IMG/VR virus record: IMGVR_UViG_3300036859_000306
Location: 1-32,641 of that record
Reading direction: 5' to 3' (one strand)
DNA: 32,641 nt
Source of the DNA: a virus
Position numbers and translations under genes: made by a program
Shown here: positions 1-32,641 of the stretch, piece by piece
How positions within the stretch are numbered: position 1 is the stretch's first letter
How the letters are laid out: the number at the start of each line of letters is the position of its first letter
The notes under the pieces: generated by a model
What the model was told of the DNA's origin: nothing
Seen by the model: the letters and a program-made list of their open reading frames with translations, nothing else
Database searches by the model: none

Positions 1-99
1 CCGTTACGGGGGTCGGCCTGGCAGCACCCTGGATAGTTGAGGCCTGAACAGCCGCGGTGACTGCGATAGTGCTGGATGTGGTCCTAGCCCCAGCGAGTG
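1..99 (-). repeat. Terminal repeat, identical to 31993-32091
   Basis: Bases 1-99 match 31993-32091 without a difference; base 100 is the first mismatch (C here, G there), after which nine more bases match. The repeat is in frame in both genes and encodes one and a half copies of the 22-residue repeat. It sits exactly at the end of the window, so it probably marks where an assembler or recombination joined two copies. Confidence 0.95.
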
Positions 100-1507
100 C
101 CGTCGGTGCAGGAACCGACGCCGTGGCAGCTACCGTTGCCGGCGAGGTCGACGCTGCACCTCGAGCCGTTGGAGCCGGGACAGCCGCTAGTGCTGCGACC
201 GTAGCCGCGGAGGCCGTATTGTCCGATCGGGCCGTGGGTGCCGGGACCGCCCCTACGGTGGCGACCGTCGAGGGCGACGTCTGCGCCGCACCCTGGGCGG
301 TTGGAGCTGGAACCGCTGCAGTGGCCGCCACCGTGGTCGGGGTGGCCGTGGCATCGCCGCCCGCGGTGAACTGCGCCACCTCGACCATGAGATCGACGAA
401 GTTGTCATCCGGTGCGCCATCACCGAACCCGATGCGCCACTTCAGGCCGTCGACCTTGGTGCCGTCCCATCCACCCGAGGGGGCGATGGTCATGCGGCTG
501 TAGATCGTGATTGTGATGCCTGGATCGGCCGTTGTGTCGATCGCCGAGAGCGAGCCGGTGGTCAGAACCTCGGTGTTGTCCGACAGCAGCAGGCGGGCTT
601 CCTTGGGGGACGTACCCGTGCCCGTTGACTGGACAAGGGTGCCGTAGGCCCGCACCCCTGCGACGACTTTGGTGTTGTCGGCCAGGTTCTCGTTGCCGAA
701 TTCCATGTAGCCGGTGGTGTCGGAGATGTCCTGCCGGATGACCTGGTCGGCGGTATTGGCTGCCTGCAACGGGCGGTGACCGATGAACGTGTTGCCGTTC
801 GTCGTGCTGTTCGAGAACGCCGTGGCGGTGAACGAGTCGAAGTTGCCCGATGCTGCGATGTTGTGTGTGCCGTCCGAGTTTGGAATCAGGGACTCGATCT
901 GGTGCGACGTCCAGCCCTCGATCTCTTCATAGTCGCCGTCGGTGACCGAGATGATCCAGTCGTCGTAGTACGCCGTGTAGGTCTGGGCAACCGCTGTTCC
1001 CAACCGAGCGCTCGTACTATCTGCTGCCGCCCGAACAGTTGAAGCCGAGAACTCCGTTCCACCATCCACCGTAGCCCGGATGACCGTGGTAGCCCCAGAG
1101 GTGTCGTATTCGACGACGACGCGATACCAGGTGTCGACGGCGAGCGTCGGCCCACCCACGGTACTGTTCGACCCGGTCGTGACGCGGAATTTGTTGTCAT
1201 CGACGCTGTACTGCAGGATGCCGTTGCCGCCGGAGTTGGCGAAGCTGAACAGCTGGTCGAACACACCTGCGCCCGTAGGCAGCGAAGCGAACCGGATGTA
1301 GAACGCCGTCGTGACGACGCGGTTCCCGGCGGCGATGGGGTACTCGACGGTCTCGGATGCCCCAGCGGCCGAAATCTCCATTGCCCTAGCGCCGGTGCGG
1401 ACCGGGCTCGTCACGGTTGCCGGACTGCCATTGGTAGCGCCATACACACTTGGAGACGTACTGGCACGACCATGCTCGAACCCGTCGAGCATCAGCAGGG
1501 TAGCCAT
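1..1507 (-). CDS. Jelly-roll adhesin with 22-residue repeat tail (3' end off window)
   Basis: Open frame of 502 codons starting ATG at 1507, overlapping the previous stop (TGATG), and running off base 1 without a stop. The opening (MATLLMLDGFEHG) and the alternating beta-strand pattern over residues 1-190 look like the concanavalin/LamG-like jelly-roll domains of phage fibres. Residues about 191-381 form a second beta-rich domain (SHQIESL, GYMEFGNENL). From about residue 387 the chain becomes a low-complexity repeat of about 22 residues, of the form TxPATVAxxAAVPAPTxxGA, with five copies visible. The last copy is identical in DNA to part of the gene at 32452-31544. The likely role is a virion adhesin or fibre that binds host surface sugars, with the repeats as a shaft; this is inferred from fold and repeats, not from a catalytic motif. 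Confidence 0.75.
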   Translation of the reverse strand, partial: MATLLMLDGFEHGRASTSPSVYGATNGSPATVTSPVRTGARAMEISAAGASETVEYPIAAGNRVVTTAFYIRFASLPTGAGVFDQLFSFANSGGNGILQYSVDDNKFRVTTGSNSTVGGPTLAVDTWYRVVVEYDTSGATTVIRATVDGGTEFSASTVRAAADSTSARLGTAVAQTYTAYYDDWIISVTDGDYEEIEGWTSHQIESLIPNSDGTHNIAASGNFDSFTATAFSNSTTNGNTFIGHRPLQAANTADQVIRQDISDTTGYMEFGNENLADNTKVVAGVRAYGTLVQSTGTGTSPKEARLLLSDNTEVLTTGSLSAIDTTADPGITITIYSRMTIAPSGGWDGTKVDGLKWRIGFGDGAPDDNFVDLMVEVAQFTAGGDATATPTTVAATAAVPAPTAQGAAQTSPSTVATVGAVPAPTARSDNTASAATVAALAAVPAPTARGAASTSPATVAATASVPAPTALAGARTTSSTIAVTAAVQASTIQGAARPTPVT

Positions 1508-2736
1508 CAGCTATTGCCGGAGCAGCTGACGCCGACGGCCGAGCAGTTGACCGCGTCGCCGCCCAACACGTTGTCTCGCACAATGACGCCGAAGATGTCG
1601 CCCCACGAGCCGCGTCGAGAGTTCTGCGTGAGCAACGCGTTCACGTTCCCTCCGAAGGTATTGTTCTCGATGGTGAGCTCGGCGCAGGAGTTGCACGAGA
1701 TCGCGGTCGGAGCGATGTTCGAGTTCGGATTCCACCCATTGTCCTGGATGACGTTTCGCGCCACCAAGGCATGGTCACCCGCCGTCTCCCCGCCCGAGAC
1801 CTCATAGGACACCCCGGCCTTGCCGTTTCCGATGATGTCCGAGTCGGTGATCTGGAAGAAGCCGACGTGGCAGAAGTCGCACCAGATGCCGACCCACGGG
1901 TTGTCGTGGATGAATGAGTTGGTGATGGTCACGTTGCCGGTGTCATTGCCGGTTGGGTAGGCCGCCGCTTTCTTGACACAGGCCGCGTACCGGAACGCCT
2001 GGGTCATGGAGTACGCATTGCCGTTCGCGTAACAGTCGAGGTCGTCCGCGACCAGGTTGGCAGTCCCGCCGCCCCCGACGCAGTTTCCCCCGTTGTCGTG
2101 GCACGCGATCGACTGGAGTGTGAGCGTTCCCTTGCCGCCGGACACGAACGCTCGCCCGCAGTTCGCGTTTGGGCTGCACGCCCCGGTCACTCCGGCCGCG
2201 GGAGTACGCGCCCCGAAGACATCGATGCCCTCAAAGCGAGCATCTTCAGCGACGGAGAACATGCCGGGGGCCGTCGTCGGAACACCCGATCCGTCGATGT
2301 GGGTTAGCGTCCGGCCCGCGCCGATGACCTCATCGCCGGCCTGAACACTGATGCTGGCCGAGAGCGTGTAGGTGCCCTCCCCGAGACAGAACGTAGTACC
2401 CGCAGGAGCGGCATCCATCGCTGCCCTGAGTCCCCCACCCGGAGCCACCGCGGTTCCCGTACAGGAAGGCGGTGGGGCAGTTGTGGGTGCGGGTGGGGGA
2501 GCCGCTGACTCGGTGACGGTGACGGTCTCGGTGGTCGTGATCGTCTCGGTGACCGTAGTCACCACCGGGGGCTTCGCCTGCTCCGCTGCGAGCAGGGCAT
2601 CAGCCTGGGCCAGCAGGTCTCGAGCGGACTGGAGGTCGCCGTTTGGATCGTCGGCTAGAGCTATTCCACCGATGACGAACAGCGAGATAGCAGCGAGGAT
2701 TGCCACGAGCTTCGTCAGATGACCCCCCCTAGACAC
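1507..2736 (-). CDS. Secreted cysteine-rich right-handed beta-helix protein
   Basis: About 409 residues. A hydrophobic segment (KLVAILAAISLFVIGG followed by IALADD) looks like a signal peptide or anchor. It is followed by a short helical stretch rich in Leu/Ala/Gln, then a Thr/Val/Pro stalk (VTTVTETITTTE, PPPAPTTAPPPS), then a pectate-lyase-like parallel beta-helix with repeated N-rich turns (ITNSFIHDN, IGNGKAG, ENNTFGGN). I count 14 cysteines, which suits an oxidising extracellular location. No catalytic residues can be assigned. The start is uncertain: GTG 2736 is chosen, but GTG 2778 or a CTG at 2718 just behind an AGGGGGGG element would also give the signal sequence. The next gene (jelly-roll adhesin) overlaps its stop. 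It could be an exported envelope protein or a depolymerase; the first is favoured by the signal sequence. Confidence 0.72.
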   Translation of the reverse strand: MSRGGHLTKLVAILAAISLFVIGGIALADDPNGDLQSARDLLAQADALLAAEQAKPPVVTTVTETITTTETVTVTESAAPPPAPTTAPPPSCTGTAVAPGGGLRAAMDAAPAGTTFCLGEGTYTLSASISVQAGDEVIGAGRTLTHIDGSGVPTTAPGMFSVAEDARFEGIDVFGARTPAAGVTGACSPNANCGRAFVSGGKGTLTLQSIACHDNGGNCVGGGGTANLVADDLDCYANGNAYSMTQAFRYAACVKKAAAYPTGNDTGNVTITNSFIHDNPWVGIWCDFCHVGFFQITDSDIIGNGKAGVSYEVSGGETAGDHALVARNVIQDNGWNPNSNIAPTAISCNSCAELTIENNTFGGNVNALLTQNSRRGSWGDIFGVIVRDNVLGGDAVNCSAVGVSCSGNS

Positions 2737-2741
2737 AAGCG

Positions 2742-2758
2742 CCGCCCGGAGGGGGCGG
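2742..2758 (-). promoter_or_regulatory. GC-rich hairpin upstream of the beta-helix gene
   Basis: Arms CCGCCC (2742-2747) and GGGCGG (2753-2758) close a 5-base loop. The hairpin lies just before the preferred GTG start. No U-run follows, so it may affect translation or RNA stability more than termination. Confidence 0.35.
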
Positions 2759-2804
2759 CTTAGATATACGAATCCCACTGTGATTAGTTAGGCAGTGCCG
2801 TCAA

Positions 2805-2823
2805 GGGCGAATCGTTATCGCCC
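2805..2823 (-). terminator. Possible hairpin at the end of the early operon
   Basis: GGGCGA and TCGCCC arms (2805-2810 and 2818-2823) form a 6-bp stem over the stop codon of the last early gene. The following bases on the minus strand are not U-rich, so intrinsic termination is only possible. Confidence 0.3.
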
Positions 2824-2964
2824 CTGTGCCCGCCTAAGCAGATCCCTTATCCACTCTCGCTCTTGCTTCGCTGCCCATCGTCCGTAACGGATACGTAGGG
2901 CTAGGTCTGTGTCACCATGACGGTGAGGCCGACGCTTAGGCTTACCGCATATGCGGCAAATCAT
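2815..2964 (-). CDS. Small basic protein with CxxC motif
   Basis: 49 residues starting ATG at 2964, which overlaps the previous stop (ATGA). The N-terminus MICRICGKPKRR has one CxxC pair followed by a basic stretch and a helical, Arg-rich tail (EREWIRDLLRRAQ). With only two cysteines plus His residues it may bind zinc or nucleic acid. I do not recognise a named family. It is the last gene of the early leftward operon. Confidence 0.65.
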   Translation of the reverse strand: MICRICGKPKRRPHRHGDTDLALRIRYGRWAAKQEREWIRDLLRRAQGR

Positions 2965-3182
2965 TCGATGCCGGCGTCCTTTGCATTTGGATATCGCGCC
3001 ACATAGCGGCGGCACATCTCATCGAACTGCGCTATTGGCACCGCTACACCGCGTGGATGCTTCCGGCGATTATTCTCATCCCCAGCCCATACTGCATCTT
3101 CGGCGTGGTCCTCATAATCTGCCCAGATATGCCAGCATTCCTCATCACACCATACGTAGACATCCCCTCGCATGAGACTCAT
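2961..3182 (-). CDS. Hypothetical acidic small protein
   Basis: 73 residues. The start ATG 3182 overlaps the stop of the upstream gene and the stop overlaps the next start, both as ATGA. The chain is rich in Trp, Asp and Glu (YVWCDEECWHIWADYEDHAEDAVW) near the N-terminus, with a more basic C-terminal half. No family recognised; the spacing argues that it is a real early operon gene. Confidence 0.65.
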   Translation of the reverse strand: MSLMRGDVYVWCDEECWHIWADYEDHAEDAVWAGDENNRRKHPRGVAVPIAQFDEMCRRYVARYPNAKDAGIE

Positions 3183-3649
3183 TCCATCCCCGCCTTCAGT
3201 CTCTCCCCCTGATTCGCTAGGGATTCGTGGAAGTTATCGATGGTGATAAGGGCATCCGATCCCAGGCTCCGCGACTGACGATATCCAGGGCCTGGGCCTA
3301 CGTGCTCCTCGAGGCCTTGTCTGATGCGGTCCAGGGTCTTCGCCGTGCGTTCGAGCTCGCGCCCTATCCAGCGGGCGTACTGCCGGCGATATTCTGCTTG
3401 GGCAGATTCGATGGCTACTTCCGGGGGGACATTGCTTACCCCGCCACCTGATACGTGAACGCTATCGCCTCTTGGGGGTTCTAGACCCATCGAATGCAAC
3501 CTGTGGTACATGGGCAGAAGGGTTAAGGCGTCTTCACGTATCTGAAGCACCAGCTGGGCGAGTCGCCCGGGCGAGGCAAAGTTAGGCTTGGACCGGCGGG
3601 TCACATGCTTAGCCTGACTAACATGTCCAGGGCTATTCGATCGTGGCAT
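3179..3649 (-). CDS. Hypothetical helical protein
   Basis: 156 residues. It begins 17 bases inside the upstream gene. The N-terminus is basic (Arg/Lys-rich, about residues 1-30). The middle contains a Gly/Ser/Val linker and a long charged helix (AQAEYRRQYARWIGRELERT) typical of small phage early proteins. No catalytic motif is visible. I do not recognise the family. Confidence 0.68.
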   Translation of the reverse strand: MPRSNSPGHVSQAKHVTRRSKPNFASPGRLAQLVLQIREDALTLLPMYHRLHSMGLEPPRGDSVHVSGGGVSNVPPEVAIESAQAEYRRQYARWIGRELERTAKTLDRIRQGLEEHVGPGPGYRQSRSLGSDALITIDNFHESLANQGERLKAGME

Positions 3650-3869
3650 CCAGCACTTCCACGACGTTCACAAGCCGCCCACTATCCGCGTCGTACCCAT
3701 AACCCCTCACTCGCCCTTCGAATGTACCCGTAACGTGGGACAGTGCTTCCAGTTTGCGGGTGGTGTAGAGCTTGGTTACCCCGGTCAATTTGAATGCTGA
3801 TTCCTTGACCGGCATGTTGTCGAACACGAGCTGTGGGTCTTCTTCTGGAACCGCCTTTATATACGCCAT
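3633..3869 (-). CDS. Hypothetical small protein
   Basis: 78 residues starting ATG two bases after the preceding TAA, with the preceding gene's AGAAG end acting as a weak ribosome site. The sequence has mixed beta-strand character (FEGRVRGYGYD, LVNVVEVLD). Unknown function; placed within the continuous early operon. Confidence 0.68.
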   Translation of the reverse strand: MAYIKAVPEEDPQLVFDNMPVKESAFKLTGVTKLYTTRKLEALSHVTGTFEGRVRGYGYDADSGRLVNVVEVLDATIE

Positions 3870-3870
3870 T

Positions 3871-4113
3871 TTACTTCTCCTCTCTCTCGGCTAGGGCGTT
3901 GCGGACGTACCGTTCCATGTCGCTCATGTGCTCGAAGATATACGGGTCAACATCATCATCGCCAAGCATGTCCTCTAGCGCTGCCCGCAGCCGCTTGATC
4001 TCGGTTTCAAGGCGGTTGAGAGCATCCAATTCGGGCGACCAATACGGTACCTGCCTCTCCAAAGCCCATATGGGTGTCAATCGCCTGCGAAGCATTTCGA
4101 TATCGTCGTTCAT
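3871..4113 (-). CDS. Coiled-coil small protein, paralogue of the upstream gene
   Basis: 80 residues, ATGA overlap with the upstream gene. It begins MNDDIEML, has a heptad-rich middle (LNRLETEIKRLRAALEDML) and ends VRNALAEREEK. The upstream protein begins MNDDFEKL, contains ALNQLEDEVERL and ends ARNALADEEKE, so the two share both termini and the central block. DNA identity is also visible around the 3' ends (3886-3903 and 4124-4141). A shortened duplicate is the simplest reading. Role unknown. Confidence 0.7.
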   Translation of the reverse strand: MNDDIEMLRRRLTPIWALERQVPYWSPELDALNRLETEIKRLRAALEDMLGDDDVDPYIFEHMSDMERYVRNALAEREEK

Positions 4114-4598
4114 TCCTTCTCCTCGTCGGCTAGGGCGTTGCGGGCGATGGTCTTGAGCTCCAATAGCGCGCCGTCAGACTCATCGACCCATTCGACTGAC
4201 GCAATGCTCTTCAGCACCTCCCTCAGCCGCTCGACCTCGGCCCTCAACAGAGAGATGTCAATGGATTCTTGACCGGCCTGTCGGCGTGCTTTCCATTCCC
4301 CCAGCCTCTCAACCTCGGCTTCGGACTCAGCAATCTGATTCCAACGAGACAACGAGTCTTCGCGCTCTTCCTGCAACCGCTCGACCTTGCCACGAAGGGC
4401 ATGTACCTCGTGAGTGTCTTCGTTCATCCAGCCTGCAAGTTCCTCTTGTAGCCGCTCGACCTCGTCCTCTAGCTGGTTGAGGGCCTCCAGGATGGGTTCC
4501 GGTCCAAATCCAGGTGGTAGCCCAGTCTCAGGATGTACCAGTTTCCATTCGAAGACTCCAAACGCTTCCTTGACGAGCTTCTCGAAGTCGTCGTTCAT
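4110..4598 (-). CDS. Coiled-coil protein
   Basis: 162 residues from ATG 4598 (TGATG overlap with the WhiB gene; a TTG three bases upstream is also possible). Most of the chain is heptad repeats with recurring EVERLxEE units, the pattern of a long parallel coiled coil. The end ARNALADEEKE is shared with the downstream paralogue. No enzymatic motif. It may act as a scaffold or oligomeric adaptor; this is inference only. Confidence 0.7.
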   Translation of the reverse strand: MNDDFEKLVKEAFGVFEWKLVHPETGLPPGFGPEPILEALNQLEDEVERLQEELAGWMNEDTHEVHALRGKVERLQEEREDSLSRWNQIAESEAEVERLGEWKARRQAGQESIDISLLRAEVERLREVLKSIASVEWVDESDGALLELKTIARNALADEEKE

Positions 4599-4963
4599 CA
4601 AGCCACCTCTCTATTTACAAGACCGAGTCTCACAGCCTGCTCAAATACCTCATCGAGTAAGGCATCGATGTCCCTTCCCCGACGGCGCTCCGAAGCCATC
4701 GCGCCACCCCAGATGCCGTATTCTTCCTCGAATCCATACTCCAGGCACTTCCTACGTACCGGGCAGCGGGCACACAGGGCCTTGGCTTTGCGATCAGCCA
4801 GGGTGAGCCACTGGTTGCGGTTGTCTGAGTTGCGTTCAGGGAAGAACCAATCCATGCGGCCATGGCATAGGGCGTCCTTCTGCCAGGTGATGTCACCCCA
4901 GATGCGAGTGAATAGATGGTGCCTGTCCTTGTGTCCCCCGTCTTTGAATCCCTGGTCGCTCAT
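4598..4963 (-). CDS. whiB-like: WhiB-family iron-sulfur transcription factor
   Basis: 121 residues from ATG 4963, which overlaps the upstream stop (ATGA). Four cysteines at about 33, 64, 67 and 73 give the Cys-X30-Cys-X2-Cys-X5-Cys arrangement that binds a 4Fe-4S cluster in WhiB proteins. The turn GIWGG follows at 83-87, and a basic segment (SERRRGRD) comes next, as in the DNA-contacting tail of the family. WhiB proteins are confined to Actinobacteria and their phages, and act with the primary sigma factor. Phage copies can repress host whiB genes or exclude other phages. Here it sits in the early operon, so an early switch of host transcription is a fair inference. Confidence 0.93.
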   Translation of the reverse strand: MSDQGFKDGGHKDRHHLFTRIWGDITWQKDALCHGRMDWFFPERNSDNRNQWLTLADRKAKALCARCPVRRKCLEYGFEEEYGIWGGAMASERRRGRDIDALLDEVFEQAVRLGLVNREVA

Positions 4964-5355
4964 GCCATCTGCTCCAGCTGCGAAGCGATTGCCCTGAGGT
5001 CGCGGGCCAGGGGCTTGAGACGATGGCTTTCGCCTACCTCTGCCAGGGCCTCGCACCACTGCCGAACATCATCCGCATACGCGATGAAGATGGCCTTACC
5101 CCGGTCCTCGCGCATGAGCACCGCGGGGCGCTTGGGAGAACCGAGGGGCAGGGCCGTAGCCGCCTGTAGTAGCGCGTTGGTAACCAGCGCCGGCAGGCGC
5201 GCCCTGCGCTTAGCTTCGAATCCCCAGTCATTCCAGATCCCCCCATCGAATATCAGGTCATTGCCCCCAGCGGCGCCGGATAGGGGGGTGCGCTTACCCC
5301 CGAATGCACGGGCCATCTCCCGTTCGAATGCGCGCCCCTTTGGTTTGCTACTCAC
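4960..5355 (-). CDS. Holliday-junction-resolvase-like PD-(D/E)XK nuclease
   Basis: 131 residues, GTG start at 5355 overlapping the upstream stop. The N-terminus KGRAFEREMARAFGG has the acidic helix of Hjc-like resolvases (E11/E13). It is followed by GAAGGNDLIF (D33) and WGFEAKRR (E47, K49), which together give the E...D...ExK active site. The remaining chain holds a conserved core strand (AIFIAYADDVRQW). Such proteins resolve branched DNA before packaging, or act as recombination nucleases. The neighbours are WhiB and a zinc-finger protein in the early operon. Confidence 0.72.
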   Translation of the reverse strand: MSSKPKGRAFEREMARAFGGKRTPLSGAAGGNDLIFDGGIWNDWGFEAKRRARLPALVTNALLQAATALPLGSPKRPAVLMREDRGKAIFIAYADDVRQWCEALAEVGESHRLKPLARDLRAIASQLEQMA

Positions 5356-5972
5356 GCCACCACCGCCTTACCCCATGCGCTCTTCCCCTGGCTCCTGTCT
5401 CCATGTGCATTGAATGCGTGTAGATAGAGAGCATGGGGGGTGACTCGGGGTGAACCGCAGATTGTGCAGACATACTCTCCACCCTCGCGTGACTCACGCC
5501 AGGCCCTTCGGCTATCGGGGGCGAGTCCCGCCTTCTGACGCGCCCTGCGTTCCGCCTGTTTGATACGGCCCTTCTCTTTACGGGCTACGTCGTCTGCGAT
5601 GTGGCGGCTGCCGCGGGCGAGCTCGGCCACCCGCTGGGCCACCCCGGTGTGGACCGTGGCTATCTGTCCACTGCGCACCATCGAGATCCACGCTTCACTG
5701 CGCCCTACCGACCAGGCGATTTGTCGGGCAGAGCGGTACTTGAGTAGCGCCACGAGGTCCGGGGCGATAACACTGATGGGGATGTGGGTGTGAGACCAGG
5801 GACGGCGATCATGATGGAAGTTTATGAACGAGTTGGGCTCACCCATGATGCGGCCCTGCGGGCGCTCCATGCGGTTAGCCCGCTTCACCTGTCCCCCACA
5901 ACCGCAATGGCAGAACCCATACATGGGGCATTCCGGGTTGCAGGTTCCTCGTAGGGGGTGGTTGAACGTCAA
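5352..5972 (-). CDS. Zinc-finger protein with putative HTH region
   Basis: 206 residues, read from a TTG at 5972; the next ATG is at codon 17. Cysteines cluster at the N-terminus (CNPEC, FCHCGCGG), and a second pair near the end (YVCTICGS...HALYLHAFNAH) resembles a C2H2 finger. A middle segment (SARQIAWSVGRSEAWISMVRSG) looks like a helix-turn-helix and is followed by a basic helix (KEKGRIKQAERRARQKAG). A DNA-binding regulator or nuclease accessory is likely; the family is not certain. Confidence 0.68.
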   Translation of the reverse strand: MTFNHPLRGTCNPECPMYGFCHCGCGGQVKRANRMERPQGRIMGEPNSFINFHHDRRPWSHTHIPISVIAPDLVALLKYRSARQIAWSVGRSEAWISMVRSGQIATVHTGVAQRVAELARGSRHIADDVARKEKGRIKQAERRARQKAGLAPDSRRAWRESREGGEYVCTICGSPRVTPHALYLHAFNAHGDRSQGKSAWGKAVVA

Positions 5973-5983
5973 AACGTCACTAC

Positions 5984-6184
5984 CTACGCATCAGGGCCAG
6001 TGCTCGAGATGACCTCGCGTTCATTTTCGTCGAGTTCGGCTCCCCAGCCAGAGAAGATGAAATCCGGCCAGATACCCGTGATTTCGTGGTAGGCCGCTTC
6101 GACGGCGCGCCGCATTGGGAAGTCCGACCCGGGCGGAAGCCTTGCAGCATCCACCTCACCAATCTTGCAACTCCAAATCTTCAT
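5984..6184 (-). CDS. Conserved phage hypothetical protein
   Basis: 66 residues from ATG 6184 (ATGA overlap). The opening MKIWSCKIGEV, then LPPGSDFPMRRAV, a TGIWPDFIFSGWGAEL block and an acidic end resemble small accessory proteins found in many phage genomes. I know of no assigned function. A longer reading from a GTG two codons upstream is less likely. Confidence 0.68.
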   Translation of the reverse strand: MKIWSCKIGEVDAARLPPGSDFPMRRAVEAAYHEITGIWPDFIFSGWGAELDENEREVISSTGPDA

Positions 6185-6336
6185 CCCCACTCCTCCGTGA
6201 GTGCTGTCGCCAGGGCGATCAACTCGGCATCGATACGGGGTGAGATGTCCTCGTGTTTCGAGAGCACCTCGATAAGGTGTTCGGTGGCAACCGTGTATTC
6301 ACGTACTGCCCATTCGAGTTCTTGGGCCTCATCCAC
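6181..6336 (-). CDS. Small acidic helical protein
   Basis: 51 residues. GTG start at 6336 within the end of the MT-A70 gene, stop overlapping the next ATG. The sequence (DEAQELEWAVREYTVATEHL...) is almost entirely helical and acidic. Operon position and both overlaps support translation. Function unknown. Confidence 0.6.
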   Translation of the reverse strand: MDEAQELEWAVREYTVATEHLIEVLSKHEDISPRIDAELIALATALTEEWG

Positions 6337-6892
6337 GCTTAGTCATCTCCACGTGCTCAAGGGCTTCATTGCCCCAGGTGTCCCAGCCGAGGCGGTTGCG
6401 ACGGGCGAATAGTTCGAGGTAGGGACCGGGGGAGACAGTTTCGACAAGGTCGAGGAATGCTTCGGGCTTGCGAGAGTGCTCTGAACGCGGCCACTGGAAC
6501 CATGTCGTATCTACTCGCAGACCTAGGGTACGGGTGCCCCGAGCATGAGAGCGCGGGCCTATACGTTGTGCCACGACTATGAACTCAGTCGTTGTAGCGA
6601 ACATCCCCCCGGGTCCCTTGCCGCGTGGGGGCTTACACCACGTCAACGTTTGGCGGGGAACTAGCGTCCAGGCGCGGACCACCGCGAAGGCATTTTCGAG
6701 ATACCGGCTGGTCGTCCAGAGGAAGACATAACCCTCGGGTTCAATCAACTCCTGCACAGGCAGAGCATGAATCTCAGCGAGCGTCATTGATGGATAGGGC
6801 AGGGCGCGGCGATTAGCCCGAGAGAGTCCCCAGCCCGGCCAACCCTCATCGTAGGGCCAGGGTGGATCAGCAACAATGGTGCGATACTTCAT
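6329..6892 (-). CDS. MT-A70 family N6-adenine DNA methyltransferase
   Basis: 187 residues from ATG 6892 (ATGA overlap), beginning MKYRTIVADPPWPYDEGW. The DPPW motif at residues 9-12 is the catalytic motif of the MT-A70 family, which transfers a methyl group from S-adenosylmethionine to adenine N6. The later block YVFLWTTSRYLENAF and the C-terminal YLELFARRNRLGWDTWGNE are also family features. No matching restriction nuclease lies beside it, so it probably works as an orphan methylase that protects phage DNA from host enzymes. Length is near the usual phage size. Confidence 0.92.
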   Translation of the reverse strand: MKYRTIVADPPWPYDEGWPGWGLSRANRRALPYPSMTLAEIHALPVQELIEPEGYVFLWTTSRYLENAFAVVRAWTLVPRQTLTWCKPPRGKGPGGMFATTTEFIVVAQRIGPRSHARGTRTLGLRVDTTWFQWPRSEHSRKPEAFLDLVETVSPGPYLELFARRNRLGWDTWGNEALEHVEMTKRG

Positions 6893-7398
6893 ATTTGGCC
6901 GTCGCATTCATTGATCGCCCTGAGCAAGGACTGTTCGGTCTTCGCAGTCGAGTGAATGCGCCATGAACGGGCGGACCTCAGCACCTTACGCAAGGCCTGG
7001 TACTCATCCAGTTTCACACCGACTATTCCCGCTGGCACTGGTTTGTTCGCCTGACGAAGTCGGTTCATCTCGGCGCGGAAGAACACGAGGTCAACACCGA
7101 GGAGTTCGTTCGCTCTTTTCAGCCGCTTGTTCTCTTCCTCGATGCGGCGGAGCCGCTCAACCTCGGCCCGTGCTTCGGTCAGCGCGAAGCCGCGCTCTTC
7201 GATAGTCGCCCGCAGCCTGGTTATCTGCTGTCGCGCATTGATATAGCCCCGAGATGTCTCCTCAAGCTTTCCTTGCAGGCGTGCAACTTCCTGTACCGTC
7301 ATGTCGGCATGCATTTCGGCTTCACCCCGTAGCCTTTCGACCTCGGCCTCGAGAGCAACGATGCGGTCGCGCTTCTTCTTATTTACCGTAGGCATCAT
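6889..7398 (-). CDS. Coiled-coil protein
   Basis: 169 residues. It starts MMPTVNKKKRDRIVALEAEVERL, then runs through about 100 residues of heptads (EEENKRLKRANELLG) and ends with a more globular helical part (KTEQSLLRAINE). It overlaps the gene before by 20 bases and the methylase start by ATGA. The EAEVERLR units recall the coiled-coil pair at 4598-3871. No catalytic motif; possible structural or DNA-organising role. Confidence 0.68.
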   Translation of the reverse strand: MMPTVNKKKRDRIVALEAEVERLRGEAEMHADMTVQEVARLQGKLEETSRGYINARQQITRLRATIEERGFALTEARAEVERLRRIEEENKRLKRANELLGVDLVFFRAEMNRLRQANKPVPAGIVGVKLDEYQALRKVLRSARSWRIHSTAKTEQSLLRAINECDGQI

Positions 7399-7543
7399 GT
7401 CCTAGCCCTGACCAATATTCGGCCACACGTAAGGCTTTCAAGAGGGACTCACAATCGATGACGTTCATACACTCACCACACACCGCTGGCGGGCCGCTAT
7501 TCCGAACCCTTCGCACTCCCGCTGCTTTCCGTTTCTTTGCCAT
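7379..7543 (-). CDS. Small basic protein with CxxC
   Basis: 54 residues from ATG 7543, chosen because AAAGGGAAAGGG lies just upstream; ATGs at 7603 and 7651 lack a ribosome site. The N-terminus is basic (MAKKRKAAGVRRVR) and is followed by VCGECMNVIDC. The about 158 bases before this start show no other supported gene. Possible nucleic acid or zinc binder; unknown family. Confidence 0.58.
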   Translation of the reverse strand: MAKKRKAAGVRRVRNSGPPAVCGECMNVIDCESLLKALRVAEYWSGLGHDAYGK

Positions 7544-7701
7544 AGCCCTTTCCCTTTGGGCAGGAGGACCTCCGAACCCAATCTTTGAAGCATCTGTTTC
7601 CATGAAGAGGAAGGATCGAAGAGCCCCTCTCTCGCCAAGCGGGTGTCCCATCTTCTGAGTCCCAAAGTCCCTAGCGGTGGCCCTGGAGTATGTCTGCCCG
7701 T

Positions 7702-7962
7702 TTAGGCCGCCCCCGCTCCCGATCTGTGCCCTTCATGGATTACCTTGCGGTGCATGCTTCGTGCATGCACTTCGAAGCAATCGTTGATATACGGATTGCA
7801 GAGAAATGCGCTGCAAAGGAAGCAGCCGTTCTCGGTCTTGTCGCCACACTCTTTGCAGTACCGGGTTCGCTTTCTCCCTCCTCGCCGTCTCTTCTCAGCG
7901 CGAATCTGCTCTGTCCGTAAGACCTTCATGACTTGCCAGTGTTGCCGAGCTACCTTCGACAT
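7702..7962 (-). CDS. Cysteine-rich basic zinc-ribbon protein
   Basis: 86 residues from ATG 7962 (GGGGGAA lies 11 bases upstream). A basic helix (RAEKRRRGGRKRTR) precedes YCKECGDKTENGCFLCSAFLCNP, a row of six cysteines that can make a zinc ribbon or knuckle. His residues near the C-terminus (HARSMHRKVIHEGH) may add ligands. Likely nucleic-acid binding. The reading frame extends upstream, but the added residues look non-coding. Confidence 0.6.
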   Translation of the reverse strand: MSKVARQHWQVMKVLRTEQIRAEKRRRGGRKRTRYCKECGDKTENGCFLCSAFLCNPYINDCFEVHARSMHRKVIHEGHRSGAGAA

Positions 7963-8018
7963 CCTCAGTCGTTCCCCCTCTGTCGTTGAACGAGGGGGAC
8001 TCAGTGGCGTGTCTGTAT

Positions 8019-8279
8019 TCAAAGGACACCTGTGGTGTAGGGATCGGATGCATACCGGAAACCCTTTTCTGGATGTGGCTCGAACCACCAGCCCGGTCCC
8101 CGGTCGGTGGGCAGCAGCCGTACCTCATCGTCCGTCAATGGGAGCGGGAAGAAACCGCTGCAGTGACAATCACGCCACCAACAGGGCTGCGCGATCGGAA
8201 TGCGATTGTCATCACCTCGTTGTTGGTGACAGACATCGGCGTGGTTACATCGTTCGCAGCGGTCGCTCGACCATTCCAT
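8019..8279 (-). CDS. Cysteine/histidine-rich small protein
   Basis: 86 residues from ATG 8279 (TGATG overlap). The N-terminal half holds CERCNHADVCHQ and CWWRDCHCSG, a pattern suited to one or two metal sites. The C-terminal half is Pro/Gly/Trp-rich (GPGWWFEPHPEKGF). No family recognised. Confidence 0.62.
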   Translation of the reverse strand: MEWSSDRCERCNHADVCHQQRGDDNRIPIAQPCWWRDCHCSGFFPLPLTDDEVRLLPTDRGPGWWFEPHPEKGFRYASDPYTTGVL

Positions 8280-9043
8280 CAGTCGGCACTCACCGTCGGT
8301 TTGACCCAGGCTCCGCACTTCCGGCACGGGAATCGTTCCGCCTTGGCTTCTACATCTAGATCAAGTTGATGCGGAGGACACATTGCATCGGAGGGAGCAG
8401 GCCCTTCCCCTAAGCCCACTCCCCCCGACTGGTTATCCCCGGCGAGTGAGGGGTCTTCCAGCAGTGTGTTCCTGCTTCCCTCACCCTTGGTCGCGTGATC
8501 CCTCATCGCGGCCGGGGACGTTGATTCGGAGTCCACACCTGCTTGTGGAAGGGGGGATTGCTGTTCGCTTGATGTGGACCCCGAAGTCTTGCGTAGCCAG
8601 GCGTAGAAACCCTCGGCCCATACGTACACCTCGTCGCCGCTAGGCCGGAGCGTGACCGCCTGCATCAGTGCGGTCCTTCGGTCCATCCTTTCCTGGATGA
8701 ACTGGTCATGCTCCGGGGGACCAGGGCTGCCGTTGCGAGCGGCACTTCTAGGAGCTACCCGGCCTGAATCCCCCGGAACGAATGGCGCTGGCTGGTACTC
8801 GCCGAATGCCTTGATCTTCCACTTGGTTCCGCCGTGCTTGTTCGTCCCTGATTCCTCAAGGGTGAACTCAATGGGCTTGTTCAGGGCCTCGGTCAACAGG
8901 CCGTGGACTTCGACGGCGGTATCGATGTTCTTCTTCCCGATGTATGCTGTGTCCTTATCGGCGAAGGCCACGTTGATATAGCGCACCTGGCGATCGGTGG
9001 GCTCACCGATGTCCGAAACCCAGGTGATGGTTTTCGAAGTCAA
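8279..9043 (-). CDS. Putative DNA-binding protein with C-terminal zinc ribbon
   Basis: 254 residues from TTG 9043, which overlaps the upstream stop as TTGA; an ATG at 9094 would run into the HNH gene. Residues 1-85 have a beta-rich, conserved look (SKTITWVSDIGEP, VRYINVAFADKD, GTKWKIKAFGEY) that resembles small phage OB-fold or ssDNA-binding proteins, though I cannot prove this. A long Ser/Gly/Pro-rich low-complexity middle follows. The end (EAKAERFPCRKCGAWVKP) is a short CxxC zinc ribbon. Its early-operon place beside HNH and methylase genes fits DNA metabolism. Confidence 0.55.
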   Translation of the reverse strand: MTSKTITWVSDIGEPTDRQVRYINVAFADKDTAYIGKKNIDTAVEVHGLLTEALNKPIEFTLEESGTNKHGGTKWKIKAFGEYQPAPFVPGDSGRVAPRSAARNGSPGPPEHDQFIQERMDRRTALMQAVTLRPSGDEVYVWAEGFYAWLRKTSGSTSSEQQSPLPQAGVDSESTSPAAMRDHATKGEGSRNTLLEDPSLAGDNQSGGVGLGEGPAPSDAMCPPHQLDLDVEAKAERFPCRKCGAWVKPTVSAD

Positions 9044-9411
9044 GCGCCCGTCCCTTTCCAGCGGCGATTCTTGGCAGCGGCATTCGTCTCCCAACGGCCC
9101 GTGTCAAGGAACCGCCGAATTTGGTTGCGCCATCGCTTCATCTCGGCGCCGCGGCGCCCGTTCTCCGCATTGCTGCAGATATCTAGGTGGTCGGGGTTGA
9201 TACACCAGCGGTTCTCACACAGATGATCCAGTGCCTCGCGCCGCGACAGCAGCCGACCGAGAGAGTTCTCTTTCATCATCCGGTGCACCAGGCGCGGACC
9301 GTAGGTGGCATAGCCGTTGTCGTTGCGACGCCCATCCCATGCCCAGCAACCGGCCGAACGCTTGATTCGTTCGGCGGGCAGGTCTACGAGGGTGATGGTC
9401 TTGGTAGTCAA
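9040..9411 (-). CDS. HNH homing-type endonuclease
   Basis: 123 residues from TTG 9411, overlapping the preceding stop (TTGA). The core LDHLCENRWCINPDHLDI carries the H, C and N/H residues of the HNH_3 subfamily, preceded by GCWAWDGRRNDNGYA, the usual leading strand, and followed by NAENGRRG. Such proteins nick or cut DNA using one metal ion, and are often free-standing homing enzymes. The N-terminal peptide LTTKTIT closely matches that of the downstream gene (LTSKTIT), which suggests insertion next to, or copying of, that start region. Confidence 0.88.
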   Translation of the reverse strand: MTTKTITLVDLPAERIKRSAGCWAWDGRRNDNGYATYGPRLVHRMMKENSLGRLLSRREALDHLCENRWCINPDHLDICSNAENGRRGAEMKRWRNQIRRFLDTGRWETNAAAKNRRWKGTGA

Positions 9412-9614
9412 TGGATGTGACCGCTCTTGGTGACGGTCCAGACGAGCCCCTGTACGCGGTCCTCTACCACGAAGTCCTCGCCACGCTTGCCAGCGAGCCA
9501 TCCGGCAGTCGCGAAGGCTGTACGATCGCTATAGCGGCGACAAAGGCAGTTAGTAATCCGCCCCTCCCGATGCCACTCCCACTTCTTGGGGTGCCAGATT
9601 CGATACAAGGTCAT
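9408..9614 (-). CDS. Hypothetical small protein
   Basis: 68 residues. ATGA overlap upstream and TTGA overlap downstream. It opens MTLYRIWHPKKWEWHREGRI and then has a cysteine pair (CLCRRYSDR) and a Gly/Lys-rich end. The general layout, short basic-aromatic strands, resembles the gene at 10430-10272. Function unknown. Confidence 0.65.
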   Translation of the reverse strand: MTLYRIWHPKKWEWHREGRITNCLCRRYSDRTAFATAGWLAGKRGEDFVVEDRVQGLVWTVTKSGHIH

Positions 9615-9964
9615 CGGCTCGCCCCTTCATGCCGGCGGGGGAGCACACCAACCGCATACATCAGCCGCTTCCACCCGCGTTCGCAGTGATCGCAGGGGCA
9701 ATCGATGTCATGGCCCCCGGGTGTGTAGTGCCCCTCCCGTACCTTCATCGCTGCCAGCCTGTCCTTGGTCTCGTTCCAGGTGGCGAATGTGCGTCCCGCT
9801 GCCACCCTCGCCGTTAGCAAGCTGCAAAGTTTCTCCTCATCGGTGAGCATCATGTTGCGGGTGTTCTCGTCCCAGAGTCCTCGCTCCACCTTGCGTCCCT
9901 GCTCTAGCAGGACGGTCTCATCCACTCGCTGGATGGTTCGGTGAAGGATCTGGTCGGACCTCAT
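9611..9964 (-). CDS. Hypothetical protein with CPCDHC motif
   Basis: 117 residues. ATGA overlaps on both sides. The first two thirds are helical and charged (LLEQGRKVERGLWDENTRNMML, shown in part), then a HDIDCPCDHCERGWK motif suggests a single metal-binding knuckle near the end. No known family. Confidence 0.65.
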   Translation of the reverse strand: MRSDQILHRTIQRVDETVLLEQGRKVERGLWDENTRNMMLTDEEKLCSLLTARVAAGRTFATWNETKDRLAAMKVREGHYTPGGHDIDCPCDHCERGWKRLMYAVGVLPRRHEGASR

Positions 9965-10275
9965 GCCCTGCCTCGGGCTTTGGCGATGGCGGCGCGGGCA
10001 TTCGGCAACTCAATCTCGCTGATGGTGCAGCGTTTCGCCTGATGCGTGATGCACCACACCGCGACATGTGGGTTGTCCTGGTCGCATTCGTATGTCTCTT
10101 CGACCAGGTTCTCCAACGCCGCCAGCAGGTCCGGGGCGGCGGCGATGAGGCGGGCTTCGGCTTCGCGGATGTAATCAAGCCCTTCGACGGGATGGATGTT
10201 GAACAGCCGGGTCCCATCATCATCACGCTCATCGGCCTCGTGCAGCGTCCATGGTCCTGGCGTGTGGTCACTCAT
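9961..10275 (-). CDS. Conserved phage protein of the HTPGPWT type
   Basis: 104 residues. It begins MSDHTPGPWTLHEADE and carries REAEARLIAAAPDLLAALENL, both hallmarks of a very common small phage protein whose function is not known to me. A cysteine pair lies near 75-83. ATGA overlaps on both sides. Confidence in the gene is high, in any role low. Confidence 0.85.
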   Translation of the reverse strand: MSDHTPGPWTLHEADERDDDGTRLFNIHPVEGLDYIREAEARLIAAAPDLLAALENLVEETYECDQDNPHVAVWCITHQAKRCTISEIELPNARAAIAKARGRA

Positions 10276-10430
10276 CGCCGGTCCTCATCGACTGGGAGGA
10301 TGACCGTCTCGGCCTTCGGGATATAACGCCGAATCCAGCGGCGGGCGGTGTCACGATCCGGGAATGGCCGTACCGTGTACGGTTCCAGAGCACCGGTATT
10401 ATCTGACCGAACCCACACGTTCCAACTCAT
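10272..10430 (-). CDS. Hypothetical small protein
   Basis: 52 residues from ATG 10430, where the stop of the upstream miniprotein overlaps (ATGA). It starts MSWNVWVRSDN and contains PFPDRDTARRWIRRYIPK, with a strand-helix-strand look. A larger in-frame ORF upstream is unlikely to be used. Unknown function. Confidence 0.62.
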   Translation of the reverse strand: MSWNVWVRSDNTGALEPYTVRPFPDRDTARRWIRRYIPKAETVILPVDEDRR

Positions 10431-10528
10431 CGGTGGTCCCACCAGAACGGACCAAGAGCCAGGGAGATGAGGAGACCGAGGAACAGCCAGGCTCCGAGCC
10501 ACCACAGGATCGTGAGTGCGATGTTCAT
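10427..10528 (-). CDS. 33-residue single-pass membrane miniprotein
   Basis: The frame MNIALTILWWLGAW...PFWWDHR spans exactly one transmembrane segment of about 22 residues, rich in Leu and Trp. Its start overlaps the upstream stop (ATGA) and its stop overlaps the next start, which supports translation. Role unknown; small membrane proteins in early operons often disturb host membranes or block other phages. Confidence 0.55.
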   Translation of the reverse strand: MNIALTILWWLGAWLFLGLLISLALGPFWWDHR

Positions 10529-11025
10529 GGGTAGGTCTCCCAGGCTTTCTCGAACTCCCGCATTCGCTGCTCATAAACGGCCTGAATCCGGTCTAGGTCG
10601 TCGGAGTCGTATTGGCCCGGTTCGAGAGCCACCGCGATTCGGTTGGCCTCCCGTTTCTCCTTGGGACTAACGCGGGGGACGTCTCCCCACATCTGCTCAG
10701 CTAGGCCAGTCAGGAATTCGGCCGTGGCATGGGCGCGTTGGTCTTCTTCATCGCACCGACAGGCATACCGAGCCACCAGGGTTTCGTACTGCTCACCCGT
10801 GAGGCACTTGATCCTGTCGTGGAACAGGCCGGCATCGGTGTACAGGCGCTCCACATGCGGGACCCACCCACCGCAAGTAATACAAGCCCAGGGAAGACGG
10901 TCGTGGGCGGGGGGAGGAATGGACGCCGGGAGGGTGGCCATCCCCTCGACCCCCGCCACACGGTCAAATCCGCCCGCGGTAGTTCCGGGCGGAGGATTCT
11001 CATCTCGTACATTCCCGGCATCCAT
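10525..11025 (-). CDS. First early gene: zinc-binding protein
   Basis: 166 residues if started at ATG 11025, which would be nearly leaderless from the promoter at 11033-11061; ATG 10941 is the alternative. The N-terminus is Pro/Gly-rich. The core has WACITCGGWVPH and, further on, KCLTGEQYETLVARYACRC, giving several cysteines that can hold zinc. The C-terminal half is helical and charged. It heads the early operon, opposite the XRE gene, a usual place for a regulator or host-takeover protein. No named family. Confidence 0.65.
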   Translation of the reverse strand: MDAGNVRDENPPPGTTAGGFDRVAGVEGMATLPASIPPPAHDRLPWACITCGGWVPHVERLYTDAGLFHDRIKCLTGEQYETLVARYACRCDEEDQRAHATAEFLTGLAEQMWGDVPRVSPKEKREANRIAVALEPGQYDSDDLDRIQAVYEQRMREFEKAWETYP

Positions 11026-11032
11026 CCCGCGC

Positions 11033-11061
11033 ATCATGCACCCAGAACCCGGTGGTGTCAA
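11033..11061 (-). promoter_or_regulatory. Early leftward promoter
   Basis: On the minus strand, TTGACA (11061-11056) is followed after 17 bases by CATGAT (11038-11033). This is a near-consensus sigma70-type promoter. A second CTTGACAC copy lies 18 bases upstream (11080-11073), which could be a tandem operator half-site. Confidence 0.65.
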
Positions 11062-11123
11062 GTCGCCACCCCGTGTCAAGCACGAAGTATGTTGCGGGGC
11101 AAGGGTGAGTCAAAGATTAGAAT

Positions 11124-11152
11124 TTGACAGGGAGTGTGAGATGGGGTAGGAA
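11124..11152 (+). promoter_or_regulatory. Promoter of the XRE regulator gene
   Basis: TTGACA (11124-11129), a 17-base spacer, then TAGGAA (11147-11152) on the plus strand. It lies 40 bases before the start codon and points away from the early promoter, giving a two-promoter switch region. Confidence 0.7.
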
Positions 11153-11155
11153 TAC

Positions 11156-11173
11156 GTACGTCAAAGAACGTAC
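11156..11173. promoter_or_regulatory. Inverted repeat, candidate operator
   Basis: GTACGT (11156-11161) and ACGTAC (11168-11173) form a perfect 6+6 dyad with a 6-base spacer. It lies at the expected transcription start of the XRE gene, where a bound repressor would autoregulate. Confidence 0.55.
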
Positions 11174-11191
11174 AGCCGGGAGGGCAGGACG

Positions 11192-11545
11192 ATGACCCAG
11201 CGGGCGCAAGCCAAGCCCAAATCAGAGATCGACGAGGAGTTTAGGTTGTGGCTCCGGGCTGCTGCCTCTCGACGGGGTATGACACAGGCCGATGTGGCCT
11301 GGGCCTTTCCTTTTCAAGTTCACCCCAAAACTGTCTCGACGTGGTTTTCGGGTCACGCCAGGCCCAGCTACCATCAGTTCGTGGGCCTTTGCGTGGTCTT
11401 GGATGAGCTACCACCCGTTCTGCAAGGGCTTTGCCACCCCGAACCTTCCGAACGAAGTGGATCGGGAATGGGGCCAGGCGCCGGCACGTTTGGCATCGCA
11501 GATGGTCCGGGATTTCGGCCCACACCGCTGCGGTTCCAAGACTGA
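11192..11545 (+). CDS. XRE-type helix-turn-helix regulator
   Basis: 117 residues on the plus strand, one of only two plus-strand genes in the window. A good ribosome site (GGGAGG, 9 bases) precedes the ATG. Residues 16-72 contain RGMTQADVAWAF and HPKTVSTWFSGHARPS, the two helices and the turn of an XRE domain. The C-terminal 40 residues are Gly/Pro-rich and may be poorly folded. It probably represses the divergent early promoter and its own gene through the 11156-11173 dyad or the tandem TTGACAC copies. No integrase is seen, so a lysogeny role cannot be shown. Confidence 0.8.
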   Translation: MTQRAQAKPKSEIDEEFRLWLRAAASRRGMTQADVAWAFPFQVHPKTVSTWFSGHARPSYHQFVGLCVVLDELPPVLQGLCHPEPSERSGSGMGPGAGTFGIADGPGFRPTPLRFQD

Positions 11546-11633
11546 GGCTCCCCGGTGGTAGCCCACACCAGGCGAACCCGTGCTCATCCGGGATATGATG
11601 CTGTGTTCCCCCCTGCGACCTAAAAGCCCGCAT
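11241..11633 (-). CDS. Possible zinc-binding protein antisense to the XRE gene
   Basis: 130 codons on the minus strand. The first 50 residues (DEHGFAWCGLPPG, HLRCQTCRRLAPFP) look like the small CG...CxxC proteins common in actinobacterial phages, and lie mostly outside the XRE-domain coding part. The later part is antisense to the XRE domain and looks like a passive overlap. The ATG has a purine-rich run almost touching it. Either a true gene with a long overlap or a chance frame. Confidence 0.38.
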   Translation of the reverse strand: MRAFRSQGGTQHHIPDEHGFAWCGLPPGSLSLGTAAVWAEIPDHLRCQTCRRLAPFPIHFVRKVRGGKALAERVVAHPRPRKGPRTDGSWAWRDPKTTSRQFWGELEKERPRPHRPVSYPVERQQPGATT

Positions 11634-11732
11634 TCTCCCCCATCGGCAGTATTCCCCGGTACCTGGACCCAGGGCAAGCCTGAAAATCGCTTAGCGTGGC
11701 TTAGGATGGCTAGAACAGGTGTTCGAGTGTGC

Positions 11733-12299
11733 CTATGGGGACCACATGCGCGGCGGGTGGAGCCAGTCACGTTTCAATAGCTCCCTGCGAACCTGAATGT
11801 GCTGTCGGACATCAGCGGTGACCCGCTTACGGGTAAGCGCGATCCCCGCAGGCGTCAATCTATTCGCTTCTCTCCAAGCCGCCTGTGACATGCCGGCCTT
11901 TGGGGCTCGGACCCCGAGCATGTTCGCCAGAGACTCCTGGCTTCCTGAAACGCCGCCCCTTCGCTTCAAATCCCGATAAGTATCAGAGACCAAGATGGGG
12001 GGCAGCGGACTAAGCCCTTCCTCCAGCAGCGCCCCGTTCAGGATGCGTAGGTCGTGGCGGATGATGTTATGGCCGGTCACCATGTCCGCCTGGACGAAGG
12101 CAGCGAGGAAGCCCAGCAACATGGTGCGGAAGGGGACCTCACCCAGACACAGGGCGGTAGGTGGTCCCTTGTCTCCGATGAACTTCCAACCGATAGCCGT
12201 GATTTCAGAAGTGGTGAAATCCTGACCTAGATAGGAGAGGGGTCTGTTTTCCAAATCCCAGTCAAGCGTGAGGGGTGGGGTGACCTTGAAGGCCACCAT
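11733..12299 (-). CDS. DnaQ-like 3'-5' exonuclease
   Basis: 188 residues, ATG directly after the upstream TAG. Exo I is seen as LDWDLEN (D15, E17), Exo II as TGHNIIRHDLRIL (N78, D83), and Exo III probably as VTADVRQH (D163). These are the metal-binding residues of the RNase-H-fold exonucleases. It lacks any polymerase domain, so it is a stand-alone proofreading or end-processing nuclease, perhaps helping the host polymerase or recombination. It ends the leftward run before the XRE gene. Confidence 0.8.
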   Translation of the reverse strand: MVAFKVTPPLTLDWDLENRPLSYLGQDFTTSEITAIGWKFIGDKGPPTALCLGEVPFRTMLLGFLAAFVQADMVTGHNIIRHDLRILNGALLEEGLSPLPPILVSDTYRDLKRRGGVSGSQESLANMLGVRAPKAGMSQAAWREANRLTPAGIALTRKRVTADVRQHIQVRRELLKRDWLHPPRMWSP

Positions 12300-12500
12300 C
12301 TATTCGTCCTCCAGCACGCTCCGGATGTCTAGCTCGTACGCTTTACCAGCCTGAATCGCCGCATCAAACGCTCTCTCGAATGCTGGCAGCTTCTCGTTGA
12401 TCTCTTCATCCGCAGCCAGCGAGTGCTTGAGACGGATGTTCGTTCGTAACGCCTTGAGTAGCTGGGCACGCTGGAGCTCGATGTCCCCGAGGCGTTTCAT
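12300..12500 (-). CDS. Small helical protein
   Basis: 66 residues from ATG 12500, ATGA overlap with the previous gene. The sequence is a helical, charged chain (GDIELQRAQLLKALRTNIRL). It directly precedes the exonuclease, with stop and start abutting. Unknown function. Confidence 0.62.
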   Translation of the reverse strand: MKRLGDIELQRAQLLKALRTNIRLKHSLAADEEINEKLPAFERAFDAAIQAGKAYELDIRSVLEDE

Positions 12501-12682
12501 CTGGTTTCCTCGAAACGCTTGAAGATCATGTTGAGCACTCCGTCGGTGTCGGAGACGACCTTCACCCGGACGGGCTCGGACCACTCACCGAGCTCGGCGA
12601 GGAGTTCGGTTGATACTCGGAGCCATCTCTCTGACGGCATCTCGAGGGTGACTCTCGCCCACGGCACATCAGAACTAGGCAT
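12497..12682 (-). CDS. Hypothetical small protein
   Basis: 61 residues. Strand-helix-strand look: WARVTLEMP, LLAELGEWSEPVRVKVVSD, and an end of MIFKRFEETR. It overlaps the genes on both sides by a few bases. No family recognised. Confidence 0.6.
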   Translation of the reverse strand: MPSSDVPWARVTLEMPSERWLRVSTELLAELGEWSEPVRVKVVSDTDGVLNMIFKRFEETR

Positions 12683-12866
12683 CGCGTCCCCTCCGCCTCG
12701 CCTCGTATCGCACCTGCGTGAGCATCCCGGCAGCCGTGGTACGGAAACGTCGATGACGCGCTAGTTCATCAGCGCGTGTGCGTGGGCAAAGGTTGGCCCG
12801 CTTCCGGTTGTTGTGGTTCTCGGTGCAAGCCTTGTGGCTGCATCTCATCTGGATGCAGTGTTTCAA
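12675..12866 (-). CDS. Basic His/Cys-rich small protein
   Basis: 63 residues read from TTG 12866; the next ATG is at codon 7. The N-terminal part has cysteines and histidines (HCIQMRCSHKACTENH, ANLCPRTRAD) suited to a zinc site, and the rest is strongly basic (HRRFR, EARRRGRDA). Likely nucleic acid binding. First gene after the intergenic gap with dyads at 12890-13011. Confidence 0.52.
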   Translation of the reverse strand: MKHCIQMRCSHKACTENHNNRKRANLCPRTRADELARHRRFRTTAAGMLTQVRYEARRRGRDA

Positions 12867-12889
12867 CTGAGTCCAGGGCGGATTATTGA

Positions 12890-12907
12890 CGGCTAGTGAG
12901 GTAGCCG
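12890..12907. promoter_or_regulatory. Dyad upstream of the exonuclease gene cluster
   Basis: CGGCTA (12890-12895) and TAGCCG (12902-12907) with a 6-base spacer, 23 bases upstream of the start of the small basic protein. It may be a hairpin in the leader or a protein site. Confidence 0.35.
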
Positions 12908-12999
12908 ATGGCTCGCAGGAGTACGGGAACGCTATCCTTGAAGTGGCCCAGGCCGAAATTGCATTGAGGACACAGAGAGGTCTAGTCTAGTGGAGGACT

Positions 13000-13011
13000 C
13001 GGACATGTCCG
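13000..13011. promoter_or_regulatory. Perfect 12-bp palindrome, candidate operator
   Basis: CGGACATGTCCG reads the same on both strands. It stands in the 165-base gap (12867-13031), the longest gene-free stretch of this part of the map, which holds no other supported gene. A dimeric repressor site is the simplest idea. Confidence 0.4.
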
Positions 13012-13031
13012 TACAGCGCAGGCGTCTAGGG

Positions 13032-13586
13032 CTAAACCTGCTGGTAGTATGCCCTCACTGAGTCGATTTCGTGTTGGTTGGGCACCATACCTCCGCTCAT
13101 GATGCCGTTGCTCCCGTGCTCAAGCCCGAGGCAGTGTCCAACCTCGTGGCAGATGGTGCGGTCCCATGAATAGATCGCAGCCCCAGCCGCCTCGGAAGCG
13201 CGAAGTCGCTCCAGGTGGAAGTACGCCGCCGACCCCTTCGAGTACCAGGGCATCGCCCAAGCCATCGGCCACCACTTCGGGGCGGGTGGGCTATAGATCG
13301 ACCGCACGAGGGTGATGATCCTGGGCTTGATGAAGCCGACAACCTCGCTCGACACGCCACCACCCGGCGTATAGTCAGGTTCCCCGATCCCCGTAAACGT
13401 CTTAGGCCCCACTTCCAGCACATCGAACGCGAGCCCCGCCTGCTCCCACAGCGCGAAGGCAGCATCCCGGTTCCGCCTCCACCACTTCGCCTTGAGCCGC
13501 CGGAGTGACGCGGCCACGCCGTCCTCGACGATGATTGTCGGCACGGTTGGGTAGACGGGGGAATAAAGATTATCGGGGCCATGCAT
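13032..13586 (-). CDS. Matrixin-like zinc metalloprotease
   Basis: 184 residues from ATG 13586 (13607 and 13712 are alternatives that lie deeper in the upstream gene). HEVGHCLGLEH is the HExxHxxGxxH zinc site of metzincins, and GIMSGGM 5-10 residues later supplies the Met-turn. The preceding WDRTI and strand-rich N-terminus fit the matrixin fold, with a Trp/Pro-rich insert before it. No signal peptide or propeptide is seen. Metzincins are uncommon in phages; targets may be host proteins or virion proteins. It lies between the DUF5664-like gene and the replication genes. Confidence 0.82.
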   Translation of the reverse strand: MHGPDNLYSPVYPTVPTIIVEDGVAASLRRLKAKWWRRNRDAAFALWEQAGLAFDVLEVGPKTFTGIGEPDYTPGGGVSSEVVGFIKPRIITLVRSIYSPPAPKWWPMAWAMPWYSKGSAAYFHLERLRASEAAGAAIYSWDRTICHEVGHCLGLEHGSNGIMSGGMVPNQHEIDSVRAYYQQV

Positions 13587-13878
13587 CAGAGCGCCGTTCC
13601 TGCGCATGACGTAAGGCCAACTCCACGCCCTCGGGCTGGGTCTCCTGAAACGCCAGAGCCAGGGCTCGCCACGCCACGTGCACAAGGGGGTGGGCACCTG
13701 AATCTTCATCAACGAGCTCGCCCCGATCCCAGCGGTGGAGGTGGCGGAGCATGGCCTCTTCGTGGTCGGTGTCTATCTTCCAGAAGGGCTTGCCGTCTCG
13801 CCGCTTGAGTTGTCCATCCCCCGTGGGGGCCTGGAGCATCTTGGTGAACTCGTGCAGAATCTCTTCGGGCTCGGTCAC
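13570..13878 (-). CDS. DUF5664/dATP-dGTP diphosphohydrolase-like protein, short
   Basis: 102 residues, GTG start overlapping the upstream stop. AMLRHLHRWDRGELVDEDSG (first part of a block) and PLVHVAWRALALA match the conserved RHL-W-GE-D-SG and HxAW segments of a phage family annotated as dATP/dGTP diphosphohydrolase. The usual N-terminal KY/NW helix seems missing or diverged, so activity is uncertain. If active it would limit dNTPs or select modified nucleotides. Confidence 0.6.
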   Translation of the reverse strand: MTEPEEILHEFTKMLQAPTGDGQLKRRDGKPFWKIDTDHEEAMLRHLHRWDRGELVDEDSGAHPLVHVAWRALALAFQETQPEGVELALRHAQERRSDAWPR

Positions 13879-14012
13879 CGAGGCACCCAGTCCTCACCCA
13901 GGAAGTAGCCACACCGCCAACACCAGCTGTCAATCGCGGACAGCTTTGGATAGCCACACTCGGGACAGTGCAGGCCGATGTCCCGTAGTTCGCGGATGCC
14001 CTTCTCGTTCAC
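13875..14012 (-). CDS. 45-residue zinc-ribbon miniprotein
   Basis: GTG at 14012 overlaps the preceding stop and the stop overlaps the next GTG. It carries HCPECGYPKLS and WCWRCGYFLG, two CxxC pairs 13 residues apart, the pattern of a small zinc ribbon. Role unknown, perhaps nucleic acid or protein binding. Confidence 0.65.
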   Translation of the reverse strand: MNEKGIRELRDIGLHCPECGYPKLSAIDSWCWRCGYFLGEDWVPR

Positions 14013-14203
14013 TTGAGTAGGGTGACGGCGAAGGCGACGGCGGTACGCAGGCCCATGTAAAGAGCGGCGACTATGAGGGCCTTCGCTTCATCCCAGTTCT
14101 TCGGTAGTTCCTGGCTAAGGAGATAGCCCGAGGCCGCGGCCACGCCAGCCAGAAGGATGTCTCGAACGGTTGCGGACAATGCCGAAAGGATCTTATCCAG
14201 CAT
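14009..14203 (-). CDS. Small two-segment membrane protein, holin candidate
   Basis: 64 residues from ATG 14203 with AAGGAGAAGGC just upstream. Two hydrophobic segments (VRDILLAGVAAASGYLL and LIVAALYMGLRTAVAFAVTLL) with a short charged link (SQELPKNWDEAK). Size and topology fit class II holins. Other holin candidates exist at 15901-15440 and 15447-15190, so its role is not settled. Confidence 0.6.
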   Translation of the reverse strand: MLDKILSALSATVRDILLAGVAAASGYLLSQELPKNWDEAKALIVAALYMGLRTAVAFAVTLLK

Positions 14204-14213
14204 GCCTTCTCCT

Positions 14214-14477
14214 TTACTTGTCTCGTACGAGGACGTACACGATGGCTCGGGCAACAGGCGTCGCGTGTGGTTCATACAGGGTCTCGCCCGTATCTGAGAA
14301 TCCCCATTCACGGATGGAGTCGGTAGCGAGCATGTGCATGAAGCCTCGTTCGGCGCGTAGCCCAGCTTCTTCTGGGGTGGCCCCCAGGTTCTCTACCCAG
14401 TGGTCGCGGATGGTCGCCACGATCTGCTCGGAGGTCATGAACTCTCCGGGGGGTGGTGGCAGGTCCCTCCGGTTCAT
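14214..14477 (-). CDS. Hypothetical protein
   Basis: 87 residues. ATGA overlap with the gene upstream. It contains FMTSEQIVATIRDHWVENLG and ends with a possible strand (ARAIVYVLVRDK). No known family; small helical domain. Confidence 0.6.
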   Translation of the reverse strand: MNRRDLPPPPGEFMTSEQIVATIRDHWVENLGATPEEAGLRAERGFMHMLATDSIREWGFSDTGETLYEPHATPVARAIVYVLVRDK

Positions 14478-14650
14478 ACCCGCACCACTTCGCCCCAGGA
14501 ATCATCGGAGTGTGGGCAGAACCCGAAGCCGGTTGGTCGTTTATCCCAAGGGCCGACCCAATGACCCATATCCAAAGCCTCCGAACACCGCACTAGCTCC
14601 CACTCCTCGTAGACATGGGTATACGAACTGGTGCTTGTCCTGATGTTCAT
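14474..14650 (-). CDS. 58-residue hypothetical protein
   Basis: ATG 14650 overlaps the upstream stop (ATGA) and the stop overlaps the next ATG. Trp/Gly-rich (MGHWVGPWDKRPTGFGFCPHSDDSW). It is below common length cut-offs but fits the operon pattern exactly. Function unknown. Confidence 0.55.
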   Translation of the reverse strand: MNIRTSTSSYTHVYEEWELVRCSEALDMGHWVGPWDKRPTGFGFCPHSDDSWGEVVRV

Positions 14651-14850
14651 GTCAACGACGCTAGGGTGGCTGTCCAGGGCTGGTACGCCTCATCGGCGCA
14701 GGCCTGGCATAGCCCGTGTTCATCGGAGGCGGGGCGACCACTGAACGGGTCGTCCTCATAGGCCTGCTCATGGCAAGAGCATCGACACAGGCCCCAGCGT
14801 TGGGGGTCGGTGAAGGTGGGCATGCGGCTGGGGAAAGCGTAGGGAACCAT
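14647..14850 (-). CDS. Small zinc-binding protein
   Basis: 67 residues from ATG 14850 (TGATG overlap). It has LCRCSCHEQAYED and HGLCQACADEAY, a set of five cysteines and two histidines that suits one or two zinc ions. No family recognised. The same frame runs further upstream but that part overlaps other genes. Confidence 0.6.
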   Translation of the reverse strand: MVPYAFPSRMPTFTDPQRWGLCRCSCHEQAYEDDPFSGRPASDEHGLCQACADEAYQPWTATLASLT

Positions 14851-14987
14851 CAGTCGGCTTGTTCCCGCCCAGTGGTGTGCTGGCCTAACCGCACTCGGTA
14901 CCCTAAGGCAAACATGATGCGGCGATGGAGGGGCCAGCCATACAGCCGGCCGAAAGCCCAAGCGAATCGGATAGTTCGATACTTCAT
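14850..14987 (-). CDS. Small basic protein
   Basis: 45 residues from ATG 14987 (TGATG overlap on both sides). The sequence begins MKYRTIRFAWAFGRLYGW and is rich in Arg and aromatic residues; it might be amphipathic. Function unknown. Confidence 0.5.
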   Translation of the reverse strand: MKYRTIRFAWAFGRLYGWPLHRRIMFALGYRVRLGQHTTGREQAD

Positions 14988-15190
14988 CAGTCGTCGGCTC
15001 CGTTGAGTAGGGCCAGCTCGGCACACACCGCGAGGTGGTTCGAGAGTACGTACGCATGTACGTCGCGTATGCGGATAAGCTCGCCACATTCGGGACAGAC
15101 CAGCGTTACCGAGTGAGCCTCAGGCAAGACCGAATCGGGGAAGTCCACGTCACCGGGTTCGGGGAGTTCGGGGGGTGTGTCGGGTCCCAT
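14987..15190 (-). CDS. Small zinc-finger protein
   Basis: 67 residues from ATG 15190 (TGATG overlap). N-terminus Pro/acid-rich; then LVCPECGELIRIRDVHAY...HLAVC gives Cys2-His-Cys-like ligands. Role unknown. Confidence 0.6.
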   Translation of the reverse strand: MGPDTPPELPEPGDVDFPDSVLPEAHSVTLVCPECGELIRIRDVHAYVLSNHLAVCAELALLNGADD

Positions 15191-15447
15191 CAGACCCCCA
15201 GCAGTCTTGCGACGAGAGTGAGTGCCCCAACTCCGAAGGAGAGGATGATGCCGGCCACCATCCACTTGAACGACCTGGTAGAAACAGCCTTGCTGATAGC
15301 CTTGCTCTCATCCACGCTCTGGGTCTCCAGTCTCGTCAGGCGTTGGGTTACATCCACCCGGAAGTCAGCGAAGTCGTCGATGAGTTTGTCGAGGTTGGTC
15401 TCGATCCGGACGAATCGGCCCACCGACCCATTGCCCGTGTCACTCAC
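15190..15447 (-). CDS. XhlA-like membrane-anchored coiled-coil protein
   Basis: 85 residues, GTG start within the end of the upstream gene. Residues 12-60 form a coiled coil (IETNLDKLIDDFADF, TQRLTRLETQ), and the end is a single membrane segment (FKWMVAGIILSFGVGAL). This is the layout of XhlA-type holin partners (haemolysin XhlA family). Next to the four-segment membrane gene it probably takes part in lysis. Confidence 0.65.
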   Translation of the reverse strand: MSDTGNGSVGRFVRIETNLDKLIDDFADFRVDVTQRLTRLETQSVDESKAISKAVSTRSFKWMVAGIILSFGVGALTLVARLLGV

Positions 15448-15901
15448 CTGCGATGACCCTTGGGGGAAAGATGGGGATGTGCATACGCAGGGCCCCGAAC
15501 GGATGGAGGACGGCTAGCAAGATCTTGGGTAGCTGGTCCATGAAGATGAACCAGCGGGGCAACACCGTCCCCGAAGCATAGTGGCCTTCGATGACATAGA
15601 AGACCACTGAGTAGGCCGATATGAACAGCAAGACCTGCTGCGGGATCAGTGCCCAGAAAGTGAGACGGTTGACCTGATGGTTCGTCAGCTCGTGCAGAAG
15701 GGTGAGTGTGGCGCATACGGCGGAGGCGAGCATCAGCAGACCGAACGCCTCCGGGTATTTACGGAAGGGGGCGAGTCCGGTTGTGAGCGCAACCTTGTTC
15801 GGGATGAGTACCAATGACACACCCCAGACGAAGTGCAAGATGGTGGCCATCCACAAGATGGGCCGATTCGGCAAGCGCGATAGCGTGGACATGACGCTCA
15901 C
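15440..15901 (-). CDS. Four-segment membrane protein, holin candidate
   Basis: 153 residues from GTG 15901, chosen because AGGAGA lies 7 bases upstream; ATG 15892 is also possible. Hydrophobic segments occur near 15-35 (ILWMATILHFVWGVSLVLI), 50-70 (FGLLMLASAVCATLTLL), 80-103 (LLFISAYSVVFYVI) and 120-138. Short polar loops and a position between the peptidase gene and an XhlA-like gene suggest a holin or lysis regulator. Confidence 0.62.
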   Translation of the reverse strand: MSVMSTLSRLPNRPILWMATILHFVWGVSLVLIPNKVALTTGLAPFRKYPEAFGLLMLASAVCATLTLLHELTNHQVNRLTFWALIPQQVLLFISAYSVVFYVIEGHYASGTVLPRWFIFMDQLPKILLAVLHPFGALRMHIPIFPPRVIAGE

Positions 15902-16101
15902 CCGAACATCTCCTGAAGCTCCTGGTCGATGTGGTCGGGAGGTAGGTCTTTCATCCAGCGGTGGCCGCTGAGGCAACGGTAGAACAGGCAACAGGCATGC
16001 CCCGACTCATCCGAGGAGTGCAAGAAGCGGATATCCACGATCTCCACCGGGTCGTTGCACTCGTAAGCACAGTGGATGTCGGTGATGTAGGGCTCAATCA
16101 C
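15898..16101 (-). CDS. Hypothetical Cys-rich small protein
   Basis: 67 residues, GTG start overlapping the upstream stop. Five cysteines (CAYECND, HACCLFYRCLSGHRW) suggest metal binding or redox activity. It sits inside the lysis region but shows no membrane segment. Confidence 0.6.
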   Translation of the reverse strand: MIEPYITDIHCAYECNDPVEIVDIRFLHSSDESGHACCLFYRCLSGHRWMKDLPPDHIDQELQEMFG

Positions 16102-16289
16102 TTCGGGTTCTTCCAGATGGGGCGGATGATGTCGAAGAAGGCAGCGTCGTCCTGGCTATCCGCCTTACGCTTACGTTGCCGAGCGCGCTTACGCTCTTTG
16201 CGTTCCTTCGGGATGATGATGGAGAGCAGGCGGATGAAGCCGTAGGCGATGAGGGCCAGGAAGAACAAGGGAAAGATGACCTCCCACAT
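16098..16289 (-). CDS. Small membrane protein with basic tail
   Basis: 63 residues from ATG 16289 (TGATG). One strong membrane segment (VIFPLFFLALIAYGFIRLLSIII) at the N-terminus, then a very basic stretch (KERKERKRARQRKRKA). The layout fits a holin, antiholin or spanin-like accessory directly behind the peptidase. Confidence 0.62.
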   Translation of the reverse strand: MWEVIFPLFFLALIAYGFIRLLSIIIPKERKERKRARQRKRKADSQDDAAFFDIIRPIWKNPK

Positions 16290-16699
16290 CACGCACAGGG
16301 TGGTTGGCCGGTCTTGATGGGCGCAGCTTGGACGTGGACGTGGGGGCCAACCGAACCGTTGTAGGGGTGCCAGCCAGTACCAGGAGTCCAGACACGAGAG
16401 TTCAGGTGGTCGATGACGTTGGAGAGCTCTAGCTTGCGGCCGCGGTTGGCCCAGGTCCGCTTCGTAGCCTGGGTTACGGCGGCCTTGGCGATGTCATCGT
16501 TGTGCCTTACAAGCTCAGGGAACAGATCTACAGCATTACCCCAGGAGTGCTGGCTCCAGTAGTTCGTGCCCGAAATCTTGCGGCAGGAATACACCCCACC
16601 GTACTTGATGAGAGCCTCGACACGTACTCTCTGCATGACACGGCATACCCGCTTACAGGCGCGGGTCTGAACGGACGTACTGTTGATTGGGAACGCCAT
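16289..16699 (-). CDS. M15-like peptidase, likely endolysin
   Basis: 136 residues. YWSQHSWGNAVDLF gives the SxHxxGxAxD zinc motif of M15 peptidases and GPHVHVQA gives the last His. The first 40 residues are basic. M15 enzymes cut peptide cross-links of the cell wall. Its place among small membrane genes makes it the best endolysin candidate. It shares the motif block with the tail gene at 19809-19363, so the two may be related. No cell-wall binding domain is seen. Confidence 0.75.
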   Translation of the reverse strand: MAFPINSTSVQTRACKRVCRVMQRVRVEALIKYGGVYSCRKISGTNYWSQHSWGNAVDLFPELVRHNDDIAKAAVTQATKRTWANRGRKLELSNVIDHLNSRVWTPGTGWHPYNGSVGPHVHVQAAPIKTGQPPCA

Positions 16700-16778
16700 C
16701 TACTTCCACCAGACGAGTCGGGGTTCGGATGGGTCCGTATACGTCCAAGAAGCCCTGCCTGGGCGAAAATCGGGGTAT

Positions 16779-16798
16779 AAGGATATGTGCCTATCCTT
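16779..16798. promoter_or_regulatory. Inverted repeat upstream of the endolysin gene
   Basis: AAGGATA (16779-16785) and TATCCTT (16792-16798) with a 6-base spacer, in the 158-base gap 16700-16857, where I see no gene. Could be a weak hairpin or a protein site controlling lysis genes. Confidence 0.4.
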
Positions 16799-16857
16799 TG
16801 TTTGGATCGTCTTCTGAGAAAGGTTCGTTATGGGCCGACCGGGACGTTCTGCCTTGT

Positions 16858-17310
16858 TCATAGACAACGCTCCAGGGTCAGGATGCCAATGTGTGTCGCG
16901 TCGGGGTATGTCTTGGATATGACGCTATTCGGGGGCACTGGCAGGATGTGGGTCTCGATGTTCCGGGCGTCGTCGTAGCTATCCTTTACTAAGGCCGCCT
17001 TCTGGGAAAGGATGGTGTTCAGCTGGTCTATCTGTTCCGACCTCGCAACAGATTCGACGAGGAGGACCGGGAGACAGCCTTCGACCGCTCGGCTAATCGC
17101 AACTTCCTGCCACGGCACATCGGGAGTAGGGGCGGTAGAGCGCCCGGCAAGGAATACCACAATCCCTAGCGTTATGGCGAAACCAATCACCAGGAGGCGG
17201 CGAAACCCGGTACCCGTGTCCGGTTTACCCAGGTCAAGGCTAGCTACGCTGGGTGGTCCAGCGACCATGCGTCCGTCGGGTTGTTCCGTGAACTGCTCAG
17301 ACAAAGACAC
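16858..17310 (-). CDS. Single-pass membrane protein
   Basis: 150 residues. GTG start placed directly after a strong hairpin. A cytoplasmic-type Ser/Gly/Pro N-terminus is followed by a membrane segment (LLVIGFAITLGIVVFLAG, about 39-56) and an external-type C-terminal domain (VEGCLPVLLVESVARSEQ, with two cysteines in all). Topology recalls a spanin or another lysis accessory. No family assigned. Confidence 0.6.
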   Translation of the reverse strand: MSLSEQFTEQPDGRMVAGPPSVASLDLGKPDTGTGFRRLLVIGFAITLGIVVFLAGRSTAPTPDVPWQEVAISRAVEGCLPVLLVESVARSEQIDQLNTILSQKAALVKDSYDDARNIETHILPVPPNSVISKTYPDATHIGILTLERCL

Positions 17311-17334
17311 ACCCCCATCCCGAAGGATGGGGGT
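17311..17334 (-). terminator. Strong hairpin after the fibre-like gene
   Basis: A perfect 10-bp stem (arms 17311-17320 and 17325-17334) closed by a UUCG loop when read on the minus strand. A T-rich run (GTGTCTTTGTCT) follows, so it likely ends the late tail transcript. The next gene's GTG overlaps its foot, hiding any ribosome site. Confidence 0.7.
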
Positions 17335-17362
17335 GCTGTCCAGGGCGAATCCTATCCTGGAG

Positions 17363-17908
17363 CTAGGCGAGCTTCATGCCGTATACGGCAGAATGCGCCT
17401 TCATGATGGTCGCCGTGCCGCTAGACGTGTTCTGCGCCCATTGAAGTGTCAAGGTCCCGGCACTGCCGCCGTTGAGGAATAAGGTTTCGAATTGCCACAA
17501 GCGGGGCGACCCCGCGCTGATCCCTGCGAGAGTAGTGCTCCCAGATGGCGACGCCGTCGAGAGGCTGAATGCGCTGACGGAAGCATCGCTGGCGTTGAGG
17601 TATTGGAGAGAGCTATGGTGGAGAGTACCGCTCGGGAACGTCCACTGGATCTTCATGTCACCCGCAGCTGCGGCATCCACGACGAAGTCCCAGTGGCAAC
17701 GCCATATCTCGTTGGCCGCGACGGTTACGAGCAGGTCGTTGTCGTCCTGGAAGGTCGTGTTGCTGGTCAGCGATTCGTCGGCGGTCTTCCGAGAGATGAG
17801 GTGCCATGTCGCCTTGAGCTGGTCGCGGATATGGGTATCCGCAATCGACTCGGTGACGAACTCGCCAGCGGTCCAATCGCGGGGTGGTTCTGTCCAGGTG
17901 GTAGTCAC
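17363..17908 (-). CDS. Fibre- or tail-tip-associated structural protein
   Basis: 181 residues. It starts MTTTWTEPPRDWTAGEFV and has TESIADTHIRDQLKATW, a helical N-terminal pattern seen in many phage structural proteins of the tail-tip or fibre region. The rest is beta-rich (LLVTVAANEIWRCHW, GTLTLQWAQN) and may form a jelly-roll. Function probably in host contact. Confidence 0.7.
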   Translation of the reverse strand: MTTTWTEPPRDWTAGEFVTESIADTHIRDQLKATWHLISRKTADESLTSNTTFQDDNDLLVTVAANEIWRCHWDFVVDAAAAGDMKIQWTFPSGTLHHSSLQYLNASDASVSAFSLSTASPSGSTTLAGISAGSPRLWQFETLFLNGGSAGTLTLQWAQNTSSGTATIMKAHSAVYGMKLA

Positions 17909-17917
17909 ATTGGTCTC

Positions 17918-19156
17918 CTATCCGCTCACAAGTGAAGTAGTTGTGCCGAGCTCCGACTTACCGGCTACCTCGAGTTGCCACTGTCCCTGTTGAAGCGCGG
18001 TCGAAGACAGATTCCAGGTGATGCGCCAGTGGCCGGCGTCGTTATCTATCTGGATACCTTCGATGAAGCTGGGCTGTGAGATCTCATCTCCCGCAGGTCG
18101 CTTCCGCACGAGGATGCGGTCGTGGATGTCCTTATTCAGGATGCGCGGCCACTGCGTGTCGTCGAGACTCCCGTTGTCGATCGCCAGTGCCGCGATACGT
18201 TGCTCGGGGTTCGCGTACTTCGAGACAAGGAACTCCGCCCGGTCGAGCATGTCGCCGGTCGTGGTAAGAAGCGTCGAGACGGGGAGTGTCCGCGGCCGGG
18301 TCCCGACTGGACCGCCGAACTGGCCCTGGCTGGTTAAGTCTTCCGCGATTTGGTCCGCGAGCGATGGCGCGGTGACTACGACTCGGTTCCAGATCGTCTG
18401 GTCGTCGTAGGATGGGGTAACCGAGGCATACCGCTTCTCGCTGAGGTCGTCTCCCCAGACATCGTTGGTCTCGTCCAGCAGCGTCACATGGAAGCGGTCA
18501 TGGAATGTCGCCACGCCATCGGTAGCGATGAAGAACTGGCCTGACTCACTTGCCGCCATGTCCTGGATGTGGGCGAGGACGTTCGCATCTACGAGCGTTG
18601 CAGCCTGAACGCTGGACTGCCCCACGTCGATGTCCATAAGGTCTGAGGGCCAGTTGATGGCATCTAATAGGGCCTCGATCCGGGCACCCGTCGTCTCGAC
18701 TCCTCGCGTCGTGGTGACGGTTGCCAGGTTCAGTACCTTCATCCCATCAGCGGCAACGAATCGGATGAGGTCTCTACCCTGCCGGTGGGCTCCCTCCCAA
18801 GACGGCACCCAACTTTCAACGAAACCGGTAAACAGGGGGTAGGTGACGGCCGAGAACGTCGCCTCGATCTTGAGCGGGGCCATCGGCCGGATGTCGGGGT
18901 AGAAGCTACTCGATGTATTCGACGGCGTTAGCTCGCCGTCCTGGTTGATGAGCGTTCCCGATGCGGTCCCGGTCTCGTTTCGGTCAAGCTCGTGTTGCTT
19001 CCCACGGCGGATAGAGAAGTCCAATACGCGAGACGTGACCGCCTCATAACCGAAGGTCGCTAGCTGTGTAGTCGTACCTAGTTCCGAGAATCCGGCTACG
19101 CCGAGTTGCCAACCTTCGAGTCGGCCGATAGAAACGGTCAGCGTCGGAAGGGTCAA
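17918..19156 (-). CDS. Minor tail protein (tail tip)
   Basis: 412 residues, TTG start overlapping the preceding stop as TTGA. The chain is beta-rich with blocks such as [18 protein letters not shown] and [16 protein letters not shown] that recur in actinophage minor tail proteins. A 20-residue block with WQL-VAG-SELGTTT appears at residues 16-35 and again at 393-412. This duplicate is odd and may form paired strands between subunits. Probably forms the baseplate hub or tip. Confidence 0.78.
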
Positions 19157-19353
19157 GCCCGCCCACCGAAGATGTCGGAGTTACGGGAGCCGGTGCGGAT
19201 GAGCTCGCGCCGGATGGCATCGATCAGGTCGCGGTCAATCTCGGGCCGGGCCGCGGTCTCAGGGACCGCACGAGGCGGGGGGCCAGCTGGCACCCGGATT
19301 TCGTACTCGATGACGACGCGGCGAACTTCACTGATAGGGATTTCCTCGGGCAT
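19153..19353 (-). CDS. Small tail-region protein
   Basis: 66 residues. AGGAG precedes ATG 19353. It has a strand block [15 protein letters not shown], a Pro-rich linker, then an amphipathic helix ([16 protein letters not shown]). The block resembles VEIEYRYIG at the end of the tape measure and VVVEVEYKRVGG in the peptidase gene. Perhaps a connector between tape measure and tail tip. Confidence 0.66.
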
Positions 19354-19362
19354 GTGTGACTC

Positions 19363-19809
19363 CTAGAGTGGGTGTCCCGGGGGCGTACCGCCCCAGGCTG
19401 GCAGGAAATCCACGTGGACATGGTTGAGGTGGTTGCCGAGTGGTGAGGGGAAATAGGGATCAGCTAGCAGGTGCGCGATGTCCAGTCCCCCACGGTTCGC
19501 GTTCAGGAAGAACGCTATCTGCCGGTGCTTCTCGCCCGAGCTCATGAAGTCCACGGCATTCCCGTAGGCGTGCTGGGACCATGTATGCGTCTCTGCGATG
19601 AACCGCACTGCCGTCACGCCGATAGGCATTGAGCCGAACGCTGCGAACACCACACCGATGCACCGTGCTGCGGCCGGTGTGGCTCCGCCTACGCGCTTGT
19701 ACTCGACCTCAACGACGACTCTGGTAGTGGCTCCATCGTATTGCTCTAGCCCTCGAGCGACTTCCTTGACGAGGGTTGTGCCTGTCTCTCGGACATTCAG
19801 GCCGCTCAT
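19363..19809 (-). CDS. M15-like tail peptidase
   Basis: 148 residues, ATGA overlap with the tape measure. TWSQHAYGNAVDF gives SxHxxGxAxD and HLNHVHVDF the final His pair. The N-terminus has VVVEVEYKRVGG, like the end of the tape measure. Being inside the tail operon it is likely carried in the virion and used to open the cell wall at DNA entry, while the gene at 16699-16289 would act at lysis. Confidence 0.72.
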   Translation of the reverse strand: MSGLNVRETGTTLVKEVARGLEQYDGATTRVVVEVEYKRVGGATPAAARCIGVVFAAFGSMPIGVTAVRFIAETHTWSQHAYGNAVDFMSSGEKHRQIAFFLNANRGGLDIAHLLADPYFPSPLGNHLNHVHVDFLPAWGGTPPGHPL

Positions 19810-21341
19810 CGCTGCTGGGCGCTACCGGCCATCCCTGGTTTGGAGGGATCGAACCCAATGTAGCGGTACTCGATCTCAACGGTGTGCTTCGTGTTGCCTC
19901 TATCGAGCTTGTCGAGGGCGGCGCCGATCTTCTCGAGCGAAGCATTCTGGTCATCGGTGAACTTGGTCGAATCCTTCCACGCCTGCTGAGCCCTGCGTTG
20001 CTGTGTCTCGGTTAAGTCGGCGAAAATCCTGACCCAGTCGGGTCCCTGTTTGGATATGAACTCTACATATCTCGGATTGACCCAATCCTCACGGGCAATC
20101 TCACGGAGCGCTCCCGCCGTCTCTCGGGCCTCCCGGCGCATCGCTCGGTGAGCTTTGATGAAATCGCGCTCGGTGACACCACTTTCAGTAGTGAGGTCTT
20201 CGAGTGCGAGGATTGTATCCGCTAGTGCGTCTCCGATATCACGTGACCAGTCCTTCATCTCCTTAGTAGTCATATTGGCGAACCCGCGGACATCCTTGCC
20301 AGCGTCCTCGAACCGTGCGGCGGCCAGGATTCCGAAGTGATCCACATTGTCACCGAGATTCGTAATACCACTCGCAGCCAAGTCAGCGGTCTGCTTCATT
20401 TCTGATAGGAGCGGTAAACCGTTACGGCGGATGTTCTCCCCACTCGTATTGACTGCGTCACCGACGGCCTGGATACCTACGCCCAGGCCCTTGAACGCCT
20501 CACCGATAACCGGGATGTCGGTATACGTCGCAGCATCGAAGGCATCCGCAATCGCACTACCAACTGCTTCGACGACCGGGATAAGATCGATGATGATGTC
20601 GGTCAGACCCTGGAGTGCCGGGAGGATGGCCTGCCCAACCACTTCGGCAAGTTCTTCGAACTGGGCACCGAGAACTCGCCAGGGTTCGGCCTCGGCCCGC
20701 TCAGCCGCGAATCCCTGAGCCCGTCCCAACTTGTCCAGGACGTTCGTGAACGTCTCACTCTTGGTACTGCCGACCTCGATAGCACCGATGTAACGTGCCA
20801 GTGCGCCCGTGTTGCCGGTCGCGGCCTTACCTGCGGCCTTGAATGCTGCATCGAGATCGATACCCAGCTTGGCCGATAGATCGACCACCAGCGGCGTAAG
20901 GTCCATGACCTGCTTGCCAGTGAGATCGAACTGACCCAGGAGAGCCTGACCCGAGATGATGGCTTCATCATCGACGCCGGTTAGGTCTCGCAGGGCGTCG
21001 GCCTGTCGCTCGAACGCTGCGACAGATGAGTCCGATAAAGCCTCGTTGTTCTTGAATGTGTTCTGGAGTTTGAGATGCGCCTCATTGGCTTCGATCGCGG
21101 CTTTGACTGAGAGGGCAGCACCCGCCACCGCCGCTACGCCTACTCCGAGCAATGCCGCCTGAGCCAGGCCGGCGAACTTCGAAGTAGCTGCACCCATGGT
21201 GTTCGTGCCGGCTACGGTTGAAGCTTGCGCCGACTTCAGCTCGGCCTGATACTTCGCCGTATCGAGCTCGAGCCGAACAATCGCTTGACCAATCGCGCCG
21301 CCGATGCCAGCGGCACCGAGGAGGGAACCAAGGTCAGCCAT
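19806..21341 (-). CDS. Tape measure protein
   Basis: 511 residues. It follows the chaperone pair and overlaps its second part. Gly/Ala-rich N-terminus, hydrophobic segment about 60-82 (ALLGVGVAAVAGAALSV), long helices, a second hydrophobic part about 243-270 (IIIDLIPVVEAVGSAI) and a charged end. At about 0.15 nm per residue it would predict a tail of near 75-80 nm. It ends with TVEIEYRYIGFDP. Position and composition are typical. Confidence 0.88.
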   Translation of the reverse strand: MADLGSLLGAAGIGGAIGQAIVRLELDTAKYQAELKSAQASTVAGTNTMGAATSKFAGLAQAALLGVGVAAVAGAALSVKAAIEANEAHLKLQNTFKNNEALSDSSVAAFERQADALRDLTGVDDEAIISGQALLGQFDLTGKQVMDLTPLVVDLSAKLGIDLDAAFKAAGKAATGNTGALARYIGAIEVGSTKSETFTNVLDKLGRAQGFAAERAEAEPWRVLGAQFEELAEVVGQAILPALQGLTDIIIDLIPVVEAVGSAIADAFDAATYTDIPVIGEAFKGLGVGIQAVGDAVNTSGENIRRNGLPLLSEMKQTADLAASGITNLGDNVDHFGILAAARFEDAGKDVRGFANMTTKEMKDWSRDIGDALADTILALEDLTTESGVTERDFIKAHRAMRREARETAGALREIAREDWVNPRYVEFISKQGPDWVRIFADLTETQQRRAQQAWKDSTKFTDDQNASLEKIGAALDKLDRGNTKHTVEIEYRYIGFDPSKPGMAGSAQQR

Positions 21342-21573
21342 TGGCTAGCGCCCTTATCTTCTCGCCTGCGGCCTTGGTGGCCTCAACGGCATCCTGGTGG
21401 TCGTCATCAGGCTCGTCCTCAGCCAGCGTGACAAGCAGCGCGGCTCGCAGATTATGGGCGAGCACATCGTCAATGGGCTCGAGGGCGGCAGCCGGGTCAC
21501 GGCCCCAGCGCTCCTCGATACGGGCAAATGCCTTCCCGGCATTCGAAGACGCGAAAGCGGCGAGCATCCTCAC
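21334..21573 (-). CDS. Tail assembly chaperone, downstream frame (gpT-like)
   Basis: 79 residues if read alone from GTG 21573; ATG 21567 is also possible. The chain is helical and acidic (LVTLAEDEPDDDHQDAVE). It lies in the -1 frame relative to the upstream chaperone and has no stop back to the slippery site at 21588-21594. It is therefore better read as the C-terminal part of a frameshift fusion of 201 residues, as with lambda gpG-gpT. Confidence 0.7.
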   Translation of the reverse strand: MRMLAAFASSNAGKAFARIEERWGRDPAAALEPIDDVLAHNLRAALLVTLAEDEPDDDHQDAVEATKAAGEKIRALANG

Positions 21574-21938
21574 TGAGGGCTCGCCGCTAAAGGGGCTGTA
21601 CGTGTCGCCAGTTCTACGATACGGTCATAGTCCTCCTGGGAGAATTCGCCAGCATCAACGGTACTCAGCGCGACGGGCTCGCCCTCGATGGCGACGACAG
21701 AGCGGGCGACGATTTCATCCTGGAACCGCGCCATGTGGGCGGCGTCTTCATTGGACACCGCCGGGGCATCACCGTTCGTCGATGCCGCCGACTTCACTAG
21801 GTGATCGAGCACCGGAAGGGGAACGCCGCCAGCCAGGATGCAGTCGCGGATACGGGGGCGACGGATGGTGACGTTGAGCCCAGAGGGCAGGGTCTCATCG
21901 AAACGATTGCGGGAGCGCAAGAGCTCCAGGGGGTCCAT
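21570..21938 (-). CDS. Tail assembly chaperone, upstream frame (gpG-like)
   Basis: 122 residues from ATG 21938, with GGAAGGAG upstream; longer frames to 22070 lie antisense to the moron and are rejected. MDPLELLRSRNRFDETLPSGL and NVTIRRPRIRDCILAG resemble the first chaperone of many siphoviruses, placed between tail tube and tape measure. The last codons contain a -1 slippery heptamer. Confidence 0.78.
   Translation of the reverse strand: MDPLELLRSRNRFDETLPSGLNVTIRRPRIRDCILAGGVPLPVLDHLVKSAASTNGDAPAVSNEDAAHMARFQDEIVARSVVAIEGEPVALSTVDAGEFSQEDYDRIVELATRTAPLAASPQ
21588..21594 (-). other. -1 ribosomal frameshift site
   Basis: CCCTTTA lies in frame as C CCT TTA, the X XXY YYZ form, five codons before the stop of the upstream chaperone. 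Slipping by -1 joins the frames without a stop, giving a 117+84 residue fusion. Confidence 0.72.
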
Positions 21939-21976
21939 GAGTCTCCTTCCTACCCGAGAAGGTGATGAGAAACACC

Positions 21977-22004
21977 TTGCATTCGGGCTGGGGTCAGGTA
22001 GAGT
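21977..22004 (+). promoter_or_regulatory. Promoter of the moron gene
   Basis: TTGCAT (21977-21982), 16-base spacer, TAGAGT (21999-22004) on the plus strand, 55 bases before the start codon. Its direction is opposite to the surrounding operon. Confidence 0.5.
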
Positions 22005-22059
22005 GGTCTTAGGAACGGGTGGGCGGCCATGGGGCCGCAGAGAGGAACGGGTGAGGACC

Positions 22060-22359
22060 ATGACAGACAAGACCGATTACCTGCGGGCGAGGCTGGGTTT
22101 TCCACTGCCACCAGCACCAATGCAGGGGTCTGCCCCCCTAACCCCAGGACGTGCCCTGGGAATCGGGGCCATCGTTGGGGCGGTCATCAGCTGGTTGCTC
22201 CTGCCAATCATCTTCGGACCGATCGCATTGATCCTTGGGGTCATCTCCGTAGTGCAGGGTTACAAGACGGGATGGTGGGCAGTCATCATCGCCGGGGGCT
22301 CGACAGTCTATGCGGCGTATCTGCTCATGGAACTCAGCAACGCGCTAAAGAGCATCTAA
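22060..22359 (+). CDS. Moron: small membrane protein on the plus strand
   Basis: 99 residues from ATG 22060 with GTGAGGACC upstream. Polar N-terminus (MTDKTDYLRARLGF), then two hydrophobic segments (ALGIGAIVGAVISWLLL with IIFGPIALILGVISVV, and WAVIIAGGSTVYAAYLL) and a short polar tail; some readings allow three. It stands alone against the direction of all tail genes, with its own promoter and terminator. Such morons often protect the host from other phages or act in lysogeny, so superinfection exclusion is a fair guess but unproven. The shape also resembles actinobacterial DUF4190-type membrane proteins. Confidence 0.72.
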   Translation: MTDKTDYLRARLGFPLPPAPMQGSAPLTPGRALGIGAIVGAVISWLLLPIIFGPIALILGVISVVQGYKTGWWAVIIAGGSTVYAAYLLMELSNALKSI

Positions 22360-22397
22360 GTCAAACTGTCCCCGGGCCGGGGATTGGACACCCGTTC

Positions 22398-22423
22398 CTC
22401 CCGGCTTCGGGGGCTTTCTCTTT
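22398..22423 (+). terminator. Terminator of the moron gene
   Basis: Six-pair stem CTCCCG/CGGGGG (one T-G pair) around loop GCTT, followed by CTTTCTCTTT on the plus strand. A second GC-rich hairpin (outer arms 22367-22371 and 22386-22390) lies just before. The T-rich tail overlaps the stop of the tail tube gene on the other strand. Confidence 0.6.
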
Positions 22424-23426
22424 ATGAGGCAGCAGCGATGGCGTTTATCACCACCGGCTTGACGTGATCGCCCGAGGCGGGCTTGGTGATGACCCCGTTG
22501 ATGGTGACGGCCAACGGGCTAGCAGCCGGGTCAGGCTGGGGGGGGTCGGCCATCAGGATCACCGAATCCATCGTGAACGACGCCGAATGACCGCCCGTGA
22601 TGGAGTGAACGAGATTCAGTTTCACCGAACCCTTCACCAAGGTAGACGAAGGCGTAGAGCCGGCAACCGCACCGAAGAACGTAGCGCGGTAGGCCTCGTG
22701 GTCGTCCATCAACAGCGTCATGGAAATCGTCGGTTCGACCTTGCCGAGGGCCAGATAACCAACCGAGACCGAGTCGGCCGTAGCAACTGCCGTCACGGGC
22801 CGATCGACGTTGAGGGTCACACTCTGGATGTTCGTCTCGGTGACAGGCGTGCCCGAGTCCACCTCGTATTGGAGAACGGCACCCGACATCGTGAAGTAAC
22901 CATCCGTCGCTACAACCTGGGCGGTGGCGTTCGTGTACGAGGCGATGGTCGGACGCTTGCCGACATACTTAGCCCCCACTCGCGTCGGGCCACCCGTGCC
23001 ATCAGCGGTGAGCGAGAACCCAGACATGATGCCGGCCTCGAACGTCTCCTCGACGGCACCGCCGAGTAGGTCCGTGTTGAACGTCGTGAACCAGGGCGGG
23101 GCAGCACCGAGCCCGGACATGGTATGGGTGAATGGCCCCGCACCCGTCACGGTGTCCGTTGGCCACAGACCGACCAGGAGCTTCGGCAGGGGAGCCCCGA
23201 AGGCGGGCACCACGACGTCGGCCTCCCAGTGCTCATCGCCCTGCTTGTAGGGGTCTGCGGCGAGTGAGGTGGCATCCGTTACCTCGACGCGCTGGGTGGA
23301 CTGGACTGGCATAGAGCGCCCCGAATAGACGGGGAGGCCGTATTGCTCCGTGGTATTCGGGGTACCTTCCGCGGTTTGCTTTGCCAGACCCCAGATGAAC
23401 TGGTTAGAGGGGGTAGTGAAGGGCAT
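22422..23426 (-). CDS. Major tail tube protein
   Basis: 334 residues, TAATG overlap with the preceding small gene. Beta-rich throughout (GFSLTADGTGGPTRVG, SVTLNVDRPV, ISMTLLMDDHEAYR), with a Pro/Ala-rich C-terminal extension containing PLAVTINGVIT that may be an extra domain. The place after tail terminator and before chaperone is diagnostic. It polymerises into the tail tube. Confidence 0.85.
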   Translation of the reverse strand: MPFTTPSNQFIWGLAKQTAEGTPNTTEQYGLPVYSGRSMPVQSTQRVEVTDATSLAADPYKQGDEHWEADVVVPAFGAPLPKLLVGLWPTDTVTGAGPFTHTMSGLGAAPPWFTTFNTDLLGGAVEETFEAGIMSGFSLTADGTGGPTRVGAKYVGKRPTIASYTNATAQVVATDGYFTMSGAVLQYEVDSGTPVTETNIQSVTLNVDRPVTAVATADSVSVGYLALGKVEPTISMTLLMDDHEAYRATFFGAVAGSTPSSTLVKGSVKLNLVHSITGGHSASFTMDSVILMADPPQPDPAASPLAVTINGVITKPASGDHVKPVVINAIAAAS

Positions 23427-23611
23427 TAGTCACTCTCCTTCGGGTCGAACCCGATCGGGTTAGCCGGGTCAGTCGCGCATGCATCCAGCAGCGCGATCTC
23501 ATCATCATCGGTTGTCGTATATGAGCCAGTCTTGAATGAGATGGGGCCCACGGCTTCGCCCTTTGCGTTGTTTCCGCCGACTTGGACATCTTTACGAGCC
23601 TTGTAACGCAC
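23426..23611 (-). CDS. Small tail-region protein
   Basis: 61 residues, GTG start with AGGAGG eight to ten bases upstream. It begins MRYKARKDVQVGG and ends acidic (IGFDPKESD). Similar-sized genes often lie between tail terminator and tube. Role unknown. Confidence 0.65.
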   Translation of the reverse strand: MRYKARKDVQVGGNNAKGEAVGPISFKTGSYTTTDDDEIALLDACATDPANPIGFDPKESD

Positions 23612-23619
23612 GTTGCCTC

Positions 23620-24090
23620 CTAGGTCACAACTACAGACTGCCGGGCCGTCACACCAATTGCGAACCAGCGGACCTGGCCCGAACGCTCGGGTAGCACCGT
23701 CCCGATGTAGCGGACATATTCAGAGCCGCCGAGGCGTAGGTTCTCTATCGCATAGAACCGGTCTCGAACATCCTCGGCGAGTGTCAATAGGTCGGCTGCG
23801 GCTTCCTCATCCGAGAGGCCCCGCGTTGATTCATCGCCCGCGTGTTCCCAATACGTGATGCGGTAGGTCTCGGTGATGAGGTCGCCCCCGGGTCCAGTAA
23901 CGAGGGGAACGGCCTCCTGAGCAGAAGCGGCAACAGGGAACACGGATAGATGCCGCTCCCCCACTTCGGCTACGAGCTCTTCCGGGTCATATGGCGAGTA
24001 GCGGTGTTCCCGCACATCTCGCAATCCCGGTACGTTCGTCGTGAGGTCGAGCATGACCGCGTCTACGAATGACTGCCAGCTAGAAGCCAC
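23620..24090 (-). CDS. Tail terminator / completion protein
   Basis: 156 residues, GTG start inside the end of the preceding gene. SWQSFVDAVMLDLTTNVPGL opens a helix-strand fold, followed by strands and ADLLTLAEDVRDRFYAIENL. Size and order (before the tube gene) fit the tail-terminator group. Motif support is limited. Confidence 0.66.
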   Translation of the reverse strand: MASSWQSFVDAVMLDLTTNVPGLRDVREHRYSPYDPEELVAEVGERHLSVFPVAASAQEAVPLVTGPGGDLITETYRITYWEHAGDESTRGLSDEEAAADLLTLAEDVRDRFYAIENLRLGGSEYVRYIGTVLPERSGQVRWFAIGVTARQSVVVT

Positions 24091-24466
24091 GAATCGCCCC
24101 TGAGGCGGCGCGTCGGTATGCAGGTGCCCATAAGGCTAGGGACGGCTGGAGGAATGGCTTCGCGGCCATGCCGGGATGGGGCACCGAACCAGTCACGAAA
24201 CTACCATCGGCCAGCTTCAGCACCTTCTTCTTCGGGTTGATCTCATGCGGCCCCACGCCCTTCTCGAACAGCACACCCAGCGGAGACCTCGAGCCCAGGA
24301 GGAAGTTTGTAGTCGTTCCCGAAACGAAGATGGAGGCTGCTACGCGCTTGCTCGCCCCCGCCGCCTTCGCCCTGGCGGCCACAGCCACCTCAGCAGCTGC
24401 GGGTCGGGCAGCCGCGATCAGGCGGGCATTGAATGGTTCAGGACGCCAGATGACGACGGCGCTCAT
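24080..24466 (-). CDS. HK97 gp10-like neck protein
   Basis: 128 residues, ATGA overlap. An Ala-rich basic helix opens the chain; GVGPHEINPKKKVLKLADG and VPHPGMAAKPFLQPSL match the conserved blocks of the HK97 gp10 family (PHxIxPKxxxxL and HPGxxAxPF). It acts at the head-tail joint. Confidence 0.8.
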   Translation of the reverse strand: MSAVVIWRPEPFNARLIAAARPAAAEVAVAARAKAAGASKRVAASIFVSGTTTNFLLGSRSPLGVLFEKGVGPHEINPKKKVLKLADGSFVTGSVPHPGMAAKPFLQPSLALWAPAYRRAASGAIRGF

Positions 24467-25095
24467 CCGACAATCAATGAGGTGCGCTTATAGCGTTCCA
24501 TGATGTCGGTGACCTCCGTGGATGGGCCATACGTAATCGTGGCGTCGAAGGTCTGGCGCTGCACGATCCTCGAGAGCGGATCGGCATTGCCCTTGATGAG
24601 GTCATAGGTCTTGAGCGCCACGAGACGCTTGATGTCATCGGGCACCACAGCCCAGCCGAACTTCCCCGTCAGTCGAACGGTGTCCGCACCCCACGGCCAT
24701 ACGCTCGTGGATAGGCTGACGGCGTCCAGCCAGTCCGAGACCCGGCCCTCGACCATTGCCGTGCCGGCCGCATTCAGTGACTTCCGCACCCGCCATGTGG
24801 TGGCAGCCTGCACCGTGAAGACCTCGAGCAATCGGGTCTCCACGGTCGTCAGCGACCGCACACGCCGGGGGAGATACAGGCGCGACCACCCAGACCCATC
24901 CACGCTGATGACTTCATCGGTGTCAGGGATGGGTGGCTCAAAGTCGTCTGCAAGGTCGAGCTCTACCTGCGTCGTCACCTGAGCGATGATGAGGTCGATG
25001 TAAGCATCTAGCCCGTCGGTCTCGCCCAGGATCAGGTTCGCACAGTAGGGCTTGACTGTCCGTTCCCGGAAGTCGGCAGCGGCGATATAGGTCAC
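24463..25095 (-). CDS. Head-tail connector protein
   Basis: 210 residues, GTG start. Mixed helices and strands (DAYIDLIIAQVTTQVELDL, YLPRRVRSLTTVE, DIKRLVALKTYDLIKG) with WPWGADTVRLTGKFGW, the VxGxxGW-like strand common to gp6-type adaptor proteins. Placed between capsid and gp10-like genes as usual. Confidence 0.78.
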   Translation of the reverse strand: MTYIAAADFRERTVKPYCANLILGETDGLDAYIDLIIAQVTTQVELDLADDFEPPIPDTDEVISVDGSGWSRLYLPRRVRSLTTVETRLLEVFTVQAATTWRVRKSLNAAGTAMVEGRVSDWLDAVSLSTSVWPWGADTVRLTGKFGWAVVPDDIKRLVALKTYDLIKGNADPLSRIVQRQTFDATITYGPSTEVTDIMERYKRTSLIVG

Positions 25096-25099
25096 TACG

Positions 25100-25375
25100 T
25101 CACTTCTTCGTCAATGGTTCGGCGGTCTTCGTGGTTACCTTCTTAGGCTCCTCGGCTTCGGCCTCTTCAGCCAGGGTCAAGCCCTTGGACTCAGCCGCTT
25201 CGGCCACTTTCTCCGATGCCGACTTGAGGTCACCGGTCTCGACCGACGTGGGATTGAAGTCACTATCGGGGACGACGTATCCGCCCGTCTGCTTGGGGAC
25301 ACCAGGGCCGTCCTTGTCCCACTCCCACTCCTCGACATCGCCATGCTTGACGTACTTACCCTTGGGCTCTGCCAT
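25100..25375 (-). CDS. Hypothetical head-region protein
   Basis: 91 residues. N-terminal half has VKHGDVEEWEWDKDGPG, the second half is a Glu/Ala/Lys-rich helix (SEKVAEAAESKGLTLAEEAE). Possibly a small decoration or assembly factor. No family. Confidence 0.65.
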   Translation of the reverse strand: MAEPKGKYVKHGDVEEWEWDKDGPGVPKQTGGYVVPDSDFNPTSVETGDLKSASEKVAEAAESKGLTLAEEAEAEEPKKVTTKTAEPLTKK

Positions 25376-25383
25376 GTGTCCTC

Positions 25384-25677
25384 CTAGACCTCAGTCGCAC
25401 CCACGGTGACGCTCGCCGCCTGGTTGTAGGTGATGTTCACCACGCGACCCTTGTAGATACCTCCAGATACGGGGATTACCACCGTCTGCGAGGTGTACGG
25501 ACCAAACGCTGTGCCATCGACCGTGATCGTGGTCGCCGTAGCGCCCACCGCATAGACGAGAACCGTATTCAGGCCCCAGCCTCCAGCCTTCGTACCGGAC
25601 ACGACGGTATCCCCACCAGCGCTAGCCGCGGCTGGTGTGTATCCCGTACCGGCCGGTTGAACCGTAATCGCTGCCAT
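25384..25677 (-). CDS. Small beta-rich head protein, possible decoration protein
   Basis: 97 residues behind AAGGAGGAACG. Almost wholly strands with Thr/Val/Gly (NTVLVYAVGATATTITVDG, QTVVIPVSGGIYKGRVV). It directly follows the capsid gene, as head-decoration proteins commonly do. The function is inferred. Confidence 0.68.
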   Translation of the reverse strand: MAAITVQPAGTGYTPAAASAGGDTVVSGTKAGGWGLNTVLVYAVGATATTITVDGTAFGPYTSQTVVIPVSGGIYKGRVVNITYNQAASVTVGATEV

Positions 25678-25699
25678 CGTTCCTCCTTATCGGGGGACC

Positions 25700-25722
25700 G
25701 GGGAGGGACCGAAGCCCCCCCC
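25700..25722 (-). other. UUCG hairpin between capsid and next gene
   Basis: G-rich arm (25715-25722) pairs with 25700-25709 around a C-UUCG-G loop on the minus strand, with two wobble pairs. No U-run follows, so it may shield the capsid mRNA 3' end or lower downstream transcription. Confidence 0.5.
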
Positions 25723-25744
25723 TACCGAAAGTCCCCAGCTTGTG

Positions 25745-27040
25745 TTACGTGATGCGGATGCCGGACAGGCCCACCGGGCGCAACAGGTGGGTAGCGAAGT
25801 ACCCGAAGATGTTGAGCTCGATGTTCGCCGGCCCCTGCTTCTCCTCGAACCGGAACTGAAGCAGCGGAGACTCCCAGACCCATGCATCCGAACGGTTCAG
25901 GATCATAATCTGCGAGTCACCGGCAGCAACTCCGGTGTTGGCCCATGCCGGAACGAACCGGAGCGAGTCAACCTGGTAGCCACCCATGGCGCTATTGCCC
26001 ACACCGAAGGCGTTCTGGCCATCGGTCCACGGGAACAACGGACGCTGGGTGGTATCCACTGCCTGAGCCAATCGCGCCGTAGCACCCTGACCCATGAGTG
26101 CGATCGTCGGCGCTGCGAAACGCGCGAACGGGTAATCCGCGAGGGCCTTGCGGATCGCCTTCACCAGGGTCTGGTTGTCCGTACCACCAGCCGTGGTCAC
26201 GGCCTGTGCACCCGAAGGAACGAACCCGGCGGTGATCGTGCCACCGGCACCGTTCGAACCGTTCAGGAGGGTGTAGACCTTGACCTCAGTCTGGCGGTTG
26301 TAGGACTCCCGCATTGCCGCGAGCGCGATCTGGTCAATCGCCGGGTTCGAGGCGTCCACGATCTCACGGGTCAGAACCAACCGACCCGAGATCGCCTGCG
26401 GGGTGACCGTCTTAGTACCGAACGCCAGCGAACCATCAGAGGGGTTCGTACCCTCCACGTGGTCCGCCGAGCCGGTAGTAACCGACGTGAACGTCGGGAC
26501 CGTGAACGGCGTGGCGTTTGCGAGCGTTCCCTGGGAGACAGCCGCCACGAACGGCCGCTCCTGCTGAAGCTGCGGCACGTAGAGCTCGGGTCGGTATCCC
26601 GGTGGGATGATCTGCGATGCGGTCGTGGTGGTCTGCGGTGCGAAGCTGAGGAAGTTCTGGTTTACCAGCGTCGCCACTTCCTCGGTCTGCCTGCGGTACT
26701 TGCGCAACCGCTCAATCGCATCATCTTCCCTCTGCGATGCGGCATACCAGGCGTCACGCACCATCGAGTGACCCGTACCGTCGAAACGGTAGACGGGCTC
26801 CTCGCGGGTGACCGTGTACCTGGCTGCCTTCACCGAACCACGCTGGGGGTCGCCGATATTCTCGAGGGCCGTCTTCACGCCCTCTGAAATCGACTCGCCC
26901 ACAGACTGAGCCATCTCGGTATTGAGCTTCTGCTGAGCCTCGGTAACCTTGCTCGCGAGGCGAGCCATCGCCGTCTCGAACGCGGTCGCCTCTTCGGCGT
27001 CCAGCTTGACTTCCTCTTTCACTTCCTCTTTCTGATCCAT
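25745..27040 (-). CDS. Internal start: major capsid protein alone
   Basis: ATG 27040, within the fusion frame, lies 5 bases behind AAAAGGAG (27053-27046) and begins MDQKEEVKEEV. It would give a 431-residue scaffold-plus-capsid product beside the protease fusion, allowing many capsid subunits per protease. This is read from the ribosome site; a protein test would settle it. Confidence 0.62.
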   Translation of the reverse strand: MDQKEEVKEEVKLDAEEATAFETAMARLASKVTEAQQKLNTEMAQSVGESISEGVKTALENIGDPQRGSVKAARYTVTREEPVYRFDGTGHSMVRDAWYAASQREDDAIERLRKYRRQTEEVATLVNQNFLSFAPQTTTTASQIIPPGYRPELYVPQLQQERPFVAAVSQGTLANATPFTVPTFTSVTTGSADHVEGTNPSDGSLAFGTKTVTPQAISGRLVLTREIVDASNPAIDQIALAAMRESYNRQTEVKVYTLLNGSNGAGGTITAGFVPSGAQAVTTAGGTDNQTLVKAIRKALADYPFARFAAPTIALMGQGATARLAQAVDTTQRPLFPWTDGQNAFGVGNSAMGGYQVDSLRFVPAWANTGVAAGDSQIMILNRSDAWVWESPLLQFRFEEKQGPANIELNIFGYFATHLLRPVGLSGIRIT

Positions 27041-27673
27041 CTCCACTCCTTTTCGAGTCGCCGCAACGCGATCGACCCGCGCATCATCGAATGCCGGGAA
27101 GCCCGTAAGAGCCACCCCGGCGAGCCTTCCGCTTTGAACTAGGCGCACGTCCTCGTCTTCGGGATCGGGCATCCAGCCGTCTTCGTCATCGAAGTCGACC
27201 TCGATGCTGAATCCATCGAGAACACGGTCCTCGGCCATGGAGAGCGCCTTATCCCCCTCTGGCCCACGGGCGACCTTGAATGTGCCGTCCAGACCCGCTG
27301 CCTTGTTCTGCAACCGGGTGGCATAGGCAACCGCCTCTTTGTGATCGTGGCTAAGGTTGAGCTTGATCCGGCTCACGTCTGACCAGCGCAGCGACCCCTC
27401 GCGGAACCGCCACTTTGCGAACCCGGATTTCGCCACCTTGCCCCACGGCACAAGGAGACCGGAGATCGTCCGTCTCTCGGGATTGACTCGAAAGCTTGCT
27501 GCTACTTCAGGCGCATCGAACGTGAGCCCCTCGGCGGCTTCGTTCTCATTCGCATATAGGGCACGCATATGGGCCTGCGCCTCGGCCTCTGTGTCATGAC
27601 AACCCTCATTCGAATTGTCGGCATCTTTGATGACGCAGAACTCTTCACCGCGATGTTCGATATGCCAGGGGAT
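25745..27673 (-). CDS. Prohead protease-major capsid fusion, ATC start proposed
   Basis: 642 residues if begun at ATC 27673. The first ATG is at 27568, but the 35 codons before it encode PWHIEHRGEEFCVIKDADN and GCHDTEAEAQAH, a conserved N-terminal domain of actinophage head proteins, and are open back to the portal stop. AAGGAGG (27688-27682) stands 8 bases before the ATC. The protease part shows LSHDH (H109) and GFSIEV (S156), the HK97/U35-like His and Ser. After a Glu/Lys-rich linker comes the HK97-fold capsid: IIPPGYRPELYVPQLQQE, GRLVLTREIVDAS, and the end ELNIFGYFATHLLRPVG. The delta/scaffold region is about residues 211-290. Confidence 0.85.
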   Translation of the reverse strand: MPWHIEHRGEEFCVIKDADNSNEGCHDTEAEAQAHMRALYANENEAAEGLTFDAPEVAASFRVNPERRTISGLLVPWGKVAKSGFAKWRFREGSLRWSDVSRIKLNLSHDHKEAVAYATRLQNKAAGLDGTFKVARGPEGDKALSMAEDRVLDGFSIEVDFDDEDGWMPDPEDEDVRLVQSGRLAGVALTGFPAFDDARVDRVAATRKGVEMDQKEEVKEEVKLDAEEATAFETAMARLASKVTEAQQKLNTEMAQSVGESISEGVKTALENIGDPQRGSVKAARYTVTREEPVYRFDGTGHSMVRDAWYAASQREDDAIERLRKYRRQTEEVATLVNQNFLSFAPQTTTTASQIIPPGYRPELYVPQLQQERPFVAAVSQGTLANATPFTVPTFTSVTTGSADHVEGTNPSDGSLAFGTKTVTPQAISGRLVLTREIVDASNPAIDQIALAAMRESYNRQTEVKVYTLLNGSNGAGGTITAGFVPSGAQAVTTAGGTDNQTLVKAIRKALADYPFARFAAPTIALMGQGATARLAQAVDTTQRPLFPWTDGQNAFGVGNSAMGGYQVDSLRFVPAWANTGVAAGDSQIMILNRSDAWVWESPLLQFRFEEKQGPANIELNIFGYFATHLLRPVGLSGIRIT

Positions 27674-27688
27674 AGGTCATCCCTCCTT
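27671..27688 (-). promoter_or_regulatory. Shine-Dalgarno and ATC codon of the protease-capsid gene
   Basis: AAGGAGG (27688-27682), spacer GATGACCT that includes the portal stop TGA, then ATC (27673-27671). An ATG at 27680 is too close to the site and opens an 11-codon frame only. Confidence 0.6.
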
Positions 27689-28849
27689 CGTCTGGGGCTC
27701 CATTTGAGGCAGGGTTTCCTGTACCGGCTCTGGCTTAGGCAGAGCCGACTTCGGGATGTCGGGGCGGTCCTCGAGCTCCCGGATCTCCGATAGCGTGTAG
27801 GCCCCAACCGGAACGCCGATCTGGTAGGACTCCATGCGAGCCTTCGTGTCAGCCCGCAGGAAGGCATCCAGGTTTACCTTGGCCTCATAGCCCCGAGGTA
27901 GGACATCTCTCATCGAGAGTCGTTGCTCCACCGCAGACATGTAGGCCGTCAGGGTGAAGTCCAGCAGGTCCCTTCGCCGTTGCTCACTGTTCTGATAGGT
28001 GCGGGAGGTCGTGGATACGCCGAGGTCTTCCGGGTCGATGCCCGCCGCTCGTGCGATCTCCAGCACCGCATGTTGGCGCTGGTCCGCTAGCTGGATTTGT
28101 TCGGCGTTGAACTGCAGCGTCTTCGCCTCGAGGGCCTGCCCCACATAGGCCCAGACCCGAGACCGCCTGGCGATCTCCCATTTGTCCAACATCTCCTGGA
28201 CAGCGTCTTCATCTTCGCGGACTCGCTCCCCATCACGGGGGGAGAGATAGCCCAGCGGTAGGGGCTCCGTCGCGTACATCGACGCCGTGGTGTCCAGGTT
28301 GAGGCATGTCCTGATCGCACGAGCTGCGTAGCGCAGTAGGGCTGGGTTCGGCGAATCGAATCGGATGACTTGCTCGTCGGGCACGGGTATGCCATCAATG
28401 AAGACCTGGAATGGGCCGAAGGCGCGGTGGCCGTTCAGCGTCGGCAGGTCTACCCCCGATACATGGACACGATCAACGTTGATGTGCTCGGCGAACGTGG
28501 GGTAGCCATGCCAGCCAATCTCGAGCACTCGCCACCAGGAGATGCCCTCGAATAGGAGGTCTTCATATGTTTGGGAGAATGTGACGACGTTTGGGATGTT
28601 TGGGTCGATCTGTTCCAACAGTCTCGTCGGGGTGGCAATCCTGCGTTCCTTGTCCCGGATATGAACCGGCAGACTGGACAATGTCCCGGCTATTAGATTT
28701 CGAGATCGTAAGACAGCCGGCACCTGAAGCGCCTCAGCGCGTGAGATACGAGCAGCGATAGAGCCGCCACCCGTCATCGCCTCGGTCATCTCGGCCGGGA
28801 TGGAGATTTCGAACTGTGCAGCCGGCTTATCGCGCTTGAACCAGGCCAT
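27677..28849 (-). CDS. Portal protein (HK97 type)
   Basis: 390 residues starting just after the TerL stop. RISRAEALQVPAVLRSRNLI, with LSSLPVHIRD, is the HK97-portal N-terminal pattern; later PDEQVIRFDSPNP and YMSAVEQRLSMRDVLPRG occur at their usual places. The portal dodecamer forms the DNA gate. Length is near family size. The downstream protease-capsid ORF is in the same frame, separated by one TGA. Confidence 0.92.
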   Translation of the reverse strand: MAWFKRDKPAAQFEISIPAEMTEAMTGGGSIAARISRAEALQVPAVLRSRNLIAGTLSSLPVHIRDKERRIATPTRLLEQIDPNIPNVVTFSQTYEDLLFEGISWWRVLEIGWHGYPTFAEHINVDRVHVSGVDLPTLNGHRAFGPFQVFIDGIPVPDEQVIRFDSPNPALLRYAARAIRTCLNLDTTASMYATEPLPLGYLSPRDGERVREDEDAVQEMLDKWEIARRSRVWAYVGQALEAKTLQFNAEQIQLADQRQHAVLEIARAAGIDPEDLGVSTTSRTYQNSEQRRRDLLDFTLTAYMSAVEQRLSMRDVLPRGYEAKVNLDAFLRADTKARMESYQIGVPVGAYTLSEIRELEDRPDIPKSALPKPEPVQETLPQMEPQTKEG

Positions 28850-30289
28850 CTACCCAACACCCGCCGGCAAGAGAACGAGCGGGCGGGGGGACCATTGCGA
28901 AGCCTGATCGGCAGCGAGGATGACTGCCACGAGACCCTGCACTTCCTTCGTCGGTAGGAGATATGAGCCCGTGGGAGCCTCCTTGACCCTGCCTGAGAGA
29001 ACCTGTTTGCGGAGGACCGGGTCGCCGTCGTGAATTAGGCGATGAGATGCGACGAGCGTTCGGAAAGTCGAGGTAGCCTCCATGAGACGCATCGGGGATT
29101 GGGCCAGGTCTTCCATCGGTAGGCCGTGGTCCCGCATCACGTCCACACCGATCCCGAACTGCGGGGCATAGCCGTAGATGTTCCGAACCTTGTAGAGCTC
29201 ATCCAGCTGCCTGAGCCTGAACTCAAGCCCAGGGAAGTCGTAGGGCAGCATCTCGCATGCCACCGCCACCCGGTCTTCGGATTTCGGGGCAGCGATACCG
29301 ACGCCACATCCCCCGCCCTGGGTCACGCGCACGGCGAGGAAGACCTCGTCTCCAGACTCGATGCCACCGATGTCTACTGCGAGCGCATCCCACACCGCCG
29401 CATCGATCCAGGAATCCAGCCTGGATGGCCTGCCCAACACGAAACGGTTCCAATGGCCGAGATTCCACGAGGGCGAGGACCGCTTACGTTCCAGAGTCGC
29501 CATGTCGATCATCTTGAGCGGGTTGGCCTCAAGTGCTAGGTCAAGGTCTTCGGGGTCACCGTCATCCGGCATGGCGTACTCGTGGAGTACGGCCGTCTTC
29601 GAGGCTGCCCGCGTGAAGCACCGTCCCTTGTGCGTGGTTTCGGTGGCCTCATCCCGCATCGCCTTGCGGACTTCCTCGAACTCGCCCTCGGGCTCGCCGG
29701 CCGTACTGATGGCAATGACTTGCCCGCCACGTTTCTCGATCTTGCCCCGCCAGGTCCGGTAAAGCCTGAGATCGCGATGACGGTGGAGCTCCTCGAGCAC
29801 CGCCAGCGTGGGCTTGACCCCATCCCCGGTGCGGTCGTCGGCTGCGTAGATCTGGATGCGGGACTGATTCTCCCGATGGACTATCCGCCGGTAGCCGTCA
29901 TAGGGCCGGAACGTCTTCTCAAGTCCTGGAGATCGGAGCACGAAGTCGGCAGATGCCCGGTAGAGCAGTTCGGCTTGGTCCCTTGAGGATGCCGCGACCG
30001 TGACGTTGGCCCAGGGGGCGAACTCCGCGTGGTAAAGAACGAGCCCGCCGACGAGGGTAGTCTTGGCGTTCCCCTCAGGCACGACCAGCCAGCACTCCGA
30101 GTACCCGTGGAACACGTCGGTGAGGAAGTCCAGCTGGAACCCCTCGACCACCCAGGGCTCTCCGGAGTCCAGGATCAGGTCGTGAGCCCACGCTTTGTAG
30201 TGCTCAGGCGTGAAGGGGGGATTTTTTTCGCGAGGGCGTCGGCTTTGAGTCTTGCTACGCGACCGGAAAAAATCGTCTTCACTTTTCAT
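28850..30289 (-). CDS. terL: Terminase large subunit with apparently inactive nuclease site
   Basis: 479 residues, ATGA overlap with the HNH gene. ATPase part: Walker A VPEGNAKTTL (about 70-79), Walker B-like LAVLEEL (E in place of the usual D), and coupling motif ISTAG (194-198). C-terminal nuclease part: the usual GxD strand is FLAVRV, the usual YDP is YAP (YGYAPQF), and the usual IDxxxA is VQGLVA. Other blocks of that domain (QSPMRLMEAT, RLIHDGDPVL) align well, so the domain is present but its three metal-binding acids seem lost. Packs DNA into the prohead; cutting may need a partner such as the adjacent HNH protein. Confidence 0.9.
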   Translation of the reverse strand: MKSEDDFFRSRSKTQSRRPREKNPPFTPEHYKAWAHDLILDSGEPWVVEGFQLDFLTDVFHGYSECWLVVPEGNAKTTLVGGLVLYHAEFAPWANVTVAASSRDQAELLYRASADFVLRSPGLEKTFRPYDGYRRIVHRENQSRIQIYAADDRTGDGVKPTLAVLEELHRHRDLRLYRTWRGKIEKRGGQVIAISTAGEPEGEFEEVRKAMRDEATETTHKGRCFTRAASKTAVLHEYAMPDDGDPEDLDLALEANPLKMIDMATLERKRSSPSWNLGHWNRFVLGRPSRLDSWIDAAVWDALAVDIGGIESGDEVFLAVRVTQGGGCGVGIAAPKSEDRVAVACEMLPYDFPGLEFRLRQLDELYKVRNIYGYAPQFGIGVDVMRDHGLPMEDLAQSPMRLMEATSTFRTLVASHRLIHDGDPVLRKQVLSGRVKEAPTGSYLLPTKEVQGLVAVILAADQASQWSPRPLVLLPAGVG

Positions 30290-30570
30290 TTTCGTTTTCG
30301 ATTTCGGTATTCATTTCCACGTTGACGGTTGTGCCTACGGCATAGAGGACGTAGGTTCTCGATCGTGCTCTCTCCACCCGCATCTCTAGGCACGATGTGG
30401 TCTGCCTCTAGTGGCCCATCACACCCACCTAGATCAGCCATCTCACAGACCGCATCCATAGTGACCACCTTGGCTAGTCTCTGGTGCTGGGAGGAGTACC
30501 TACCGGGGGGTGGGTTGGGGCTGTATCCCCTACCGAACTGACGTCGCTTGGCCTTAGGCTGCGATGTCAT
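30286..30570 (-). CDS. HNH endonuclease beside TerL
   Basis: 94 residues, overlapping the gene before by 17 bases and TerL by ATGA. LEADHIVPRDAGG, NLRPLCRRHN and a leading CEMADLGGC give the HNH site with a zinc pair. HNH proteins beside the terminase are required for cos cutting and packaging in HK97-like phages. The N-terminal 25 residues are basic and Pro-rich. No TerS gene is recognisable nearby. Confidence 0.9.
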   Translation of the reverse strand: MTSQPKAKRRQFGRGYSPNPPPGRYSSQHQRLAKVVTMDAVCEMADLGGCDGPLEADHIVPRDAGGESTIENLRPLCRRHNRQRGNEYRNRKRK

Positions 30571-30910
30571 CCTTCACCCTTACCTTCTGCCAGTCTGAGT
30601 TAGGGAAGGTTTCAATAGCACCACCACCGAAGGTGACCTGCCATTCAACAAGAAAGTCGCCCGGTGTATCGGTGTTGCTAGCTGATGGGGTGTAACTCAC
30701 TTTCCCAGTAGCAGCATCGGTGATCGTGGCAGCAGCATTCACCTTGACTGCTGCGTCTCCTGGTCCCCACATCATGAACTTGACTGAGGCACCAGTAAGG
30801 TTTACCGCTACACCTAGGCCATCGAAGAGCTGCTCTGCGATAGCAGGGGCAGTATCGCCCTGCTTCCAGTACATATCGGGGCTTTTACGCTGCCAGCGAG
30901 TTCGGCTCAT
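30554..30910 (-). CDS. BppU-like N-terminal-domain structural protein
   Basis: 118 residues from ATG 30910 (TAATG overlap; the ATG at 30952 adds an unlikely extension). MYWKQGDTAPAI, VNLTGASVKFMMW, ATGKVSYTPS and GDFLVEWQVTF match the beta-sandwich pattern of the baseplate upper protein (BppU) N-terminal domain family. These domains attach receptor-binding parts to virions. Here it lies just before the packaging genes. Confidence 0.75.
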   Translation of the reverse strand: MSRTRWQRKSPDMYWKQGDTAPAIAEQLFDGLGVAVNLTGASVKFMMWGPGDAAVKVNAAATITDAATGKVSYTPSASNTDTPGDFLVEWQVTFGGGAIETFPNSDWQKVRVKDDIAA

Positions 30911-31353
30911 TACGGTGCGAAGGTAATCGTGAAAACGCCACCAGCTGCCCACTGAATGGTGAATGTGCCAGCGGTAGAGGTGAAATCTGATCCGAAGTTG
31001 ACACCCACGAGCAGGTCATTGCCAGCCAGGGCATCGGCATAGAGCTTGGCCCCACGAGCGGTTACCGATGTGGGCGAGGCCCAGATTTGGTCGCCGAGGT
31101 CATATGTTAGGACAGCAGTAGCACCCGCTACGGCGAACGTCGGGGATACGACAACCTGACCGCCTGCTGTATAGCCCGTTCCCACCACTTCTCCGGTCGT
31201 TGCATAGGCCGTTTCGGACTCAAAGGCCGGTGTGATGGTGTTGTCGTATAGGGCGATCTTGTGGGTAGTCAACAAGAAGTCCACCGCCAGGTTCGATGTA
31301 TCTAGGGCATCCCGGAATGCCAGCGCGTACAGGCCACTCTTGGTCCAGGCCAT
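30910..31353 (-). CDS. Phage structural protein, beta-rich
   Basis: 147 residues, TAATG overlap on both sides. MAWTKSGLYALAFRDALD, then LTTHKIALYDNTITP, and ARGAKLYADALAGNDLL, ending TFTIQWAAGGVFTI. This set is common in virion accessory proteins near fibre genes. Probable minor virion or fibre-base component; exact role unknown. Confidence 0.75.
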   Translation of the reverse strand: MAWTKSGLYALAFRDALDTSNLAVDFLLTTHKIALYDNTITPAFESETAYATTGEVVGTGYTAGGQVVVSPTFAVAGATAVLTYDLGDQIWASPTSVTARGAKLYADALAGNDLLVGVNFGSDFTSTAGTFTIQWAAGGVFTITFAP

Positions 31354-31544
31354 TACTCCTCCTCGTTCACTGCGAGCTTGAGCTCGATCGGTTTGGGTTG
31401 GGCTACGGCATCCTGGTGATCGTCCCAGTGCTCGACGTGGTAGCCAGCCCGCGTACCGTCGTCCTCGTTGATGACGGGCTTCTTAGTGGCCTTGCCACGA
31501 CGTAGGGAGACCCCGACGTTCTTCTCCTGCCACTTAGTCTGCAT
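31353..31544 (-). CDS. Small charged protein
   Basis: 63 residues, TGATG overlap with the repeat protein and TAATG with the next gene. VSLRRGKATKKPVINEDDG and EHWDDHQDAVAQPK give a polar chain without a hydrophobic core pattern. Unknown role. Confidence 0.65.
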   Translation of the reverse strand: MQTKWQEKNVGVSLRRGKATKKPVINEDDGTRAGYHVEHWDDHQDAVAQPKPIELKLAVNEEE

Positions 31545-32452
31545 CAGACCTCCACCAGATCGTTCTTGCCTGCCCCAATCGGAACCGCTCGGGGGGCACC
31601 TGCGAGTTCCTCGGTGTCGTTGGCATCGCCCACCAGTGAGCGCCCGTAGGTCGGTCCCTTGACCGGTAGACCAGGAATGCCGCCGAAGACGAAGGGCGTC
31701 GGTATATCGGACAGAGCCGCGATGGTGGCCGGCACCATGACCGCTGCACCCCGAACCGATGGGGCGGGGACGCTAATCGATACCGTGATGGTTGTCGGGG
31801 CGGGCAGTGCCGTTGCCTGGATCGTTGGGGACTGTACGGCTGCGGTGACAGCCACCGTGGTAGCGATGACCGTTGCGTTGCCACCGACCAATACGGCCGG
31901 GGGGGGCACCGAGACGGCTACTGCGATGGTGCTCGGCGTAACGACCGCTGTTCCACGGATCGTCGGTGCGGGAACTGCTGCTAAGACGCCTACCGTTACG
32001 GGGGTCGGCCTGGCAGCACCCTGGATAGTTGAGGCCTGAACAGCCGCGGTGACTGCGATAGTGCTGGATGTGGTCCTAGCCCCAGCGAGTGGCGTCGGTG
32101 CTTGAACTGCCGCAGCAACCGCTACCGTGGCCGGCGTGGGCCTTGCTGCACCCTGAACAGTGGGAGTTTGAACCGCTGCTGCGACCGCTATCGTGGCCGG
32201 AGTTGGGGTGGCATCGGGGCTCTCAGCCAGGATCGTCGGTGCGGGGACAGCCGCTGCTACTGCGATGGTGCTCGGTATAGCGATGGCCGCCGCTAGAACC
32301 GTTACCGCCGGGACCGATACAGTTACGTCGATGGTCGCCGTGGTTGCGGTTGCGTCTTCGCCGGCAGCTTCGGCGGCGTGGCTGTAGAGGAACGGACCCC
32401 TAAGCGGTTCTTCCTCACCCTTGTGGTTTCGGCCTACCCCGGTCCTAGCCAT
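31544..32452 (-). CDS. Repeat protein with about nine 22-residue T/V/A/P repeats
   Basis: 302 residues, GGGAGGA ribosome site in the end of the partial gene. A 30-residue polar start is followed by a repeat of about 22 residues of the form PTPATVAVAAAVQAPTxxGA from about residue 36 to 235, then a C-terminal GIPGLPVKGPTYGRSL segment. Alternate T/V/A positions suggest stacked beta-strands. The same repeat ends the jelly-roll adhesin at the left side of the window, including 99 identical bases. Likely a fibre shaft or host-binding spike; repeats may allow length change by recombination. Confidence 0.72.
   Translation of the reverse strand: MARTGVGRNHKGEEEPLRGPFLYSHAAEAAGEDATATTATIDVTVSVPAVTVLAAAIAIPSTIAVAAAVPAPTILAESPDATPTPATIAVAAAVQTPTVQGAARPTPATVAVAAAVQAPTPLAGARTTSSTIAVTAAVQASTIQGAARPTPVTVGVLAAVPAPTIRGTAVVTPSTIAVAVSVPPPAVLVGGNATVIATTVAVTAAVQSPTIQATALPAPTTITVSISVPAPSVRGAAVMVPATIAALSDIPTPFVFGGIPGLPVKGPTYGRSLVGDANDTEELAGAPRAVPIGAGKNDLVEV
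31993..32091 (-). repeat. Internal copy of the window's left-end repeat
   Basis: Identical to bases 1-99. It lies in the middle of the 22-residue repeat array. See the entry at 1-99. Confidence 0.95.
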
Positions 32453-32458
32453 ACCGGG

Positions 32459-32641
32459 CTATTCCTCCCAGATAAAAGTTCCGTCGTAGGTGTTCGCTGT
32501 GTCTGCGACCTCGATCAGGGCGATGCCGTTGGCGTCCGACGCCGCTCCAGGAATCCACATACCGCCGCTCGCGGCGTAGAAGGTGAAGACGAAGCCTGAA
32601 CCGATGGCCGCGCCGACAGCACCGATGGCAACATCTCCCGC
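32459..32641 (-). CDS. C-terminal part of a virion-type protein (5' end off window)
   Basis: 60 codons open to the right edge, ending TAG at 32459-32461. The visible part (FVFTFYAASGGMWIPGAASD, ALIEVADTANTYDGTF) is beta-rich with Gly/Ala, similar in texture to fibre or jelly-roll proteins. It stops six bases before the repeat protein. Function cannot be given from this fragment. Confidence 0.65.
   Translation of the reverse strand, partial: AGDVAIGAVGAAIGSGFVFTFYAASGGMWIPGAASDANGIALIEVADTANTYDGTFIWEE

What the first reader, a model, noticed from the sequence alone, without database searches (positions are those of the whole stretch)
28850..30289. TerL with all three nuclease acidic residues replaced
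The C-terminal domain keeps the HK97-like TerL blocks (QSPMRLMEAT, RLIHDGDPVL) but the three usual metal-binding Asp positions read FLAVRV (R), YGYAP (A) and KEVQGLVA (Q). The ATPase part looks intact apart from an Asp-to-Glu change at Walker B. The gene overlaps an HNH nuclease, which might have taken over cutting, giving a split motor-nuclease terminase.
Basis: partly seen in the sequence, partly recalled or inferred. Interest (0 to 1): 0.82.

Follow-up and report, generated by a model that had tools for sequence, protein, structure and literature searches.

The report
Phage packaging motor without working scissors
A group of uncultured soil phages carries a DNA-packaging motor whose built-in DNA-cutting site has been lost, yet their genomes are still cut at one exact place, most likely by a separate small HNH nuclease encoded beside the cut site; this makes the unsettled question of which enzyme cuts phage DNA during packaging directly testable.

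Summary
The terL at 28850-30289 (minus strand) encodes a complete HK97-type TerL whose three nuclease aspartates (HK97 D302/D388/D471) read R321, Y374 (A375 if the Pro is aligned instead) and Q451. It is not decay: AlphaFold2 gives an intact RNase H-like domain (pLDDT 92.8; HK97 TerL Z 29), under strong purifying selection (dN/dS about 0.07-0.08). The window belongs to a monophyletic group (SH-aLRT 99) of 19 non-redundant TerLs lacking the first and third Asp; six lack all three. Sixty-one relatives keep D/D/D. A sister sequence (L014) lost all three separately. These phages still have cut genome ends: contigs stop 11-12 nt before a conserved box (CGCGAGAAA) at the terL start, and two near-complete genomes have HNH at the other end. 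An HNH gene abuts cos/terL in all eight lost-group or sister lineages whose sequence covers that side. Triad-intact relatives also have HNH, but end 6 nt before the box. Best explanation: TerL is motor and clamp, and HNH does the cos cutting. A vestigial nuclease is known from phi29, which needs no cut; one in a cos phage that still cuts was not found in the literature searched. No biochemistry exists.

The parts
28850..30289 (-). terL, HK97-type large terminase with vestigial nuclease domain (R321/Y374/Q451 in place of D/D/D)
28850..29425 (-). TerL C-terminal RNase H-like domain (about residues 289-479), intact fold, no canonical metal site, dN/dS about 0.07-0.08
30286..30570 (-). HNH endonuclease, 94 aa, HNH residues intact (ADHIVP..ENLRPLCRRHN); proposed cos cutter
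   Evidence: (PF01844 E 1.1e-8)
30219..30233 (-). cos box TCGCGAAAAAAATCC, inside the annotated terL N-terminus
30244..30245 (-). inferred cos cut on the gene strand (12 nt before CGCG), by homology with cut contig ends of relatives; not seen cut in this record
   Evidence: inference
30265..30277 (-). T-tract between HNH stop codon and inferred cut; similar T-tracts lie near the right ends of the G011 and G021 genomes
27677..28849 (-). portal protein
   Evidence: PF04860 E 3.2e-36
25745..27568 (-). prohead protease-major capsid protein in one ORF

Best explanation
This is a cos-packaging terminase in which TerL works only as the translocating ATPase, with its C-terminal domain kept as a catalytically dead clamp that may hold DNA and/or portal. 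The specific double-strand cut at cos, which lies between the HNH gene and terL, is made by the HNH endonuclease encoded there. Shown here: loss of the triad, conservation of the domain, existence of cut ends at a fixed register in the group, and HNH adjacency. Inferred: that the HNH makes the nicks (both strands), and that the dead domain positions HNH or DNA.
For: Triad absent in a clade of 19 (SH-aLRT 99), 61 of 85 sequences intact. Same substitutions in L001 and L002, although L002 has a different ATPase part. dN/dS in the nuclease domain 0.079 (vs L001) and 0.070 (vs L002). Fold intact. Cut ends: 10 of 17 lost-group contigs end with the box at nt 12-13 and 4 more at 24-26; this includes members with no Asp left (L043, L045 at nt 13); L032 and L033 show the same site uncut and cut. 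In two near-complete genomes (L030/G011, L040/G021) the HNH gene is last before the right end and terL first at the left. HNH abuts cos/terL in the window, L023/24, L027/29, L032, L030, L040, L036 and in sister-group L012; L001 has an endonuclease VII between cos and terL. Precedent: HK97 gp74 HNH promotes cos cleavage (PMC9410871), and a split of strands between TerL and gp74 has been proposed (PMC11331095).
Against: No cleavage assay. HNH is also present next to intact TerLs, so its presence does not prove substitution. L023/L024 HNH reads DYIHP (first His replaced), and L036 HNH is below the Pfam cut-off. Most of the group (13) keep the middle Asp, so partial metal binding is not excluded for them. 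The window and L001 records are uncut at cos, so cutting in the window's own lineage is inferred from relatives. Ends were read from assembled contigs, not reads.
Confidence: 0.58

Rival explanations
1. TerL nuclease is dead, but another nuclease (a host enzyme or a second phage nuclease such as the HNH_3 ORF at 9040-9501) makes the cos cut.
For: A second HNH-type ORF exists in the window; some HNHs next to cos are degenerate (L023/24, L036).
Against: The one nuclease gene that stays at the cut site across the group is the adjacent HNH; HNH_3 with the homing zinc loop looks like a homing enzyme.
Confidence: 0.15
2. TerL still cuts with a non-canonical site (for example the middle Asp in most members, or E449-type acids before the third position).
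For: 13 of 19 keep the middle Asp, and many have an acid two residues before the third position.
Against: The window, L001, L002 and the S-type members have no Asp at any of the three positions; the first is R or S; E449 is the only acid nearby in the window; a two-metal site needs several acids (family knowledge).
Confidence: 0.13
3. No cutting is needed: the phages package preformed unit-length genomes, as phi29 does, so the nuclease decayed.
For: phi29 gp16 has a vestigial nuclease with the first-strand Asp replaced by Tyr (PMC7672431).
Against: Uncut joined forms exist beside cut forms (window, L023, L029, L032 vs L033); the ends show no inverted terminal repeats by eye; the ends keep a fixed register to a cos box shared with nuclease-intact relatives; no phage RNA found by Rfam in the window.
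Confidence: 0.06
4. The gene is decaying or belongs to a defective element.
For: Residue loss alone could suggest decay.
Against: Open reading frame, strong purifying selection, the same state in many metagenomes, intact head genes.
Confidence: 0.03

Closest known systems
HK97 terminase (TerL gp2) with HNH gp74
   Same: Head-gene order terL-portal-protease-capsid; best structural match (6z6d, Z 29); cos ends; an HNH protein that promotes cos cleavage in HK97 (PMC9410871)
   Different: HK97 TerL keeps D302/D388/D471 and has a TerS gene between cos and terL; here the triad is gone, no TerS was recognised, and terL starts at cos
phi29 gp16 packaging ATPase (vestigial nuclease CTD)
   Same: TerL homologue with a nuclease-derived domain lacking catalytic acids
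   Different: phi29 packages unit-length protein-capped genomes and needs no cut, and its domain has lost secondary-structure elements; here the full RNase H-like fold and cos ends remain
Streptomyces phage TG1/phiC31-type TerL
   Same: Closest cultured relatives (22-25% identity)
   Different: D/D/D intact (TG1: GFD, ADP, KID)

Membership tests
HK97-type terminase large subunit (PF03354/PF20441, PHROG 9) | Packaging ATPase domain with Walker A/B | tested here: met
   Pfam E 1.8e-11, Walker A PEGNAKTT, Walker B LEEL
HK97-type terminase large subunit (PF03354/PF20441, PHROG 9) | C-terminal RNase H-like fold | tested here: met
   AF2 pLDDT 92.8; 6z6d Z 29.0; nuclease domain vs 5m1q Z 16.4, rmsd 2.8 over 156 residues
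HK97-type terminase large subunit (PF03354/PF20441, PHROG 9) | Catalytic Asp triad (HK97 D302/D388/D471) | tested here: not met
   R321/Y374/Q451; filed as a nuclease-dead derivative, not as an active terminase nuclease
HK97-like cos packaging system with HNH | HNH gene beside cos and terminase genes | tested here: met
   window 30286-30570; relatives
HK97-like cos packaging system with HNH | Defined cut ends (cos) | tested here: met
   In the group: fixed contig-end register; the window record itself is uncut
HK97-like cos packaging system with HNH | Small terminase | tested here: inconclusive
   None recognised among the window ORFs scanned; not all ORFs scanned
HK97-like cos packaging system with HNH | HNH stimulates or performs cos cleavage | not testable with these tools
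   needs an assay
phi29-type packaging ATPase | Vestigial nuclease domain | tested here: met
phi29-type packaging ATPase | Unit-length genome with no cos joint | tested here: not met
   joined and cut cos forms in the group
phi29-type packaging ATPase | pRNA | tested here: inconclusive
   no Rfam match at gathering threshold in the window; a diverged RNA could be missed

The most novel reading that the evidence does not exclude
A whole clade of cos phages has split the terminase into a pure motor and a separate HNH endonuclease that alone makes both strand cuts, with the cut moved by about 6 nt relative to the cos box when the TerL nuclease was lost, which would mean that in ordinary relatives TerL sets the position of one strand's cut.
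Probability: 0.42. Interest if true: 0.87.

Novelty: new variant of a known kind. Interest (0 to 1): 0.72.

Why it matters
How HNH proteins take part in terminase cutting is unsettled: in HK97 the HNH gp74 promotes cos cleavage, and it has been proposed that TerL and gp74 each cut one strand. Naturally nuclease-dead TerLs in phages that still have cos ends remove TerL from the equation, so the pair from this clade can be tested directly. One paper states that in all non-phi29-like phages the terminase C-terminal domain is a functional nuclease (PMC7672431); this clade would be an exception. It also shows that metagenome contig ends can reveal phage cut sites at base resolution.

Tried and rejected
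Decay/pseudogene: rejected by dN/dS and replicate lineages. A second TerL in the fetched sequences: the profile search found about one TerL ORF per locus. Migration of the metal site: no alternative acids near the three positions in sequence; no residue-level superposition was available. Right-end overhang length: two exact-pattern scans for uncut/right-end partners found only the source contigs, so overhang length is not settled; a comparison by eye of G046 with L077 (triad intact) suggests about 12 nt. First genome-contig scan found nothing; the second found Solirubrobacterales and other MAG relatives. AF2 with 7 sequences was poor, replaced by 74 sequences. HNH presence as a mark that separates the two groups was rejected: it is common in both. 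Papers on nuclease-less TerL: three searches found only phi29-type cases; the original gp74 paper (PMC4000778) is not held.

Full report
OBSERVATION. The ORF 28850-30289 (minus strand, 479 aa) is a real TerL: Pfam TerL_ATPase E 1.8e-11, PHROG 9 E 2.8e-49, PDB best sequence match HK97 TerL 6z6d. It lies between an HNH ORF (30286-30570, 4-nt overlap) and the portal gene (27677-28849). HK97 catalytic residues are D302, D388 and D471 (PMC9410871). Adding HK97 TerL to the family alignment, and aligning the window to a profile of intact relatives, places R321, Y374 and Q451 there. If the following Pro is aligned, A375 stands in the second place. No position is acidic; E449 is the only nearby acid.

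THE DOMAIN IS KEPT. AlphaFold2 on 74 aligned sequences gave pLDDT 92.8 and pTM 0.83. VIA-align puts HK97 TerL first (Z 29.0); the C-terminal half aligns with isolated terminase nuclease domains (5m1q Z 16.4, rmsd 2.8 over 156 residues). Foldseek agrees. Between the window and L001 or L002 the nuclease domain has dN/dS 0.079 and 0.070 (dS is above 1, so the values are rough). L002 carries a diverged ATPase part (dN/dS 0.36 against the window there) joined to a nuclease domain 87% identical in sequence, so the dead domain travels as a conserved module.

A CLADE, NOT AN ACCIDENT. IMG/VR scans gave about 100 relatives. Of 85 non-redundant TerLs classified (from, with third positions read by eye): 61 D/D/D; 13 with R at the first, D at the second and no Asp at the third; 3 R/Y/Q (window, L001, L002); 3 with S at the first, P at the second and no Asp at the third (L034, L043, L045); 1 K/D/D (L044); 3 D/D/A (L007, L012, L013); 1 H/V/A (L014). 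The 19 sequences lacking first and third Asp are one side of a branch (SH-aLRT 99, first two triad columns left out), with L044 and the L007 group next to them (86). So the first Asp was probably lost early in one lineage and the second later in at least two places, while L014 lost all three in a sister lineage whose close relatives keep two. In the last scan, aimed at the lost group, the scores drop sharply below members already known, so the sampled clade looks nearly complete for IMG/VR at this sensitivity. The 21 newly fetched loci that I checked all keep the third Asp motif; the first motif was not read in those that my pattern missed. Cultured phages hold no close relative; best hits are 22-27% identical. 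The WhiB gene in the window and the Solirubrobacterales MAG relatives suggest an actinobacterial host (inference).

CUT ENDS. Many contigs begin at the terL start at the same distance from the box CGCGAGAAA. Among 17 lost-group contigs that end near terL, the box starts at nt 12-13 in 10 and at 24-26 in 4; L039 (and its copies L040, L041) begins CCCAGCCGACATCGCGG, the same register by eye although missed by the pattern. (One of the 17, L044, is the K/D/D neighbour.) Among 53 triad-intact contigs the box starts at nt 7 in 28. Random 60-mers show the box in those registers in 6% of cases. Register by group: 0 vs 10 against 28 vs 1, Fisher p 1.7e-8; the lost group is one clade, so this is an association along a tree, not independent events. 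L033 starts where the near-identical stretch in L032 runs on uncut; L060/L063 and L076/L077 show the same for intact relatives. L043 and L045, with no Asp at any of the three positions, end at nt 13. The sister contigs L007, L013 and L014 also begin 12-13 nt before a GCGCGCGCC motif. These are best read as physical ends of linear virion DNA. A second class of ends about 8-14 nt further out in both groups would fit a 3' overhang like that of HK97, but this is not established.

HNH. In the lost group and its sister lineage every record that covers the side upstream of cos has an HNH ORF there: window, L023/24, L027/29, L032, L012, and, at the opposite end of long linear contigs, L030 (G011), L040 (G021), L036 (G017, weak). 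L001 has an endonuclease VII-type protein between cos and terL. L035's far end is not a cos end and says nothing. Intact relatives also carry HNH ORFs at this place in most cases (judged by motif), so the HNH-cos-terL layout is ancestral and the TerL nuclease loss derived. L023/24 HNH has Tyr for the first His.

MECHANISM. Most likely TerL is motor and clamp and the HNH cuts cos (0.58). The steps shown are the loss, the conserved fold, the cut ends and the adjacency. The cutting by HNH, its action on both strands and the role of the dead domain are inferred. In HK97, gp74 promotes cos cleavage, and it has been suggested that TerL cuts one strand and gp74 the other (PMC9410871, PMC11331095). 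The 6-nt shift of the end relative to the box in the lost group would fit a change of cutter, but a change of box spacing explains it as well.

KNOWN OR NEW. The only TerL-type protein with a vestigial nuclease found in the literature searched is the phi29 type, explained there by unit-length genomes (PMC7672431). A cos phage clade with a dead TerL nuclease and persisting cut ends was not found in the papers searched; the library is open-access only. Rated a new variant of a known kind.

Noticed in passing
window 9040-9501 (-): Second HNH-type ORF (HNH_3 plus homing-endonuclease zinc loop).
   Followed up: partly
window 4598-4963 (-) and 6329-6907 (-): WhiB-like regulator and MT-A70 methyltransferase; the WhiB suggests an actinobacterial host.
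   Followed up: no
window 25745-27568 (-): Prohead protease and major capsid protein in a single ORF, also in L001 and L002.
   Followed up: no
window 1-174 and 31993-32166: 88% identical 174-bp repeat near both ends of the record; the 31544-32452 ORF is repetitive. The record may be circularly permuted relative to cos.
   Followed up: partly
L002 3-1148: TerL with a diverged ATPase part joined to a nuclease domain 87% identical to the window's: domain swap.
   Followed up: partly
L001 70-612: Endonuclease VII-type HNH protein between cos and terL in the window's closest relative.
   Followed up: yes
L034 and L036 left ends, L110 right end: These S-type members' ends do not fit the 12-nt register simply; L034 starts GAGGAAG while the G017 right end has CTTCCTC.
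   Followed up: no
L007, L012, L013: Sister lineage with D/D/A triad (third Asp replaced by Ala only), with a small ORF between cos and terL that may be a terminase small subunit.
   Followed up: no
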